This document shows positions 1 through 64,000 of a DNA stretch of 64,000 nucleotides, piece by piece. The position numbers were made by a program, and so were the translations under genes. Numbering within the stretch: position 1 is the first letter of the stretch; every line of letters starts with the position of its first letter. Below the pieces are notes generated by a model. The model ran no database searches, was not told the DNA's origin, and was given only the letters and a program-made list of their open reading frames with translations. This DNA is from Cryobacterium cheniae. Its GTDB lineage: Bacteria > Actinomycetota > Actinomycetes > Actinomycetales > Microbacteriaceae. The stretch covers positions 186,446 through 250,445 of the forward strand of contig NZ_SOGN01000044.1 of assembly GCF_004403395.1 (NCBI RefSeq). The letters run 5' to 3'.

Positions 1-798
1 AACGACGATGCCGATGCCGACGGCAATCAGCGGATCGATGACGGTGAGTCCGGCGATGACCAGGTCCGGCGGCCCGGAGGCGTAGGCGGTCTGCACGAAG
101 TAGGCGCCGAGCGCCGCCGCCGCCAGCAGCCCGACGACGCAGGTCAGGGTCAGCCATTCGAAGTTGCCGTTCTGGGTGCGGTTGATGACGACCTTTGCCA
201 GCGTGGCGACGAACCCGTAGAGGACCCCGGCGCCGACGATGTAGAAGATGGCTTTGAACCGGGTGCGCAGCTTGACGAACGCGACGCCGAAAACGGACAG
301 CACGACGCCGAGGACGATCAGGATCGTGATCAGGTTTTCGTCGGTGACCGGCTTGTCCACGGCGGTGAAGGCGGCCACGGTGACGAAGAGGCCCACGCCG
401 CCGACGCACATCGCGATCGCGATCTTCGACGCGCGGTTGACGGGGACCCGCGTGATGCGGGCGTTCAGGATCGATGTGATCACGAGGGCGACGGCGCCGA
501 GGGGCTGCACCATGATGATGGGGGCGAACGCCAGGCTGGAGAGCTGGAACACGATCGCCAGTCCGAGCATGATCGTGCCGAAAACCCATGACGGCCGGCC
601 GAGGAGCAGCATCAGCTGGCGCGGGTTGAGCCCGCCGGTGACCTCGGCGGTTTTGGCCTCGACCTTGGTGACGCCGCGGTGCTGGAATTGCGCCCCGAGC
701 GAGAGGAACACGGCACCGACGAGGGCGAGCGGAATCCCGATGGCCTGACGCGGATTGATTGCGATTTCCGCAGTCAGGTCGGTCAGGTCGGGGTTCAC
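1..798 (-). CDS. DMT-family-like multispanning membrane transporter (3' end outside the window)
   Basis: The minus-strand frame opens with GTG at 798 and runs off the window edge with 266 codons and no stop. After a short polar N-terminus the protein is a succession of hydrophobic helices separated by short basic loops, with a QFQHRG motif after the first helix. This pattern fits the drug/metabolite transporter superfamily (EamA/NIPA-like), so an inner-membrane transporter of unknown substrate is inferred. It is divergent from def. No good Shine-Dalgarno is seen before the GTG, so the start is provisional. Family assignment is moderate; the substrate cannot be told. Confidence 0.6.
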   Translation of the reverse strand, partial: MNPDLTDLTAEIAINPRQAIGIPLALVGAVFLSLGAQFQHRGVTKVEAKTAEVTGGLNPRQLMLLLGRPSWVFGTIMLGLAIVFQLSSLAFAPIIMVQPLGAVALVITSILNARITRVPVNRASKIAIAMCVGGVGLFVTVAAFTAVDKPVTDENLITILIVLGVVLSVFGVAFVKLRTRFKAIFYIVGAGVLYGFVATLAKVVINRTQNGNFEWLTLTCVVGLLAAAALGAYFVQTAYASGPPDLVIAGLTVIDPLIAVGIGIVV

Positions 799-827
799 TC
801 GAACGAGCCTATCGAGATCCAGCCCGA

Positions 828-833
828 TATCCT
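828..833 (+). promoter_or_regulatory. Candidate -10 box of def (leaderless)
   Basis: TATCCT lies 6 nt upstream of the def ATG, so transcription would begin at the A of the start codon. No Shine-Dalgarno precedes def. No clear -35 is seen. Inferred from position and from the same arrangement at several other genes in the window. Confidence 0.45.
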
Positions 834-839
834 TGCTGA

Positions 840-1406
840 ATGGCCGTTCGCTCGATAGTTATTTCAGGAGATCCTGTTCTCCATTCCCCCGCCCTCCCCG
901 TCACCGATTTCGGCGATGATCTGCACGAACTCGTGCAGGACATGTTCGAGACCATGGATGCCGCGCCCGGGGTCGGTCTGGCGGCGCCGCAAGTGGGTGT
1001 GCCATTGCGGCTCTTCACCTACAACTTCCTCGATGACGACGACCACCTGTGGCGTGGCGTGGCCATCAACCCGGAACTGTGGATCACCCCGGTTCCCGCG
1101 GGCGATGCCGACGAAGACGAGGACGTCGAGGGCTGCCTGTCCTACCCGGGCGAACGCTTTCCGCTGCTGCGCTCAGCCTCAGCCATCCTGCGCGCGGTGG
1201 ACCTCGAACAGAAGCCCTTCGAAATCCGCGCCGATGACTGGCTGGCCCGCATCTTCCAGCATGAGTACGACCACCTCGAGGGAACCCTCTACGTGGATCG
1301 TCTTGAACACTTCTACGCCAAGATCGCGACCAAGGTGACCCGCAAGCGTGGCTGGGGTGTGCCCGGGCTCAGTTGGATGCCCGGAGTCGACAACCTGGAA
1401 GACTGA
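840..1406 (+). CDS. def: Peptide deformylase
   Basis: Removes the formyl group from the N-terminal Met of nascent proteins; cytoplasmic metalloenzyme. All three family motifs are visible: GVGLAAPQVG (residues about 44-53), EGCLSYPG with the metal-binding Cys (about 97-104), and QHEYDHLEG carrying the two metal-binding His and catalytic Glu (about 140-148). The length of 188 aa is normal, with a C-terminal extension after the third motif that is common in actinobacteria. The ATG is the first codon after a TATCCT box and likely starts a leaderless mRNA. It stands alone, divergent from the transporter and convergent with the kinase-like gene. Confidence 0.96.
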   Translation: MAVRSIVISGDPVLHSPALPVTDFGDDLHELVQDMFETMDAAPGVGLAAPQVGVPLRLFTYNFLDDDDHLWRGVAINPELWITPVPAGDADEDEDVEGCLSYPGERFPLLRSASAILRAVDLEQKPFEIRADDWLARIFQHEYDHLEGTLYVDRLEHFYAKIATKVTRKRGWGVPGLSWMPGVDNLED

Positions 1407-1451
1407 CCGGCGGACCTGCCGGACAGGCAGACTCGGTCGCCCGCTGCCGGG

Positions 1452-2330
1452 TCAGCCGCGGGCGAGGTCCACGCCGTGGATGCCGTTGTGGAAGCGCAGC
1501 GACGGGAAGACGGCCGTGACCGTGAACCCGACGCCGGGCACAGGCCCCGCCTTGAAAATGCCACCGAACATCTCGGTGCGCTCGCGCATCTGGGTGATGC
1601 CTGCACCGGATACGTTCGCACTGAGTGCCTTGAGGTCGTCGTCGATGGTGTACTTCGTGCGCGCCGCGAAGTCGGCGGCGTCGGCGCTGTCACGGCGGGC
1701 CGCCGCACGGATGCCATCGTCGGCGACGAGCAGGTGCAGACCGTCCTGCGTCCACGTGAGCGTGACCCTGGCCTCGGTGCCTCGTCCGCCGTGAGTGAGC
1801 GTGTTGGCCAACGCGCTCTGCAGGATGCGGAAAATGGCCAGTTCGGCGCCCGGCTTGAGCGGGAACCGCTCGCCGGACTCGGCGAAGACCACGGCGACGC
1901 CCGCGCCCCGCATGACGCGGAACAGGTCCCGCGCAGACTGCAGACCCGGCTGGGCGACGGCGACGGATTCGCCCTCGCGCACGATCGTGAGAACGCGGCG
2001 CATGTCGGCCAGGGCAACTCGACCGTCGTCGACCAATGCCGTCGTCACTCGCACGGCGCTGGACGGGTCGCTCTCGGCCGTGTAACGGGCACCTTCGGCA
2101 TGGGTGATCAGCCGGGCGACGGACAGCACCGCCACGTCCTGCAGCTCCCGGATGATGCCGAGCCGGCCCTGCTGTTCGGCGAGGGAGAGTTGCAGGTCGA
2201 TGCGCATTCGTTCGGCAGCCGTGCGATCGAAGACCACCCGCCTGAACCGAATGAGCGTGACCAGCCAGAGGGCCAGCAGCAGGGCGACGAGCGCGGCCAG
2301 GACGGTGCTCAGATTGAGCCAGGACTCCAC
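1452..2330 (-). CDS. Sensor histidine kinase-like protein without phospho-acceptor His
   Basis: Has one N-terminal membrane helix (about residues 8-27), then a HisKA_3-type dimerisation helix and a HATPase_c fold, as in DesK/NarL-type kinases. ATPase features are recognisable: an N-box-like ALANTLTHGG, VADDG (G1-like) and GAGITQMRER (G2-like). In the dimerisation helix, where kinases carry ELHDV, the sequence reads ELQDV, so Gln (about residue 64) replaces the phosphorylated His. No response regulator is adjacent. The start is set at GTG 2330, preceded by GAAAAGG; GTG 2354 is an alternative. An ATG at 2390 lies inside the tRNA terminator and is unlikely. It may be a pseudo-kinase or an ATP-binding regulator. 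Confidence 0.7.
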   Translation of the reverse strand: MESWLNLSTVLAALVALLLALWLVTLIRFRRVVFDRTAAERMRIDLQLSLAEQQGRLGIIRELQDVAVLSVARLITHAEGARYTAESDPSSAVRVTTALVDDGRVALADMRRVLTIVREGESVAVAQPGLQSARDLFRVMRGAGVAVVFAESGERFPLKPGAELAIFRILQSALANTLTHGGRGTEARVTLTWTQDGLHLLVADDGIRAAARRDSADAADFAARTKYTIDDDLKALSANVSGAGITQMRERTEMFGGIFKAGPVPGVGFTVTAVFPSLRFHNGIHGVDLARG

Positions 2331-2377
2331 AAATGCCGCCTTTTCTGCTGCCACGTCGCACGGAACTGGACGGGATA

Positions 2378-2413
2378 CAAAAAAGACCACCAGGGGTGGA
2401 GCCCTTGGTGGCC
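2378..2413 (-). terminator. Rho-independent terminator of tRNA-Asn
   Basis: Read on the minus strand, GGCCACCAAGGG and CCCCTGGTGGTC pair around a short loop and are followed by six Ts. It starts 5 nt after the tRNA 3' end, so it is the tRNA terminator. It lies immediately upstream of the kinase-like gene on the same strand. Confidence 0.85.
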
Positions 2414-2418
2414 TTTCG

Positions 2419-2491
2419 CTCCCCGACTTGGACTCGAACCAAGAACCTGCGCATTAACAGTGCGCTGCTCTGCCAATTGAGCTATCGAGGA
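2419..2491 (-). tRNA. tRNA-Asn (anticodon GTT)
   Basis: A 73-nt cloverleaf on the minus strand. The acceptor arms TCCTCGA and TCGGGGA pair (one G-T), and the D-loop consensus AGCTCAATTGGCAGAGC is present. The anticodon loop CTGTTAA gives GTT, and the T-arm contains GGTTCGAGTCC. The discriminator is G; CCA is not encoded. Followed directly by a rho-independent terminator. Confidence 0.95.
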
Positions 2492-2555
2492 ATACTGCTT
2501 GAACAGCTCTGCTACTTTATCAAAAGTTGGCGATCTGCCAAATCGACGGCGGCTT

Positions 2556-3563
2556 TCAGTAGCCGATCCGCGGGTCGACGACCCCGACGAAACGCCCGTC
2601 TGCAAGGAAGGCGACCACATTCAGGCGAATCCGCTCAGCCAGGAGCGGCCCGGTCATCTCGGGCGTGTCGGCCGAATGGGGCGTGATCAGGCAGCGTGGC
2701 TCGGCCCACAGCGCATGTCCCTGCGGCAGCGGTTCCGGATCGGTCACGTCGAGCGCCGCGCCGGCGATGGTCCCCGCGGCCAGCGCGGCCACGAGGGCGT
2801 CCGTGTCGACGAGCGGGCCGCGGGCGATGTTGACGAGCACGGCCTCTCGGCGCATCAGCTCGAGTTGGGCCGGACCGATCAGGTGCCGGGTGCCGCCCGT
2901 GAGCGCTGCCGCGACGACGACGACGTCGCTGGTCGGGAGAACGCCGGGCAGGGCATCCGTCGCGACCGTGCGGGCCGCACCGGGCACCGGCTCGGTGCCG
3001 CGCCGCACCACCGTGATCTCTGTGCCGAAGGGCGCGAGCAGACGGATCAGCTCCCGGGCGATCCCGCCGGCGCCGATGACGGTCACGTTGAGTCCGTAGA
3101 GCGAGCGCCCCTCGGGCAGGGTGCTCCAGCTCTCGGACCGAGCGCGCTTCGGCAGCACCCGCAGCAGCGCCAGGGTGAGGGCCAGGGCGTGTTCGGCGAC
3201 GGGCTGCGCGTAGGCACCCTTCGCACTGGTCCACAGCAGGTCGGTTCGATCGAGGCCCGCCAGCACCTCACTGAAGGCGTCGACGCCCGCCCAGGGCAGC
3301 TGCACCCACCCGATCCGGGGATGCGCGTCCAGGACCGCGCGCAGATCGTTCGCGCGCCCGTAGTCCAGCCAGATCAGCCCGCGGGTCTCGGCGGAGAGCT
3401 CGGTGAGAGTGCCCCCGGCAGCCTGGACCGCCCGGGCAAAGGCCGGCTCCGGTCGCGGCAGGATGGTGATCGGACCGGGCACCGGGCGTCGGTCTGACGA
3501 CAGCGGTAGGACCGCGTCGGCGAGCACGGCCCGGTGCTGCTCGGTTTCAGTTTTCGTTGACAT
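2556..3563 (-). CDS. D-isomer-specific 2-hydroxyacid dehydrogenase family protein
   Basis: NAD(P)-dependent oxidoreductase of the D-2-hydroxyacid dehydrogenase family, 335 aa from the ATG at 3563. The Rossmann motif VIGAGGIA sits mid-protein. The expected catalytic triad is seen as Arg in NIARGPLVD, Glu in DVTDPEPLP and His in LITPHSADT. The N-terminal half is the family's split catalytic domain, with a typical PVAEHALAL helix before the Rossmann fold. The start overlaps the end of the upstream ATPase gene by 17 bp, suggesting it closes the importer operon. Substrate cannot be assigned; glyoxylate/hydroxypyruvate-type reductase is one possibility. Confidence 0.85.
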   Translation of the reverse strand: MSTKTETEQHRAVLADAVLPLSSDRRPVPGPITILPRPEPAFARAVQAAGGTLTELSAETRGLIWLDYGRANDLRAVLDAHPRIGWVQLPWAGVDAFSEVLAGLDRTDLLWTSAKGAYAQPVAEHALALTLALLRVLPKRARSESWSTLPEGRSLYGLNVTVIGAGGIARELIRLLAPFGTEITVVRRGTEPVPGAARTVATDALPGVLPTSDVVVVAAALTGGTRHLIGPAQLELMRREAVLVNIARGPLVDTDALVAALAAGTIAGAALDVTDPEPLPQGHALWAEPRCLITPHSADTPEMTGPLLAERIRLNVVAFLADGRFVGVVDPRIGY

Positions 3564-4461
3564 GTTCGTCGGATTCGCTCTCGTAGTCGTTCTCGTCGTC
3601 CTCGTCGTTCGAGTCGCCCTCGTCGCCACGCGCATCCCGCATCAGGGCCGCGGCCAGCCCCGCCACATACGGGTGCCACGGGTCGTCGAACACCTCATCG
3701 ATCGTTCCCAGCCCCACCAGAACGCCCTGGTGCAGCACGGCGATGCGATCCGCGACCCGGCGGAGCACGCTGAGGTCGGAGCTGATCACCAACGCCGAAA
3801 AGGCCCGCTCGCGCTGCAGTTCGCCGATCAGGTCGACCACGGCGTCCCGCACCGTGACGTCGACGCCCGCCGTCGGTTCGTCCGCGATCAGGAGCGACGG
3901 GCCGAACACGAGCGCCCGGGCCAGCGCCACCCGCTGGCGCTGCCCGTTGCTGAGCTCGTAGGGGAATTTGGTGAGCAGCGCCAGAGGCAGCCGGACCGCG
4001 TCGACCATCGTCGCCACCTGTTCGTCGAGGTTGCGCCGGTCGTAGCGCCGGTCCCGGCCGAGCACGGGCTCCCCCACGATCTCCGCGACCGTCAGGGTCG
4101 AGGGCAGCGTGTCCGAGGCGTTCTGCGCCAGATGTCCGACCTCGAAGGTGACCCGGGACAGCTTGCGCCGACGGATGCCGCGGAGCCGGTATCCGAGCAC
4201 CGTCGCTTCTCCCCCGGTGATCTGCGGCCGCACGTCGCCGGTTCCTCCGCCGCCGGAGCTGAACGCGGCGCCCGAGAGCACTCGGGCCAGCGTGCTCTTG
4301 CCCGAACCGCTCTGCCCCAGCAGCCCGAGAACCTCGCCGGGCCTGATCTGCAGGGTGAGGCCGTGCACGGCCACGAATGCGCCGCTGGCACCGTGGGGCG
4401 GGTACTCGATCGTCAGGTCACTGGTGGAGATGGAGCAGGTCGGTGCGGCGACGCGGATCAT
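3547..4461 (-). CDS. Divergent oligopeptide-type ABC ATPase with acidic tail
   Basis: A third ATP-binding protein directly behind the complete importer. It has Walker A GQSGSGKST (about residues 49-57), a signature reading LSNGQRQ rather than LSGGQ, and Walker B LLIADEPTAG with the catalytic Glu. Where the switch His is expected (SHDL in relatives) it reads VISSDLSVL, so the H-loop His is replaced by Ser. The last 30 or so residues are a strongly acidic Asp/Glu/Asn/Ser tail. The ATG at 4461 is chosen for its AGGA Shine-Dalgarno; it lies 4 nt after the double-ATPase stop. It may be an alternative or regulatory ATPase of the same importer. Confidence 0.8.
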   Translation of the reverse strand: MIRVAAPTCSISTSDLTIEYPPHGASGAFVAVHGLTLQIRPGEVLGLLGQSGSGKSTLARVLSGAAFSSGGGGTGDVRPQITGGEATVLGYRLRGIRRRKLSRVTFEVGHLAQNASDTLPSTLTVAEIVGEPVLGRDRRYDRRNLDEQVATMVDAVRLPLALLTKFPYELSNGQRQRVALARALVFGPSLLIADEPTAGVDVTVRDAVVDLIGELQRERAFSALVISSDLSVLRRVADRIAVLHQGVLVGLGTIDEVFDDPWHPYVAGLAAALMRDARGDEGDSNDEDDENDYESESDEHVNEN

Positions 4462-4465
4462 GTGT

Positions 4466-6154
4466 CTATCCTGCCGCACGCAGCCTGTTCAGTCCCTCCC
4501 GACGCAGCGCCTGTTCGGCCGGGTCCGGCACGGGCAGGGAGGCGAGGAGCCGTTGGGTGTAGGGATCCTTCGGTGCCCCGAGAACCTCGGCACTGGTGCC
4601 CTCCTCGACCAGTTTGCCGCGGTACAGCACCGCGATCCGGTCCGCGACGAGGTCGACGACGGCCAGGTCGTGGCTGATGAACAGGGCGGCGAAACCGAAG
4701 TCCTTCTGCAGTTCGGCGAACAATTCCAGTACCCGCGCCTGCACGGAGACGTCGAGGGCGCTGGTGGGCTCGTCCGCGATCAGCAGGGGCGGTTCCAGGG
4801 CGAGCGCCCGCGCCAGACTGGCGCGTTGGCGCTGCCCGCCGCTGAGCTCGTGCGGGTAGCGGTCGCCGTACGCACTCGGCAGCTGCACGGCCTCCAGGAG
4901 CTCGTTGACCCGCGGGCGGGCGTCGGCGGCGTTCCGCGCCCGCCCGTGCACCACCAGCGGTTCTGCGACGCAGTCGGCGATGGTCAGCAGCGGGTTGAAA
5001 CTCGACGCCGGGTCCTGGAAGACGAAACCGATGTCGCTGCGGAACTTTTTGAACGCCCGTTCCTTGAACCCGTTCATCTCGTGGCCCATCACGGTCAGGG
5101 ATCCACCGGTCACCCGGGTCAGGCCGGCGATGGCCCGCCCGATCGTGGTCTTGCCCGAACCGCTCTCCCCCACGAGACCGAGTACCTCCCCGGGCCGGAT
5201 CAGGAAGCTCACCCCGTCGACGGCGGTGAAACCGGACCGGCCGAGTCGGCCGGGATATTCGATTCGGAGCTGGTCGGCGACGACGACCGGCGCCTGCTGT
5301 TCCCAGTCACCCGCGCGCGCACCGGCCCGGGCGGCGGCATGCACGACCCCCTGGCCCACGTGCGGCACCGCGGCGAGCAGCTTCTTCGTGTAGTCGTCCT
5401 GCGGCGAGCTGAAGAGCGTTTGGGCATCCGCCTCTTCGACGATCTTGCCCTGGTACATCACCGCGACCCGGTCCGCGAGGTCGGCGACCACGCCCATATT
5501 GTGGGTGATCAGCACGATCGCCGTGCCGAATTCGTCGCGGCAGCGGCGCAGCAGGTCGAGGATCTCGGCCTGCACGGTCACGTCGAGCGCCGTGGTCGGC
5601 TCGTCGGCGACGATCAGGCCGGGGTCGAGGACCAGGGCCATCGCGATCACGACGCGCTGCTTCTGCCCGCCGGAGAACTGGTGCGGGTAGTAGTCGACGC
5701 GGGTCTCCGCGTCGGGGATGCCGACCCTCCCGAGGATCTCGATCGCCTTGGCCCGGGCTTCCTTGCGGCTGAACTGGCCGTGCGCCCGGATGCCCTCCAT
5801 GATCTGCCATCCCACGGTGAACACCGGGTTCAGCGCGGTCGAGGGCTCCTGGAACACCATCGAGACGTCGGTGCCGCGCACCTGCCGCAACTGGGCGGTG
5901 CTGAGCGCGATGACGTTGCTCTCGCTGGAGCCGTCCTTGCTGGTGAGAATGACGGCGCCGGAGGCGGTCGCCGTTTCCGGCAGCAGCCCGAGGATGGTCT
6001 TGGCGGTGACGGTCTTCCCGCTGCCGCTCTCGCCGACGATGGCCAGGACCTCTCCGGGAGCGACCCGCAGGGTCACGCCGTCGACGGCCCGGACGGCACC
6101 GGCATCCGTCGCGAAGGAGATACCGAGATCGGTGATGGTGAGCACGTCGGTCAT
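4466..6154 (-). CDS. Double ABC ATPase (DppD-DppF fusion type)
   Basis: Energises the dipeptide/nickel-type importer at the inner face of the membrane. 562 aa with two complete nucleotide-binding domains. The first has GESGSGKTVT, FSGGQKQR, LIVADEPTTALD and ITHNMGV. The second has GESGSGKTTIG, LSGGQRQR, LLIADEPTSALD and ISHDLAVV. Each half ends with the family's oligopeptide-transporter C-terminal segment. The ATG overlaps the stop of the upstream permease in ATGA, so translation is probably coupled. Fusion of the D and F subunits is common in actinobacteria. The substrate is not determined. Confidence 0.93.
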   Translation of the reverse strand: MTDVLTITDLGISFATDAGAVRAVDGVTLRVAPGEVLAIVGESGSGKTVTAKTILGLLPETATASGAVILTSKDGSSESNVIALSTAQLRQVRGTDVSMVFQEPSTALNPVFTVGWQIMEGIRAHGQFSRKEARAKAIEILGRVGIPDAETRVDYYPHQFSGGQKQRVVIAMALVLDPGLIVADEPTTALDVTVQAEILDLLRRCRDEFGTAIVLITHNMGVVADLADRVAVMYQGKIVEEADAQTLFSSPQDDYTKKLLAAVPHVGQGVVHAAARAGARAGDWEQQAPVVVADQLRIEYPGRLGRSGFTAVDGVSFLIRPGEVLGLVGESGSGKTTIGRAIAGLTRVTGGSLTVMGHEMNGFKERAFKKFRSDIGFVFQDPASSFNPLLTIADCVAEPLVVHGRARNAADARPRVNELLEAVQLPSAYGDRYPHELSGGQRQRASLARALALEPPLLIADEPTSALDVSVQARVLELFAELQKDFGFAALFISHDLAVVDLVADRIAVLYRGKLVEEGTSAEVLGAPKDPYTQRLLASLPVPDPAEQALRREGLNRLRAAG

Positions 6155-7227
6155 GGTCGGTCCTCGAGTCCGTCGGTGGGATGGGTTGCGGGGCCTTCCA
6201 GCCCGCCGAGCCCGCCGGGACCGGCGACCAGGGTGCCGCCGGGAACGACCGAGGTCTGCGCGACGATTCCGGCCGCCTGGCCGACGGCCCGGCGCCCGCG
6301 CAGCCGGGGATCGGCCAGGTCGTTGAGGCTTTCGCCGACCAGCGTCATCCCGAGCACCGCCAGCACGATCGCAAGGCCTGGGAACAGGGACGTCCACCAG
6401 ATGCCGCTGGTGACGTCCGAAACTGCCTTGTTGAGGTCGTAGCCCCATTCGGCGGCGGCGGTCGGTTCGATTCCGAACCCGAGGAAGCCGAGGCCAGCGA
6501 GGGTCAGGATGGCCTCCGACGCGTTCAGGGTGAAAATCAGCGGCAGGGTGCGGGTGGCGTTGCGGAACACATGACGGAACATGATCCGGGCACTGCCGGC
6601 GCCCAGCACACGGGCGGATTCCACGTAGGCCTCCGCCTTGATCCGCACCGTCTCGGCGCGGATCACCCGGAAGTACTGTGGGATGAAGACCACGGTGATC
6701 GAGATCGCCGCCGCCAGGACGCCGCCGATCAGATTCGATTTGCCGCCGGAGATGACGATGGACATCACGATGGCGAGCAGCAGCGACGGGAACGCGTAGA
6801 CGGCGTCGGAGACGACCACGAGGATCCGGTCGAGCCAGCCGCCGAAGTAACCGGAGACGAGTCCGAGCAGCACCCCGGCGAAGATCGAGAGCACCACGGC
6901 GACGATAATCACGAAGAGCGCCGTTTGCGCGCCCCAGATCACCCGGGAGAGCACGTCGTAGCCGCCCACCGTCGTGCCGAGCAGATGCGATCCCCCGGGC
7001 GGCTGCTGGGCGCCGAACGCACCGTCGGCATCCCTGAGCTGGCTGAAACCATAGGGGGCGAGAACGGGGGCGACAATGGCGGTCAGCACGAACACCGCGG
7101 TGATGATCAGGCCGGCGACCAGCATCCCGCGTTGCAGGCCGACGCTTTGACGCAGCTGATGCACGACGGGTAGCCGGGACCACCAGGTGTGCTTATGAAC
7201 GGAGGGAGGGCTCTCGAGCGCAGTCAC
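6151..7227 (-). CDS. ABC importer permease, DppC/OppC type
   Basis: Inner-membrane subunit of the peptide/nickel-type importer, 358 aa. A cytosolic N-terminus is followed by one helix, a periplasmic segment containing the family's HLLGTTVGGYDVLSR-type motif, then a five-helix permease domain. The cytoplasmic EAA loop is visible around VESARVLGAGSARIMFRHV. The C-terminus is a long Gly/Pro-rich tail. It begins 2 nt after the DppB-like permease and overlaps the ATPase gene by 4 bp. Confidence 0.92.
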   Translation of the reverse strand: MTALESPPSVHKHTWWSRLPVVHQLRQSVGLQRGMLVAGLIITAVFVLTAIVAPVLAPYGFSQLRDADGAFGAQQPPGGSHLLGTTVGGYDVLSRVIWGAQTALFVIIVAVVLSIFAGVLLGLVSGYFGGWLDRILVVVSDAVYAFPSLLLAIVMSIVISGGKSNLIGGVLAAAISITVVFIPQYFRVIRAETVRIKAEAYVESARVLGAGSARIMFRHVFRNATRTLPLIFTLNASEAILTLAGLGFLGFGIEPTAAAEWGYDLNKAVSDVTSGIWWTSLFPGLAIVLAVLGMTLVGESLNDLADPRLRGRRAVGQAAGIVAQTSVVPGGTLVAGPGGLGGLEGPATHPTDGLEDRP

Positions 7228-7229
7228 CG

Positions 7230-8318
7230 TCAGTACCTCACCCTCGGGTCGATCAGCGCGGCGATGATATCGACGATGAAGTTGGTCAGTGCGACGATCA
7301 CGGCCAGCAGGGCGACGATTCCCTGGACGGCCACGAAGTCACGCGCCTTGAGGAACTCGGAGAGCATGAAGCCCAGTCCCTTCCATTCGAAGGTGGTTTC
7401 GGTCAGCACGGCTCCGCCGAGCAGCAGGGCGATCTGAAGCCCGATCACGGTGATGATGGGGATCAGTGCGGGGCGGTAGGCGTGCTTGCGGACCAGCCGG
7501 AATTCGCTCACCCCCCTCGAGCGGGCGGCATCGACGTAGTCGGTGCCGAGGGTGCCGATCACATTGGTGCGAACGAGCCGGAGGAACACGCCGGCCGTCA
7601 GGAGGCCGAGCGCGAGGGCGGGAAGTATGGCGTGCTCGAGCACGTCTGCGAGCACCTCCGGGTTTCCGGTCATGATGGCGTCGATGGTGTAGAACCCGGT
7701 GCTGTAGGGCAGCAGTTGCATCTGCAGTTCGGAGCTGGTCGAGGCGCGGCCCGAGACCGGCAGGACATCGAGCCAGACCGCGAAGACGAGTTTGAACAGC
7801 AGCCCGGAGAAGAAGACCGGAGTGGCGTAGCAGAGGATGGCGAAGACGCGCAGAGAGGCATCCGTCGGCTTGTCGCGCCAGTACGCAGCGACCATGCCCA
7901 GCGGGATTCCGACGATGAACGCGACGAGGAGCGCATAGAAAACGAGCTCTGCCGTGGCGACGCCGTAGGTGAGCAGGACTTCGGATACCGGCCGGTTCGT
8001 GCTGATGGTCGTGCCGAAATTGCCGGTGAAGATCTGTCCCAGGTACTCGACGTACTGCACGAAGATGGGCCGGTCGTACCCGGCCGCCTGAATGCGCTCG
8101 GCCAGCTGCTCCGGGCCGAGGCGCCCGCCGAGGGCGGCCGTGATCGGGTCGCCGGTCGTGCGCATCAACCAGAAGACCATGGACACGAGGATGAAGATGG
8201 TGGGGATGATCAGCAGGAACCGGATCAGGATGTACCGGCCGATCCCGCCGTCGGATGCGGGACGTTTTGTGCGTCCCGTCGCACGGGGCGACGGGGACCG
8301 CGTGGTCACAGTGGTCAT
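7230..8318 (-). CDS. ABC importer permease, DppB/OppB type
   Basis: Inner-membrane subunit, 362 aa. It has an N-terminal helix (ILIRFLLIIPTIFILVSM region), the extracytoplasmic segment typical of DppB, and a permease core with the EAA-like loop YVDAARSRGVSEFRLVRKH. It ends with the family-typical DPRVRY. Located between the binding protein and the DppC-like permease in one minus-strand operon. Confidence 0.92.
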   Translation of the reverse strand: MTTVTTRSPSPRATGRTKRPASDGGIGRYILIRFLLIIPTIFILVSMVFWLMRTTGDPITAALGGRLGPEQLAERIQAAGYDRPIFVQYVEYLGQIFTGNFGTTISTNRPVSEVLLTYGVATAELVFYALLVAFIVGIPLGMVAAYWRDKPTDASLRVFAILCYATPVFFSGLLFKLVFAVWLDVLPVSGRASTSSELQMQLLPYSTGFYTIDAIMTGNPEVLADVLEHAILPALALGLLTAGVFLRLVRTNVIGTLGTDYVDAARSRGVSEFRLVRKHAYRPALIPIITVIGLQIALLLGGAVLTETTFEWKGLGFMLSEFLKARDFVAVQGIVALLAVIVALTNFIVDIIAALIDPRVRY

Positions 8319-8368
8319 TCCTGCCTAACGATTGGACTGTGTGATTGGGCTGTGCCGGTGGAGCGGGA

Positions 8369-8405
8369 CGGGGGCACCCAGCGCGCAAGCTGCTGGATGC
8401 CCCCG
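8369..8405 (-). terminator. Intercistronic hairpin between binding protein and permease genes
   Basis: GGGGGCACCCAGC and GCTGCTGGATGCCCCC pair imperfectly around a short loop in the gap between the binding-protein stop and the first permease. There is no T-run. A 3' stabilising hairpin or partial terminator would give more binding protein than permease, as known for many ABC operons; this role is inferred. Confidence 0.5.
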
Positions 8406-8440
8406 GCTTTCAAATCAGGGAAAACCTAACGACGGATGCC

Positions 8441-10078
8441 CTAACCCTTGGCCAACGCCGCGTAACGGAACTTGAACGACGCGTCGAGCGTGTCGCTGGT
8501 CCCTGTCACATCGGTGCCGGTGACGGCGACCTGGGCACCCTGGAGCAGCGGCACGGTCGACAGCTGCGCGGCAACCTTGTCCTGGATCTCCTCGATCAGC
8601 GCGGTGCGCTCGGCGGGATCGGCGGTGACGGCCTGCTTGAGAATCAGGGCGTCGACCACCGTGTCGCTGTAGTGGTTCTTCAGGAAGCCGCCTTCGAGGA
8701 AGAACGGGGTCAGGTAGTTGTCGGCGTCGGAGTAGTCCGGGAACCAGCCGAGCTGGTAGACGGGGTAGACATCCGTCGTGCGGTCCTTCGAGTACTGAAC
8801 CCACTCGGTGGTCTGCAGGTTGACTTTGAAGAGGCCCGATGCCTCCAGCTGGTCCTTGACCAGGGCGTACTCGTCGCCGGAGGACGGGCCGTAGTGGTCG
8901 TTGCTGTACTGAAGGTTCAGCTCGACCGGGCCGGTCACGCCGGCGGCCTCGAGGGTTGCCGCCGCCTTGTCGGCGTCGGGGGCACCCTCACCGTCGCCGT
9001 AGAGGCCCTTGAGGGACTCGGTGGCACCGGTCAGTCCGGCCGGAACGTAGGAGTACACCGGGGTGTACGTGCCCTTGTAGACCTGCTCGGCGATTTCGTC
9101 GCGGTCGACCAGGTCTGCCACGGCCTGGCGCACGGCGAGAGCCTTGGCCGGGTCGGCCTCGGCGGTCTTGGCGCCGAAGGGCTGGGTGTCGAAGTTGAAG
9201 ACGATGTACCGGATCTCGCCGCCGGGGCCGTCGACGACCTTGACCTGGTCGTTGCCGCGCAGGTCCTCGATGTCGGTGGCCGACAGGCTGCGGAACGCGA
9301 CGTCGATGTCACCCTGCTGCACTTCGAGCTTCAGGTTGGACGCGTCGGCGTAGTACTTCACGTTGACGACGTCGGTCTTGGCCGCGCCCAGGAGACCCTC
9401 GTAGTCCGGGTTGGCCTTGTAGCCGACCAGGTTGTTGAAGTCGTAGCTGGTGATGACGTACTGGCCGGCGAAGGCGTTCGCGTCGACGATGTCCTGGTCC
9501 GGCGTGAGCTCCGTGGCCGAGAACGATTCCTCGTCGACGATGGGGCCGGCCGGACTGGACAGGATCTGCGGGAAAATCTGGTCGTTCGCCAGCTTGAGCG
9601 TGAACACGACGGTGGTGTCATCGGGGGCCGCGACGCTGTCCAGGTTGTAGAGCAGCGAGGAGGGGCCGCTGTCGTCCGCGATCGCCAGCTGGCGGTCGAA
9701 GGTGAACTTGACGTCGGAGGAGGTCAGCTCGTTGCCGTTGGCCCATTTCAGGCCGGGCTTGAGGGTGACCGTGTACTCGGTGGGGCTGGTGAACTCGGCG
9801 GCGGTGGCGATGTCGGGCTCGACGTCGGGGCTGCCGTAGGGGGTGTTCATCAGGAACGGGAAGACCTGGTTCTGCACGGCGAACGAACCATTGTCGTAGG
9901 AACCGGCCGGGTCGAGCGATGTGATCTTGTCGGTCGTTCCGATCGTGATGGCTTCGCCACCGGAGCCGGTCTCGTCGTCGGTTCCGCCGGCGGAACAGCC
10001 GGCCAGGGTCAGCGCGGCGACCGCGACAACCGCTGCGGCGCTGAGCCCTCTCGCGCGTGAAGTGGATGAGAATGCCAT
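8441..10078 (-). CDS. ABC transporter substrate-binding lipoprotein, DppA/OppA (SBP_bac_5) type
   Basis: Extracytoplasmic receptor of the importer, 545 aa. The N-terminus has a signal peptide with lipobox LAGC, followed by a Gly/Ser/Thr linker (AGGTDDETGSGGEA). The SBP_bac_5 body is recognisable by the early SLDPAGSYD segment, GLKWANGNELTSSDVKFTFDR, and late RTALIEEIQDKVAAQL. The ATG is preceded by GAGGAAGAGG. It is the first gene of the operon running to the divergent ATPase or hydroxyacid dehydrogenase. Peptides are the usual ligand class; the real ligand is unknown. Confidence 0.93.
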   Translation of the reverse strand: MAFSSTSRARGLSAAAVVAVAALTLAGCSAGGTDDETGSGGEAITIGTTDKITSLDPAGSYDNGSFAVQNQVFPFLMNTPYGSPDVEPDIATAAEFTSPTEYTVTLKPGLKWANGNELTSSDVKFTFDRQLAIADDSGPSSLLYNLDSVAAPDDTTVVFTLKLANDQIFPQILSSPAGPIVDEESFSATELTPDQDIVDANAFAGQYVITSYDFNNLVGYKANPDYEGLLGAAKTDVVNVKYYADASNLKLEVQQGDIDVAFRSLSATDIEDLRGNDQVKVVDGPGGEIRYIVFNFDTQPFGAKTAEADPAKALAVRQAVADLVDRDEIAEQVYKGTYTPVYSYVPAGLTGATESLKGLYGDGEGAPDADKAAATLEAAGVTGPVELNLQYSNDHYGPSSGDEYALVKDQLEASGLFKVNLQTTEWVQYSKDRTTDVYPVYQLGWFPDYSDADNYLTPFFLEGGFLKNHYSDTVVDALILKQAVTADPAERTALIEEIQDKVAAQLSTVPLLQGAQVAVTGTDVTGTSDTLDASFKFRYAALAKG

Positions 10079-10245
10079 AGCCGTGAGCCTCTTCCTCTAG
10101 AAAACCGATGCCGGCTCGCACGAATCATGCGCGTCCCGCATTGCTGTAGGAAAAGAATTAGCACAGAATGCCCGGTGCACCCGCGCTTTGCGATGCATCT
10201 TTATCGAGCTGCAATCTAGGTCGCGTGCCGGCCGACGAGACGGGC

Positions 10246-12117
10246 CTACTCCTCGCGGAGGTTGCGGCGCTCGGCCTCGACCCGCACCAGCTCCCGCTGG
10301 AGCGCCACATAAATTTCGCGGTTCGTCGCATCCGCGCGCTGGAGCCGGCCGAGCAGCTCGGCTTTCTGGCGCAGCAGATCCCGGTCGATCAGGGCCACGG
10401 TGATGTCGCGCACGTAGCGGCCGATTTCACGTTCGGAGCGTTCGGGCAGCGGCGCCATCGCCAGCTCCTTGACCAGGTTCTCGAGCGTGGCCGGCACCTC
10501 GGTGACGATGCGGTCGAGCCAGTCGACGGCGTCGTGATGCGGCGCGGTGGCCGCGATGGCGTCGCGCACCACCGCCAGGGAGGTGTTCACGAAGTTGGTC
10601 GCCGCGGCGCGCTGGATCAGGTCCGCTCCGACGATGGTCGGGCGCTGCAGCATGGCCATCAGGCCGTCACGCTCCAGCCGGGTGACCGGGTCGGTCGCCA
10701 GGTCGATCATGGAGAACGACTGCTCCCGCGGGCCCGTTTCGTCCTCCCCCGGCTGCCGGGCGCCCGGCGTGGCCGTTCCGGCGGCGCGGGAGCGGGACAG
10801 GGCGGCGGAGACCGCCCGGCCGACCTCTCCGAGCTCCATGCCGAGCATGCGCGCCAGCTCGTGCGTATAGCCGGGGCGCAGGGCCGGGTCGCGGATGTCG
10901 CCGACGACCGGCGCCGCGGCGCGGAGCGCGGCGACGCGACCCTCCACGGTGTCGAGGTTGTACTGCCCGAGCAGTTGCCGGATCATGAACTCGAACATGG
11001 GCTTCTTCGAGTCGATCAGCCGGCGCACGGCGTCGTCGCCGCGGTGCAGTCGCAGGTCGCAGGGGTCCAGGCCCTCGGGGGCGACGGCCACATACGTCTG
11101 GGCGGAGAAACGCTGTTCCTCGCTGAACGCGCGCACGGCGGCCTTCTGGCCGGCGGCATCGGGGTCGAACGTGAACACGACCTCGCCGACCCCGCTGTCG
11201 TCGCCCAGCACGCGGCGCAGCACCTTGATGTGGTCGACTCCGAAGGAGGTGCCGCAGGTGGCGACCGCGGTCGTCACCCCGGCGAGGTGGCAGGCCATGA
11301 CGTCGGTGTAGCCCTCGACGACGACGACCTGGTGGCCGCGGGAGATGTCCCGTTTGGCGAGGTCCAGCCCGTAGAGCACCTGCGCCTTGTGATAGATGGG
11401 TGTTTCGGGGGTGTTCAGGTACTTGGGTCCCTTGTCGTCGTCGAGGAGCCGGCGCGCCCCGAAGCCGATGGTCTGCCCGGTGATGTCCCTGATCGGCCAG
11501 ACCAGGCGTCCGCGGAACCGGTCGTACACCCCGCTCGATCCTTCCCGGCTGGAGACCAGGCCGGCGAGGGTGAGCTCCTCGGTGGAGAACCCCCGGGCCC
11601 GAAGGTGGTTGGTGAGTTCGTCCCAGCTTTTCGGGGCGAAGCCGACCCCGAACCGGGCAGCCGCAAGGGAGTCGAAGCCGCGTTCACCGAGGAAGGTGCG
11701 TCCGACGAGGGCGCCGGGGCTGCCGAGGCGTTCCACGAAGAAGTCGGCCGCGGCCTGGTTGGCGGCGTACAGGCGGGCCCGATTGGTGTGGTCGGGAGCC
11801 TCGCCGGCGCCGCCCTCGTAGTGCAGCTCGATGCCGACCCGGCCGGCGAGCCGTTCGACGGCCTCGCTGAAGCTGACGTGGTCCATCTTCTGCAGGAACG
11901 AGTACACGTCGCCGCTCTCGCCGCAGCCGAAGCAGTGGTAGAAACCGACCTGCGGGCGTACGTGGAAGCTCGGGCTGCGCTCGTCGTGGAAGGGGCACAG
12001 CCCTTTCATCGATCCCACGCCCGCGGACTTGAGGCTCACGTAGTCGCCGACGATGTCGGCGATGTTGGTGCGGGCTTTGACCTCTTCGATGTCGTTTTGT
12101 CGAATCAGGCCGGCCAT
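10246..12117 (-). CDS. dnaG: DNA primase
   Basis: Synthesises RNA primers at the replication fork; 623 aa, normal length. The N-terminal CHC2 zinc finger uses Cys41, His44, Cys62 and Cys65 (CPFH ... CFGC). The catalytic core has the TOPRIM acidic motif VVVEGYTDVMA and DPDAAGQKA. The C-terminal helical region should bind DnaB helicase. The ATG shares one base with the dgt stop (TGATG), so the two are probably co-translated. A much longer reading of this frame upstream through dgt is not genic. Confidence 0.96.
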   Translation of the reverse strand: MAGLIRQNDIEEVKARTNIADIVGDYVSLKSAGVGSMKGLCPFHDERSPSFHVRPQVGFYHCFGCGESGDVYSFLQKMDHVSFSEAVERLAGRVGIELHYEGGAGEAPDHTNRARLYAANQAAADFFVERLGSPGALVGRTFLGERGFDSLAAARFGVGFAPKSWDELTNHLRARGFSTEELTLAGLVSSREGSSGVYDRFRGRLVWPIRDITGQTIGFGARRLLDDDKGPKYLNTPETPIYHKAQVLYGLDLAKRDISRGHQVVVVEGYTDVMACHLAGVTTAVATCGTSFGVDHIKVLRRVLGDDSGVGEVVFTFDPDAAGQKAAVRAFSEEQRFSAQTYVAVAPEGLDPCDLRLHRGDDAVRRLIDSKKPMFEFMIRQLLGQYNLDTVEGRVAALRAAAPVVGDIRDPALRPGYTHELARMLGMELGEVGRAVSAALSRSRAAGTATPGARQPGEDETGPREQSFSMIDLATDPVTRLERDGLMAMLQRPTIVGADLIQRAAATNFVNTSLAVVRDAIAATAPHHDAVDWLDRIVTEVPATLENLVKELAMAPLPERSEREIGRYVRDITVALIDRDLLRQKAELLGRLQRADATNREIYVALQRELVRVEAERRNLREE

Positions 12118-13367
12118 CAGTGTTTCACCAGGCGTGCGTACCAGGCCAGCGCCGACTGGTCGGTGAGGCTGGCCACCTGGTCGACGACCACGCGTTTGCG
12201 GGCAGCGTCGTCGGCGGCCGCATGCCAGTCTTCCCGGTATCCCGGATCGAGGTGCTCGTCTCCGGACGCGTGCAGTGTGCGCGCCAGCAGCGTGAGCACC
12301 TGCCTCTGTTCCACGTAGATGGGCTTGCGGGTTTGACGCGTCATCACGAAGGTCGCCACGATGCCCTTCAGCACGGCGATCTCCGCCTCGACCTCTCGCG
12401 GCACGACCACGTGGGCGCCGTACCGGATCAGGTCCGCCCCCGGGTTGGCGTCGCGGGTGGCGCGCACGGCGGCGCCGCTGAAGCGGCCGATCAGCTGGCT
12501 GGTCAGGTTTTTCAACAGGCCCTGGTCGCGGCGGCTGCCCGTCCAGGTCTCCAGCCAGGCGTTGAGCGAGTCGAGTCGGTCGAAGGCGTCGGCCAGATCG
12601 TCCTCGGAGAGTCCGTCGCCGGTCCACTCGGTCATCGTGGCCAGGAGGGACTCGTGGTTCGCCCGGCTGCTGAGCTGTCCGACATCGATGTAGCCGCTGA
12701 CGACGGCGTCCTCGAAGTCGTGCACGGAGTACGCGATGTCGTCGGAGAGGTCCATCACCTGGGACTCGATGCAGAGCCGGCGCGCCGGGGCGCCGGAGCG
12801 CATCCACTCGAAGGCCTCCCGGTCGTCCGGGTAGAAGCCGTACTTGGCGCGGCCGCTCGGATCGGCGACCGAGGAGTCGGCCGCCCACGGATACTTGCAG
12901 CTCGCGTCCAGGCTGGCCCGGGTGAGATTGAGCCCATGGCTGCGGCCGTCGCGGCCGAACACCTTCGGCTCGAGACGGGTCAGCAGGCGCAGAGTCTGCG
13001 CGTTGCCCTCGAAACCGCCGATGTCGGCGGACCACGTGTTGAGGGCCTTCTCGCCGTTGTGGCCGAAGGGCGGGTGGCCGATGTCGTGTGCCAGGCACGC
13101 GGTGTCGACGATGTCCGGGTCGAGCCCCAACCGCAGGGCCAGCTCGCGCCCGACCTGGGCAACCTCGAGGGAATGGGTGAGCCGGTTACGCGCGAAATCG
13201 AGGCCGGCGGTCGGACTCAGCACCTGGGTCTTGGCGGCCAGTCGGCGCAGCGCGCTCGAGTGCAGGAGCCGGGCCCGGTCGCGCGCGAAATCGCTGCGCC
13301 TGGAGCCGTGCTCCTCCGGCAGCCAGCGTTCCTCGTCGTGCCTGCTGTATCCCGTCTCGTTAGCCAC
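12117..13367 (-). CDS. dgt: Deoxyguanosinetriphosphate triphosphohydrolase-like protein
   Basis: HD-domain dNTPase that converts dNTP to deoxynucleoside plus triphosphate; about 416 aa. The HD signature is visible as RNRLTHSLEVAQ, then LAHDIGHPPFGHNGE, and the later Asp in DLSDDIAYSVHD. GTG 13367 is chosen because AAGGGGA lies about 9 nt before it; an earlier GTG at 13385 is possible. It overlaps the end of dus by 8 bp and touches dnaG, an arrangement seen in other actinobacteria. Confidence 0.9.
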   Translation of the reverse strand: MANETGYSRHDEERWLPEEHGSRRSDFARDRARLLHSSALRRLAAKTQVLSPTAGLDFARNRLTHSLEVAQVGRELALRLGLDPDIVDTACLAHDIGHPPFGHNGEKALNTWSADIGGFEGNAQTLRLLTRLEPKVFGRDGRSHGLNLTRASLDASCKYPWAADSSVADPSGRAKYGFYPDDREAFEWMRSGAPARRLCIESQVMDLSDDIAYSVHDFEDAVVSGYIDVGQLSSRANHESLLATMTEWTGDGLSEDDLADAFDRLDSLNAWLETWTGSRRDQGLLKNLTSQLIGRFSGAAVRATRDANPGADLIRYGAHVVVPREVEAEIAVLKGIVATFVMTRQTRKPIYVEQRQVLTLLARTLHASGDEHLDPGYREDWHAAADDAARKRVVVDQVASLTDQSALAWYARLVKH

Positions 13368-14532
13368 CGCTCGTGTCCCCTTCACCTTCGGTCAGATTGG
13401 CGCGCTCGGTCGACACGAGCTCCTGGGAATCCAGCCAGTGTTCGGGCAGCGAGGTCTTCTTCGGGCTGCCGGCTCGGCCCCTCGGCCCCTCGGCGCCCTC
13501 ACCGGGATATTCCAGGTCCCCGTCGAGGGTGCCGAGCAGGTCGTCGAGCTGTGCGAGCGAGCCGACCGAGGCCAGGTTCGCCCGCAGGTCGCCGCCGACC
13601 GGGTAGCCCTTGAAATACCAGGCCACGTGCTTGCGGATGTCCCGGCAGGCCCGCTCTTCGCTCTCGAAGAACTCGGTCAGCAACACCGCGTGGCGGCGGA
13701 AGGCGTCGGCGACCTGGCCCAGGTTGGGCTGGATCTTGGCGGCCGGCGCGCCGGACGCGTCGCCGCGGAAGGCCGCGGCGAGGTCGCCGAACAGCCAGGG
13801 CCTGCCCAGGCAGCCGCGGCCGACGACGACACCGTCGCAGCCGGTCTCCGCGACCATGCGCAGGGCGTCCTCGGCGGACCAGATGTCGCCGTTGCCGAGC
13901 ACCGGCACGCTCGTGATGGTGTTCTTGAGCGTCGTGATGGCGGACCAGTCGGCCTGGCCGGAGTAGTACTCGGCGGCCGTGCGGGCGTGCAGGGCGATGG
14001 CGGCGACACCGGCGCCCTCGGCCGCTTTGCCGGCCTCCAGATAGGTGAGGTGGTCGGAGTCGATGCCCTTGCGCATCTTGACGGTCACCGGCACGTCGCC
14101 CGCCGCTTGGACTGCCCCTTCGACGATCTGGCGGAAGAGCCCGAGTTTCCAGGGCAGGGCGGCGCCGCCGCCCTTGCGGGTGACCTTGGGAACCGGGCAG
14201 CCGAAGTTCAGGTCGATGTGGTCGGCACGGTCTTCGGCCACGAGCAGGGTGACGGCGTCGGCGACGGTCTTCGGGTCCACCCCGTACAGCTGGATGGACC
14301 GCGTCTTCTCGCTCTCATGGTGGTTGATCAGTCGCATCGACTCGGTCGTCCGTTCGACCAGCGCGCGCGAGGTGATCATCTCGCTGACGTAGAGGCCCGC
14401 GCCGAATTCGCGGCACAAACGACGGAATGCCGTGTTGGTGATCCCGGCCATGGGCGCGAGAACGACGGGCACGTCGAGCGTGAGCGGGCCGATCTTGAGG
14501 GGCGCCGGGCTGGTCTGGGTTGCGGAGGTCAT
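13360..14532 (-). CDS. dus: tRNA-dihydrouridine synthase, DusB type
   Basis: FMN-dependent reduction of uridine in tRNA D-loops; 390 aa. The TIM-barrel motifs are clear: VVLAPMAGITNTAFR near the N-terminus, LNFGCPVPKVTRKGGG with the catalytic Cys, VKMRKGID, ALHARTAAEYYSG, GNGDIWSAEDAL and VVVGRGCLGRPW. The C-terminal helical domain is followed by a low-complexity tail. A TGGGAGAATT motif lies 6 nt before the ATG. It may begin the dus-dgt-dnaG operon. Confidence 0.94.
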   Translation of the reverse strand: MTSATQTSPAPLKIGPLTLDVPVVLAPMAGITNTAFRRLCREFGAGLYVSEMITSRALVERTTESMRLINHHESEKTRSIQLYGVDPKTVADAVTLLVAEDRADHIDLNFGCPVPKVTRKGGGAALPWKLGLFRQIVEGAVQAAGDVPVTVKMRKGIDSDHLTYLEAGKAAEGAGVAAIALHARTAAEYYSGQADWSAITTLKNTITSVPVLGNGDIWSAEDALRMVAETGCDGVVVGRGCLGRPWLFGDLAAAFRGDASGAPAAKIQPNLGQVADAFRRHAVLLTEFFESEERACRDIRKHVAWYFKGYPVGGDLRANLASVGSLAQLDDLLGTLDGDLEYPGEGAEGPRGRAGSPKKTSLPEHWLDSQELVSTERANLTEGEGDTSGG

Positions 14533-14538
14533 CTCGTC

Positions 14539-14548
14539 AATTCTCCCA
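14539..14548 (-). promoter_or_regulatory. TGGGAGAATT start-proximal motif (dus)
   Basis: The ten bases TGGGAGAATT lie 6 nt before the dus ATG. The same ten bases precede recO and lepA in this window. It resembles an extended -10 (TGn followed by GAGAAT), so a leaderless promoter is inferred. Confidence 0.4.
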
Positions 14549-14577
14549 GACGCCGGGGCGCCCCGCTGACGGCCGTG

Positions 14578-14706
14578 CTAGGTGCCGCAGGAGCCGCCCC
14601 CGCAGCATCCGCCGGCGTCGGCCTGGCCCAGCAGTTCGATCGTGGGAACGGTGGACGCCTCGGCGGGGACGGTGGTCGTGCTGTCGGTGTCGGGTGCAGC
14701 GGTCAT
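14578..14706 (-). CDS. 42-residue Cys-rich peptide coupled to DsbA-like gene
   Basis: A small frame absent from standard length cut-offs. The ATG overlaps the stop of the dsbA-like gene in ATGA. It encodes a Thr/Ala-rich first half and a C-terminus ending GGCCGGGSCGT with three Cys. There are no membrane helix and no signal peptide. The tight coupling and the Cys cluster suggest a redox or metal-binding partner of the upstream thiol oxidoreductase, but no family is recognised; a Cys-rich C-terminal tail of a modified peptide is another option. Existence as a gene is supported by the overlap and a clean stop; function is unknown. Confidence 0.65.
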   Translation of the reverse strand: MTAAPDTDSTTTVPAEASTVPTIELLGQADAGGCCGGGSCGT

Positions 14707-15362
14707 TTGTTGTTCTCCTCGATGTTTTCGGTCTGCGCCTGGCGGAGCGCCTGGGCGAAGGTATCAGGGTCCTGCGCGCCGGAGATGCCGTATCGGCCGT
14801 CGATGACGAAGAAGGGCACCCCCTGGATGCCGTAGGCGGCGGCCTGGGCGACGTCCGCTTTGACGTCCGGGAGGAAGTCGTGGGCGGTCAGGGCGCGAAT
14901 CACGTCCGCGCGGTCCAGCCCGATTTCGGCGGCGAGGTCGGCGAGGTCGTCGATCCGGCCGACGTGGCGGCCGTCGACGAAGTAAGCCTTCAGCAGTCGT
15001 TCCTTCATGTCGAGCTGGCGTCCGTGCGCCTTCGCGTAGTGCAGCAGCTCGTGGGAGATGACGGTGTTGGTCTGGTGCACGGCGTCGTAGTCGTAGTGCA
15101 ACCCGACACTTTCGGCGATGCCGGTGACGCGTTCGAGCATCAGCTCGACCTCGGCGACGGGCAGGCCCTTGCGCTGGCTGAGGTAGTCGACCGGGCTGCC
15201 GTCGAAGTCGACCGGGGTGTCCGGCGCGAGCTCGTAGCTGTGGTATTCGACCTCGACGTTCCCGTCGAACAGGGCCGCCCCGGCCTCGAATTTGCGCTTG
15301 CCGATGTAGCACCACGGGCACTGAACGTCGGACCAGATGTCTACTTTGATGGTTTCACTCAC
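14703..15362 (-). CDS. DsbA family oxidoreductase, FrnE-like
   Basis: Thioredoxin-fold protein of 219 aa with active site CPWC near the N-terminus (VQCPWCYIGK) and the helical insertion typical of FrnE/DsbA. The cis-Pro region is GIQGVPFFVI, and the segment YGISGAQ follows, as in FrnE homologues. No signal peptide is seen, so it should act in the cytoplasm as a disulfide isomerase or oxidoreductase. GTG 15362 is chosen because it starts the fold and sits 7 nt after the uppS stop; earlier starts would add a basic, unstructured extension. Confidence 0.9.
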   Translation of the reverse strand: MSETIKVDIWSDVQCPWCYIGKRKFEAGAALFDGNVEVEYHSYELAPDTPVDFDGSPVDYLSQRKGLPVAEVELMLERVTGIAESVGLHYDYDAVHQTNTVISHELLHYAKAHGRQLDMKERLLKAYFVDGRHVGRIDDLADLAAEIGLDRADVIRALTAHDFLPDVKADVAQAAAYGIQGVPFFVIDGRYGISGAQDPDTFAQALRQAQTENIEENNK

Positions 15363-15369
15363 TGTGCGG

Positions 15370-16236
15370 TCAACCCTCGGTGCCCCCCGTTGTATTCCCG
15401 GCCGGGGCGGTCGGCGCGTCCACGGCACCGCCGTAACGGCGGTTGCGGGACGCGTAGAGCTCGATCGCACGCCACAGGTCCACGCGGCCGAAGTCCGGCC
15501 AGAGGGTGTCCAGGAACACCATCTCCGCGTAGGCGCTCTGCCAGAGCAGGAAATTGCTCGTGCGCTGCTCCCCCGAGCTGCGCACGAACAGATCGACGTC
15601 GGGCAGGTCCGCCGTGTACAGGTGGCGCTGGATCGACTTCTCGGTGATGCCGGAGGGCTTCAGTCTGCCCGCGGCGACGTCCTCGGCCAGCGCGCGCACG
15701 GCATCCGCGATCTCGGTGCGTCCGCCGTAGTTCACGCACATGGTGAGGGTGAGCACGTCGTTGCCCACGGTCAGCTGTTCGGCGAACTGCAGCTCCTTGA
15801 TGACGGATGCCCAGAGCCGGGGCTTGCGTCCGGCCCACCGCACGCGCACGCCCCACTCGTTGAGCTGGTCGCGCCGGCGGTGCAGGACATCCCGGTTGAA
15901 GCCCATCAGGAAGCGCACCTCGTCGGGCGACCGCTTCCAGTTCTCGGTGGAGAACGCGTAGACGCTCAGGTGTTTCACGCCGATCTGGATGGCCCCCGCG
16001 ACGACGTCGAGAAGGGCCGCCTCCCCGGCCTTGTGGCCCTCCACGCGCGGCAGCCCGCGCGCGTTCGCCCACCGGCCGTTGCCGTCCATGACGATCGCCA
16101 CGTGCTCGGGAACGGCCTTCGTCGGCAGAGCGGGCGGGTACAGGCCGGTCCAGTCCAAAGGCTGGAACGGCACCGCGTCCTTGTGGGTCAGGGGCTTCTG
16201 ACCGAACGGATTGAGGCTGAAGGGAGTGGGGGTCAT
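15370..16236 (-). CDS. uppS: Isoprenyl (undecaprenyl/decaprenyl) diphosphate synthase
   Basis: cis-Prenyltransferase making the polyprenyl lipid carrier for cell-wall precursors; 288 aa. Motifs are [13 protein letters not shown], the GHKAGE helix, [26 protein letters not shown] and FLDTLWPDF. The ATG at 16236 overlaps the recO stop by 4 bp (ATGA), so it follows recO in the operon. An earlier start would only extend into recO. Confidence 0.95.
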
Positions 16237-16955
16237 CGACTCACGTGTTCCAACGATCGGAGGCCGCGCCCGAGGTGCCACTGCGTGTAGGCGGCGACGA
16301 CCCCGGTGGCCTGGGCTCTGGTTTGCGGCGGGGTGGACTTGGTGTGTTCCCAGTCCCCGGTCAGCAGGGAGCCGAGCAGGGCGATGGTGGCCGGGTCGAG
16401 CCTCGGTGAGCCGGGGGCGGCGCAGTCGTCACAGACGATCCCGCCGACCTGCACGACCATCGCGGAGTGGGTCCCCCGCGCTCCGCACCGTGCGCAGTCC
16501 TCGAAGCTGGGTGCCCAGCCGGCCATCGACAGTGCTCGGAGCAGATAGGAGTCCAGGGTGAGGCCGGCGCCGTGCTCGCGGCGGGAGAGCGACCGGAGGG
16601 CACCCACCAGCAGCAGGTACTGCTGCAGGGACCCCTCGGCCTCGGTGAGTTTGTCCGCGGTTTCGACCATGGCGCTGGCCGCCGTGTAGCTCGGGTAGTC
16701 GGCCGTGATCTGGGCGCCGTAGGAGGCGATGGACTCTGCCTGCGTGATGATGTCGAGGCTGCGCCCCTCGTAGAGCTGCACGTCGGCGACCATGAACGGT
16801 TCGAGTCGGGCCCCGAATTTCGACGCGGTGCGGCGCACTCCCTTGGCGACCGCGCGCACCTTCCCGTGCTGGCGGGTGAGCATGGTGACGATGCGGTCGG
16901 CTTCGCCCAGCTTCTGGGTGCGCAGCACGACGACATCATCACGGTAGACAGGCAC
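16233..16955 (-). CDS. recO: DNA repair protein RecO
   Basis: Recombination mediator acting with RecR to load RecA on gapped DNA; 240 aa. The N-terminal OB fold begins [19 protein letters not shown] and continues [17 protein letters not shown]. The C-terminal part contains a zinc-binding CARCG ... CDDC. Starts with GTG. A TGGGAGAATT motif is 5 nt upstream, and it is the first gene of the recO-uppS-dsbA block. Confidence 0.94.
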
Positions 16956-16960
16956 CCTTC

Positions 16961-16970
16961 AATTCTCCCA
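16961..16970 (-). promoter_or_regulatory. TGGGAGAATT start-proximal motif (recO)
   Basis: Same ten bases as before dus and lepA, 5 nt from the recO GTG. A candidate extended -10 element; inferred. Confidence 0.4.
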
Positions 16971-17033
16971 CCTGGCGGAAGCGCGAGCTGCCGAGCGCGC
17001 CGACGCCCACCGATTCAGTGGTTTCATTAGGGG

Positions 17034-17732
17034 GTGCCCTCCACCTCCTTCTTCATCCCGCTCTGGCTCGACCTCACGGCCGTCGCCATCGGAGCGGTTC
17101 AGGGTGCCATGTTCGCCGGCCGTTTCACCGACCGCCGCTTCGATCTGCTGGGGATCGCTCTGATCGGCGTCACCGTGGGACTCGGCGGCGGGCTGCTTCG
17201 CGACATCCTGCTGGGCGGCGTTCCCGCCGCGCTGCAGAGCAACTGGTACCTGCCGGTGTGCGCGGGGGCGGCCCTGCTGGGCATGCTGCTGCAGAGCCTG
17301 TTCAATCGGCTCGGCCCGTTCATCATCGCGCTCGACGCGGTGACCATCGGGCTGTTCGGCGCCCTCGGGACCAGCAAGGCGCTGGCCGCCGGGCTGCCGG
17401 AGATCCCCGCCCTGTTCGTGGGGATCATCACGGCTGTCGGTGGGTCGGCACTGCGGGACATGATGCTGAACGTGCCGATCGCGGTGATGCACGTCGGCTC
17501 CTTCTACGCCGTCGCGGCCGGGGTCGGCAGCGGACTGCTCATCGTGCTCTTCCTGCTACAGGTGCCGATCACCGTCGCCGGGATCAGCTGCGTCGTGGTG
17601 ACGACCGTCATCCGGATCCTCGCCGCCCGGTACGGCTGGAGTCTGCCGCAGCAACGGGCGATCGGCAGCTGGCCCCGGTGGCGGCGCGACAGCATCGTGC
17701 CCTTTCGCCGGGGCAGACGCCTCAGGGACTGA
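17034..17732 (+). CDS. TRIC-type cation channel family protein (YicG/UPF0126)
   Basis: Inner-membrane protein of 232 aa with seven hydrophobic helices. It carries two repeats of the family's glycine motif followed by an Arg-Asp pair: GLGGGLLRDILLGGVP in the first half and VGGSALRDMMLNVP in the second. This duplicated signature is that of prokaryotic trimeric intracellular cation channels. Starts at GTG 17034; divergent from recO with a 78-bp gap. The C-terminus is basic and cytoplasmic. Ion selectivity is not visible in the sequence. Confidence 0.88.
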   Translation: MPSTSFFIPLWLDLTAVAIGAVQGAMFAGRFTDRRFDLLGIALIGVTVGLGGGLLRDILLGGVPAALQSNWYLPVCAGAALLGMLLQSLFNRLGPFIIALDAVTIGLFGALGTSKALAAGLPEIPALFVGIITAVGGSALRDMMLNVPIAVMHVGSFYAVAAGVGSGLLIVLFLLQVPITVAGISCVVVTTVIRILAARYGWSLPQQRAIGSWPRWRRDSIVPFRRGRRLRD

Positions 17733-17840
17733 GACTCCGACCGCCCGAAACTGGTCGACAAAGGACGGATTCCGCTCTGGCCTTTCCCTGCGTCCCGGGT
17801 GAGACTATTGAGAAGAACTCACGTCGTTTGGAGGAACCTC

Positions 17841-18575
17841 ATGAACCTGCTGAAGGGCAACGTGCCCGATTCTCTGCCGGATTTGATGCCGGTCCTGTCC
17901 CGAGGCAAGCACAGAAACCCGCGTTCCGGCGCCTGTTTCATGGAGTTCGCCTCCTATCTAGCCGGGGAGTCGTGGAGCGACCACCCGGCCTGCACGCATC
18001 CTCTGCTCGCATCCCTGGCCCGAATGGTGAACGACTGCACGTCGGACACCGCGCGGGCCCGGCTGGTCCCGCTGATCCCCTCGGTGATCGGCCTGCGCGG
18101 GGACAGCGCGCGGGTGCGCCTGCTGATCGCCGTGCGCGCGGCCACGTCGGCCCTCCCGATCACCAGTGCAGACCATCAGCGGGCCCTCGCCGTGGGCATC
18201 CTCAACTGCGAACGCCATCTCACCGAGACCGACGGCCCGATTCCCGACGACCTCTCCGCGCGCATCCGCCAGTCGTTCGACGCGGCACCGGAGACCGAAC
18301 GGTGGGCACGGGAATTCATCGCCTCGATGGGGTCCTGGTCACGGAGCAAGTTCACCGACCGCACGGCGGAGACCATCATCCGGGTGTCCGTGCAGGGCAT
18401 TGCGGAAGCGTGTGCTCCCGACCCGGACGGCCAGCTCTACGACCTCCTCGCCGCCGCGATCGACGACTGCAGGAGGGTGCTGGCGCCGGAGGGCCGACGG
18501 TCCATGCCGACCGGGGAGCCGACGCACGTCGCTCCGGCGCACCGGGCCAGGGCGAAGGACACGGCGCGACTCTGA
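17841..18575 (+). CDS. Hypothetical actinobacterial protein
   Basis: 244 aa, started at the ATG 7 nt after GGAGG. The sequence is soluble and mostly alpha-helical. It has a distinctive conserved-looking N-terminal stretch SGACFMEFASYLAGE followed by WSDHPACTHPLLASLAR. The rest is Ala/Arg-rich, with a later AETIIRVSVQGI segment. I do not recognise a named domain and see no catalytic motif. A stand-alone transcription unit that ends at a long palindrome shared with leuA. Confidence 0.75.
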   Translation: MNLLKGNVPDSLPDLMPVLSRGKHRNPRSGACFMEFASYLAGESWSDHPACTHPLLASLARMVNDCTSDTARARLVPLIPSVIGLRGDSARVRLLIAVRAATSALPITSADHQRALAVGILNCERHLTETDGPIPDDLSARIRQSFDAAPETERWAREFIASMGSWSRSKFTDRTAETIIRVSVQGIAEACAPDPDGQLYDLLAAAIDDCRRVLAPEGRRSMPTGEPTHVAPAHRARAKDTARL

Positions 18576-18591
18576 CGCCCTGATCGCGCAC

Positions 18592-18656
18592 GAGAATCGC
18601 CGTTCCGGCCGAGCGTCTCCCCTCGGGGATGCCACTCGGCCGGGACGGCGATTCTC
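18592..18656. terminator. Bidirectional terminator-like palindrome between convergent genes
   Basis: Two 22-nt arms (18592-18613 and 18635-18656) pair with one mismatch. The loop contains a second small hairpin, TCCCC with GGGGA. It lies between the ends of the hypothetical gene and leuA, which converge, so a two-way terminator is the simplest reading. There is no clear T-run. Confidence 0.65.
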
Positions 18657-18670
18657 AGTGCACGCGGGAG

Positions 18671-20509
<1,839 letters not shown>

Positions 20510-20525
<16 letters not shown>

Positions 20526-20554
20526 CAGCGAAGAAGGAGCTCACCGAAAAACAT
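20510..20554 (-). CDS. leuL: leuA leader peptide
   Basis: A 14-residue frame, MFFGELLLRCRDES, upstream of leuA with three consecutive Leu codons (CTC CTT CTT). Leucine leader peptides before leuA are established in actinobacteria. Here the ATG is about 6 nt after a TAGCCT box with no Shine-Dalgarno, so the leader is likely leaderless. Stalling at the Leu codons would couple leuA expression to leucyl-tRNA supply. Confidence 0.8.
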
Positions 20555-20560
20555 AAATGC

Positions 20561-20588
20561 AGGCTACCACCCTCCGCGGGGAGGTCAA
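20561..20588 (-). promoter_or_regulatory. leuL-leuA promoter
   Basis: TTGACC (-35) and TAGCCT (-10) are separated by 16 bp on the minus strand. The predicted transcription start coincides with the A of the leader-peptide ATG. Confidence 0.65.
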
Positions 20589-20599
20589 CCTCCGGGCCG

Positions 20600-21502
20600 C
20601 TAGAAGCCGAGGCGTCCCAGCTGTTTCGGGTCGCGCTGCCATTCCTTGGCGACCTTGACCCGGAGGGAGAGGAAGACCCTCTTGCCCACGAGAGGTTCGA
20701 TCTGTTTGCGGGCGCGCACGCCGACATCCTTCAGCCGGCTGCCGGACTTGCCGATGATGATGCCCTTCTGGCTGTCCCGCTCGACGAACAGGTTCGCGTA
20801 GATCTCGACCAGTTCCTGGTCGTCGCGCTCGATGATGTCGTCGATGGTCACGGCGATCGAGTGCGGCAGTTCGTCGGTGACGCCCTCGAGCGCCGCCTCG
20901 CGGATGTACTCCGAGATGCGCGACTCGAGGCTCTCGTCGGTGACCGCGTCGGCCGGGTAGAGCGGGGCATCCGAGAGCGGCAGCAGGCGCAGCAGTTCCG
21001 CGCTGAGAATATCGAGCTGGATGCGGCTGGTCGCCGAGATCGGCACGATCGCCTCCCAGTCGCGCAGCTGCGACACCGCGAGGAGCTGGTTGGCGACGCT
21101 GGTCTTGGACGAGGCGTCGATCTTGGTCACGATGGCGACCTTGCGGGCCCGGGGGAAGTTGTCCAACTGCTCGTTGATGAACCGGTCGCCGGGGCCGATC
21201 GGCTCGTTGGCCGGAATGCAGAGGCCGACCACGTCCACGCCGGACAGCGTCGACTGCACGAGGCTGTTCAACCGTTCGCCCAGCAGGGTGCGCGGCTTGT
21301 GGATGCCCGGGGTGTCGACCAGGATCAGCTGGCCGTTCTTCTGGTGCACGATGCCGCGGATGGCACGCCGGGTGGTTTGCGGCTTCGACGACGTGATCGC
21401 GACCTTCTCCCCGACCAGCGCGTTCGTCAGGGTGGACTTGCCCACGTTGGGGCGTCCCACAAACGATACGAACCCCGCTCGGAATCCCTCTACTTCAGTC
21501 AT
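20600..21502 (-). CDS. era: GTPase Era
   Basis: Ribosome-associated GTPase for 16S rRNA maturation; 300 aa. G1 is GRPNVGKST, G2 lies in TTRRAIRG, G3 is VDTPGIH, and G4 is TKID. The C-terminal KH domain contains the GxxG loop in IIIGKSGSRLKDVG. It overlaps the CBS-protein gene by 8 bp and completes the ybeY-CBS-era order typical of actinobacteria. Confidence 0.97.
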   Translation of the reverse strand: MTEVEGFRAGFVSFVGRPNVGKSTLTNALVGEKVAITSSKPQTTRRAIRGIVHQKNGQLILVDTPGIHKPRTLLGERLNSLVQSTLSGVDVVGLCIPANEPIGPGDRFINEQLDNFPRARKVAIVTKIDASSKTSVANQLLAVSQLRDWEAIVPISATSRIQLDILSAELLRLLPLSDAPLYPADAVTDESLESRISEYIREAALEGVTDELPHSIAVTIDDIIERDDQELVEIYANLFVERDSQKGIIIGKSGSRLKDVGVRARKQIEPLVGKRVFLSLRVKVAKEWQRDPKQLGRLGF

Positions 21503-22811
21503 GACCGTTCACTCTCTCATCGTCCGACACTCCGAGGAATGCGTTCTGCGCGTCTATCAGCGCTTGGTCTCGTTCAACCAGCACGGTGCTGATTCGTTTG
21601 CGGCGTCCCTCGGTGCGTTCGGCGGTGAGGACCAGCCCGCTCGCCGTCGCGACCGAACCGGCGACCGGCAACCGGCCGAGAGCCTTCGCCAGCAGCCCGC
21701 CCACCGAATCGACCTCGTCGTCGTCCAGTTCCAGGTCGAAGAGTTCGCCGAGCTCGTCGACCGCAAGCCGCGCGCTCACCCGGAAACGACCGTGGCCCAG
21801 GTCTTCGACCTCCACCACGTCCCGGTCGTATTCGTCGGAGATGTCCCCCACGAGTTCCTCGATCAGGTCTTCGAGGGTGACCAATCCGGCGATTCCACCA
21901 TACTCGTCGACCACCATGGCGAGGTGGTTCGACTCGAGCTGCATCTGGCGGAGCAGCGCGTCGGCCTTCTTCGACTCGGGCACGAACACGGCGGGCCGCT
22001 CGAGCTCCCGCACCGTCAGGCTCTCCACGTTCGGCGGCCGTTCGTAGACGAGCCTAGCGATGTCGCGCAGGTACAGGATGCCCGTGACGTCGTCGACTTC
22101 GCCGTCGATGACCGGCACCCGCGAGAAGCCCTTGCTCAGGAACAGGCCCATCGCCGCACCGATCGACGAATCGGCCTCGATGGTGACCATGTCGGTGCGC
22201 GGGATCATCACCTCGCGCACCACGGTCTCGTTGAACTCGAAGATGGAGTGGATCAGTTCCCGGTCGTTCTCCTCGAGGACGTCGAGTTCGGTGGCCTCGT
22301 CGACCATGCTGAGCAGCTGGTCCTCCGACGTGAACGTGGCCAGCCGGGTGCGCCCGGGGGTGACCCGGTTGCCGAGGGCCACAAGCGCGTTGGCGATGGG
22401 TCCGAGAAGTACCCGGAGGAAGTGCACCAGCGGGGCGATCGCGGAGAGCAACTCCACGGGGTGGGCCCGGCCCACGCTGCGCGGGCTGGCGCCCACGAGC
22501 ACGAAGGAGACCGCGGTCATCAGCAGCGAGGACAGCAGCAGAGCCAGCCACAGTTCCTCGATCGTGGTCGCGAAGACGAGGGTCACCAGCACGGCCGCCG
22601 TGGTCTCGGCGATGATCCGCACGAAACTGATGGTGTTCAGGTGCGCCCCGGTGTCGGCGGCGATCGCCGTCAGGGAGCGCCGGGCACGGGACTTCTCGGC
22701 CAGCTCGAGGATGTCTGCCCGCGACTGAATCGTGATGGCAGAGTCCACCGCGGCCATCAGTCCGCCGAAGGCGACCAACAGGATGGCCGCCGTGAGAAAC
22801 CACCCGATCAT
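21495..22811 (-). CDS. Hemolysin-family CNNM/CBS-domain membrane protein
   Basis: 438 aa. The N-terminal DUF21 (CNNM) transmembrane domain starts [21 protein letters not shown]. Two CBS domains are centred on [20 protein letters not shown] and [23 protein letters not shown] (shown in pieces), followed by a C-terminal CorC/HlyC transporter-associated domain. The family is linked to Mg2+/Co2+ efflux; direct haemolytic activity is not implied. The ATG overlaps the ybeY stop in ATGA. Confidence 0.9.
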
Positions 22812-23275
22812 CGGTCGCGGAGGCGTTCCTGCAGGGCGAAGCCGAGCAGGATGTCGCGCTGAATGCCGAACATCTCCTTCTCCTCGGCGGGTTCCGCGTG
22901 GTCGAATCCCAGCAGGTGCAGCACGCCGTGCGTGGTGAGCAGCAGCAGCTCTTCGAGGGTGCTGTGCCCGGCCGTTTCGGCCTGGCCCTGGGCCACCTGC
23001 GGGCAGAGCACGATGTCGCCGAGCAGCCCGGGCGGGGTCTCGGCGTCTTCGGTGCCCGGGCGCAGCTCGTCCATCGGGAAGCTGAGCACGTCGGTGGGAC
23101 CCGGCTCGTCCATCCACTGCACATGCAGCTGTTCCATCGCGCCCTCGTCGACGAGCACGATCGCCAGTTCGGCGTCGGGGTGCACGTGCATGGAGTCCAG
23201 AGCGTAGGCGGCCAGGCGCAGGATGGCGGCCTCATCGACCGGAATGGCCGATTCGTTGTTGATTTCGATGCTCAA
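22808..23275 (-). CDS. ybeY: Endoribonuclease YbeY
   Basis: Zinc-dependent endonuclease in 16S rRNA 3'-end maturation and ribosome quality control; 155 aa. The metal site is the family motif [11 protein letters not shown] with three His. Earlier family segments are [17 protein letters not shown]-like: here [19 protein letters not shown]. Between phoH (4-bp overlap) and the CBS gene (4-bp overlap). Confidence 0.96.
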
Positions 23276-24369
23276 GAGGATCTCCGTTTCGGAAGGCGGT
23301 CGCGGGGACTGTTGGGGCGGCCGGGTCCGCGAGCTGCGAATTCCCGCGCCTGATCGCTTTCGTAGCGCTCGGCCTGCTTCTGCGCGTCGTACTCGGTCCA
23401 GGCGTCGACGATCCGGCCGACCAGGGAGTGCCTGACGACGTCGGCACTGGTGAGGCGCACGAAACGGATGTCGTCGACCTGGTCGAGCACCCGGCTCACC
23501 AGGCGCAGCCCGCTCGAGCCGGCGGGCAGGTCGATCTGGGTGATATCCCCCGTCACGACCATCTTCGAGCCGAAGCCCAGCCGGGTCAGGAACATCTTCA
23601 TCTGCTCGGGCGTGGTGTTCTGCGCCTCGTCGAGCACGACGAAGGAGGAATTGAGGGTGCGCCCGCGCATATAGGCGAGCGGCGCCACTTCGATGGTCCC
23701 GGCGGCCAGCAACTTGGGCACGAGCTCCGGGTCCATCATCTCGTTGAGGGCGTCGTAGAGCGGGCGCAGGTACGGGTCGATCTTGTCGGTGAGGCTGCCG
23801 GGCAGGAAGCCGAGACGTTCCCCGGCCTCGACGGCCGGGCGGGTGAGGATGATCCGGTCGACCTCCTTGCGCTGCAGCGCCTGCACGGCCTTGGCCATCG
23901 CCAGGTAGGTCTTGCCGGTGCCGGCCGGACCGATCCCGAACACGATGGTGTCGGTGTCGATGGCGTCGACGTACTGCTTCTGACCGACGGTCTTGGGCCG
24001 GACGCTCTTGCCCCGGGAGCTGAGGATGGCCGGGCCGAGGCGTTCGGACGGGCTCGTGGAGCTGTCCTCGTCCAGCATCCGAGAAGAGATGCTCACCTCG
24101 GACTCGGCGAGGTCGCGCCCGCCGCGCACCATGAGCAGGAGCTCCTCGATCAGGCGCCGCGCCGCCTCGACGCGTTCGGCCTCCCCGGCGAGCGTGATCT
24201 CGTTGCCGCGCACATGCACGCTGACGCCGGGGTGCTCTCTCTCGACAGTGGCGAGCAGGCGATCGTCAGCGCCCAGCAGGCGCACCATGGCGACGCCGTC
24301 GACCGTGATGCGCACCTCGGCCTGGCCGGGCCCCGTCGGCCCAGGGTCGGTCATCTCACCGGAAACCAA
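23272..24369 (-). CDS. phoH: PhoH-like ATPase
   Basis: Cytoplasmic P-loop ATPase/putative RNA helicase partner of YbeY; about 365 aa. An N-terminal KH-like segment ([20 protein letters not shown]) precedes the ATPase, with Walker [14 protein letters not shown], Walker [13 protein letters not shown] and [15 protein letters not shown] 24369 has a strong GGGAGGG Shine-Dalgarno; ATG 24354 is the alternative start and would shorten it by five residues. It overlaps the HIT gene end. Confidence 0.93.
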
Positions 24370-24733
24370 GCGTTCCCTCCCCCAGGGTTCCGCCGGCCGC
24401 CTGCGGGGCGAGCAGGTGCGCGTGCACGTGGAAGACGGTCTGCCCGACCGTGGCGCCGGTGTTGAACACGAGCCGGAACTGGCCGTTCGACAGCCTGGCC
24501 GCCAGTCCGTCGGCCACCTCGACGAGTTCGGCCAGCAGCCCGGGGTCGCCCGCCGCGAGTTCGACCACGTTGCCGTACTCGGAGGTTTTCGGCGTGATGA
24601 CGATATGCACGGGCGCCTGCGGGGCGATGTCGTTGAAGGCGATGATCCGGTCGGTTTCGGCGACGATGGTCGCCGGGATCTCGCGCGCGGCGATGCGGGT
24701 GAAGATGGACGGTTCTTGGCCGGTGGAAGACAT
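24356..24733 (-). CDS. HIT family nucleotide-binding protein
   Basis: Histidine-triad protein of 125 aa, likely an Hint-type AMP-lysine/adenosine phosphoramidate hydrolase. The triad is visible in TVFHVHAHLL. The upstream part has the family segments IFTRIAAREIPA and VHIVITPKT. A TAAGAT box 6 nt before the ATG suggests a leaderless transcript starting here and continuing through phoH, ybeY and the CBS gene. Confidence 0.94.
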   Translation of the reverse strand: MSSTGQEPSIFTRIAAREIPATIVAETDRIIAFNDIAPQAPVHIVITPKTSEYGNVVELAAGDPGLLAELVEVADGLAARLSNGQFRLVFNTGATVGQTVFHVHAHLLAPQAAGGTLGEGTLGFR

Positions 24734-24739
24734 ATCTCT

Positions 24740-24745
24740 ATCTTA
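24740..24745 (-). promoter_or_regulatory. Candidate -10 box of HIT-phoH-ybeY operon (leaderless)
   Basis: TAAGAT on the minus strand is 6 nt before the HIT-gene ATG, in the 22-bp gap after rsmE. It would allow transcription independent of hrcA-dnaJ-rsmE. No -35 was recognised. Confidence 0.5.
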
Positions 24746-24755
24746 AGCTCGCGCG

Positions 24756-25496
24756 CTACCAGCGGCCGAGCGTCGCGTTCAGGATGGCGAGGGCGGCGGG
24801 GCCGGCGGTGGATGTGCGCAGCACGTTGTCACCCAGCCTCACCCGGGTGGCCCCGGCCTGCTCGAGCAGGGTCAACTCGGCCGGGGAGATGCCGCCCTCG
24901 GGCCCGACGACGAGCAGAATCTCCCGGTCGTCGGTCGGCGCCGCCTGGGAGGTGAGCCGTTCCGTCGCGGTGGGCTCCAGGAGCAGCATCCGGGTGGAGC
25001 CGGCCAATTCGGCCAACATTTTGGTGCTCGCCAGTTGCCCGACGGTGGGCAGCCACGCCCGGATCGACTGCTTGGAGGCCTCGCGCACGATGCTGGACCA
25101 GCGATCCCGGCCCTTCTGGATTTTGGCTCCCTCCCAGCGTGTCACCGAGCGGGACGCGGCCCACGGGATGACCCCGTCGATGCCGAGCTCCGTGGCCGCC
25201 TGCACGGCCAGTTCGTCCCGGTCTCCCTTGGCGAGAGCCTGGACCAGACGGATGCGCGGCGTCAGGCGCGCGGTCTCGGTCACCGTGTCCACGCTCAGGG
25301 TCAGCAGGGACGCCTCCACGCCGATGACGACGGCGGCGAGCATGAGCCCGGCCCCGTTCCCGATCTGAAGGTGCTCACCCGGGCGCACCCGGCTGACGGT
25401 GACCGCATGCCGCGCCTCGGCGCCGCGGATGCCGACCACCGCCCCGGGCACGCAGTCCGCGGCCAGGAGCGCCTCATCGATGAAGAAATGTGCCAT
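24756..25496 (-). CDS. rsmE: 16S rRNA (uracil1498-N3)-methyltransferase
   Basis: SPOUT-class SAM-dependent methyltransferase, 246 aa. An N-terminal PUA-like domain contains HAVTVSRVRPGEHLQIGNG. The C-terminal knot carries the conserved VVGPEGGISPAEL and LGDNVLRTSTA. It starts 6 nt after the dnaJ stop in the hrcA-dnaJ-rsmE order found across Gram-positive bacteria. Confidence 0.94.
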   Translation of the reverse strand: MAHFFIDEALLAADCVPGAVVGIRGAEARHAVTVSRVRPGEHLQIGNGAGLMLAAVVIGVEASLLTLSVDTVTETARLTPRIRLVQALAKGDRDELAVQAATELGIDGVIPWAASRSVTRWEGAKIQKGRDRWSSIVREASKQSIRAWLPTVGQLASTKMLAELAGSTRMLLLEPTATERLTSQAAPTDDREILLVVGPEGGISPAELTLLEQAGATRVRLGDNVLRTSTAGPAALAILNATLGRW

Positions 25497-25502
25497 CGAC
25501 GT

Positions 25503-26621
<1,119 letters not shown>

Positions 26622-26702
26622 AGCTGGCTCTCCTAGGTCTGTTCTGAAATGGGGGTTTGTTCTGAATGCGCCAACCTCCGGTTTCGGGGCCGGAGGAACT
26701 GG

Positions 26703-27734
26703 TCAATTCTCGCCGAGAAGGCGTGAAAGGTAGCGGGCGACCGCGCGGACGGCCGCCATGTTGTTCGAATAGTCCATCCGGGTGGGGCCCAGCACGCCGA
26801 GGCGGGCCAGGTTGCCACCCTGCGAGGAGTAGCCGCTGGTGAGAACGGATGTCTCGGCCAGACCGAACGGGGCATTCTCCCGGCCGATGCTGACGAACAC
26901 GCCGTGCTGGTCGGAGGCCATCTCGCCGAACAGCCTCAGAAGTGCGACCTGTTCTTCGATGGCCTCGAGCACCGGATAAATGCTGCCGGTGAAGTCTTCC
27001 TCGGTGCGCACAAGGTTGGCGGCGCCGGCCATCACGAGCCGGTCCTGCCGGTTCGCGCCGACCTGGTCCCGCAACGTGCCGGTGATCAGGTCCACCGCTT
27101 CCTGCTGCTCGAAGGTGGCGGAGCCGGCGGTGTGGGAGTTGCCGGTGAGGCTGCTGGCGGCCTCGGTCATGCCGAGTCCGACCAGGGCCGAGTTCAGCCG
27201 GGCCCGCAGCTCGATCAAAACGGGCTCAGCCAGCGGGCGGGGCAGGTCGACGACACGCTGCTCGACCCGTCCGGCATCCGTGATCAGAACCGACAGGAGG
27301 CGCGTTTCGGACAGGGGGACCAACTCGATGTGGCGCACCTTCGCGCGGGACAGCGACGGGTACTGAACCAGGGCGACCTGGTGGGTGAGCTGCGAGAGCA
27401 GCCGCACGCTGCGGGCCAGGACCTCGTCGAGGTCGGCCGACTGGCCGAGGAACGTCTCGATGGCCTGGCGCTGCGCCGCCGAGAGCGGCCGCAGGTCGGC
27501 GAGGTGGTCGACGAAAAGGCGGTAGCCCTTGTCGGTGGGGATGCGGCCGGACGAGGTGTGCGGAGCCGCGATCAGCTCCTCCTCCTCGAGCAGGGCCATG
27601 TCGTTGCGGATCGTGGCCGCCGACACGCCGAAGGAGTGCCGGTCGACGATGGATTTGGAACCGACGGGTTCACGGGAGGCAACGTAGTCCTGGACGATCA
27701 CCCGCAGGACTTCAAGGCTGCGATCGGACACCAT
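26703..27734 (-). CDS. hrcA: Heat-inducible transcription repressor HrcA
   Basis: Repressor that binds CIRCE operators; 343 aa. The N-terminal winged helix reads RSLEVLRVIVQDYVASREPVG (in two parts) and SAATIRNDMALLEEE. The central GAF-like domain and a C-terminal dimerisation segment (GVFVSIGRENA) follow. The ATG at 27734 has a GGAGGAGG Shine-Dalgarno. A CIRCE-like palindrome about 40 bp upstream suggests autoregulation of hrcA-dnaJ. Confidence 0.95.
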   Translation of the reverse strand: MVSDRSLEVLRVIVQDYVASREPVGSKSIVDRHSFGVSAATIRNDMALLEEEELIAAPHTSSGRIPTDKGYRLFVDHLADLRPLSAAQRQAIETFLGQSADLDEVLARSVRLLSQLTHQVALVQYPSLSRAKVRHIELVPLSETRLLSVLITDAGRVEQRVVDLPRPLAEPVLIELRARLNSALVGLGMTEAASSLTGNSHTAGSATFEQQEAVDLITGTLRDQVGANRQDRLVMAGAANLVRTEEDFTGSIYPVLEAIEEQVALLRLFGEMASDQHGVFVSIGRENAPFGLAETSVLTSGYSSQGGNLARLGVLGPTRMDYSNNMAAVRAVARYLSRLLGEN

Positions 27735-27773
27735 GGCTCTCGCCTCCTCCCGGCGTCGGGAGTGCAGCACAGG

Positions 27774-27800
27774 CTGGCACTCGCGGTATGTGACTGCCAA
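27774..27800. promoter_or_regulatory. CIRCE-like HrcA operator
   Basis: CTGGCACTC, a 9-nt spacer, and GACTGCCAA match the CIRCE layout (TTAGCACTC-N9-GAGTGCTAA) with two changes in each 9-nt arm. The exact 9-nt spacing and position upstream of hrcA support it. Confidence 0.65.
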
Positions 27801-27902
27801 TCATACCGCGACCGGCTGGGCGTCCCCATTGCTCCCGAATGTTCCGGCGCAGTAACTTAGGCATGTACCACCTCTTCCTCTTGTGCACTGAAAGGCACGA
27901 TC

Positions 27903-28349
27903 ATGAGCAATTTCACCGGTCCCGGCCCCGACGACCCGTACCAGGGCCACCGGCCCCCGCAGCCCCCGTACCAGCCCGCCGCACCGGGACCGTCCGGACC
28001 GCTGACGGAGGCGGAAGACCGCCAGTGGGCGTCCCTGGCCCACCTGGGCGGGATCTTGATGTTCCTGCCGTCGCTGGTGCTGTGGCTGCTCTTCAAGGAC
28101 CGCGGACCGCTGACCGGCGTCGAGGCGAAGGAGGCCCTCAACTTCCAGATCACACTCTTGATCGGCTACTTCGCGATCAACTTCGTTGCGACGGTCATCG
28201 GCTTTCTCACGTTCGGCATCGGCGGCGCCCTCGGCGGCCTTGCCTGGATCCTCTACATCGTCGGCGTCGTCTTCTCGGTGCTCGGCTACCTCCAGGCGAA
28301 GGACGGCAACCACTACCGCTACCCGTTCGCCCTGCGCCTGATCAAGTAG
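27903..28349 (+). CDS. DUF4870 domain membrane protein (first copy)
   Basis: 148 aa. A Pro/Gly-rich cytoplasmic N-terminus is followed by a DUF4870 core with three hydrophobic helices and the recurring signatures WASLAHLGGI, FKDRGPLTGVEAKEALNFQ and the terminal HYRYPFALRLIK. Such proteins are Tic20-like in fold; function is unknown. GAAAGG precedes the ATG. It is divergent from hrcA and forms a pair with the next gene. Confidence 0.88.
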   Translation: MSNFTGPGPDDPYQGHRPPQPPYQPAAPGPSGPLTEAEDRQWASLAHLGGILMFLPSLVLWLLFKDRGPLTGVEAKEALNFQITLLIGYFAINFVATVIGFLTFGIGGALGGLAWILYIVGVVFSVLGYLQAKDGNHYRYPFALRLIK

Positions 28350-28391
28350 CGGGCACGATCCGGTCTTTTCAACCAAAGGAGCATCAGCATC

Positions 28392-28766
28392 ATGTCCGAC
28401 TACACACCGCCGCCCGTCAACCCCGCCCAGGCCCAGACGCCGCTGAACCCGGCCGACGAGAAGCTCTGGGCCACCCTGATCCACATCGGCGGGATCCTGT
28501 TCGGCCCGCTGCCCGCACTGATCGGCTATATCGTGCTCAAGGACCGTGGTCCGTTCATCCGGGCGCACAGCGCGACCGCCCTGAACTTCCAGCTCACGCT
28601 GCTGATCACCTACGTCGTGGGTGGGATCCTCACCATCGTCATCGTCGGTTTTCTGATCCTGGCCGCCGCCTGGGTGCTGACGATCGTCTTCGGCATCATG
28701 GCCGCCCTGGCCGCGAACCGGGGCGAGTACTACACGTACCCGCTCTCGATCAAGTTTGTGAACTAG
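28392..28766 (+). CDS. DUF4870 domain membrane protein (second copy)
   Basis: 124 aa, a paralogue of the preceding gene with the same order of motifs: WATLIHIGGILFG, LKDRGPFIRAHSATALNFQ and terminal YYTYPLSIKFVN. Three hydrophobic helices. AAAGGAG lies before the ATG, 42 bp after the first copy, so a two-gene operon is likely. Function unknown. Confidence 0.88.
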   Translation: MSDYTPPPVNPAQAQTPLNPADEKLWATLIHIGGILFGPLPALIGYIVLKDRGPFIRAHSATALNFQLTLLITYVVGGILTIVIVGFLILAAAWVLTIVFGIMAALAANRGEYYTYPLSIKFVN

Positions 28767-28787
28767 TCTCGACGAGCTCGACCACCG

Positions 28788-30014
28788 TCAGTCGGCGAGC
28801 AGCCGGCGCACGACGGCATCCGCCAGGAGGCGTCCTCTTCGGGTCAGTTCGATCGAACCGGAGAGGGCGGCTCTCGCGTCGATGAGCTGGTCGGCGATCA
28901 GGCCGGCCACCTCGCGGCGACCGAGCGCGCCGAGCGAGTCGATCGGGATGCCCTCGCGGATGCGGGTGAGCAACAGCACCCGCTCCATCTCCTGCGTGGC
29001 CGTGTCAAGGGTCTCCCGTCCGGCGGCCGGGGAGTCGCCGGCCCGGATCCGGTCGCCGTAGGCCGACGGATGCTTGACGTTCCACCAGCGCACCCCGCCG
29101 ATGTGGCTGTGCGCTCCGGGGCCGACGCCCCACCAGTCCTGACTGCGCCAGTAGGCGAGGTTGTGGCGGGAGCGGTGCGTGTCATCCGTGGCCCAGTTGC
29201 TGACCTCGTACCAGCCGTAACCGGCCTCGGTCAGGAGGTCGTCGGCCAGCTCGTAGAACTCGGCCTGCACATCGTCGTCGACGGGCGCCAGTTCGCCGCG
29301 CCTGATCTGACGGGCGAGCTTGGTGCCCTCCTCGACGATGAGCGAATAGGCGCTGATATGGCTGGGGGCCTGCCGGATGGCGTGCTCGACGCTGGTGCGC
29401 CAATTCGCGAGCGTCTCCCCCGGCGTGCCGTAGATCAGGTCGAGGGACACGTCGAGGCCCGCCTCGCGGGCCCACTGCACGACCAGCGGCACGCGTTCGG
29501 GGTCGTGGGTGCGTTCGAGGGTGGCCAGCACGCTCGGCACCGCGGACTGCATGCCGAAGGACACCCGGGTGAACCCGGACTCGGCGAGGCGACCGAGGTA
29601 CGCGGCGTCGACGGAGTCAGGGTTCGCCTCCGTGGTCACCTCGGCTCCGGGTGCGAGCCCCCAGGTTGAGCGCACGGCCCGCAGCATTCGCACGAGATCG
29701 TCGGCCGGGAGCAGGGTGGGGGTGCCGCCGCCGAAGAAGACCGTCGCCGCCTCGCGGTCCGGGACACCGGAGCGTTCGAGGATGCGGCCGGCCGCCTCGA
29801 CCTCGCTGATCGCCTGGCCGGCATAGTCGTGCTGGGACGCACCGCGCAACTCGGTGGCGGTGTAGGTGTTGAAGTCGCAGTAGCCGCAGCGCACCCGGCA
29901 GAACGGCACATGCAGGTAGACGCCGAAGTCTCGCGCCGAGGCTCCGACGGCGGCCGAGGCCGGCAGCAGGCCGTCGCTGGGTGCGGGGTCGCCGAGGGGA
30001 AGGGCACCGCCCAT
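28788..30014 (-). CDS. hemW: Radical SAM protein HemW
   Basis: Heme chaperone/coproporphyrinogen III oxidase-like protein; 408 aa. The radical-SAM cluster is VPFCRVRCGYCDF with the CxxxCxxC spacing, followed by FFGGGTPTLL. LIYGTPGET and NLAYWRSQDWWGVGPGAHS are HemN/HemW signatures, and the HemN C-terminal domain completes it. Early HemN-type relatives were called oxygen-independent oxidases; HemW relatives act as heme chaperones. The start lies 4 nt after the DUF1990 stop, in the lepA-DUF1990-hemW operon. Confidence 0.92.
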   Translation of the reverse strand: MGGALPLGDPAPSDGLLPASAAVGASARDFGVYLHVPFCRVRCGYCDFNTYTATELRGASQHDYAGQAISEVEAAGRILERSGVPDREAATVFFGGGTPTLLPADDLVRMLRAVRSTWGLAPGAEVTTEANPDSVDAAYLGRLAESGFTRVSFGMQSAVPSVLATLERTHDPERVPLVVQWAREAGLDVSLDLIYGTPGETLANWRTSVEHAIRQAPSHISAYSLIVEEGTKLARQIRRGELAPVDDDVQAEFYELADDLLTEAGYGWYEVSNWATDDTHRSRHNLAYWRSQDWWGVGPGAHSHIGGVRWWNVKHPSAYGDRIRAGDSPAAGRETLDTATQEMERVLLLTRIREGIPIDSLGALGRREVAGLIADQLIDARAALSGSIELTRRGRLLADAVVRRLLAD

Positions 30015-30018
30015 CCGT

Positions 30019-30666
30019 TTAGACCGCGCCGATCGGGTGCAGCGCGCGCAGGTAGCGCGCCGTGATCTTCGACTGCTGACGCCGCACGAGCGGCCAGCCC
30101 AGCCGGTAGAACCAGGTGCTGGGGCGGGAGAATGCGCGGATAATGAGCCAGACCGAGTCGTCCTCGCGCTTCTCGACGACGAACGATTCCTCACCACTGG
30201 CCGGGTGCCCGGCCATGGTGCCGTAGGCGAAGCCGAGGCGGCCGGGTTCGTCGATGACGTAGACGACCCGCACGGGGGCGTCGACGGTGAAGGGGCCGAA
30301 CTTGGTCGTGAGGTGCGCGGACATGCCGTTGACGATGTAGGGGGTGCCGTCCTCGGCGAAGACGGATTCGTCCGGCGCGATCTTCTGGCTGCGGGCGGCC
30401 TGGCCGTCGGCGTCGAAGACGAGCCCGGTGTATTGCTGCCCGGTGCCGTCCAGCAGGTCGGTGACGGTCATGCCGCTCCCCCGCTGCACACCCCAGGTCA
30501 TCAGCGACTTCGAGGCCAGCTGGAAGCGCTCCTCACCGCTGCCGAGTCGCACGGTGCGCTCGAGGGGCCGGTAGCCCTTGGGCGGGAACCGGAGAAGGTC
30601 GGGTACGAGGGTGCCGCCGATGGAGGCGTAGGTGACGGCGGTATCGGTGAAGGTGGCGCGGCGCAT
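30019..30666 (-). CDS. DUF1990 family protein
   Basis: 215 aa, soluble. It has the family features: an early FPPKGYRPLERTVRLGSGEERF segment (read in two pieces) and the late FAYGTMAGHPASGEESFVVE, followed by VWLIIRAFSRP. Placed 4 nt after lepA and 4 nt before hemW, so it is probably co-transcribed with them; its biochemical role is unknown. Confidence 0.87.
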   Translation of the reverse strand: MRRATFTDTAVTYASIGGTLVPDLLRFPPKGYRPLERTVRLGSGEERFQLASKSLMTWGVQRGSGMTVTDLLDGTGQQYTGLVFDADGQAARSQKIAPDESVFAEDGTPYIVNGMSAHLTTKFGPFTVDAPVRVVYVIDEPGRLGFAYGTMAGHPASGEESFVVEKREDDSVWLIIRAFSRPSTWFYRLGWPLVRRQQSKITARYLRALHPIGAV

Positions 30667-30670
30667 CCGT

Positions 30671-32518
30671 CTACTTCTTCTTCGGGGGCTCGTCGCCGGA
30701 CAGGGCGGCGATGAACGCCTCCTGGGGAACCTCGACCCGGCCGACCATCTTCATGCGCTTCTTGCCCTCTTTCTGTTTCTCCAGCAGCTTGCGCTTGCGA
30801 GAGATGTCGCCGCCGTAGCACTTGGCGAGTACGTCTTTGCGGATGGCGCTGATCGACTCGCGCGCAATGATGCGGGCGCCGATCGCGGCCTGGATGGGAA
30901 CGTCGAACTGCTGCCGGGGAATGAGCTTGCGGAGGCGGCCGGTCATCAGCACGCCGTAGTCGTAGGCCTTGTCGCGGTGCACGATTGCGCTGAACGCGTC
31001 GACCTGCTCGCCCTGCAGCAGGATGTCGACCTTGACCAGGTCTGCCTCCTGCGAGCCGATCGGCTCGTAGTCGAGCGAGCCGTAGCCGGCGGTGCGGCTC
31101 TTCAGGTTGTCGAAGAAGTCGAACACGATCTCGCCGAGCGGCATCGTGTAGCGGATCTCGACCCGGTCTTCACCGAGGTAGTCCATGCCGAGCAGGGTGC
31201 CGCGACGGCTCTGGCAGAGTTCCATGATGACGCCGACGTAGTCCTTGGGGGCGAGGATGGCCGCCTTCACGATGGGTTCCTCGACCTTGGCGATCTTGCC
31301 GTTCGGGAACTCGCTCGGGTTGGTGACGGTGACCGTCTTCTTGTCGTCGGTGGTGACCTCGTAGATCACGCTGGGCGCGGTGGTGATCAGGTCGAGGCCG
31401 AATTCGCGGTCGAGCCGCTCGGTGATGATCTCGAGGTGCAGCAGGCCGAGGAAGCCGCAGCGGAAACCGAATCCGAGGGCGACGGATGTCTCCGGCTCGT
31501 AGACGAGGGACGCGTCGGAGAGTTTGAGCTTGTCGAGGGCCTCGCGGAGGGCCGGGTAGTCGCTGCCGTCGATCGGGTAGAGGCCCGAGAAGACCATCGG
31601 CTTGGGCTCGGTGTAGCCGGGCAGGGCGACCGTCGCGGGCCGGAGCGCGGTGGTGACCGTGTCGCCGACCTTCGACTGGCGCACATCCTTCACGCCCGTG
31701 ATCAGGTAGCCGACCTCGCCGACACCGAGGCCCTTGCTGTTCGTGGGCTCGGGCGAGGTGACGCCGATCTCGAGGATCTCGTGCGTGGCCCGGGTCGACA
31801 TCATCTGGATCTTCTCGCGCGGGTTCAGCTTGCCGTCGATCATGCGCACATAGGTGACGACGCCGCGGTAGCTGTCGTAGACCGAGTCGAAGATCATCGC
31901 GCGGGCCGGGGCGGCCGGGTCGCCTTCCGGGGCCGGGATGAGGCGGGTGGCCCGGTCGAGGAGTTCGGCGACGCCGACGCCGGTCTTGCCGGAGACCCGG
32001 AGCACGTCGTCCGGGCTGCCACCGATCAGGCTGGCGAGCTCCTTCGCGTACTTGTCGGGGTCGGCGGCCGGCAGGTCGATCTTGTTCAGCACCGGGATGA
32101 TGGTGAGGTCGTTCTCCAGCGCCAGGTAGAGGTTGGCGAGGGTCTGCGCCTCGATCCCCTGCGCGGCGTCGACGAGGAGGATGGCTCCCTCGCACGCGGC
32201 CAGGCTGCGGGACACCTCGTAGGTGAAATCCACGTGCCCGGGGGTGTCGATCATGTTCAGGGCGTAGGTCTGGCCGTCGAGTTCCCATGGCATCCGCACG
32301 GCCTGGCTCTTGATGGTGATGCCGCGCTCGCGCTCGATGTCCATCCGGTCGAGGTACTGGGCGCGCATCGAACGGTCGTCGACGATGCCGGTGATCTGCA
32401 GCATCCGGTCGGCCAGCGTGGACTTGCCGTGGTCGATGTGGGCGATGATGCAGAAGTTGCGGATGAACTCGGGCGGGGTGGCGGCCGGTTCAAGCGCCGT
32501 GAGGGGTCTCGGTGACAT
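30671..32518 (-). CDS. lepA: Elongation factor 4 (LepA)
   Basis: Ribosomal back-translocation/initiation-related GTPase; 615 aa. The GTPase motifs are AHIDHGKST (G1), DTPGH (G3) and NKID (G4). Domains II-III follow, then the LepA-specific C-terminal domain with [15 protein letters not shown] near the end. The ATG at 32518 is set by the start of homology; the frame extends further upstream but without genic content. TGGGAGAATT lies 8 nt before it. Confidence 0.97.
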
Positions 32519-32526
32519 GATCCCGT

Positions 32527-32536
32527 AATTCTCCCA
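32527..32536 (-). promoter_or_regulatory. TGGGAGAATT start-proximal motif (lepA)
   Basis: Identical ten bases to those before recO and dus, 8 nt from the lepA ATG. Candidate extended -10; inferred. Confidence 0.4.
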
Positions 32537-32619
32537 TAGGTGGCTGGGTCCCCGTTTCGCCGCTGCCGCTTGTCGTTCCGGGCTTGCGGTCTCGACCGCG
32601 CCGCGCCTCGCAGTGAACC

Positions 32620-32696
32620 AATTCGACGGAGAGTCTCTCGAAAGCAAGCTATTTCGAGCTGTTTGTGGCCGATTCTGGCAAAATCTCCGTCGAATT
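32620..32696. repeat. Nested inverted repeat
   Basis: Outer arms AATTCGACGGAGA (32620-32632) and TCTCCGTCGAATT (32684-32696) are a perfect 13-bp match. Inside, CTCGAAA (32637-32643) and TTTCGAG (32652-32658) form another 7-bp stem. Since lepA and the next gene diverge from this gap, it is not an ordinary terminator. Confidence 0.8.
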
Positions 32697-32845
32697 CGTT
32701 CGGGGCGGAGCTGCTGCACGGCGGTCTCGGGTTCCCGGGATCGGCGGGTGCCGACCCGGCAGCCGTTCCGGGTGGGGCCCAGGGTAGGTTTCGGTCGCTT
32801 GGCTGCACCCATGTCTGACGACGTGGCCTGGCTCTCGGCTTCTCG

Positions 32846-33286
32846 ATGGTGTTCGCCGGCCCCGTCTACGCGGCCCTTTACGTTCCGATCGCCTTCAGGA
32901 AATGGCGCAGGGAACCCGACGTCACCGGCGCAGTCTCGCTGGAGCGCGACCTGATCGCGAGCTTCGGCACGCTCAACCAGAAGCTGACGATGACCCTGAG
33001 CCTGATCCTCGTCGTCAACCTGATCGTGTTCGTCACGAATTACCTGGCGGACGCCAACAGCGAACTAGGGATCCCCTGCGGCATGATCGCTGTCACCGGC
33101 GGGATTGTGATCTTCATCCTGAACCTGATCTGGATCCAGCGGCCGCACGGCATCGCGGGCGAGAGCATCGCCGTCAGGAATCATCTCGGCGCGTGGCGGC
33201 TGATTGCCGCGAACCGGGTGCTGTCCCTGCTGATCTGGTGCGGCTACCCGCTGGTGTCTATCATCGGCATCGCCGTCACGCTCTAG
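32846..33286 (+). CDS. Small membrane protein of unknown function (N-terminus uncertain)
   Basis: 146 aa with about four hydrophobic helices, including [21 protein letters not shown] (two parts) and [18 protein letters not shown]. No domain recognised. The ATG at 32846 starts in the middle of a hydrophobic helix and lacks a Shine-Dalgarno. The same frame continues upstream as GLALGFS to a stop at 32816. A different-frame ATG at 32811 reads MSDDVAW, so a 1-nt frameshift may have detached the natural start. Confidence 0.6.
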
Positions 33287-33312
33287 TGCCGCCGCTCGCC
33301 GAGGAGGAAGAC

Positions 33313-34059
33313 ATGCCACCCGCCATCCCGGTTCTCTTCGTGCACGGGATCCGCACGTCGGGCACCATGTGGCGGCGCCAGCTGTCGATGCTGGCCGAGG
33401 AGGGGCATCCGGCACTTGCGATCGACCTGCCGGGGCACGGCTCACGCATGAGGGAACCGTTTACCGTGGCGGGCGCCCTGGCCGCCATCGACGAGGGCGT
33501 CGACGCCCTGGGCGGCCGGGTGCTGCTGGTCGGCCTGTCCCTGGGCGGCTACTACGCCATCGAGTACGCCGCACGCCACCCGCAGAAGGTGGCCGGGCTG
33601 GTCGCCGCGGGAAGCTGTGCCATTCCCGGCGGCTGGCCACTCGACGCCTACCGGAGCCTGGCCCGACTGGTCCGCCGACTGCCCGACCAGGGATTGTGGC
33701 TCCACACCACACTCGTGCGGGTGCTCCTGTCACCGGAGGGGGCCGCGGACACGCTTGCCGGCGGGGTACCGCTGACCGTGATGGATGCCGGGCTCGGCGC
33801 CACCGGCACCCTCCGCCCGCTCGACAGCCTGGCCCGCTACCCGGGGCCCGTGTGGCTGGTCAACGGGTCGTTCGATCAGTTCCGGCTGCATGAGCGCCGT
33901 TTCCTCGCCGCCTGCCGGAACGGCCGCCTCGTGATCGTTCCCCGGGCGTCACACCTCGTCAGCCTGGCCCAACCGGAACGGTTCGCAGCGGTGCTGAGCG
34001 GCATCCTCGCGGAGGTCGCGTCCAGCCGGCCCGGTCCGATTGTCGACCTGAGCGAATAA
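33313..34059 (+). CDS. Alpha/beta hydrolase
   Basis: 248 aa, cytoplasmic alpha/beta-hydrolase fold. The oxyanion region is VLFVHGIRTSGTMW. The nucleophile elbow is GLSLGGYYA (Ser), the acid is probably the Asp in NGSFDQFR, and the His lies in PRASHLVSLA. The lid region between strands 6 and 7 is small. Substrate unknown; ester or amide hydrolysis is expected for the family. GAGGAGGAAG precedes the ATG, 27 bp after the membrane-protein gene. Confidence 0.88.
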   Translation: MPPAIPVLFVHGIRTSGTMWRRQLSMLAEEGHPALAIDLPGHGSRMREPFTVAGALAAIDEGVDALGGRVLLVGLSLGGYYAIEYAARHPQKVAGLVAAGSCAIPGGWPLDAYRSLARLVRRLPDQGLWLHTTLVRVLLSPEGAADTLAGGVPLTVMDAGLGATGTLRPLDSLARYPGPVWLVNGSFDQFRLHERRFLAACRNGRLVIVPRASHLVSLAQPERFAAVLSGILAEVASSRPGPIVDLSE

Positions 34060-34177
34060 CTGGTATCGTTTCCTGTTGGCTTGCGTGTTGGGTCCCACCC
34101 CACACGATTATTGCCGTACGGCGCCCTCTACCGCCACGCGGCCCATCCGAACAAGAACCTAACGAAAGCGTATAAAC

Positions 34178-34441
34178 GTGGCAAACATCAAGTCGCAGAT
34201 CAAGCGTATCGGCACCAACAAGAAGGCCCAGGAGCGCAACAAGTCGGTCAAGAGCGAGTTCAAGCGCGCTGTCCGTGCGACACGCCTCGCGATCGCCTCG
34301 GGCGACAAGGACAAGGCTGTTGCCAGCCTCGCCATTGCTTCGAAGAAGCTCGACAAGGCCGTCAGCAAGGGCGTCATTCACCAGAACCAGGCCGCGAACA
34401 AGAAGTCCGCGATCGCCAAGTCGGTCAACGCCCTCGTCTAG
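34178..34441 (+). CDS. rpsT: 30S ribosomal protein S20
   Basis: Primary 16S rRNA-binding protein; 87 aa, normal length, very rich in Lys. It begins [20 protein letters not shown] and ends with [16 protein letters not shown], both typical of S20. GTG start; AACGAAAG lies upstream. Convergent with holA, as in many actinobacteria. Confidence 0.97.
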
Positions 34442-34488
34442 TCTCCGCCTGACCTGGCTCAGGACCGTTCACCGGCCCTGACCCGCGT

Positions 34489-34532
34489 ACACGCGAAAGC
34501 CCCCTCCGTTTCGGTGGGGGCTTTCGTGTGTC
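34489..34532. terminator. Terminator of rpsT (bidirectional)
   Basis: ACACGCGAAAGCCCCC and GGGGGCTTTCGTGTGT form a near-perfect stem with a TCCGTTTCGGT loop. The AAAG/CTTT ends give a short U-rich tail on either strand. It serves convergent rpsT and holA. Confidence 0.9.
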
Positions 34533-34563
34533 CGGGCCTGGTTTCAACTCTCAGAGCCCCAGG

Positions 34564-35607
34564 TCAGCTCTCGCCGCGACGGGCGATCACGCCGATGAGG
34601 CGCTCGAGGGCGAACACGGGGTCGCGCTCGGCCCCCTTCACTGCGGCATCCGTTTCGGCCAGCGCCACGACGCACCGGGCCAGACCCTCATCGGACCAGT
34701 TGCGCAGGTCACGCTGGGCCCGCTCGACCTGCCAGGGGGCGAGGCCGAACTGGGAGGCCAGCTGGCCCGATCCGCCACGCACCCCGCAGAGTTTCGCCAT
34801 GGTGCGGATTTTCATGGCGAACGCGGCCACCACCGGCACCGGGTCCGCGCCGGACGACAGGGCGTGCCGCAGGATGACGAGCGCCTCCCCCTGGTGCCCG
34901 GCGATCGCCGCGTCGGCCACCTTGAACGCGTTCGCCTCGACCCGGCCGCCGTAGTAGCGGTCCACGGTCGTCTCGGTCACCTCGGCGCCGACATCGGCGA
35001 TGAGCTGCTGGCAGGCCGCGGAGAGCTCGGCCAGATCGCCGGAGAACGCGGCGACCAGGGAGCGCAGTGCGCTGGGCGTGACCCGCTTGCCGGCCGACTT
35101 GAATTCCGCGGAGGCGAAGTCGTGCCGGTCGGAGTCCTTTTTCAGCTCGGCACAGACGACCTCGATGCCACCGCCGACACCGGAGCGGATGGTGTCGAGA
35201 AGTTTCTTGCCGCGCACCCCGCCGCCGTGCCGGAGCACGACGTAGGTGTCCTCGGCCGGGTTCTGCAGGTAGTCGAGGGCCTCCGCGAGGAAGGTGTCGC
35301 TGCACTTCTCCACCGAGCTGACCCGGATCAGGCGCGGTTCGCCGAAAAGCGACGGGCTGGCCATGGTGAGCAGCTCGCCGGGCGCGTAACTGTCAGCCTG
35401 TACATCGCTGATCTCCAGGTTGGGGTCTTCAAGTTTGAGGAAGTCCCGCAGCTGGCGGATCGCGCGTTCGGCCAGGAAGACCTCGGTTCCGGACACCAGA
35501 ATGATCGGGGCCGGCCGCACCTGATGCCAGCTCAGCTGCGGAATGGCGGCCGATTTCGGCGCAGCGCGGGATGCGGTCCGGCCGGATGAGGCGGTTCGTG
35601 CGGCCAC
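34564..35607 (-). CDS. holA: DNA polymerase III subunit delta
   Basis: Clamp-loader subunit that opens the beta clamp; 347 aa. The N-terminal AAA-like domain begins APIILVSGTEVFLAERAI, a family hallmark. The middle contains DSYAPGELLTMASPSLFGEPRLI and the C-terminal domain the AFKVADAAIAGHQGEALVILR helices. Starts with GTG 35607, 41 nt after the comEC stop. The comEC-holA-rpsT neighbourhood is conserved in actinobacteria. Confidence 0.93.
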   Translation of the reverse strand: MAARTASSGRTASRAAPKSAAIPQLSWHQVRPAPIILVSGTEVFLAERAIRQLRDFLKLEDPNLEISDVQADSYAPGELLTMASPSLFGEPRLIRVSSVEKCSDTFLAEALDYLQNPAEDTYVVLRHGGGVRGKKLLDTIRSGVGGGIEVVCAELKKDSDRHDFASAEFKSAGKRVTPSALRSLVAAFSGDLAELSAACQQLIADVGAEVTETTVDRYYGGRVEANAFKVADAAIAGHQGEALVILRHALSSGADPVPVVAAFAMKIRTMAKLCGVRGGSGQLASQFGLAPWQVERAQRDLRNWSDEGLARCVVALAETDAAVKGAERDPVFALERLIGVIARRGES

Positions 35608-35648
35608 TTCGGGTTCCTTCGGTCAAGACGATGCAGGATCGGTTAAGA

Positions 35649-38225
35649 CTATCCGGGACCGGTGACCGCCACGGTCTCGCCCTGCACGGTCTCGCCCTGC
35701 ACGGTCTCGCCCTGCACGGTCTCGCCCTGCACAGTCTCGCCCTGCACAGTCTCGCCCTGCACAGTCTCGCCCTGCACAGTCTCGCTCCACACCGTCAGCG
35801 CACCACCGCCGGGGCCCGGGGCGATCACGAGCAGGCCCTGCTGGTCGGTGCGCAGCGCCATCGTGCCCGCGGACACGAGAATATCGAGGATCTTGTCGGT
35901 GGGATGGCCGTAGCCGTTCTCCCGGCCGACCGAGATCAGCCCCACGGTGGCCTGGAGGTCCGCGTAGAGCTCCGGACTCTGGTCCCCCGACCCGTGATGG
36001 GCGACCTTGACGACATCCACCGCGCCCGGGGCGGAGCTGCGCCGGAGGGCGTCCTGGGACTCCTCGCCGAGATCCCCCAGGAACAGGGAACGGATGCCGC
36101 GACCGTCGAAGCCGATCGTCACGCTGCCCGGGTTGCCGGTCTGCATCACCGGTGAGTCCCGCACCGGCCAGAGGATCTCCCAGCGCAGCTCCCCAAGGGT
36201 TCCGGTATCGCCGCGGGCGGCCGCGCGAACCTCGGCCCCGCCCGCGGCGAGGGCATGCTGCAGACGCTCATCGTCGGCGTCCTCGGGGATACCGACGAGG
36301 GCCGTGTCGACCCGGCCGATCACGGCCGCGACCCCGCCGATGTGGTCCAGGTCGTAATGGGTCAGCACGAGGATGTCGATCCGGTCGATCCCCAGTGTGT
36401 CCAGGCACTCGGCGAGGAGGCCAGGGTCGGGCCCCACATCGACGAGCGCGTACCGGTCACGGTCGCGCACGACAACCGCATCGCCCTGCCCGATGTCGCA
36501 GGCCGCGATCTGCCAGTCCGCGGGGAAGGCCACGGCCCGGCCGACGCCGGCCCCGAGCAGGGTGCCCGCGTAACCACCGGCGGCCAGGACCAGCACCGCG
36601 ATCGCCGCGATCGGCCAGCGCGCCCGACCCTGCCGCCGGCCACGCAACACCAGCGCCACGACGGCGACGGTCAACACGGCCGTCACGAGAACACCGAACA
36701 CCCCTCCCAGCCAGGGCAGGCGGCTGCCGGGCAGCTCCGCAGTTGTGCGGGCGATCGCCGCGATCCAGGCGGCCGGCAGCCAGGCCAGGGAGAGCACTCC
36801 CTCGGCGACGCCGGGCAGCCAGGGCAGCAGCAGGCACGCGATCAGGCCGATGACGGTGGCGGCCGGGGCCGCGGGGCCGGCCAGGAGGTTCGCGGGCACC
36901 CCGTAGAGCGGGAGGGTGGGTGTGAGCAGCACGAGCACCGGTTGGCAGGCCAGCTGCGCGGCCAGCGGGATGGCGATCACCGCGGCGAGCCAGCCGGGCA
37001 GCCAACGGTGCAGCATCCGGGTCAGCGGTGCGGCCAGCACGAGCAGGCCGGCCGTGGCCAGCACCGAGAGGGCGAAACCGTAACTGCGGGCCAGCCACGG
37101 GTCGGCCACCAGCAGCAGGATCACGACGAGGGCGAGCAACGGTACGCCCCGCCCCGGCCGGCCCGAAGCGATCCCGACCAGCAGAATGATGGCCATCAGG
37201 GCGGCGCGCAGCACGCTGGGTTCGGGCGTCACGAGCACGACGAACCCGAGCAGGGTGAGCAGCGACAGCCCGATCCGGGTGCCGCGGCGCAGTCCCATAA
37301 ACCCGGTCAGCAACATGACACCGGCGATCACCACGGCGCAGTTCGCCCCGGACACGGCCGTGAGGTGACTGAGCGAACTCGTCTTCATCGCCGCATCCAG
37401 GTCCACCCCGACGGAGCTCGTGTCGCCGATGGCCAGGCCGGGCAGCAGGTCGCCGCCGTCGCCCGGCAGTCCCCCCGCCGCGGCCGTGAAACCGGTGCGC
37501 AACTCCCCGGCCCAGCCGAGCCACCAGGGCGGTGCCCCGACGATCTCGGGCGGACCCCGCCCGAGCACCAGGGCGGATGCCGCGTCCCCGGCCGTTGTCA
37601 GCCGGACGGTGGCGTCCAGCCGCACGACGGTGCCGATCTGGAGCGCGGTCGCCGTGGCATCCGCGGTCTCCGCGAACACAACCACCGGCACCGACAGGCC
37701 CCGCACGGCACCCTCCCGTGCGACCCCGCCCTGCTCGATGCCGGTCAGTGTGCCGCGGAAGCGTACCCGGGTCGACACTCCCGAATCGGCGCCTGCCGGG
37801 CCGAAGAGGGCGGGAGCGCCGAACGACTGCGTCTGCACCGGTATCGACGACACGGAGAGAAGCACGGTCACTGATTCCTGCCGGGTGGCGCTCTCCCGCA
37901 CCGTCGCCGGCAAGCGGTCAGGAGCCGCGACCGTGACGGCGGACGTCATCAGTGCGGCGGACGCGCAGCAGACCAGGGCCACTCCCCACACGGGCGACCG
38001 GACGACCCGGGCCGACCACCCGAAATCGTCGGCCCGACGAAAATCGGTGCGCCCGCGCACACCGCTGCCTCGCCACGCAACCAGGCCCAGGCACACGGCT
38101 CCGGCCCACAGTGCGGTCTGGCTGCCTGGCGCCCACTCGGGGAACGCGATGAGCACCCAGGCCGCGAGCCACGCGGTCGTCGCCGGCAGCACCAGGCGCA
38201 GGTCGATCCCGGTCCCGGACTCCAT
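35649..38225 (-). CDS. comEC: ComEC/Rec2 family DNA-uptake channel protein
   Basis: Membrane channel for single-stranded DNA import; 858 aa. The N-terminus has two helices and an OB-like extracellular domain, the competence domain has about eight helices (SSLSHLTAVSGANCAVVIAG is its signature), and a C-terminal metallo-beta-lactamase-like domain has LTHYDLDHIGGV and KVAHHGSG. Unusually, the last residues are seven copies of ETVQG plus a final ETV, encoded by 15-bp tandem repeats. Transformation ability cannot be judged; comEC is often kept without known competence. Confidence 0.93.
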   Translation of the reverse strand: MESGTGIDLRLVLPATTAWLAAWVLIAFPEWAPGSQTALWAGAVCLGLVAWRGSGVRGRTDFRRADDFGWSARVVRSPVWGVALVCCASAALMTSAVTVAAPDRLPATVRESATRQESVTVLLSVSSIPVQTQSFGAPALFGPAGADSGVSTRVRFRGTLTGIEQGGVAREGAVRGLSVPVVVFAETADATATALQIGTVVRLDATVRLTTAGDAASALVLGRGPPEIVGAPPWWLGWAGELRTGFTAAAGGLPGDGGDLLPGLAIGDTSSVGVDLDAAMKTSSLSHLTAVSGANCAVVIAGVMLLTGFMGLRRGTRIGLSLLTLLGFVVLVTPEPSVLRAALMAIILLVGIASGRPGRGVPLLALVVILLLVADPWLARSYGFALSVLATAGLLVLAAPLTRMLHRWLPGWLAAVIAIPLAAQLACQPVLVLLTPTLPLYGVPANLLAGPAAPAATVIGLIACLLLPWLPGVAEGVLSLAWLPAAWIAAIARTTAELPGSRLPWLGGVFGVLVTAVLTVAVVALVLRGRRQGRARWPIAAIAVLVLAAGGYAGTLLGAGVGRAVAFPADWQIAACDIGQGDAVVVRDRDRYALVDVGPDPGLLAECLDTLGIDRIDILVLTHYDLDHIGGVAAVIGRVDTALVGIPEDADDERLQHALAAGGAEVRAAARGDTGTLGELRWEILWPVRDSPVMQTGNPGSVTIGFDGRGIRSLFLGDLGEESQDALRRSSAPGAVDVVKVAHHGSGDQSPELYADLQATVGLISVGRENGYGHPTDKILDILVSAGTMALRTDQQGLLVIAPGPGGGALTVWSETVQGETVQGETVQGETVQGETVQGETVQGETVQGETVAVTGPG
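35670..35789. repeat. 15-bp tandem repeat, 8 units, in comEC 3' end
   Basis: Eight 15-nt units of CAC(G/A)GTCTCGCCCTG, the last slightly degenerate. The first four carry G and the last four A at the fourth position. In frame, it encodes ETVQG repeats at the ComEC C-terminus. The block structure suggests expansion by slippage or unequal recombination. Confidence 0.95.
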
Positions 38226-38347
38226 CCGTGGAGAATATCCACGCGGGCGCAGTGAGCCCCGTGGTCCCCTGGTCCTGTGCCCTGTTCGTGCAGAGCCACA
38301 GGTGGGGAGGCCTCGCGGTTACCGCGTCAGAATCCGCCTCTGACGAC

Positions 38348-38962
38348 TCAGCCGGGGATCGGCCGGGACGGCCGGGACGGCCGGTCCGCTCCGGTGGACC
38401 GGGTCACCAGGAACGACACGCTCCAGCCCGCGAGCACGGCGCCGGCGCCGCCCCAGACCAGATCGCCGATCGTGTCGACGTAGCCGACGTAGATCTCCTC
38501 GTCGATGAACGTGTGCCCGAACCACTCGAAGACCTCCCAGAGCGCTCCGAGCGACAAACCCAGTGCGGTGGTCATCACAACGGCCGAGAGCATCGGTCGG
38601 GACAGCGTCGCGGCGTCGGGCAGGACGTCGAGCTTCACAAGCAGGAGGTAGCAGAGTGCCGCGCAGAGCCCGTTGGTGAGAAAATGCATCGGAAGATCCC
38701 ACCATCGCGTCGAGATGTAGATTTGCAGCACGCTGCTCCACACGGCGACGAGCACAACGAGACCGAACGTGATGTCGGCGCTCGGCCGAATGTCCAGGAG
38801 CCGGGGAAGGAACATCCCGACCGAGACGACCGCGAGGCTCACCCCGGCGATCGTGCCCCAACCGAGACCGGCGACCACGATTCCGACCAGGGCGAGCACC
38901 CGCAGCCCGTCTGCGACCATCTCGCCCGCCCCCGAGGGGGCGCGCAGGGCTGTGCGGATCAT
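38348..38962 (-). CDS. YjdF/DUF2238-like integral membrane protein
   Basis: 204 aa with five to six helices. The late segment LGALWEVFEWFGHTF, followed by YVDTIGDLVWGGAGAVLAG, resembles DUF2238 (YjdF) proteins, which share a WE.FEW and DT..D motif. Function of the family is unknown. The ATG overlaps the stop of the exo/endonuclease-like gene in ATGA, so the two form an operon inserted between comEA and comEC. Confidence 0.7.
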   Translation of the reverse strand: MIRTALRAPSGAGEMVADGLRVLALVGIVVAGLGWGTIAGVSLAVVSVGMFLPRLLDIRPSADITFGLVVLVAVWSSVLQIYISTRWWDLPMHFLTNGLCAALCYLLLVKLDVLPDAATLSRPMLSAVVMTTALGLSLGALWEVFEWFGHTFIDEEIYVGYVDTIGDLVWGGAGAVLAGWSVSFLVTRSTGADRPSRPSRPIPG

Positions 38963-39819
38963 GGCAGCACCTCCGGTTGGTCATCGCCCAGGCGCAGAAC
39001 CGCCTGAACGGGTTCGTGGTCGGATGCTGCACGGCCGTCGAAGCGTGCGGCGTTGATGCCCGTGGTCGTCACGTCGACACCGTGCCCCACCAGGATGAGG
39101 TCGATGCGTTTTCCACCCTGACGGCTGCGCCGGTAGTTCGAGAAGGTGCCCCACTGCGGCGTCAGGCGCTCCCCCGCCGCCTGCCAGGAGTCCCGCAGTG
39201 CACCATCTGCCATCAGCGGGCGGTAGACCGGCGCGCTCGCATCCGCGTTGAAATCACCGGTCACGACGATGGCGGCCTCGGGCTCGGCCTCTCGGGCGGC
39301 CCCGACGAGGTCCAGGATGAAGCTCGCCGATTCGCGCCTCGACCGCCCCGAGAGGTGGTCGAAATGGGTATTGAAGGCGAGCAGCCGTCCCCCGGTGGCG
39401 GTGTCCGTGAAGTCGGCTGACACGACCACACGCTGCGCCAGGTTGCCCCATGATCGGGACCCGGCCTGGTGTGGCGTCGCGGACAGCGCTCGTTGCTGCC
39501 AATCGGTCAGTTCCAGCCGCCGCGAGTCGTAGAAGATCGTGCAGCTCTCGTCGCCGCCGGAGGCGCTGCGGCCACGGCCGACCCAGCGGTAGTGCGATCC
39601 GAGCGTGTCCGCGACGAAGCCGACCTGGTCGGCCAGGGCCTCCTGCACGCCGAGGAGCGTGGGCAGCTCGGCGGCGATGAGGCGTCGCACGAGATGCTTC
39701 CGGGTGCTCCAATGATCGGGACTCCGCGGCCGCATCGGGGGAAAGCGGCGACGGATGTTGTACGTCATCACGTGCAGGTCAGGTGCGGTCACCGGCCCGA
39801 TCAGGGCGTCATCCGTCAT
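38959..39819 (-). CDS. Endonuclease/exonuclease/phosphatase family protein
   Basis: 286 aa. The EEP fold is shown by HVMTYNIRRR (metal-binding Asn), LLGVQEAL (metal-binding Glu), FNTHFDHLS, VVTGDFNADASAPVYR (Asp/Asn) and SDHEPVQAVL (catalytic Asp-His). No signal peptide is seen. Substrates in this family range from DNA to inositol phosphates and lipids, so only the phosphodiesterase class is inferred. A TATCCT box 7 nt before the ATG suggests its own leaderless promoter. Confidence 0.87.
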   Translation of the reverse strand: MTDDALIGPVTAPDLHVMTYNIRRRFPPMRPRSPDHWSTRKHLVRRLIAAELPTLLGVQEALADQVGFVADTLGSHYRWVGRGRSASGGDESCTIFYDSRRLELTDWQQRALSATPHQAGSRSWGNLAQRVVVSADFTDTATGGRLLAFNTHFDHLSGRSRRESASFILDLVGAAREAEPEAAIVVTGDFNADASAPVYRPLMADGALRDSWQAAGERLTPQWGTFSNYRRSRQGGKRIDLILVGHGVDVTTTGINAARFDGRAASDHEPVQAVLRLGDDQPEVLP

Positions 39820-39826
39820 GCCGCAC

Positions 39827-39832
39827 AGGATA
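39827..39832 (-). promoter_or_regulatory. Candidate -10 box of the EEP-protein gene (leaderless)
   Basis: TATCCT on the minus strand, 7 nt before the ATG, with no Shine-Dalgarno between. Inferred from spacing. Confidence 0.4.
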
Positions 39833-39886
39833 CGCTCGCCTCAGGAATGCGTCAGTACTCCAGTCGCCCCGCGTGCACGGCCTCCC

Positions 39887-40615
39887 TCACACTGTGACCA
39901 GGGCGCTGAGGCCCTCGAAGGTCTTCTCGCCGATGCCGGTGACATTGCGCAGGTCCTCCACGGTGGTGAACGGCCCGTTGGCATCACGGAAGTCCAGGAT
40001 GCGCTGCGCCATCGCCGGTCCGATGCGCGGCAGGGTATCGAGGTCCGCCAGCGTTGCCGTGTTGAGGTTGACCAGGGGTGCCGTGCCACCGCCCGAACCG
40101 GATGCGCCGGACGCACCCGTGCCGGTGCCCGGCGGCGGTCCCGCGGGGACTTCGCCGAGCTGCGGCAGATACAGCTGCTCGCCGTCGTTGAGCTTCCGCG
40201 CGAGATTTGTGCCGGCCGGATCGGCGGTCTCGGTCAGCCCGCCGGCGGCGGCCACGGCATCCATCACCCGGGCGCCGGTGGAGAGTTCGAAGAGTCCCGG
40301 ACGCCGCACGGCGCCGAGCACGTGCACGAAGATGAGGGCACCGGATGCCGCGGCTGCCCCCGAGGAGCCCGGGGCCGGGACCGCGTCGGCGCCACCGGAA
40401 GCCGAACCGGAAGCCGAACCGACGGCCGGCTCCGCCGGGGACACCACCTGGTGCCCGGCCTGTTGCCCGACCATGGACACGACCACTGCGGTGGCCAACG
40501 CCGCGATGAGCAGCACGACGGCAGCGCCCACCCCGATGCGCACCCGCGCCGGAGCACGCCCCTGCGCGCTCGGGGCCAAACGGTCGAGCGCCGCGACTAC
40601 CGGGTCAGACTCCAT
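39887..40615 (-). CDS. comEA: ComEA-type helix-hairpin-helix DNA-binding protein
   Basis: Membrane-anchored DNA receptor for uptake; 242 aa. A cytosolic N-terminus is followed by one helix (VGAAVVLLIAALATAVVVS), an Ala/Gly/Ser-rich linker, a SLBB domain (VHVLGAVRRPGLFEL through LNDGEQLYLPQ) and a C-terminal double HhH module with VNLNTATLADLDTLPRIGPA and NVTGIGEKTFEGL. A TAGCCT box is 6 nt before the ATG. Here two unrelated genes separate it from comEC. Confidence 0.93.
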   Translation of the reverse strand: MESDPVVAALDRLAPSAQGRAPARVRIGVGAAVVLLIAALATAVVVSMVGQQAGHQVVSPAEPAVGSASGSASGGADAVPAPGSSGAAAASGALIFVHVLGAVRRPGLFELSTGARVMDAVAAAGGLTETADPAGTNLARKLNDGEQLYLPQLGEVPAGPPPGTGTGASGASGSGGGTAPLVNLNTATLADLDTLPRIGPAMAQRILDFRDANGPFTTVEDLRNVTGIGEKTFEGLSALVTV

Positions 40616-40621
40616 CCCGGC

Positions 40622-40627
40622 AGGCTA
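40622..40627 (-). promoter_or_regulatory. Candidate -10 box of comEA (leaderless)
   Basis: TAGCCT on the minus strand, 6 nt before the comEA ATG. No -35 and no Shine-Dalgarno seen. Confidence 0.4.
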
Positions 40628-40715
40628 GGCCGGCGAGTGCAGGTCTCCCGACACTCAGGCGCACCCTGTGGGCGGCACAGCGAGGTGCCGCCCTGGGGAG
40701 GCGAGGGAAGCGAGG

Positions 40716-43298
40716 CTACTGGCCGCGGGTGACGATGCTCACCAGTTTCGGCGCGCGCACGATCACGTTCATGATCTCGCGGTCGCCGATCCGGCGGATG
40801 ACCTCGGGCGAGGTCCGCGCGAGGCGTTCCAGGTCGTCGCCGGAGATCTTCGGGGACACGTCGATGCGGTCGCGCACCTTGCCGTCGACCTGCACGACGG
40901 CGGTGACCGACTCCTCCACGAGCAGAGTTCGGTCGGCCTTGCGCCACTGCACGAGGGCGACGCAGGGCTCGTAGCCGAGGTGCTGCCACATGTCCTCGGC
41001 CGCGTACGGCGCGAACAGGTTCAGCGCCATGGCGGTGACCTCCGCGGCCTCGCGCACCGCGGCATCCGCGGCGCCGGCGCCCGTGTCGATCACCTTACGG
41101 GTGGCGTTGACGAGCTCCATCAGGCGCGCGACGACCACGTTGAACTTGAACGACTCGACCAGGCCGGGGGCGTCGGCCAGGAACCGGTGCGTGACGCGGC
41201 GGAGCCCGGCGTCGCCGTTCTTCCACTCGACGCCGGGCACACTCGTGACGTCACGGGCGACCCGCCAGGCACGCGCCAGGAACTTGGCGGAGCCGACCGG
41301 CGAGACATCCGCCCAGTCGATGTCGTCTTCCGGCGGTCCGGCGAACGCCATGGTGAGCCGCACCGCGTCGACGCCGAACCGGTCGACCTCCTCGGTGAAG
41401 TAGACCAGGTTGCCCTTGCTCTTGGACATCTTGGCGCCGTCGAGGATGACCATGCCCTGGTTCAACAGGGCCGTGAACGGCTCGGTGAAGCTGACGTAGC
41501 CGAGGTCGAAGAGCACCTTGGTCATGAACCGCGCATAGAGCAGGTGCAGGATGGCGTGCTCGACGCCTCCGACGTACTGATCGACGGGCGCCCACTTCTC
41601 GGCTTCCTTCGGGTCGAACGCCTTTGTGTCGTCGGTCGGGTTCAGGAAGCGCAGGAAGTACCAGGAGCTGTCAACGAAGGTGTCCATGGTGTCAGCATCG
41701 CGGCGGGCCGGGGTGCCGTCGATCGGGTTGGGCACGTTGACCCAGTCGGTCGCGCCGCCCAGCGGCGATGTGCCCTTGGGCTTGAGGTCGAGGCCATCGG
41801 TGGGCGGCAGCAGCACGGGCAGCTGGTCTTCCGGCACCGGGATCTCGGCGCCGTCCTGGCCGTGGATGATCGGGATCGGCGTGCCCCAGTAGCGCTGGCG
41901 GGAGATGAGCCAGTCGCGCAGCCGGTAGTTCTTGGCAGCCCGGCCGGTACCGTCGGCGGTCAGCTGCTCGATCATACGCTTGACCGCGATGTTCTTGCTG
42001 AGGCCGTTGAGCGCGTCCGAGTTGATCAGGCGACCTTCCCCGGTCAATGCGACGCCCGTTCGGGCCGGGTCGAGCGAAGGGAGTTCCTCGGTGCCGTCGA
42101 TCATGTCCGGCGTGATCACGGGAATCATTCCGGTGACCGGCGCGGTCGTGTCGACGACCACGATCACGGGCAGGTCGAAGCGGCGGGCGAAGTCGAGGTC
42201 GCGCTGGTCGTGGGCGGGCACCGCCATCACGGCGCCGTGGCCGTAGTCGGCGAGTACGTAGTCCGCGGCCCAGATCGGCAGGCGTTCGCCGTTGGCCGGG
42301 TTGATCGCGTAACGCTCGAGGAACACGCCGGTCTTCTCCCGGTCGGTGGCCTGGCGTTCGATCTCGGTACTGTTCTGAACCTGCACCAGGTAGTCCTGGA
42401 ACCGTTCCTTGACGGCGGGCGAGGCATCCGCGACCAGCTCGGCGGCGAGGTCCGCGTCGGGGGCGACGACCATGAAGGTTGCGCCGTAGAGCGTGTCGGG
42501 ACGGGTGGTGAAGACGCTGATGCGCTCCTCGCGGCCCTCGATCACGAAGTCCACGTCGGCGCCGATGGAGCGGCCGATCCAGTTGCGCTGCATGTTCAGC
42601 ACCTTGGCGGGCCAGGTGCCCTCGAGCTGGTTCAGGTCGTCGAGCAGGCGGTCGGCGTAGTCGGTGATCTTGAAGTACCACTGGGTGAGCTTCTTCTTGA
42701 CCACTACGGCGCCGCTGCGCTCCGAGGTGCCGTCGGCGAGCACCTGCTCGTTGGCGAGCACGGTCTGGTCGACCGGGTCCCAGTTGACCCAGCTGTCCTT
42801 ACGGTAGGCCAGGCCCTTCTTGTAGAGCTGCAGGAACAGCCACTGGTTCCACTTGTAGTATTCGGGGTCGCTGGTGTGCAGCTCCCGGGACCAGTCGAAG
42901 GATGCCGCGTAGAGCTTCATGCTCTTCTTCTGCTGAGCGATGTTGTCGTAGGTCCAGCCGCGCGGATCGATGCCGCGCTTGATCGCGGCGTTCTCCGCGG
43001 GCAGCCCGAAGGAGTCCCAGCCGATCGGGTGCAGCACGTTGAAGCCCTGCTGGCGCCAGTACCGGGCGACGATGTCGCCCAGCGCGTAGACCTCGGCGTG
43101 ACCCATGTGCAGGTCGCCGGAGGGATACGGGAACATGTCGAGCACGTACTTGCGCGGGCGCTTGTCGCCGGGATCGTTCGTGCGGAAGGGGTCGAGCTCT
43201 TCCCAGATCGGCTGCCACTTCGCCTGGATGGCGGCGAAATCGTAGACTTCTTCCTCGCTGTCCTGGCCGGTGCGGGTGCGGTCGTACTCGTGTGCCAC
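40716..43298 (-). CDS. leuS: Leucyl-tRNA synthetase
   Basis: Class I aminoacyl-tRNA synthetase charging tRNA-Leu; 860 aa. The HIGH-equivalent is [16 protein letters not shown] is in [10 protein letters not shown], and the CP1 editing domain contains [12 protein letters not shown]. The anticodon-binding and C-terminal domains complete it. GTG 43298 is chosen for its position at the start of homology and an AAGAGAG Shine-Dalgarno. It lies 78 bp behind pabB on the same strand. No T-box was recognised in the gap. Confidence 0.97.
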
Positions 43299-43376
43299 GT
43301 GACTCTCTTCGTTGCAGTGGGGATTGCGCCAGCAGGCACAGGGCCGCGCGGCGGCGGCGTCCAAGCTCTTAGGTTA

Positions 43377-44903
43377 CTAAACCTGGCCCTGGCCCGTGGC
43401 GGTGCCGAGTGGGTGACCACCGAGGACGGCCAGGAGCGCGGCCGCTTTCAGCCGGGTTTCCTCGATCTCCTCGAGCGGATCGGACAGCGCCGTGATGCCG
43501 CCGCCCGTGCCGATGGATGCCCCGTCCGGGCTGAGCACGATGCTGCGGATGACCATGGCCAGGTCGACGGCCCCGTTCTGCCCGAGATAGCCGAAGGCAC
43601 CGGCATAGAGCCCGCGCGGACCGCCCTCGAGCGCGTCGAGAATGGTCATCGCGCTGATCTTGGGTGCGCCGGTCATGGATCCGGCGGGAAAGCAGGACGC
43701 CACGGCATCGACCGCGCTCACCCCCGCGGCCAGGCGCGCCTCGACCGTGCTGACCAGCTGGTGCACGTGCGCGTAGCTCTCCACGGCCAGCAGGTTCGTG
43801 ACCTGCACGCTGCCGAGCTCGGCGATCCGGCCGAGGTCGTTGCGCATCAGGTCGACGATCATCAGGTTCTCGGCGCGTTCCTTGTCGCTTCCCTCGAGCG
43901 CGTCGCGGAGCTCGCGGTCCCGGTCGGCGATCCGGGAGCGAGCCCGGGTGCCCTTGATCGGTTTCGTGGTGATCAGGCCGTCCGGGGTCACGGCCAGGAA
44001 CTGTTCCGGGGAGGAGCTGAGCAGGGCAGTGTCGCCGAAGCGCAGGAGCCCCCCGTGGTGGCTGGGGCTGCCGGCGCGCAGGATCAGGTAGGCGTCGACC
44101 GGGTCCGGTCGCACGTCGACCTGGATCTCGTTGGTCAGGCAGAGCTGATAGGCGTCGCCGGCCCGGATGAAGGCCTGGCATTCTGCGATCAGCTCCGCGT
44201 AACGGTGCGCGTCGTGCCGCCACCGGGCAGTGCCGGCTTCGGCCTCGACACCGAGGGCAGGCTGCGCGGGCGGAAGGGAAACGGATGCCGCGAGCCGCGG
44301 CTTGGACCCCGCGAGAGCCTGAAGCACTGAGTCCACCCACGCCTGCGGGGCATCCGTCGGGTCGCCGGGAGCGCGGCGGGCGAGCGCGGTGACCGTCCGC
44401 GCGGCATGGTCGAACACGAGCACCCGGTGTACCTCGAGCAGGGCGGCATCCGGGTAGCGCGAGGTGTGCACGGGCGTGCCGACGGTCTGGGCGCCGAGTT
44501 CGTAGCCGAACCAGCCCACCCAGCCCAACCGGAAGCCGCCGGTATCCACGTGGACATCCACGCCGGTGCCGGCGTCGGTGCCGGCATCCGAATCGTCGTC
44601 GGAGCCGGTCTGGTCCGCGCGCAGGAGCTCGTCCGCGCGCAGGAATTCGAAGATCGACCCGGGCACGTTCCGCCCGGGCACCGACGGGTTCTCGGCGACA
44701 GCGACCGTCACGGTGCCCGCCGGCACCGAGGCGGTCACGAACCGGGACCCGGGAGACGCAGCCCCGAGGTAGCTGAGACCGGTGTCGGCATGGTCCCCCG
44801 CATCCAGCCAGAACACGTACGGGCTGTCGCGGTACAGGGTGTCGAAGACGGAGGCCGGTTCCCACCACTCGGGCAGGAGGATGCTCTGAATCGGCCCGGT
44901 CAC
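43377..44903 (-). CDS. pabB: Aminodeoxychorismate synthase component I-like protein
   Basis: Chorismate-using enzyme, 508 aa, probably making aminodeoxychorismate for folate. The C-terminal domain shows the PIKGT motif (TTKPIKGTRAR), whose Lys is characteristic of PabB, then AENLMIVDLMRNDLGRI, VHQLVSTVEARL and CFPAGSMTGAPKI. The N-terminal domain carries an Asp/Thr/Gly-rich insert (DAGTDAGTGVDV). The start is GTG, 6 nt after a TAGGCT box. TrpE or salicylate synthase are less likely because of the PIKGT motif. Confidence 0.88.
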   Translation of the reverse strand: MTGPIQSILLPEWWEPASVFDTLYRDSPYVFWLDAGDHADTGLSYLGAASPGSRFVTASVPAGTVTVAVAENPSVPGRNVPGSIFEFLRADELLRADQTGSDDDSDAGTDAGTGVDVHVDTGGFRLGWVGWFGYELGAQTVGTPVHTSRYPDAALLEVHRVLVFDHAARTVTALARRAPGDPTDAPQAWVDSVLQALAGSKPRLAASVSLPPAQPALGVEAEAGTARWRHDAHRYAELIAECQAFIRAGDAYQLCLTNEIQVDVRPDPVDAYLILRAGSPSHHGGLLRFGDTALLSSSPEQFLAVTPDGLITTKPIKGTRARSRIADRDRELRDALEGSDKERAENLMIVDLMRNDLGRIAELGSVQVTNLLAVESYAHVHQLVSTVEARLAAGVSAVDAVASCFPAGSMTGAPKISAMTILDALEGGPRGLYAGAFGYLGQNGAVDLAMVIRSIVLSPDGASIGTGGGITALSDPLEEIEETRLKAAALLAVLGGHPLGTATGQGQV

Positions 44904-44909
44904 GCTCCC

Positions 44910-44915
44910 AGCCTA
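44910..44915 (-). promoter_or_regulatory. Candidate -10 box of pabB (leaderless)
   Basis: TAGGCT on the minus strand, 6 nt before the pabB GTG, which would be the first transcribed codon. No -35 recognised. Confidence 0.45.
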
Positions 44916-44970
44916 GGTGCCGTGATTCCACCCCGCGTTCGGCCGTCGCCCTCCCCGGCCGTCAGCGACT

Positions 44971-45033
44971 CGCCGAACCGTGAGTATCGCCCCTTTTCTT
45001 CCGATTTTGAGGGGCGATACTCACGGCTCGGCG
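44971..45033. repeat. Long palindrome between divergent genes
   Basis: Arms 44971-44994 and 45010-45033 match at 23 of 24 positions, around a 15-nt T-rich loop. The core is CCGTGAGTATCGCCCCT. The flanking genes pabB and dedA diverge, so neither needs a terminator here. Confidence 0.85.
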
Positions 45034-45107
45034 GGTGGAGAGGGGAGCTTGGGAGCGGCGCGGACGAAGGGGGCGACGGGTCCCAGGGTCCGCTGGGCGG
45101 GCGGGCC

Positions 45108-45113
45108 TAGGCT
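45108..45113 (+). promoter_or_regulatory. Candidate -10 box of dedA (leaderless)
   Basis: TAGGCT, 7 nt before the dedA GTG; no Shine-Dalgarno between. Inferred from spacing. Confidence 0.45.
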
Positions 45114-45120
45114 GTGAGAC

Positions 45121-45777
45121 GTGAACGACATCCTCAGCTGGATCCTCGATACCGTTTCCAGCGTGGACCCGGTGCTGCGCACCCTGCTGGCCGGACTCGG
45201 CATGCTGCTGGAGACATCCGTTCTCGTCGGCCTGGTCGTGCCGGGCGATTCCATCGTGATCGTGGCGAGCACGGCGGTGGGCAACGCGGCCGAGTTTCTG
45301 GGACTCGTCGTCGCGGTGATCGTCGGAGCACTGATCGGCGAAAGCATCGGCTTCGCCCTTGGCCGCCACTTCGGGCCGTGGATCAGGATGAGCCGCCTCG
45401 GGCGCCGCCTCGGGGAGCGCCACTGGGCCCGGGCCGAGATCTATCTGGCCCGACGCGGCGGCATCGCCGTGTTCCTCTCCCGGTTCCTGCCCGTGCTGCA
45501 CTCGCTGATCCCCCTCACTGTGGGGATGAGCCCGATGCCGTACCGCACCTTCATGAAGTGGACCGTGCCGGCCTGCGTGATCTGGGCGGTCGCCTACGTC
45601 TCGATCGGATCGGCCGCCGCCGAGGGCTACCGTGAACTCTCCGACCGGCTCCACTTCGCCGGGTACCTCTTCGTCGCCGCGATCGCCCTCTTCGTGCTGC
45701 TCGTCTTCCTGGTCAAACGCTGGCTGCACCGGCGCGAGGAGCGGCACATGGAACAGCCGACGACTCCGGTCGTCTGA
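45121..45777 (+). CDS. DedA family membrane protein
   Basis: Polytopic inner-membrane protein, 218 aa. It has the family segments LVVPGDSIVIVAS, IGESIGFALGRHFGPWI and SRFLPVLHSLIPLTVGMSPM, with the conserved Arg/Pro/Gly pattern. DedA proteins include undecaprenyl-phosphate flippases (UptA) and other lipid scramblases, so a lipid-recycling role is possible. GTG start, leaderless arrangement. A hairpin lies after the stop. Confidence 0.9.
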   Translation: MNDILSWILDTVSSVDPVLRTLLAGLGMLLETSVLVGLVVPGDSIVIVASTAVGNAAEFLGLVVAVIVGALIGESIGFALGRHFGPWIRMSRLGRRLGERHWARAEIYLARRGGIAVFLSRFLPVLHSLIPLTVGMSPMPYRTFMKWTVPACVIWAVAYVSIGSAAAEGYRELSDRLHFAGYLFVAAIALFVLLVFLVKRWLHRREERHMEQPTTPVV

Positions 45778-45803
45778 CCACCGCTGACCGCCGGCTGCGG
45801 TGG
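45778..45803. terminator. Hairpin between convergent dedA and cydC
   Basis: CCACCGC and GCGGTGG form a 7-bp stem in the short gap between the two converging genes. No T-run; a weak two-way terminator is inferred. Confidence 0.45.
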
Positions 45804-45814
45804 GGCGTGCCGGT

Positions 45815-47570
45815 TCAGCTGGCCGGATCAGCTGGCCGGATCACCGGGCCGGGCACGACGACACGGGCGGTGATCAGGTCGTCCGGCACGGGCGTGTGCG
45901 AGATCAGCAGCACCGCGCGGCCGTCCTGGCGGGCCGTGACCAGGATGTCCCGCACGAGTCGCTCTCCCTGCGCCTCGTCGACGTTGGCGGTGGGTTCGTC
46001 GACGATCAGCACCGGGAAGTCCGCCAGCAGGGCGCGCGCCAGCGCGATCCGCTGCGCCTGCCCGCCGGAGACCAGGGCACCCCGCTCACCGACGCGGGCG
46101 TCGAGGCCGCCGCGCTGGGCGGCCCACTCCCCCAGTCCGACCCGGTCGAGCACCGCCAGCAGGTCGCCGTCGGTGGCGGTCTCGCGGGCGAAGAGCAGAT
46201 TCTGACGGATGCTGTCGTCGAAGAGCCAGGGACGCTGCTCGCACAGCCCAACCCGGCCGCGTACCTCGGCCGGCGCCAGCGTCCGCGCCTCGACGCCGTC
46301 GAGCCGGTACGAGCCCGTGTAATCGAGGAAGCGCACCAGGGTCTGGGCCAACGTGGTCTTGCCGGCACCGCTCGGACCGGCCAGGTGCACGCGGTCCCCC
46401 GGCGCCAGGCGCAGGGTCACGCCGGACACCGCCAGGGCCCGGGAACCGGGCCAGCGGGCGCCGACGTTCGTGAGTTCAAGCACCGGGCGGGCGCTGAGTG
46501 CGGATGTCACGCTTATCCCTGCCTCGGCCGGCTCGACCGGAATCTCGACCGGAACCACGGTCGGTACGGCCGAGGCCACCCGCGCGGCGCTGGAGCGCAC
46601 CTGGCGCCAGACGCCGAGTGCGAGCGGGATCATGCCGAACACCTCGAACACCGCCATCGGCACGAGCACCACCACGGCAAAGCCCGGTCCGCTGATGCCG
46701 ACCGGCCCGGAAAGGGCCGGAATGCCGACCCAGAGCGCGCCGACGGTCGCCAAACCGGCGAACAGCGACAGCACGGCTCCCTGCACGCCCACGCCCAGCG
46801 ACCGGCGCAGCGCGGCCCGGCGCAGCCGGTCGTCGGCGGTGGCGAGACCGGCGAGGCGGGCGTCGAGGGCACCGAAGGCGGTCAGCACGTCGAGGTTCTC
46901 CACCACCTCGAGCACCTCGCCGGCGAGGGTGCCGCGGAGCGGCGCGAGCCGGCGCTCCGACCGGGCGGACAGAACGGTGGAGGCGAGCGCGGCGAGCAGG
47001 CCGCCGGCCAGGAGCGACAGCGCCAGCGTCAGGCCCGCGGCGGGGAGCACCAGCCAGACCCCGAACACGCTCAGGGTGGCGAGGATCCCCGCTGTGGCCA
47101 GCGGCTGCACCACCCGAAGCGGGAAGTCCTGCAGGTCGTCGACGTCACGCACGAGGCGGCTGAGCAGGTCGCCGCGGCTCGTACCGCCGAGGCCGGCCGG
47201 GGCGAGCGGCAGGATGCGGGCGAACACGCCCAGACGCAGGTCCGCCAGCTGACGGAACGCGGCGTCGTGGCCGGCCAGTCGCTCGAGGTAGCGGAACGCG
47301 GATCGGCCGAGCGCGAACGCGCGCACCCCGACGACAGCCATCGAGAGGAACATGATCGGCGGCTGCTCGGCGGCGCGGGTGATCAACCAGGCCGACGAAG
47401 CCAGCAGGGCCACCGCGAAGAGCGCGCTCAGCACGCCCGCGGCCAGGCCGGGGGCGAACCGGCGGACCGGCGGCTGGGCCAGGCGCAGCACGGCGCGCAC
47501 CTCGGCCGGGTCGGCGGTCGTGTCCGCGGTCGGGTCGGCGGTCGGGTCGCTGCTCGCGTTCACCCGGGGA

Positions 47571-47578
<8 letters not shown>
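45815..47578 (-). CDS. cydC: Thiol reductant ABC exporter subunit CydC
   Basis: Half of the CydDC heterodimer that exports glutathione/cysteine-type thiols (or binds heme) and is needed for cytochrome bd assembly; 587 aa. The N-terminus has a DPTADPTADTT repeat, then a six-helix transmembrane domain with FRYLERLAGHDAAFR, typical of CydC. The ATPase has Walker A GPSGAGKTT, signature VSGGQAQRIALAR and Walker B LIVDEPTANVD. The ATG overlaps the cydD stop by 8 bp. Confidence 0.93.
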
Positions 47579-49277
<1,699 letters not shown>

Positions 49278-49282
49278 TTCGT

Positions 49283-50311
49283 TTAGTGTACGGCCGTCTC
49301 CACGGTCGTCTCCACGGCGGCCGAGACGGTCGTGCGGCTGACCCGCTGGCGCAGCACCCAGTAGGTCCAGCCCTGGTAGAGGAAGATGACCGGCATGGCG
49401 AACAGGGCGGTCCAGCTCATCACCTGCAGGGTGTACGGCGTCGAGGAGGCGTTCTCGATGGTCAGGCTGTTCGCCGCGTCGTTGCTCGCCGGCATCACGT
49501 CGGGGAACAGGGACGCGAAAAGCGCCAGGACGGCGAGGGCGATGGTCGCGGCCATCAGCGTGAACGCCCAGCCTTCGGACCCGCGCAGGTTCGCGAGGAA
49601 CGAGACGATCAGACTGACCGCCGCGCCGGCGGCGAAGAGAGCGGTGGGGAGGCTGCCGAAGGCCAGGGTGGTCCAGAGCAGGAATGTGGCGGCCACGACG
49701 ATGGTGACGATCCCGGCCTTCACGGCGAGCTTCTGAGCCCGCTGACGGATGTCCCCCTCGGTTTTGAGGGAGATGAAGACCACGCCGTGGGTGAAGAACA
49801 GGAGCAACGTGGTGAGCCCGCCGAGCAGCGCGTAGGGGTTGAGCAGGTCGAAGAAGGAACCGGTGTAGTTGTGGCCGGCGTCCAGCTGCACGCCCTGCAC
49901 GATGTTGGCGAAGGCGACGCCCCAGAGCAGGGCGGGAACCGCGGACCCGATCACGATCATGAGGTCGAAGCGCTTCTTCCACGCCGCTTCCGGGCGCTGG
50001 TGCCGGTATTCGAACGACACCCCGCGCAGGATGAGGGCGAGCAGGATCACCAGCAGGGCCAGGTAGAACCCGCTGAACAGGGTGGCGTACCACTCCGGGA
50101 ACGCCGCGAAGAGTGCCGCACCGGCCACGATCAGCCAGGTTTCGTTGAGGTCCCAGACCGGCCCGATGGTGTTGATGATGACCCGGCGGTCGAGGTCGTC
50201 CCTGCCCAGGAAGGGCAGCGACATGCCGACGCCGAAGTCGAAACCGTCGAGGACGAAGTAGCCGATGAAGAGCGCACCGATGATCCAGAACCAAAGAATG
50301 TTGAGTTCCAT
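49283..50311 (-). CDS. cydB: Cytochrome bd ubiquinol/menaquinol oxidase subunit II
   Basis: Membrane subunit of the terminal oxidase that reduces O2 using quinol; 342 aa, about eight to nine helices. The N-terminus IGYFVLDGFDFGVGMSLPFLG (read in pieces) is the family signature, and the segment WDLNETWLIVAGAALFAAFP follows. Two ATGs are adjacent; the second (50311) is better spaced from AGGAG. Between cydA and cydD in the canonical order. Confidence 0.95.
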   Translation of the reverse strand: MELNILWFWIIGALFIGYFVLDGFDFGVGMSLPFLGRDDLDRRVIINTIGPVWDLNETWLIVAGAALFAAFPEWYATLFSGFYLALLVILLALILRGVSFEYRHQRPEAAWKKRFDLMIVIGSAVPALLWGVAFANIVQGVQLDAGHNYTGSFFDLLNPYALLGGLTTLLLFFTHGVVFISLKTEGDIRQRAQKLAVKAGIVTIVVAATFLLWTTLAFGSLPTALFAAGAAVSLIVSFLANLRGSEGWAFTLMAATIALAVLALFASLFPDVMPASNDAANSLTIENASSTPYTLQVMSWTALFAMPVIFLYQGWTYWVLRQRVSRTTVSAAVETTVETAVH

Positions 50312-50320
50312 CATGCGCTC

Positions 50321-51733
50321 CTAGTAGACCGTGACCTGTGGCTTGATCTTGCCGGACACCGGGTCGGGTTCCGCCAGCGGGGCAGGTCCCTTCCGCACGG
50401 CCTGCAGGATCAACTTGAATTCGACGACGGCGAGGGCGCCGTAGATCAGCGTGAACGCGATCAGCGAGATCAGGATCTCGACGCCGCTGACATTGGGTGA
50501 CACGCCGTCCTGGGTGCGCAGCAGGCCGAAGACGAGCCAGGGCTGCCGGCCCATCTCGGTGAAGACCCAGCCGACGCTCATGGCGAGCAGTGAGAACGGG
50601 AAGCTCCAGATCGCGATCTTCCAGACCCAGGGTGCCGTCGGGGTGCGACCATTGCGGGTCAGCCAGAGGCCGACGACGGCGACCAGAATGTGCGCGATGC
50701 CGAGGCCGATCATCCAGCGGAAGGCCCAATAGGTGATCCAGATGGTCGGCGTGTAGTCGCCGGGGCCGTACAGGGTCACGTACTGCGCCTGCAGGTTGTC
50801 GATGCCTTCGACGGTGCCGGTGAAGGTGTGGGTCGACAGGAACGACAACAGGTAGGGGATGCGGATTGAGAAGAGTTCGCTCACGCCGTCCGGGGTGCCG
50901 AGGGTGAAGATCGAGAAGGATGCGTCGGCACCCGTCGCGGTCTTGTACATCGCCTCGGCCGCGGCCATCTTCATGGGCTGGGCCGCGGTCATGGCCAGGC
51001 TCAGCGAGTCGCCGAAGAAGGTGGTGATCGCCCCGGAGACGACCATCATCCACATTCCCAGCTTGAGCGCGGGCCGCATGGTGTCCTCGTTCTGCTTGCG
51101 CAGCAGGTGCCAGGCGGCGACCGAGATGATGAGGCCCGAGGACACCATGAAACAGGCGAAGATCGTGTGCGGGAAGGAGGCCAGGGCGATCGGGTTGGTC
51201 AGAAGCTCGCCGATGCTGGTCAGCTCGGCCCGGCCGCGCTCCTCGTTGATGCGGAAGGCGATCGGGTTCTGCATGAACGCGTTCGCCGCGAGGATGAAGT
51301 AGGCCGAGGCGATCGAGCCGGCCGTCGTCAGCCAGATGGTGGCCAGGTGCAGGCCGCGGGGCAGCTTGTCCCAGCCGAAGATCCACAGGCCGACGAAGGT
51401 GGCCTCCAGGAAGAACGCGATGATCCCCTCGAAGGCGAGCGGGGCGCCGAACACGTCCCCGACGAAGCGGGAGTAGTCGGACCAGTTCATCCCGAACTGG
51501 AACTCCTGCACGATTCCGGTGACCACGCCCATGGCGAAGTTGATCAGGAAGATCTTGCCGAAGAAATGGGTCAGCTGCAGGTACTTGGCCTTGTCCGTGC
51601 GCACCCAGGCGGTCTGGAACAGCGCGACCGTGAACGCCAGCCCGATCGTGAGCGGCACGAAGAGGAAGTGATACACGGTGGTCAGACCGAATTGCCATCT
51701 CGACAGGAGTAACGGGTCCAGCCACTCGTTCAT
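50321..51733 (-). CDS. cydA: Cytochrome bd ubiquinol/menaquinol oxidase subunit I
   Basis: Heme-bearing subunit of cytochrome bd; 470 aa with about nine helices. The heme b595-ligand-type His lies in TTVYHFLFVPLTIG near residue 22. A further His/Met ligand region is not assigned by eye. The motif EMGRQPWLVFG is typical. The short length indicates the short Q-loop form common in Gram-positives. GGAGGG precedes the ATG. Two palindromes lie between it and blaI. Confidence 0.96.
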   Translation of the reverse strand: MNEWLDPLLLSRWQFGLTTVYHFLFVPLTIGLAFTVALFQTAWVRTDKAKYLQLTHFFGKIFLINFAMGVVTGIVQEFQFGMNWSDYSRFVGDVFGAPLAFEGIIAFFLEATFVGLWIFGWDKLPRGLHLATIWLTTAGSIASAYFILAANAFMQNPIAFRINEERGRAELTSIGELLTNPIALASFPHTIFACFMVSSGLIISVAAWHLLRKQNEDTMRPALKLGMWMMVVSGAITTFFGDSLSLAMTAAQPMKMAAAEAMYKTATGADASFSIFTLGTPDGVSELFSIRIPYLLSFLSTHTFTGTVEGIDNLQAQYVTLYGPGDYTPTIWITYWAFRWMIGLGIAHILVAVVGLWLTRNGRTPTAPWVWKIAIWSFPFSLLAMSVGWVFTEMGRQPWLVFGLLRTQDGVSPNVSGVEILISLIAFTLIYGALAVVEFKLILQAVRKGPAPLAEPDPVSGKIKPQVTVY

Positions 51734-51756
51734 GCGCCCTCCAGCGTCTTCCGGTT

Positions 51757-51773
51757 TTCTACACTGTGTAGAA
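51757..51773. promoter_or_regulatory. Operator-like palindrome 1 (cydA/blaI intergenic)
   Basis: TTCTACACTGTGTAGAA is a perfect 17-nt palindrome with a single central T. It contains the TACA...TGTA-type core known from BlaI/MecI/CopY operators. It is nearer to cydA. Confidence 0.7.
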
Positions 51774-51780
51774 CATTACT

Positions 51781-51799
51781 CTTCTACGACGCGTAGAAG
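51781..51799. promoter_or_regulatory. Operator-like palindrome 2 (cydA/blaI intergenic)
   Basis: CTTCTACGACGCGTAGAAG has perfect 8-nt arms around ACG. It shares TTCTAC/GTAGAA with palindrome 1, the centres being about 25 bp apart. It would cover the -35 region of the blaI promoter. Confidence 0.7.
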
Positions 51800-51816
51800 T
51801 GTGCGAAGGCGCGCAC

Positions 51817-51822
51817 TAGACT
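51817..51822 (+). promoter_or_regulatory. Candidate -10 box of blaI (leaderless)
   Basis: TAGACT, 7 nt before the ATG of the BlaI-like gene, with no Shine-Dalgarno. The expected -35 position overlaps palindrome 2, consistent with autorepression. Confidence 0.5.
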
Positions 51823-51829
51823 CCCCCCT

Positions 51830-52216
51830 ATGGGGAGTTTGGGCGTACTCGAGAGACTGCTGATGGATGTGCTGTGGGACACCACGGAGCCTCTGGCCGC
51901 CACCGACCTCCGGGACCGGTTGCTCACCCCGGCGGTCGCCGGAGCACGGCGCAAACCGCTCGCCACCACGACCGTGCTGACGGTGCTCTCCCGTCTCGAG
52001 ACCAAGGGCTTCGTCAGCCGCGACCGGGAGAGGCGGCCGCACCGCTACCGGGCCGTGTCGACCCGGGCCGAACACACCGCCGAACTGATGCACGAGGTGC
52101 TCGGATCCGCTCCCGACCGATCGGCGGCCCTGGCCCGGTTCATCGGCGACGTCACCCCGCAGGAGGCCAACGCCCTGCGCCTGCTCCTCGGCACCGCGCC
52201 GCTCGTTCGCGAGTGA
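51830..52216 (+). CDS. blaI: BlaI/MecI/CopY family transcriptional regulator
   Basis: Winged-helix repressor of 128 aa. The DNA-binding domain has LERLLMDVLWDTTEPL and the recognition region LATTTVLTVLSRLETKGFVSRDR, read in parts. The C-terminal half is a dimerisation helix bundle. In this family a membrane metallopeptidase partner triggers cleavage of the repressor; here that partner is the next gene with a 4-bp GTGA overlap. It is likely to regulate itself and the divergent cydABDC through the two palindromes. Confidence 0.92.
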   Translation: MGSLGVLERLLMDVLWDTTEPLAATDLRDRLLTPAVAGARRKPLATTTVLTVLSRLETKGFVSRDRERRPHRYRAVSTRAEHTAELMHEVLGSAPDRSAALARFIGDVTPQEANALRLLLGTAPLVRE

Positions 52217-53151
52217 CCGTCACGGCCGGAGCGCTCCTGATCGTCGCCGTGCTGCTCGCCGGTCCCGTTCCGATCTGGCTCTCCACCGCCGACTGGCCGG
52301 CCCGCTCCCCCGCCGTCGCCCTGGTCCTGTGGCAGTCCATCGCCCTGGCGGGCGGACTCTCCATGATCGGCTCACTGCTCAGCTTCGGGTTGCTCCCGTT
52401 CGGGGAGAACCTGTTCGACGGCATCCGTTCCCTGGTCGGCCACCTGTTCACCGGAACGTTGCCGCCCGATACGTCGTTCGGCGCCGTGCTCATGCTGGGC
52501 GCGGCGCTGATCCTCGGCAGCCATCTGCTGCTCAACCTCGCCGCGACCTTCTCCCGAGCGGAACGCCAGCACCGCCGGCACCGGCACCTGATCGGACTGC
52601 TCAGCGAGCCTCTGCCGCACCACGCCGGCACCCGTGTGATCGAGCACGACTCCCCGGTCGCCTATTGCCTGCCCGGCGCGAGCCGGTCGGCGACGGTGCT
52701 TTCACGGGGTCTGCTGCGGCTGCTGGATGCGGACCAGCTGCGCGCGGTGATCGCGCACGAGCGCGCGCACCTGTTGCAGCGGCACCACCTCGTGCTGCTC
52801 GCCTTCAAGTCATGGAACAGCGCGCTGCCGTGGTTCCCGATCGCCAACCGTGCCGAGAACGCGGTCGCCCTGCTGGTCGAGATGCTCGCCGACGACCAGG
52901 CCAGGCGGGTCGTCGACGACCGCACGCTGGCCACGGCGATCGCACTCGTCGGGTCGGCACACCAGGTGGACCCGCGGGGGACGGATGTCGAACTCGCCGA
53001 CGGCCCGGATCATCCGTTCGACCTGGTGACACCCCGCGTTCGCCGGCTGATCAGCCCGCCGGTGCCGCTGCCGCGTTCCGCCGCGCTGGTCGTCGCGGCG
53101 TCGGCAGCAGCACTGCTGCTGCTGCCGACGCTGCTCCTGTCCCTCGCCTGA
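52213..53151 (+). CDS. M56-family-like membrane metallopeptidase
   Basis: Sensor-type zinc peptidase of about 312 aa. N-terminal helices (GALLIVAVLLAGPVPIWL and LVLWQSIALAGGLSMIGSLL) precede a cytoplasmic peptidase with the HExxH motif AHERAHLLQRHH (about residue 180) and a later glutamate region (EMLADDQA). The C-terminus has one more helix ending LLLLPTLLLSLA. It starts with GTG overlapping the blaI stop. The BlaI/M56 pairing is established in actinobacteria; the signal sensed here is unknown. Confidence 0.88.
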   Translation: MTVTAGALLIVAVLLAGPVPIWLSTADWPARSPAVALVLWQSIALAGGLSMIGSLLSFGLLPFGENLFDGIRSLVGHLFTGTLPPDTSFGAVLMLGAALILGSHLLLNLAATFSRAERQHRRHRHLIGLLSEPLPHHAGTRVIEHDSPVAYCLPGASRSATVLSRGLLRLLDADQLRAVIAHERAHLLQRHHLVLLAFKSWNSALPWFPIANRAENAVALLVEMLADDQARRVVDDRTLATAIALVGSAHQVDPRGTDVELADGPDHPFDLVTPRVRRLISPPVPLPRSAALVVAASAAALLLLPTLLLSLA

Positions 53152-53167
53152 GCGGCGGGGACGTGCT

Positions 53168-54094
53168 CTAGAAGAGCTTCGCCTGCTCGAGCCAGGCGGT
53201 CGCGATCTTCTCGGCGGAGAGCTGGTCGTTCACGCTCTCCGAGTTCAGGCTGACCAGGTCCTCGGCGGTCAGGGCGGCACTGACGGCGTTGAGCACGTCG
53301 GCGGCCTTCTCGTTGACTTTGGCGGAGACGACGGGCACGACGTTGTCCGCGAAGAACAGGCCGTCGGGGTCGTCGAGGGCGACCAGGTTGTCCGTCTTGA
53401 TGTTCGGGCTGGCCGTGTAGACGTTCGTGATCTGGATGTCGTTGTCGACGAGGGCCTTGATCGTGAGCGGGCCGCCACCATCCTCAATGGGCGTGAAGCC
53501 GGCGATGGGGATGCCGTACTTCTCCGTCAGCGTCGTCGGTCCGTACGGGCGGGTCTGAAGTTCGGACGGTCCGCCGACGGTGATCGGCTCGGTGACGTCG
53601 GCGAGCGACGCGATGTCGGTCAGGCTGTACTTGTCGGCGAACGACTGCGTGACGGTCCAGGAGTTCTGGTCCGTGGCCGGGGCCATCTCCAGCACGCTCA
53701 GCCCGTCGGGCAGCGCCTCCTGCAGCTGCGCGAAGATTTCCTCGGCGGTGCCGCCGGCGGCATCCTTGTTGAGGGCCTGCAGCAGGCTGCCGGTGTACTC
53801 GGGGAAGACGTCGATGGAGCCGGATTCGATCTCCGGCAGGTAAACCTCGCGCTGGCCGATCTTGAACTGGCGGTCGACCGTGAAGCCGTTCTCCTCCAGC
53901 GCCTGGGCGTAGATCTCGGCGATGATCTCGTTCGAGTAGTAGTCCTGCGAACCGACGACGAGGGTTGCCGAATCATCGCCCGCGTTACTTCCGCTGTCCA
54001 GGGGGTCACCGGACGCACACCCTGCAAGGGCTACGACGGCCCCAACCGCGACCGCGGCGACCGCCGCGAGCCGGCCTCTTTTAGCTGTGAACAT
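53168..54094 (-). CDS. Glycine betaine/choline-type ABC substrate-binding lipoprotein
   Basis: Extracytoplasmic receptor of the OpuAC/ProX (OsmF) family, 308 aa. The signal peptide ends at LAGC (lipobox). Family segments are LVVGSQDYYSNEIIAEIYAQ, IDVFPEYTGSLLQAL and IQITNVYTASPNI. The EYTGS motif is typical of quaternary-amine binders, so a compatible solute is the likely ligand. It is the last gene of the operon; its ATG shares one base with the permease stop. Confidence 0.92.
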   Translation of the reverse strand: MFTAKRGRLAAVAAVAVGAVVALAGCASGDPLDSGSNAGDDSATLVVGSQDYYSNEIIAEIYAQALEENGFTVDRQFKIGQREVYLPEIESGSIDVFPEYTGSLLQALNKDAAGGTAEEIFAQLQEALPDGLSVLEMAPATDQNSWTVTQSFADKYSLTDIASLADVTEPITVGGPSELQTRPYGPTTLTEKYGIPIAGFTPIEDGGGPLTIKALVDNDIQITNVYTASPNIKTDNLVALDDPDGLFFADNVVPVVSAKVNEKAADVLNAVSAALTAEDLVSLNSESVNDQLSAEKIATAWLEQAKLF

Positions 54095-54834
54095 TAGTGG
54101 GTTCCTTTCGTGATGGCGGGTTCCATCCCCGGGTCAGGTCGGGCTGACCTGGCACGGTCGACTGGGGGACGTCCGGACGCGACGCCTCTGGGAATGACAA
54201 GACGCTGGCCCAGCGCGAATATTCCCTCGAGAACGAGGGCGAGCAGGATCACCAGCAGCGACCCGCCCAGCATCTCCGCATAGTCGCGGGTTTTCAATCC
54301 GGCGAACAGGAACCGGCCGAGACCGATATCCGCGACGTACGCGGCCAGGGTCGCCGTGGCGACGACCTGCAGGGTCGCCGAACGGATGCCCGCGATCAGC
54401 AGCGGCATCCCCAGCGGAACCTCGACCGTGCGCACGATCTGGCTCTCCGACATCCCGACCGACCGGGCGGAATCGATGATGGATCGGTCGATGGCCTCGA
54501 AGCCGGCGTAGGCGCCCGCGAGGATCGGCGGGATCGCGAGGACCGTGAGCGCCACAAACGGCGCACTGAGTCCGATGCCCACCCAGAGCGCGACCAGGGT
54601 CAGCAGGCCGAGGGTCGGAATGGCCCGTAGCCCGCCGGAGGCGGCCACCGCCAGGCTGCGTCCCCGACCCGTGTGCCCGATCAGGAAGCCGACCGGAATC
54701 GCGACCAGCGAGGCCATCAGAACCGTCACGACCGTGAACACCAGGTGCTCGACCAGCCGCACCGGGATGCCGCCCGGCCCGGCGTAATTGGCCGGGTCGA
54801 GGATCCAGTTCAGAGCGTCCCCGAACAGGTTCAT
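54094..54834 (-). CDS. Glycine betaine-type ABC permease (second)
   Basis: Inner-membrane subunit, 246 aa, about six helices. The EAA-like cytoplasmic loop is around IDSARSVGMSESQIVRTVEVP. The segment GGLRAIPTLGLLTLVALWVGIG is characteristic of OpuAB/ProW-type permeases. A basic hydrophilic tail follows. It overlaps the first permease by 4 bp and the binding protein by 1 bp. Confidence 0.92.
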   Translation of the reverse strand: MNLFGDALNWILDPANYAGPGGIPVRLVEHLVFTVVTVLMASLVAIPVGFLIGHTGRGRSLAVAASGGLRAIPTLGLLTLVALWVGIGLSAPFVALTVLAIPPILAGAYAGFEAIDRSIIDSARSVGMSESQIVRTVEVPLGMPLLIAGIRSATLQVVATATLAAYVADIGLGRFLFAGLKTRDYAEMLGGSLLVILLALVLEGIFALGQRLVIPRGVASGRPPVDRARSARPDPGMEPAITKGTH

Positions 54835-55517
54835 GCGGACACCTCCCCGAGCTGGGCGGCCCGGAGTGCCCGCCGGCTCGTCGTTGCCGGGCGGGTCCAG
54901 GGCAGCAGGAGGCGTCCGAGCACCACGAGAGCACCGTCCAGCAGCAGTGCCAGGGCGACGGTCAGCACGATCCCGGCGATGATCTCGGCCTGGATGCCGC
55001 GCTGGAAGCCGTCCGTGAACAGGCTGCCGAGGCTCTGCGCGCCGATCACGGCCCCCACCGTGGCGAGGCTGACCGTGCTGACGGCCACGACCCGCAGACC
55101 GGCCAGGAGCACCGGTCCGGCCAGCGGCAGCTCAACCTGCCAGAAGATGCTCCAGCCGGAATACCCCACGGCGACGGCGGACTGTCGCACATCCGTGTCC
55201 ACGGATGCCAGTCCGTCGGCCACCACGCGCACCATCAGTGCGATGCCGTAAATCGTCAGGGCGATGACCAGGTTGAGCGGCGAGCGGAGGCTGGTGCCGA
55301 CGATGGCCGGGATCACGAAGAACAGCGGCAGCGACGGAATGGCATAGAGCAGGCCGCTGGCCGTCAGGATCACGCCGCGACCGGCCCGGTACCGGTTTGC
55401 GAGCCAGCCCAGCGGCACGGCGATCAGGAAGCCGAGAATGATCGGCGGCACGCTGAGGACCAGGTGATCGAGAGTGCGATCCCAGAGCAGGTCGAGATTC
55501 GACCAGATCCAGGTCAC
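54831..55517 (-). CDS. Glycine betaine-type ABC permease (first)
   Basis: Inner-membrane subunit, 228 aa. It has the family segments GWLANRYRAGRGVI, LLYAIPSLPLFFVIPAIVG and the EAA-like region DVRQSAVAVGYSGWSIFWQVELP. With the second permease it forms a heterodimeric channel, as in OsmVWXY/OpuC systems. It overlaps the ATPase stop by 4 bp. Confidence 0.92.
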   Translation of the reverse strand: MTWIWSNLDLLWDRTLDHLVLSVPPIILGFLIAVPLGWLANRYRAGRGVILTASGLLYAIPSLPLFFVIPAIVGTSLRSPLNLVIALTIYGIALMVRVVADGLASVDTDVRQSAVAVGYSGWSIFWQVELPLAGPVLLAGLRVVAVSTVSLATVGAVIGAQSLGSLFTDGFQRGIQAEIIAGIVLTVALALLLDGALVVLGRLLLPWTRPATTSRRALRAAQLGEVSA

Positions 55518-56362
55518 CGGTCCGCCCGGGCATCCGTCGCCGTCGGTCCCTGCTGCACGAGCACGCCGGCCAGGCGTCCCGCGCTGTCGAGGAGGAGGTC
55601 GGAGTCGCCACGGCGTTCGAGATGCAAGGCACGCTTGCCGCGATCCGCGCCGATGAAACTGGCCACGAAATCGTCGGCCGGGTTCGCCAGGATGTCGGCC
55701 GGGGCCCCCACCTGGGCGATCCGTCCGCCGTCGCGCAGGATGACGACCTGGTCGCCCAGCAGGAACGCCTCCTCGATGTCGTGGGTGACGAACACGACCG
55801 TCTTGCCCAGTTCGCTCTGCAGCCGGATCAGTTCCTGCTGGAGCTCGGCCCGCACGATCGGGTCGACGGCCCCGAACGGTTCGTCCATCAGCAGGATGTT
55901 CGGGTTGACCGCGAGCCCGCGCGCCACCCCCACCCGCTGTTGCTGACCGCCGGAAAGCTGGCTCGGGTACCGGTCGGCGAGAGTCTGGTCCAGGCCCACC
56001 GTGCCGAGCAGGGCGAGGGCGTCGGCCCGGGCCTTCTTCCTGGGCACCCCGCGCAGCAGCGGCACGGTCGCCACGTTGTCGATCACCGTGCGGTGCGGGA
56101 GCAGGCCGGAATTCTGCATCACATAGCCGATGCTGCGCCGAAGCGGCACCGGCTCGAGCCGGGCGATGTCGGCCCCGTCGATCTCGATCGTGCCGCTGCT
56201 GGGGTCGACCATCCGGTTGATCATGCGCAGCAGGGTGGTTTTACCCGAGCCGGAGGATCCGACGAGCACCGTCGTCCGGTGCGACGGGAAGGCCAGGCTG
56301 AAATCGTCGACGGCGACCGTGCCATCCGGGAACTTCTTGCTCACCGAGCGGAACTCGATCAT
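55514..56362 (-). CDS. Glycine betaine-type ABC ATPase
   Basis: Energy-coupling subunit, 282 aa. Walker A GSSGSGKTT, signature LSGGQQQRVGVARGL, Walker B ILLMDEPFGAVD and switch His in VFVTHDIEEA are all intact. The C-terminal extension is short (no full CBS pair), as in OpuCA-like proteins lacking CBS domains. First gene of the transporter block; the TetR gene lies 100 bp upstream on the same strand. Confidence 0.93.
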   Translation of the reverse strand: MIEFRSVSKKFPDGTVAVDDFSLAFPSHRTTVLVGSSGSGKTTLLRMINRMVDPSSGTIEIDGADIARLEPVPLRRSIGYVMQNSGLLPHRTVIDNVATVPLLRGVPRKKARADALALLGTVGLDQTLADRYPSQLSGGQQQRVGVARGLAVNPNILLMDEPFGAVDPIVRAELQQELIRLQSELGKTVVFVTHDIEEAFLLGDQVVILRDGGRIAQVGAPADILANPADDFVASFIGADRGKRALHLERRGDSDLLLDSAGRLAGVLVQQGPTATDARADR

Positions 56363-56462
56363 GGGAGTGGCTCATTTCTCGACCGAAGTCGACAGAACAC
56401 GGGCGGCAGGTACCCCACCCAATCATCACTCGGGGCCTTGAGCCGACCGGATCGCGGTATTC

Positions 56463-57116
56463 CTAGCGAACGCTCGGCCCGTAGTATCCGGCGAGGTAGT
56501 CATGCGTGACCGCGCGGCACTCCTCGATGAACCGCTCATCGCCCTGCGGGTCGGAACGGAACGCCCGCGACAGGATCGAGTCGCCCATCTCCACGGCGAC
56601 CTCGAGCCGGAAACTCAGTTCGTCGCCGCCGTGGAGACCGAACGCCTCGACCATCATGCCGGCCACCCGGCGGGCGAAGTATCCCGTGTCGGGGTCTTCG
56701 GCGACCGGTACACCCTGGCGGTCACTGAAATGCATGATGCGAAACCCCGGCTCGGACCGGTACAGGTCGACGAATGCGGTGATGGCCACGTCGACGGCCT
56801 CCGACCAGTGCTTCGGGGCGCTCGTCTTGAGCTGCTCCGCAAACCGGTTCCGGAACCGCAGCACTGTGCGCTCACGCAGAGCCTGCAACACCGCGACGCG
56901 ATCGGGATAGTAGCGGTACACGGTTCCGATCGACGCGCCGGCGCGCTCGGCCACCATCGCCGTCGTGATGCGGTCGAAGCCGACCTCGTCCACGACTATG
57001 GCGGCGGCGTCGAGCAGTCCCGACAGTCGTGCCGTGCTGCGCTGCTGGATCGGCTCGATGCGGGCCTGCTGGGCCGGCACAAAAGGATCCCCATCGAAAA
57101 GGTCACTGAGTGACAC
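56463..57116 (-). CDS. TetR family transcriptional regulator
   Basis: 217 aa. The N-terminal helix-turn-helix is in ITTAMVAERAGASIGTVYRYYPDRVAVLQAL (in pieces). The C-terminal ligand domain is helical and typical of TetR. It starts with GTG after AAGGAGG. A GTCACTGAGTGAC palindrome overlaps its start. It precedes the compatible-solute transporter on the same strand, so it may regulate that operon, itself or both; the ligand is unknown. Confidence 0.88.
   Translation of the reverse strand: MSLSDLFDGDPFVPAQQARIEPIQQRSTARLSGLLDAAAIVVDEVGFDRITTAMVAERAGASIGTVYRYYPDRVAVLQALRERTVLRFRNRFAEQLKTSAPKHWSEAVDVAITAFVDLYRSEPGFRIMHFSDRQGVPVAEDPDTGYFARRVAGMMVEAFGLHGGDELSFRLEVAVEMGDSILSRAFRSDPQGDERFIEECRAVTHDYLAGYYGPSVR
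57102..57114. promoter_or_regulatory. Candidate TetR operator
   Basis: GTCACTGAGTGAC is a perfect odd palindrome overlapping the start of the TetR gene. A further GTCACT half-site lies at 57136-57141, next to GACTAAGTC. Autoregulation is inferred. Confidence 0.45.
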
Positions 57117-57275
57117 TTGTCCTCCTTGAGACTAAGTCACTAATACTAGGCGGCAATCTGCCCCTCTTCGTGCCGTGGCGGCGTGTCTCGCCCCGCGTTA
57201 CGGAATTGACCGTCAGATGGCCGGGCAACGCGGTTTCGATGCCGGGATGCGGCATCGCCGTGCGAGACTGGTGAT

Positions 57276-58352
57276 GTGCCGACGTATCCTCGAATCCCGC
57301 CCACGAGCACGCCAGCGAAGTTGATGCATCGCGCAGCCCGCATCGAGGACTGGCTGCATTTCAAACGCGAACACTCCGCCCGTAAGCGTGGTTACCTGCC
57401 CACTGTCATCCCCTATGCCGGCTACGGCTCGACCGAGTGGGTGCGCATTCTGTGCCGGGTGCTCCTGGCCAAGCCGGTCAAACCCGGTTCCTCGCTGGCC
57501 CGCCGGCACCGTGGGGCCGACCGCCGCGAGACTGGAATTCGCGGCTGGCGCAGCTTCACGAGCGTTCCGGTCAACGATGTGACGGTCACCATCGAGATCA
57601 ACGGCTCCCTGCACCGGGTGCAGGCCGACCGCGGTGGCGTGGTCGACACGGTCGTTCCGGTCACGCTCACACCGGGTTGGCACACGGCCAAGTTGCACAC
57701 GGACGACACCGTTGATCCGGTCGAGGCTCCGATCTTCATTGTGGCCCCGTCGGTGCGCCGGGGAATCATCTCCGACGTCGACGACACGGTCATGGTGACC
57801 ACCCTCCCCCGCCCGCTGCTCGCGGCCTGGAACACCTTCGTGCTCGACGAACACGCCCGGGTTCCCACGCCGGGCATGGCGGTGTTCCTGGACCGGCTCG
57901 CAGCGGAAAACGAGGGCGCCCCGGTGATCTACCTGTCTACCGGGGCTTGGAACGTCGCCCCGACCCTGACCCGGTTCCTGAACCGCAACCTGTACCCGTC
58001 GGGGGCGCTCCTGCTCACCGACTGGGGTCCCACCCACGACCGGTGGTTCCGCAGCGGCCAGGACCACAAGAGGGCGAACCTGCGCCGTCTGGCCCTGGAG
58101 TTCCCGGACATCCGCTGGATTCTGATCGGCGACGACGGACAGCACGACGAGGCCATTTACGGCGAGTTCCAGCGGGAGTTCCCCGGGAGCGTCGAGGCAG
58201 TCGCGATCCGCCAGCTCTCCCCCAGTGAGGCCGTGCTGGCCGGGCGCCTGGCCAAGGATTCCACAGCCGCACCACCCGATCCCCGCTGGGTATACGGGCC
58301 GGACGGGTCGGCCCTGGCTCGGCATCTTGCGGAGCACGGCCTGATCTTCTAG
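57276..58352 (+). CDS. App1-like phosphatase domain protein (DUF2183)
   Basis: 358 aa, soluble. The N-terminal part has an unidentified beta-rich domain. The C-terminal half has the HAD-like catalytic motif ISDVDDTVMVT (DxDxT) and the distal WILIGDDGQHDEAIYGEF, as in App1/DUF2183 phosphatidate phosphatase-like proteins. GTG 57276 follows a GAGACT box by 6 nt; a later ATG at 57324 is possible. Substrate in bacteria is not known; phosphatidate is the fungal App1 substrate. Confidence 0.85.
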   Translation: MPTYPRIPPTSTPAKLMHRAARIEDWLHFKREHSARKRGYLPTVIPYAGYGSTEWVRILCRVLLAKPVKPGSSLARRHRGADRRETGIRGWRSFTSVPVNDVTVTIEINGSLHRVQADRGGVVDTVVPVTLTPGWHTAKLHTDDTVDPVEAPIFIVAPSVRRGIISDVDDTVMVTTLPRPLLAAWNTFVLDEHARVPTPGMAVFLDRLAAENEGAPVIYLSTGAWNVAPTLTRFLNRNLYPSGALLLTDWGPTHDRWFRSGQDHKRANLRRLALEFPDIRWILIGDDGQHDEAIYGEFQREFPGSVEAVAIRQLSPSEAVLAGRLAKDSTAAPPDPRWVYGPDGSALARHLAEHGLIF

Positions 58353-58358
58353 GCTCGA

Positions 58359-58384
58359 CGCCCCGAGGTCAGTCCCTCGGGGCG
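58359..58384. terminator. Bidirectional terminator-like hairpin between App1-like gene and pyrD
   Basis: CGCCCCGAG and CTCGGGGCG pair around an 8-nt loop. It overlaps the 3' end of pyrD; the genes converge. No T-run is seen. Confidence 0.6.
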
Positions 58385-59415
58385 TGCGGGGCGAGGATGC
58401 GGTCGAGGCCGCGGTTGATCTGGCGGGCCCAGAGCGGTCCTCGGTAGAGGAAACCGGTGTAGCCCTGCACCAGAGTCGCGCCGGCGGCGAGGCGTTCGGC
58501 CACGTGTTCCGCGGTCTCCACGCCGCCGACCGAGATGACACAGAGGTCACCGGGAACGGACTCCCGGATCACGCGCAGCACGGCCAGGGAACGGGCTCGG
58601 AGCGGGGCACCGGAGAGACCTCCGGTGCCGGCGGCCTCGACGGTTGCGGCATCCGTTTTCAGTCCGGCGCGGGAAATCGTGGTGTTCGTGGCGATGATGC
58701 CGTCCAGACCCAACTCCACGACGAGTTCGGCGATCCGGGTCACTTCCGTATCGGCAAGGTCAGGGGCGATTTTCACCAGCAGGGGCGTGGCGCCGGCCTC
58801 GGCCTTGACCGCCCTGAGCAGCGGAGCGAGCTGGTCGAGTTCCTGCAGTCCGCGTAGCCCGGGCGTGTTGGGCGAGCTGACGTTGACGACGAGGTAGTCG
58901 GCCAGGGGGGCGAGCAGGGCGGCGCTGATGAGGTAGTCGGCGGTGGCGTCCTCGACGGCGGTGACGCGGCTCTTGCCGATGTTGATGCCCAGGATCGGGC
59001 GAGAGGAAACGGAGCGAACCCGCGCGAGGCGCACCCGGGCGGCACGGGCGCCGAAGTTATTGAAGCCCATCCGGTTGACGACCGCACGGTCGGGGATCAG
59101 GCGGAACAGTCGCGGCGTGGGGTTGCCGGGCTGTGGGACCGCGGTGATGGTGCCGACCTCCACGTGCCCGAACCCGAGCTGGCCGAGCCCGATGACGGCT
59201 TCGCCGTCCTTGTCGAAGCCGGCGGCCAGTCCGAACGGCGACGGGAAGCGCAGGCCCAAGGCGTCGACACCGAGGTCGGTGCGCGGGCGGGTGAAGCGGT
59301 GCACGACCCGGCCAATGCCGAGCGTGGGCAGCGCCCGGATCACGCTGAAGGCCAGGTGGTGAGCTCGTTCGGGGTCGAGACGGGCCAGGACGAGCGAGAA
59401 GATCAGCGGATACAC
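58369..59415 (-). CDS. pyrD: Dihydroorotate dehydrogenase (quinone, class 2)
   Basis: Membrane-associated FMN enzyme of pyrimidine synthesis using quinone; 348 aa. N-terminal helix segment PLIFSLVLARLDPERAHHLAF marks the class 2 form. FMN/orotate-binding motifs are NRMGFNNFGA, VNVSSPNTPGLR (class 2 catalytic Ser), VKIAPDL, ATNTTISR and VGGVETAEH. GTG 59415 is chosen because homology begins there; it follows the nrdR stop by 8 nt. Confidence 0.94.
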   Translation of the reverse strand: MYPLIFSLVLARLDPERAHHLAFSVIRALPTLGIGRVVHRFTRPRTDLGVDALGLRFPSPFGLAAGFDKDGEAVIGLGQLGFGHVEVGTITAVPQPGNPTPRLFRLIPDRAVVNRMGFNNFGARAARVRLARVRSVSSRPILGINIGKSRVTAVEDATADYLISAALLAPLADYLVVNVSSPNTPGLRGLQELDQLAPLLRAVKAEAGATPLLVKIAPDLADTEVTRIAELVVELGLDGIIATNTTISRAGLKTDAATVEAAGTGGLSGAPLRARSLAVLRVIRESVPGDLCVISVGGVETAEHVAERLAAGATLVQGYTGFLYRGPLWARQINRGLDRILAPHAPRD

Positions 59416-59423
59416 GGGGTCGC

Positions 59424-59948
59424 CTAGGACTCGGCCGGGCGGTCGGCGCCCGCGGCAGTGTCGGTGCCGGTGCCGGTGCCGGTGCCGTGCTCGGTACGGG
59501 ACCCGTGCTCGGTGCGCAGCCGGGCGATCGCCGCCTCGAAGTCCTCGAGCGAATCGAACGCCTGGTAGACACTCGCGAACCGCAGGTAGGCCACCTCGTC
59601 GAGTTCGCGCAGCGGCGGAAGGATCGCGAGGCCGACCTCGTTCGCCTTCACCTGCGACGCACCGGTCTGCCGGATGGTCTCCTCCACCCGCTGGGCGAGC
59701 ATGGCCAGGTCGGAATCCGTCACCGGACGACCCTGGCAGGCCTTGCGCACGCCGGTCACGATCTTGTCCCGGCTGAACGGTTCGACGACTCCGCTGCGCT
59801 TGACGATGTTCAGGCTGGCGGTCTCGGTGGTGCTGAACCGTCGCCCGCATTCGGGGCACTGTCTGCGTCGGCGGATGGAAAGCCCGTCGTCACTCGTGCG
59901 CGAGTCGATGACTCGGGAGTCCGGGTGGCGGCAGAACGGGCAGAACAT
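59424..59948 (-). CDS. nrdR: Transcriptional repressor NrdR
   Basis: Zinc-ribbon/ATP-cone repressor of ribonucleotide reductase genes; 174 aa. The zinc ribbon reads CPFC ... CPECGRRF. The ATP-cone contains [15 protein letters not shown]-like: here [16 protein letters not shown]. The C-terminus is longer than usual, with a repeated [10 protein letters not shown] stretch from hexamer repeats. Between hisD and pyrD on the same strand; NrdR targets elsewhere cannot be judged here. Confidence 0.95.
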
Positions 59949-59960
59949 CGTGGGGCCAGC

Positions 59961-61274
59961 CTACAGGCCGGGAGCGAAGCGGGCCGTGACGGCGTCGCCG
60001 TGCGCGGGCAGCGCCTCGGCCGTGGAGAGGGCCGCGATGTGGTCGGCGACCTCGCGCAGGGCCTCCCGACTGTACGTGACGACCTGCTGGGGGCGCAGGA
60101 AGGTGTAGGCGCCGAGTCCGGAGGAGAACCGGGCCTGGCCGCCGGTGGGCAGCACATGGTTCGAGCCGGCCACGTAGTCGCCGAGGCTCACGGGCGAATG
60201 CGGGCCGAGGAAGATGGCGCCGGCGTTCTCGATCAGCGTGAGCACGGCATCCGGGTCGCTCGTTTGGATCTCGAGGTGCTCGGGGCCGAACGCGTTGCTG
60301 AACGCGGCCGCGGCGGTCAGGTCGTCCACGAGCACGATCCCCGACTGGCGTCCGTTCAGGGACGCGGTGACCCGGGTGCTGTGGGTCGTGCTCTGCATCA
60401 GGTCGGCCAGGTGCAGAGCGACCGCATCGGCCAGCTCCACCGAATCGGTGACGAGCATGGCGGCGGCCAGTTCGTCGTGCTCGGCCTGGCTGACCAGGTC
60501 GGCCGCGACGAGACGGGGGTCGGCGGACGCATCCGCGATGACCAGGATGTCGGTCGGGCCGGCCTCGGAGTCGATGCCGGTCACCCCGCGCACGAGGCGC
60601 TTGGCGGCGGCCACATAGACGTTGCCGGGGCCGGTGACGAGCTGAACCGGGTCGAGGCCCAGCCCGGGAACGCCGTAGGCGAAGGCGCCGACCGCGCCGG
60701 CACCGCCCATGGCGTAGATCTCGTCGATGCCGAGCAGTCCCGCCACCGCGAGGATGGTGGGGTGCACGCGGCCGTCGCAGTCGCTCTGCGGCGGCGACGC
60801 CAGCGCGATCGAGGACACGCCGGCGATCTGGGCGGGTACCACGTTCATCACGACGCTCGAGGGGTAGACGGCCTTGCCGCCGGGCACGTACAGGCCGACC
60901 CGGTTGATCGGCTGCCAGCGCTGCGTGATCGTGGCGCCGTCGGCGATCGTGGTGGTCACCTGAGGCGGAACCTGGGCTGCGCTGGCGATGCGCACCCGGC
61001 GGATGGTTTCCTCGATGGCCGTGCGCACGGCGGGATCGAGCCCGGCCAGCGCCTCGGCGACGTGGGACGCGGGAACGCGCAGATGGGACGGACGCACCCG
61101 GTCGAGGCGTTCCGCCTGGTCGAGGAGGGCGTCCTCGCCTCGGGCCCGCACATCGTCGATCAATTCGGCTGCGACGTCGCTGGCGGCGGTCACATCGGTG
61201 AGCGCGCGCGGGACGGCTGCAAGCAATTCCGCCGGAGTGGGCCGGGTCCCTCGGAGGTCAATAGTCTGGATCAT
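59961..61274 (-). CDS. hisD: Histidinol dehydrogenase
   Basis: NAD-dependent zinc enzyme converting histidinol to histidine; 437 aa. Signature segments are VGLYVPGGKAVYPSSVVMNVVPA (in pieces), DEIYAMGGAGAVGAFAYG, LVSQAEHDELAAAMLVT and GPHSPVSLGDYVAGSNHVLPT. A TAGGCT box 8 nt before the ATG suggests a leaderless start. Normal length; stands apart from other his genes in this window. Confidence 0.96.
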   Translation of the reverse strand: MIQTIDLRGTRPTPAELLAAVPRALTDVTAASDVAAELIDDVRARGEDALLDQAERLDRVRPSHLRVPASHVAEALAGLDPAVRTAIEETIRRVRIASAAQVPPQVTTTIADGATITQRWQPINRVGLYVPGGKAVYPSSVVMNVVPAQIAGVSSIALASPPQSDCDGRVHPTILAVAGLLGIDEIYAMGGAGAVGAFAYGVPGLGLDPVQLVTGPGNVYVAAAKRLVRGVTGIDSEAGPTDILVIADASADPRLVAADLVSQAEHDELAAAMLVTDSVELADAVALHLADLMQSTTHSTRVTASLNGRQSGIVLVDDLTAAAAFSNAFGPEHLEIQTSDPDAVLTLIENAGAIFLGPHSPVSLGDYVAGSNHVLPTGGQARFSSGLGAYTFLRPQQVVTYSREALREVADHIAALSTAEALPAHGDAVTARFAPGL

Positions 61275-61282
61275 CGCGTTCC

Positions 61283-61288
61283 AGCCTA
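61283..61288 (-). promoter_or_regulatory. Candidate -10 box of hisD (leaderless)
   Basis: TAGGCT on the minus strand, 8 nt before the hisD ATG; no Shine-Dalgarno. Inferred from spacing. Confidence 0.4.
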
Positions 61289-61346
61289 GCCATCAACTCC
61301 CACCCACCGGGAATAGGCTGAACGCCGAGGAGATTGATTCAGTCAC

Positions 61347-61889
61347 ATGAGCGACACCGAAGCACCCCCGCCCGCCACCGCACCTCTGGTCGAGGACCCC
61401 AGAGCACCGCTGGATCTGGCCGCCTTCAAGCACGCGTTTCGGCGTCACGCCGCCGGCGTCGCCGTGATCACCGCGCTGCGACCGGACGGCACCCCGGTGG
61501 GCTTCACGGCCACGTCGCTGGCGTCGCTGTCGTCGGTTCCGCCGCTGGCCACGTTCAACATGGCGCGATCGGCCAGCACCTGGCCGGCCATCGCCGAGAG
61601 CGACCGAGTCGTCATCCACATCCTCGGGGCGCGCGGCCGGGCCGTCGCCGAGGTGATGTCGGGTCCCGCGGACCAGCGCTTCATCGGCGACCACTGGCAG
61701 CCAGGACCTCACGGCCTTCCCGTGCTGACGTGCGTCACCTCGTGGATGGTCGGGCGCGTCATCGAGCGCACGCTGGTGCACAACAGTGCCGTCGTGGTCG
61801 TGAAGATCGAGGAAGGCGGCCTGGGCGAGAACGACGAGGCCCTGCTGTACTACGAGCGCACCTACCGCGTGCCCGGCGCCGAAGCCTAG
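61347..61889 (+). CDS. Flavin reductase-like domain protein
   Basis: 180 aa, FMN-binding split barrel. Family features are FRRHAAGVAVITALRPDGTPVGFTATSL (in pieces), LATFNMARSASTWPAI and the distal NSAVVVVKI. Such proteins supply reduced flavin to monooxygenases or reduce other substrates. GAGGAG lies before the ATG. It ends in a CTAG shared with the stop codon of the converging acyltransferase gene. Confidence 0.9.
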   Translation: MSDTEAPPPATAPLVEDPRAPLDLAAFKHAFRRHAAGVAVITALRPDGTPVGFTATSLASLSSVPPLATFNMARSASTWPAIAESDRVVIHILGARGRAVAEVMSGPADQRFIGDHWQPGPHGLPVLTCVTSWMVGRVIERTLVHNSAVVVVKIEEGGLGENDEALLYYERTYRVPGAEA

Positions 61890-62668
61890 CCCCGGGTATC
61901 GGCCGCCCTCGCCTCGTCGCGGAGCCGGCGCCGCTCCGCCTCGGCCACGGCGGCCTCCTCCGGCGTGGGCGCGGTGCCACCCAGGTGGCGCGGCTGCCAC
62001 CACTGGCCGGCACCGTCCACCGGGTAGGCCTTCTGCAGGCCGTCGACGAGGCCCTGCAGGTTATCGTGGAGGGCCAGCGTCATGGACTGCGTGTCCTCCC
62101 CCGCGGCGACCGGGAACGGCTCGCCGACGGCGAAACGGACGGGCACGCCGAAAACCTCGCGCAGGACCGGCTTGTGGTTCTTGGTGAGCACCCGGTGCCC
62201 GCCCCACACCGCGATCGGGATCACCGGAACCCCGGCCTCGGCCGCCATCCGGATGGCACCCGACTTCAGCTCGCGCACGGTGAAGGAGGTGTTCACGCCG
62301 CCTTCCGGGAACACGCCGAGCAGTTCGCCCGCCCGCAGAGCGGTCACCGCCTGACCGTAGGCCTCCGCTCCGGCCTTCATGTCGACCGAGATGTGCCGCA
62401 TGCCGCGCAGCAGCACGCCGACGAGCTTCTGGTCGAACGCGCCCTTCTTGGCCATGAAACGGATGTGACGGCGGTTCTTGTGCCACAGCATCCACTCGAC
62501 CAGGGCGAAGTCCATGTAGCCGAAGTGGGTGATCGCCAGCACCGCTCCCCCGGCGTCCGGCAGATTTTTCAGACCGGTCACCGATGGCTTCAGCCGCAGC
62601 AGGCCGAACACGGCCCGCCCGGCCAGAATCGCCGTGGTGTACAGAGGTTCGCGCGTGCCTGTGCTCAT
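61886..62668 (-). CDS. 1-acyl-sn-glycerol-3-phosphate acyltransferase family protein
   Basis: Membrane-associated PlsC-type acyltransferase of phospholipid synthesis; 260 aa. The catalytic HX4D is ITHFGYMDFAL, with a glycerol-3-phosphate-binding segment FPEGGVNTSF and later IPIAVWGG. An N-terminal helix (AGRAVFGLLRL) and a charged C-terminus (EAERRRLRDEARA) are seen. The exact acyl acceptor is unproved. Convergent with the flavin reductase, divergent from the UvrA-like gene. Confidence 0.9.
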   Translation of the reverse strand: MSTGTREPLYTTAILAGRAVFGLLRLKPSVTGLKNLPDAGGAVLAITHFGYMDFALVEWMLWHKNRRHIRFMAKKGAFDQKLVGVLLRGMRHISVDMKAGAEAYGQAVTALRAGELLGVFPEGGVNTSFTVRELKSGAIRMAAEAGVPVIPIAVWGGHRVLTKNHKPVLREVFGVPVRFAVGEPFPVAAGEDTQSMTLALHDNLQGLVDGLQKAYPVDGAGQWWQPRHLGGTAPTPEEAAVAEAERRRLRDEARAADTRG

Positions 62669-62786
62669 ACCTCAAGGCTACGACCTGCATGGGGGAATTC
62701 GCTCTCAACGCGGCGCTTACCCCAGGCATAAACTCCACTGACACTGGATTCATCGACGACGGCACCGGCCACCAGAGGGAGACACG

Positions 62787-64000
<1,214 letters not shown>

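Follow-up and report, generated by a model that had tools for sequence, protein, structure and literature searches.

A predicted BlaI-metallopeptidase pair sharing operators with the cytochrome bd genes of Cryobacterium cheniae points to control of respiration genes

Within the 64,000-nucleotide stretch of Cryobacterium cheniae DNA analysed here (hereafter the window), genes for a BlaI-family repressor and a membrane metallopeptidase face the cytochrome bd gene cluster across two shared palindromes. The best explanation, to which we assign a probability of roughly four in five, is that this pair controls cyd together with its own operon, the protease sensing respiratory failure. As judged from operator sites common to many relatives, the pair would run respiration genes and not antibiotic resistance. 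The locus is laid out as follows, cydABDC lying on the minus strand (51733 to 45815), divergent from blaI, with gene identities assigned by Pfam:

45815 to 47578, minus strand: cydC, ABC exporter for bd assembly (Pfam)
47571 to 49268, minus strand: cydD, ABC exporter for bd assembly (Pfam)
49283 to 50314, minus strand: cydB, cytochrome bd oxidase subunit II (Pfam)
50321 to 51733, minus strand: cydA, cytochrome bd oxidase subunit I (Pfam), the proposed target
51757 to 51773, no strand: operator O1, TTCTACACTGTGTAGAA, cydA-proximal and kept in relatives
51782 to 51798, no strand: operator O2, TTCTACGACGCGTAGAA, over the expected blaI -35 position, ending 31 bp before the blaI ATG
51817 to 51822, plus strand: -10-like TAGACT, 7 bases ahead of the blaI start codon, found by comparative count and missed by the consensus scan
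51830 to 52216, plus strand: blaI, 128-aa Penicillinase_R (BlaI/MecI family) repressor without cysteine
52213 to 53151, plus strand: peptidase, 312-aa sensorless BlaR-like membrane metallopeptidase with HERAH and a downstream E; its GTG start codon overlaps the blaI stop

Both palindromes with TTCTAC/GTAGAA arms that the first-pass annotation had placed between cydA and blaI were found; they have the form TTCTAC-N5-GTAGAA, with a spacer of 5 bp, and are the sole exact copies in the 3.2-Mb genome, while 100 shuffles of the window gave no match. When one mismatch was allowed, this genome yielded 5 matches against 12 for a reversed control pattern, and near-matches here thus carry no signal; the three one-mismatch sites all lie within called ORFs. 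In three congeners the control matches likewise outnumbered the real ones, and near-matches were therefore not taken as targets. Extending the search for the pattern near blaI and cyd to relatives, as had been proposed, placed exact sites at most divergent cydA-blaI loci.

The same annotation had one palindrome overlapping the -35 element of blaI. A sigma-70 consensus scan near cydA and blaI returned no promoter, so this claim now rests on comparative spacing. In 30 of 57 family regions an operator ends 28-33 bp ahead of the blaI ATG, and in each of these 30 a -10-like TA...T sits just a few bases ahead of that ATG; over the whole set the element occurs in 38 of 57 regions, against 6.2 expected from shuffles. 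Lying only 7 bases ahead of the ATG, TAGACT suggests a leaderless blaI message. On the cydA side, a -10-like TAATGT noted by eye (minus strand, 51778-51773) abuts the edge of O1.

Conservation of the palindromes in relatives with the same synteny had been named beforehand as the refuting test, and they are kept: the exact operator is present in 55 of 58 family cydA-blaI intergenic regions (57 of 58 if one mismatch is tolerated, the remaining region, L121, having three copies with a 6-bp spacer) and in 75 of 75 named divergent loci. Shuffling of 57 family regions over 200 rounds produced no site. Physical linkage is equally regular. A close BlaI is divergent from cydA in 58 of the 59 family genomes that have one, and among named genomes blaI is followed by the peptidase gene in 80/80 and is divergent from cydA in 75/80. 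A single kind of BlaI stands over two dissimilar kinds of cydA (25 regions of high identity, 32 of about 40-45%). Further families and orders show the blaI-cyd pairing too, in divergent (L254, a family of another order), tandem (L217, L263) and single-operon (L256) form. Operator conservation at the same synteny thus supports the earlier proposal that a BlaI/metallopeptidase system may control cyd and its exporter.

These data bear on two simpler accounts. Were the pair only to regulate itself, with the cyd neighbourhood an inherited accident, the blaI-adjacent sites would be explained, as would the five named Arthrobacter loci, unlinked to cyd, in which the operator ahead of blaI is still kept. 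We nevertheless regard this as very unlikely, for the linkage is seen in three different arrangements, and sites also precede cydA in two family genomes where no BlaI is close by (L160, L161), a split-off cydD (L152), and the unlinked cydA of mycobacterium-like genomes. Equally improbable, in our judgement, is that the palindromes serve another regulator, for instance a NO- or redox-sensing one, with BlaI merely adjacent. Although hmp targets often adjoin an Rrf2-like gene (named by eye), site presence tracks BlaI: by hand count over 150 family genomes, an exact site occurs in 55 of 59 with a close BlaI as compared with 12 of 91 without. Moreover, other kinds of BlaI are preceded by this site too, or by a shifted version of it. 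In one family genome (G097) a BlaI-peptidase pair occurs with neither a nearby cyd nor an exact site.

The repressor belongs to PF03965 (BlaI/MecI/CopY; 62.6 bits against a curated cut-off of 22.6, residues 4-120), and its predicted operators are two conserved dyads in its own gene's promoter region. Its best PDB sequence match is 2g9w, which we take to be M. tuberculosis BlaI. Plain CopY membership was considered and rejected, the NCBIfam profile TIGR02698 (CopY/TcrY) scoring 20.5 bits, below its cut-off of 121.95, and the 128 residues including no cysteine, so that the C-terminal cysteine hook, a mark of the CopY/TcrY copper repressors, is absent.

The partner protein matches Peptidase_M48 in Pfam and has a HEXXH zinc site with a downstream Glu (H182, E183, H186 and E223, unchanged across 20 sequences). 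Its structural model aligns best to the membrane and metalloprotease part of BlaR1 (Z 10.2, rmsd 6.2, 218 aligned), with Ste24-type proteases just below (Z 9-10 against 10.2; Foldseek E 0.018); nothing prominent appeared in this comparison beyond BlaR1, Ste24-type and M48-type proteases. A conserved AYC motif near the active site, considered as a redox latch, was dropped as it is missing in some relatives. The family name, and blaC being governed by BlaI in M. tuberculosis (the accessible parts of PMC5473688 and PMC8265638), would fit a classical beta-lactam sensor pair governing a beta-lactamase. We rejected that reading as most improbable: the alignment of the 312-aa peptidase covers BlaR1 residues 3-292 only, leaving the penicillin-binding sensor domain absent, and both exact genome sites lie at cyd/blaI. 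The first-pass annotation had proposed a role distinct from beta-lactam or copper sensing; the beta-lactam half of this fits the absence of a sensor domain, and the copper half is less secure, copper starvation of the heme-copper oxidase being a possible signal.

Away from blaI, related genomes have exact sites ahead of hmp, atpB, ctaC, narK, nnrS-nirK and pta, with hemQ, qcrC, sdhC, ctaB, surf1 and ctaG also downstream of such sites. With genes named by Pfam, a respiratory, heme or NO gene start lies within 400 bp of 35 of 67 remote places (17/32 in the family and 18/35 in a second family) against 0 of 28 control-pattern places, of which only the control rate is independent, because the target list came from the operator places themselves. 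The family count excludes L152 (cydD, G106), L277, genomes without a close BlaI and second-BlaI places. No recognised respiratory gene is near the other 32 of the 67. The gene at L438, which has no Pfam match, is presumably a truncated hemoglobin. The regulon in trans predicted from these sites is wider than cyd in relatives. In C. cheniae the exact regulon is cyd and blaI only, and its own hmp has no exact site, while two congeners have one.

It is against this range of targets that a CopY-like switch, with copper or its lack as the direct signal and cyd released because cytochrome bd is copper-free, has to be weighed. A weak CopY_TcrY profile score is present, a more distantly related BlaI-peptidase pair that has this operator too adjoins PCu(A)C copper chaperones, and CtaG/CopD is among the operator targets; in addition, the accessible part of PMC7924339 describes cyd and atp raised together in a copper-limited M. 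tuberculosis sigC mutant. We consider this reading unlikely, given the low score (20.5 against 121.95 bits) and cysteine-free BlaI, the lack of any copper-export ATPase recognised by eye among the ORFs beside the fetched operator places, and the targets narK, nnrS-nirK, pta, hmp and hemQ, which fit poorly with copper alone.

Mycobacterium-like genomes provided a test independent of the targets, since their operator was derived from blaI upstream regions. There, blaI adjoins gnd/guaB and not cyd, and the half-site is TAC[GT]AC instead of TTCTAC. This operator reappears shortly ahead of cydA in 6 of the 8 genomes examined, and ahead of atpI-atpB in all 4 of those eight for which every remote place was fetched; of the 18 places in these four, 8 are at cydA or atp. 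For the two g157 genomes, none of the sites inspected, a subset of the total, is at cydA. In the BlaI tree, the mycobacterium-like sequences fall among cyd-linked ones from other families (support 80/84 and 80/73), and the window's BlaI is in a sister group. The available text of PMC5473688 reports binding of M. tuberculosis BlaI to the bd-oxidase and ATP-synthase operon promoters, and that of PMC12565901 an EMSA on the Rv1303-atp promoter; BlaI control of the bd oxidase therefore has precedent. According to the accessible part of PMC8765290, 24 h of clofazimine changed 14 genes in M. abscessus, including bd-oxidase genes and CydC/CydD, and raised ATP-synthase pathways. The papers behind the proposed signal are all mycobacterial, and no BlaI cleavage measurement was found in their accessible parts. 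Neither the physical blaI-cyd linkage nor the wide respiratory/heme/NO regulon was found in the searchable literature, where co-mentions of BlaI and cydA outside mycobacteria, as far as examined, were due to chance.

The sequences themselves show the operators and how well they are conserved, the repeated pairing of the genes, and the regulon. Beyond this, we infer that a dimeric winged-helix BlaI would bind both palindromes and repress cydABDC along with its own blaI-peptidase operon. The peptidase, having no beta-lactam-binding domain, probably responds to a failing main respiratory chain; candidate triggers for this signal, the least certain step, are a blocked or copper- or heme-starved aa3 oxidase, NO, or excess reduction of the quinone pool. 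It would then cut and inactivate BlaI, releasing the bd oxidase and the CydDC exporter. In related genomes, NO detoxification, nitrate/nitrite respiration and heme synthesis may come under this switch too, as may the bcc-aa3 chain, acetate overflow and ATP synthase. More tentatively, with a probability that we place just short of even, the sensorless BlaI-BlaR pair could be an actinobacterial respiratory-status switch at root, to which mycobacterial beta-lactamase control was added later. The protease would read the state of membrane electron transport, and the repressor would set bd, bcc-aa3, heme, ATP synthase and NO defence jointly; if true, this would explain a mycobacterial BlaR without a beta-lactam sensor and the joint rise of cyd and atp under respiratory drugs. 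The preferred reading of the pair offers a concrete candidate for the regulator of cytochrome bd and also, among relatives across many Actinobacteria, of much of the respiratory chain. It also supplies an operator code usable to find more members, including unnamed membrane-protein genes beside the same operator, makes the signal of the sensorless mycobacterial BlaR a testable question, and bears on why a respiration block raises the bd oxidase, a tolerance factor.

Among known systems, M. tuberculosis BlaI (Rv1846c)/BlaR (Rv1845c) shares the BlaI-family repressor, the sensorless BlaR-like protease and, from the accessible parts of PMC5473688 and PMC12565901, binding reported for the bd-oxidase and ATP-synthase promoters; the tree also joins mycobacterium-like BlaI, with modest support, to cyd-linked BlaIs from other families. 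It differs in that blaC is a target there, whereas the pair in the window is physically linked to cydABDC, and in its relatives hemQ, hmp, nar, nirK, qcr and cta are further targets. The S. aureus BlaR1-BlaI and MecR1-MecI systems likewise combine a repressor with a membrane metalloprotease, to whose BlaR1 protease part our model aligns, but the present pair has no penicillin-binding sensor domain and no beta-lactamase at its exact sites. CopY belongs to the same broad repressor family and gives a weak profile score, although the window's BlaI is under its cut-off and has no cysteine. HrrSA, Rex, NsrR and ResDE are other-fold regulators of terminal oxidases. The system described here would, like them, balance oxidases, heme and NO defence; in contrast, it is a repressor and protease pair and not a two-component or ligand-binding regulator.

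The first-pass annotation had proposed that a BlaI/metallopeptidase pair controls cytochrome bd through two shared operators lying between cydA and blaI. Both palindromes are present as TTCTAC-N5-GTAGAA dyads, and they are the only two exact matches to this pattern in the 3,195,001 bases of the C. cheniae genome; shuffles of the window yielded no such dyad. The locus is arranged as follows:

start 51733, minus strand: cydA
51757-51773: operator dyad 1, between cydA and blaI, TTCTACACTGTGTAGAA
51782-51798: operator dyad 2, between cydA and blaI, TTCTACGACGCGTAGAA
start 51830, plus strand: blaI

cydA, cydB, cydD and cydC all lie on the strand opposite to blaI, whose product is a Penicillinase_R repressor (Pfam, 62.6 bits; cut-off 22.6), and to the peptidase gene, which overlaps the end of blaI. 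A simple repeat of alternating Glu-Thr codons (ETETET...) was seen within the cydD coding sequence (window positions ~48240-48340).

A set of 150 Microbacteriaceae genomes contained 89 with a BlaI match and 59 with a close one (E < 1e-25), and in 58 of the latter blaI is divergent from cydA. The exact operator is found in the cydA-blaI interval of 55 of these 58 regions, and 57 have a site that deviates by no more than one base; shuffles of the family intergenic regions gave 0 sites. Adjacent exact sites in the family regions are mostly separated by intervals of 22-25 bp (33/53) or 42-44 bp (10/53). The sole region beyond one mismatch (L121, genome G134) carries three operators before blaI, all altered alike, with a 6-bp instead of a 5-bp spacer. 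Counted over whole genomes, 55 of the 59 with a close BlaI have an exact site, versus 12 of the 91 others (67/150 in total; manual count); two of those 12 (loci L160 and L161) have sites directly upstream of cydA and no close BlaI there. In genome G097 the blaI-peptidase pair has no cyd nearby, and there is no exact site. The cydA genes of 57 family regions are of two unlike kinds, 25 being >60% identical to that of the window and 32 only ~40-45%. Both are found at the same position next to a single kind of BlaI (loci L098-L159), which looks as though the oxidase operon had been exchanged while the regulator stayed constant.

By BlaI, the nearest relatives are other Cryobacterium, with further matches in Arthrobacter, Pseudarthrobacter, Mycetocola, Leifsonia, Labedella, Salinibacterium, Microbacterium and others. 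Among the best 80 named loci, the peptidase gene follows blaI in all 80 and cydA is divergent in 75, every one of which keeps the exact operator. The other five named loci, labelled Arthrobacter (four) and uncultured Arthrobacter (one), have no cyd but retain the operator before blaI. In 20 order-level loci, chosen out of 83 genomes with a match, cydA is divergent in 16, three have no cyd, and one (L217) carries blaI-peptidase behind cydABDC in the same orientation. The 20 phylum-level loci, chosen out of 112 genomes with a match, comprise one divergent (L254), one tandem (L263), one single-strand blaI-peptidase-cydAB-cydDC run (L256) and 17 without cyd nearby. That the pair recurs with cyd in such varied gene orders speaks for a functional link over inertia. 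Two further kinds of BlaI-peptidase pair were seen. One has the same TTCTAC operator and lies close to genes for a PCu(A)C copper chaperone or a DyP peroxidase (L136, L137, L164 and L282); the other, with similar sites, adjoins a molybdopterin oxidoreductase that contains a cytochrome b561 domain (L255 and L279).

One operator had also been placed over the predicted -35 of blaI. In 30 of 57 family regions the end of an operator lies 28-33 bp upstream of the blaI ATG, and all 30 show a -10-like TA...T just ahead of the ATG. The spacing and the -10-like element suggest a leaderless blaI message whose -35 position is covered by the operator. A sigma-70 scan found no promoter.

Exact sites away from blaI were found at 33 places in family genomes with a close BlaI. 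One of these (L152, genome G106), found separately, lies just upstream of a split-off cydDC; the other 32 were tested jointly, as were 35 remote places from seven genomes of a second family. A respiratory, heme or NO gene starts within 400 bp downstream in 17/32 and 18/35 places, respectively, versus 0/28 places in 28 genomes for a reversed control pattern (29 control sites, one without a locus), a comparison that gives a background rate and no clean test since the listed genes were themselves picked from the operator places. The other 32 of the 67 places are not near any listed gene. The targets are:

Family: flavohaemoglobin hmp, pta and atpB (Pfam)
Family: ctaC, with the Fe-S gene erpA opposite (Pfam)
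Family: MFS transporter (Pfam), narK-like by context, ahead of a narG-like sequence
Family: multicopper nitrite-reductase-like gene (Pfam), following an NnrS-like gene that is not recognized by Pfam
Second family: hemQ (chlorite-dismutase family), hemY-like oxidase, CtaG/CopD and SURF1 (Pfam)
Second family: succinate dehydrogenase, CtaB-like prenyltransferase, COX3 and QcrC-like cytochrome c (Pfam)

The exact regulon of C. cheniae consists of cyd and blaI only, and its hmp has no site; the hmp of a site-bearing congener is 95% identical to it. The largest predicted regulon seen, 15 exact operators in a 2.7-Mb genome (G217, loci L422-L435), includes sites by isocitrate lyase and by a winged-helix regulator adjoining an ABC transporter. 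Small membrane-protein genes of five second-family genomes share the operator (L423, L442, L447, L449 and L452; site ~3000-3090) and are candidates for unnamed respiratory factors; the one run against Pfam (L442) had no match. Three genomes have the operator ahead of YceI-family genes (L444, L446 and L448; Pfam on L446 only). In two genomes of one genus (L266 and L267) it sits at the 5' end of a gene that by eye is adenosine-deaminase-like and has no clear link to respiration.

In the scheme that we propose, BlaI on both operators would block cydABDC and its own operon, and the peptidase, itself a product of the blaI operon, would remove BlaI upon a signal. The signal is the weakest step of the scheme. 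The target set takes in a copper-free oxidase, NO defence, nitrate/nitrite respiration, the assembly of heme and aa3, ATP synthase and acetate overflow, which suggests that the signal is a failing main respiratory chain. Mycobacterial expression data fit this signal: clofazimine altered 14 genes of M. abscessus at 24 h, bd-oxidase and CydC/CydD genes among them, and ATP-synthase pathways went up (PMC8765290); in a copper-limited sigC mutant the cyd and atp operons rose jointly (PMC7924339). The M. smegmatis bd oxidase is also reported to be induced by CO (PMC8125079). The narrow regulon of C. cheniae, the cyd-free pair of G097, the 32 remote places away from listed genes and the modest support for the placement of the mycobacterium-like BlaI given below weigh against the scheme.

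Mycobacterium-like genomes have the order blaI-peptidase-gnd-guaB (names by eye), with blaI not adjoining cyd and preceded by TACGAC-N5-GTAGTA. The pattern TACKACN5GTMGTA, searched in eight such genomes, lies just upstream of cydA in six (L293, L298, L299/L304, L308, L316 and L319). For four of the eight every remote place was retrieved, and each of these four has the pattern ahead of atpI-atpB (L303, L309, L313 and L320); of their 18 remote places, 8 are cydA or atp. A motif taken from blaI alone thus recovers both operons tied to BlaI in print, and we regard it as a cleaner test than the trans-target list. The mycobacterium-like BlaI is placed among the cyd-linked BlaIs with modest support (80/84).

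Neither a cyd-linked BlaI-peptidase pair nor a BlaI regulon that includes hemQ, hmp, qcr, sdh or nar turned up in the open-access literature searched. A link of BlaI to the bd oxidase is already published for M. tuberculosis. The peptidase, a 312-residue membrane metallopeptidase scored as M48 by Pfam, gave a predicted structure (mean pLDDT 83) whose best structural match is S. aureus BlaR1 (Z 10.2, rmsd 6.2 over 218 residues), with Ste24-type proteases scoring almost equally and a best Foldseek E-value of 0.018. Since the alignment is confined to the membrane and protease part of BlaR1 (residues 3-292), the beta-lactam sensor is absent from the peptidase, in contrast to S. aureus BlaR1. For M. 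tuberculosis it is reported that BlaI binds the bd-oxidase and ATP-synthase gene promoters and that the mycobacterial BlaR likewise has no sensor domain (PMC5473688, eLife 2017, citing Sala et al. 2009), that BlaI binds the Rv1303-atp promoter in EMSA (PMC12565901), and that its targets include the atp operon or atpH, and sigC (PMC5874750, PMC8265638).
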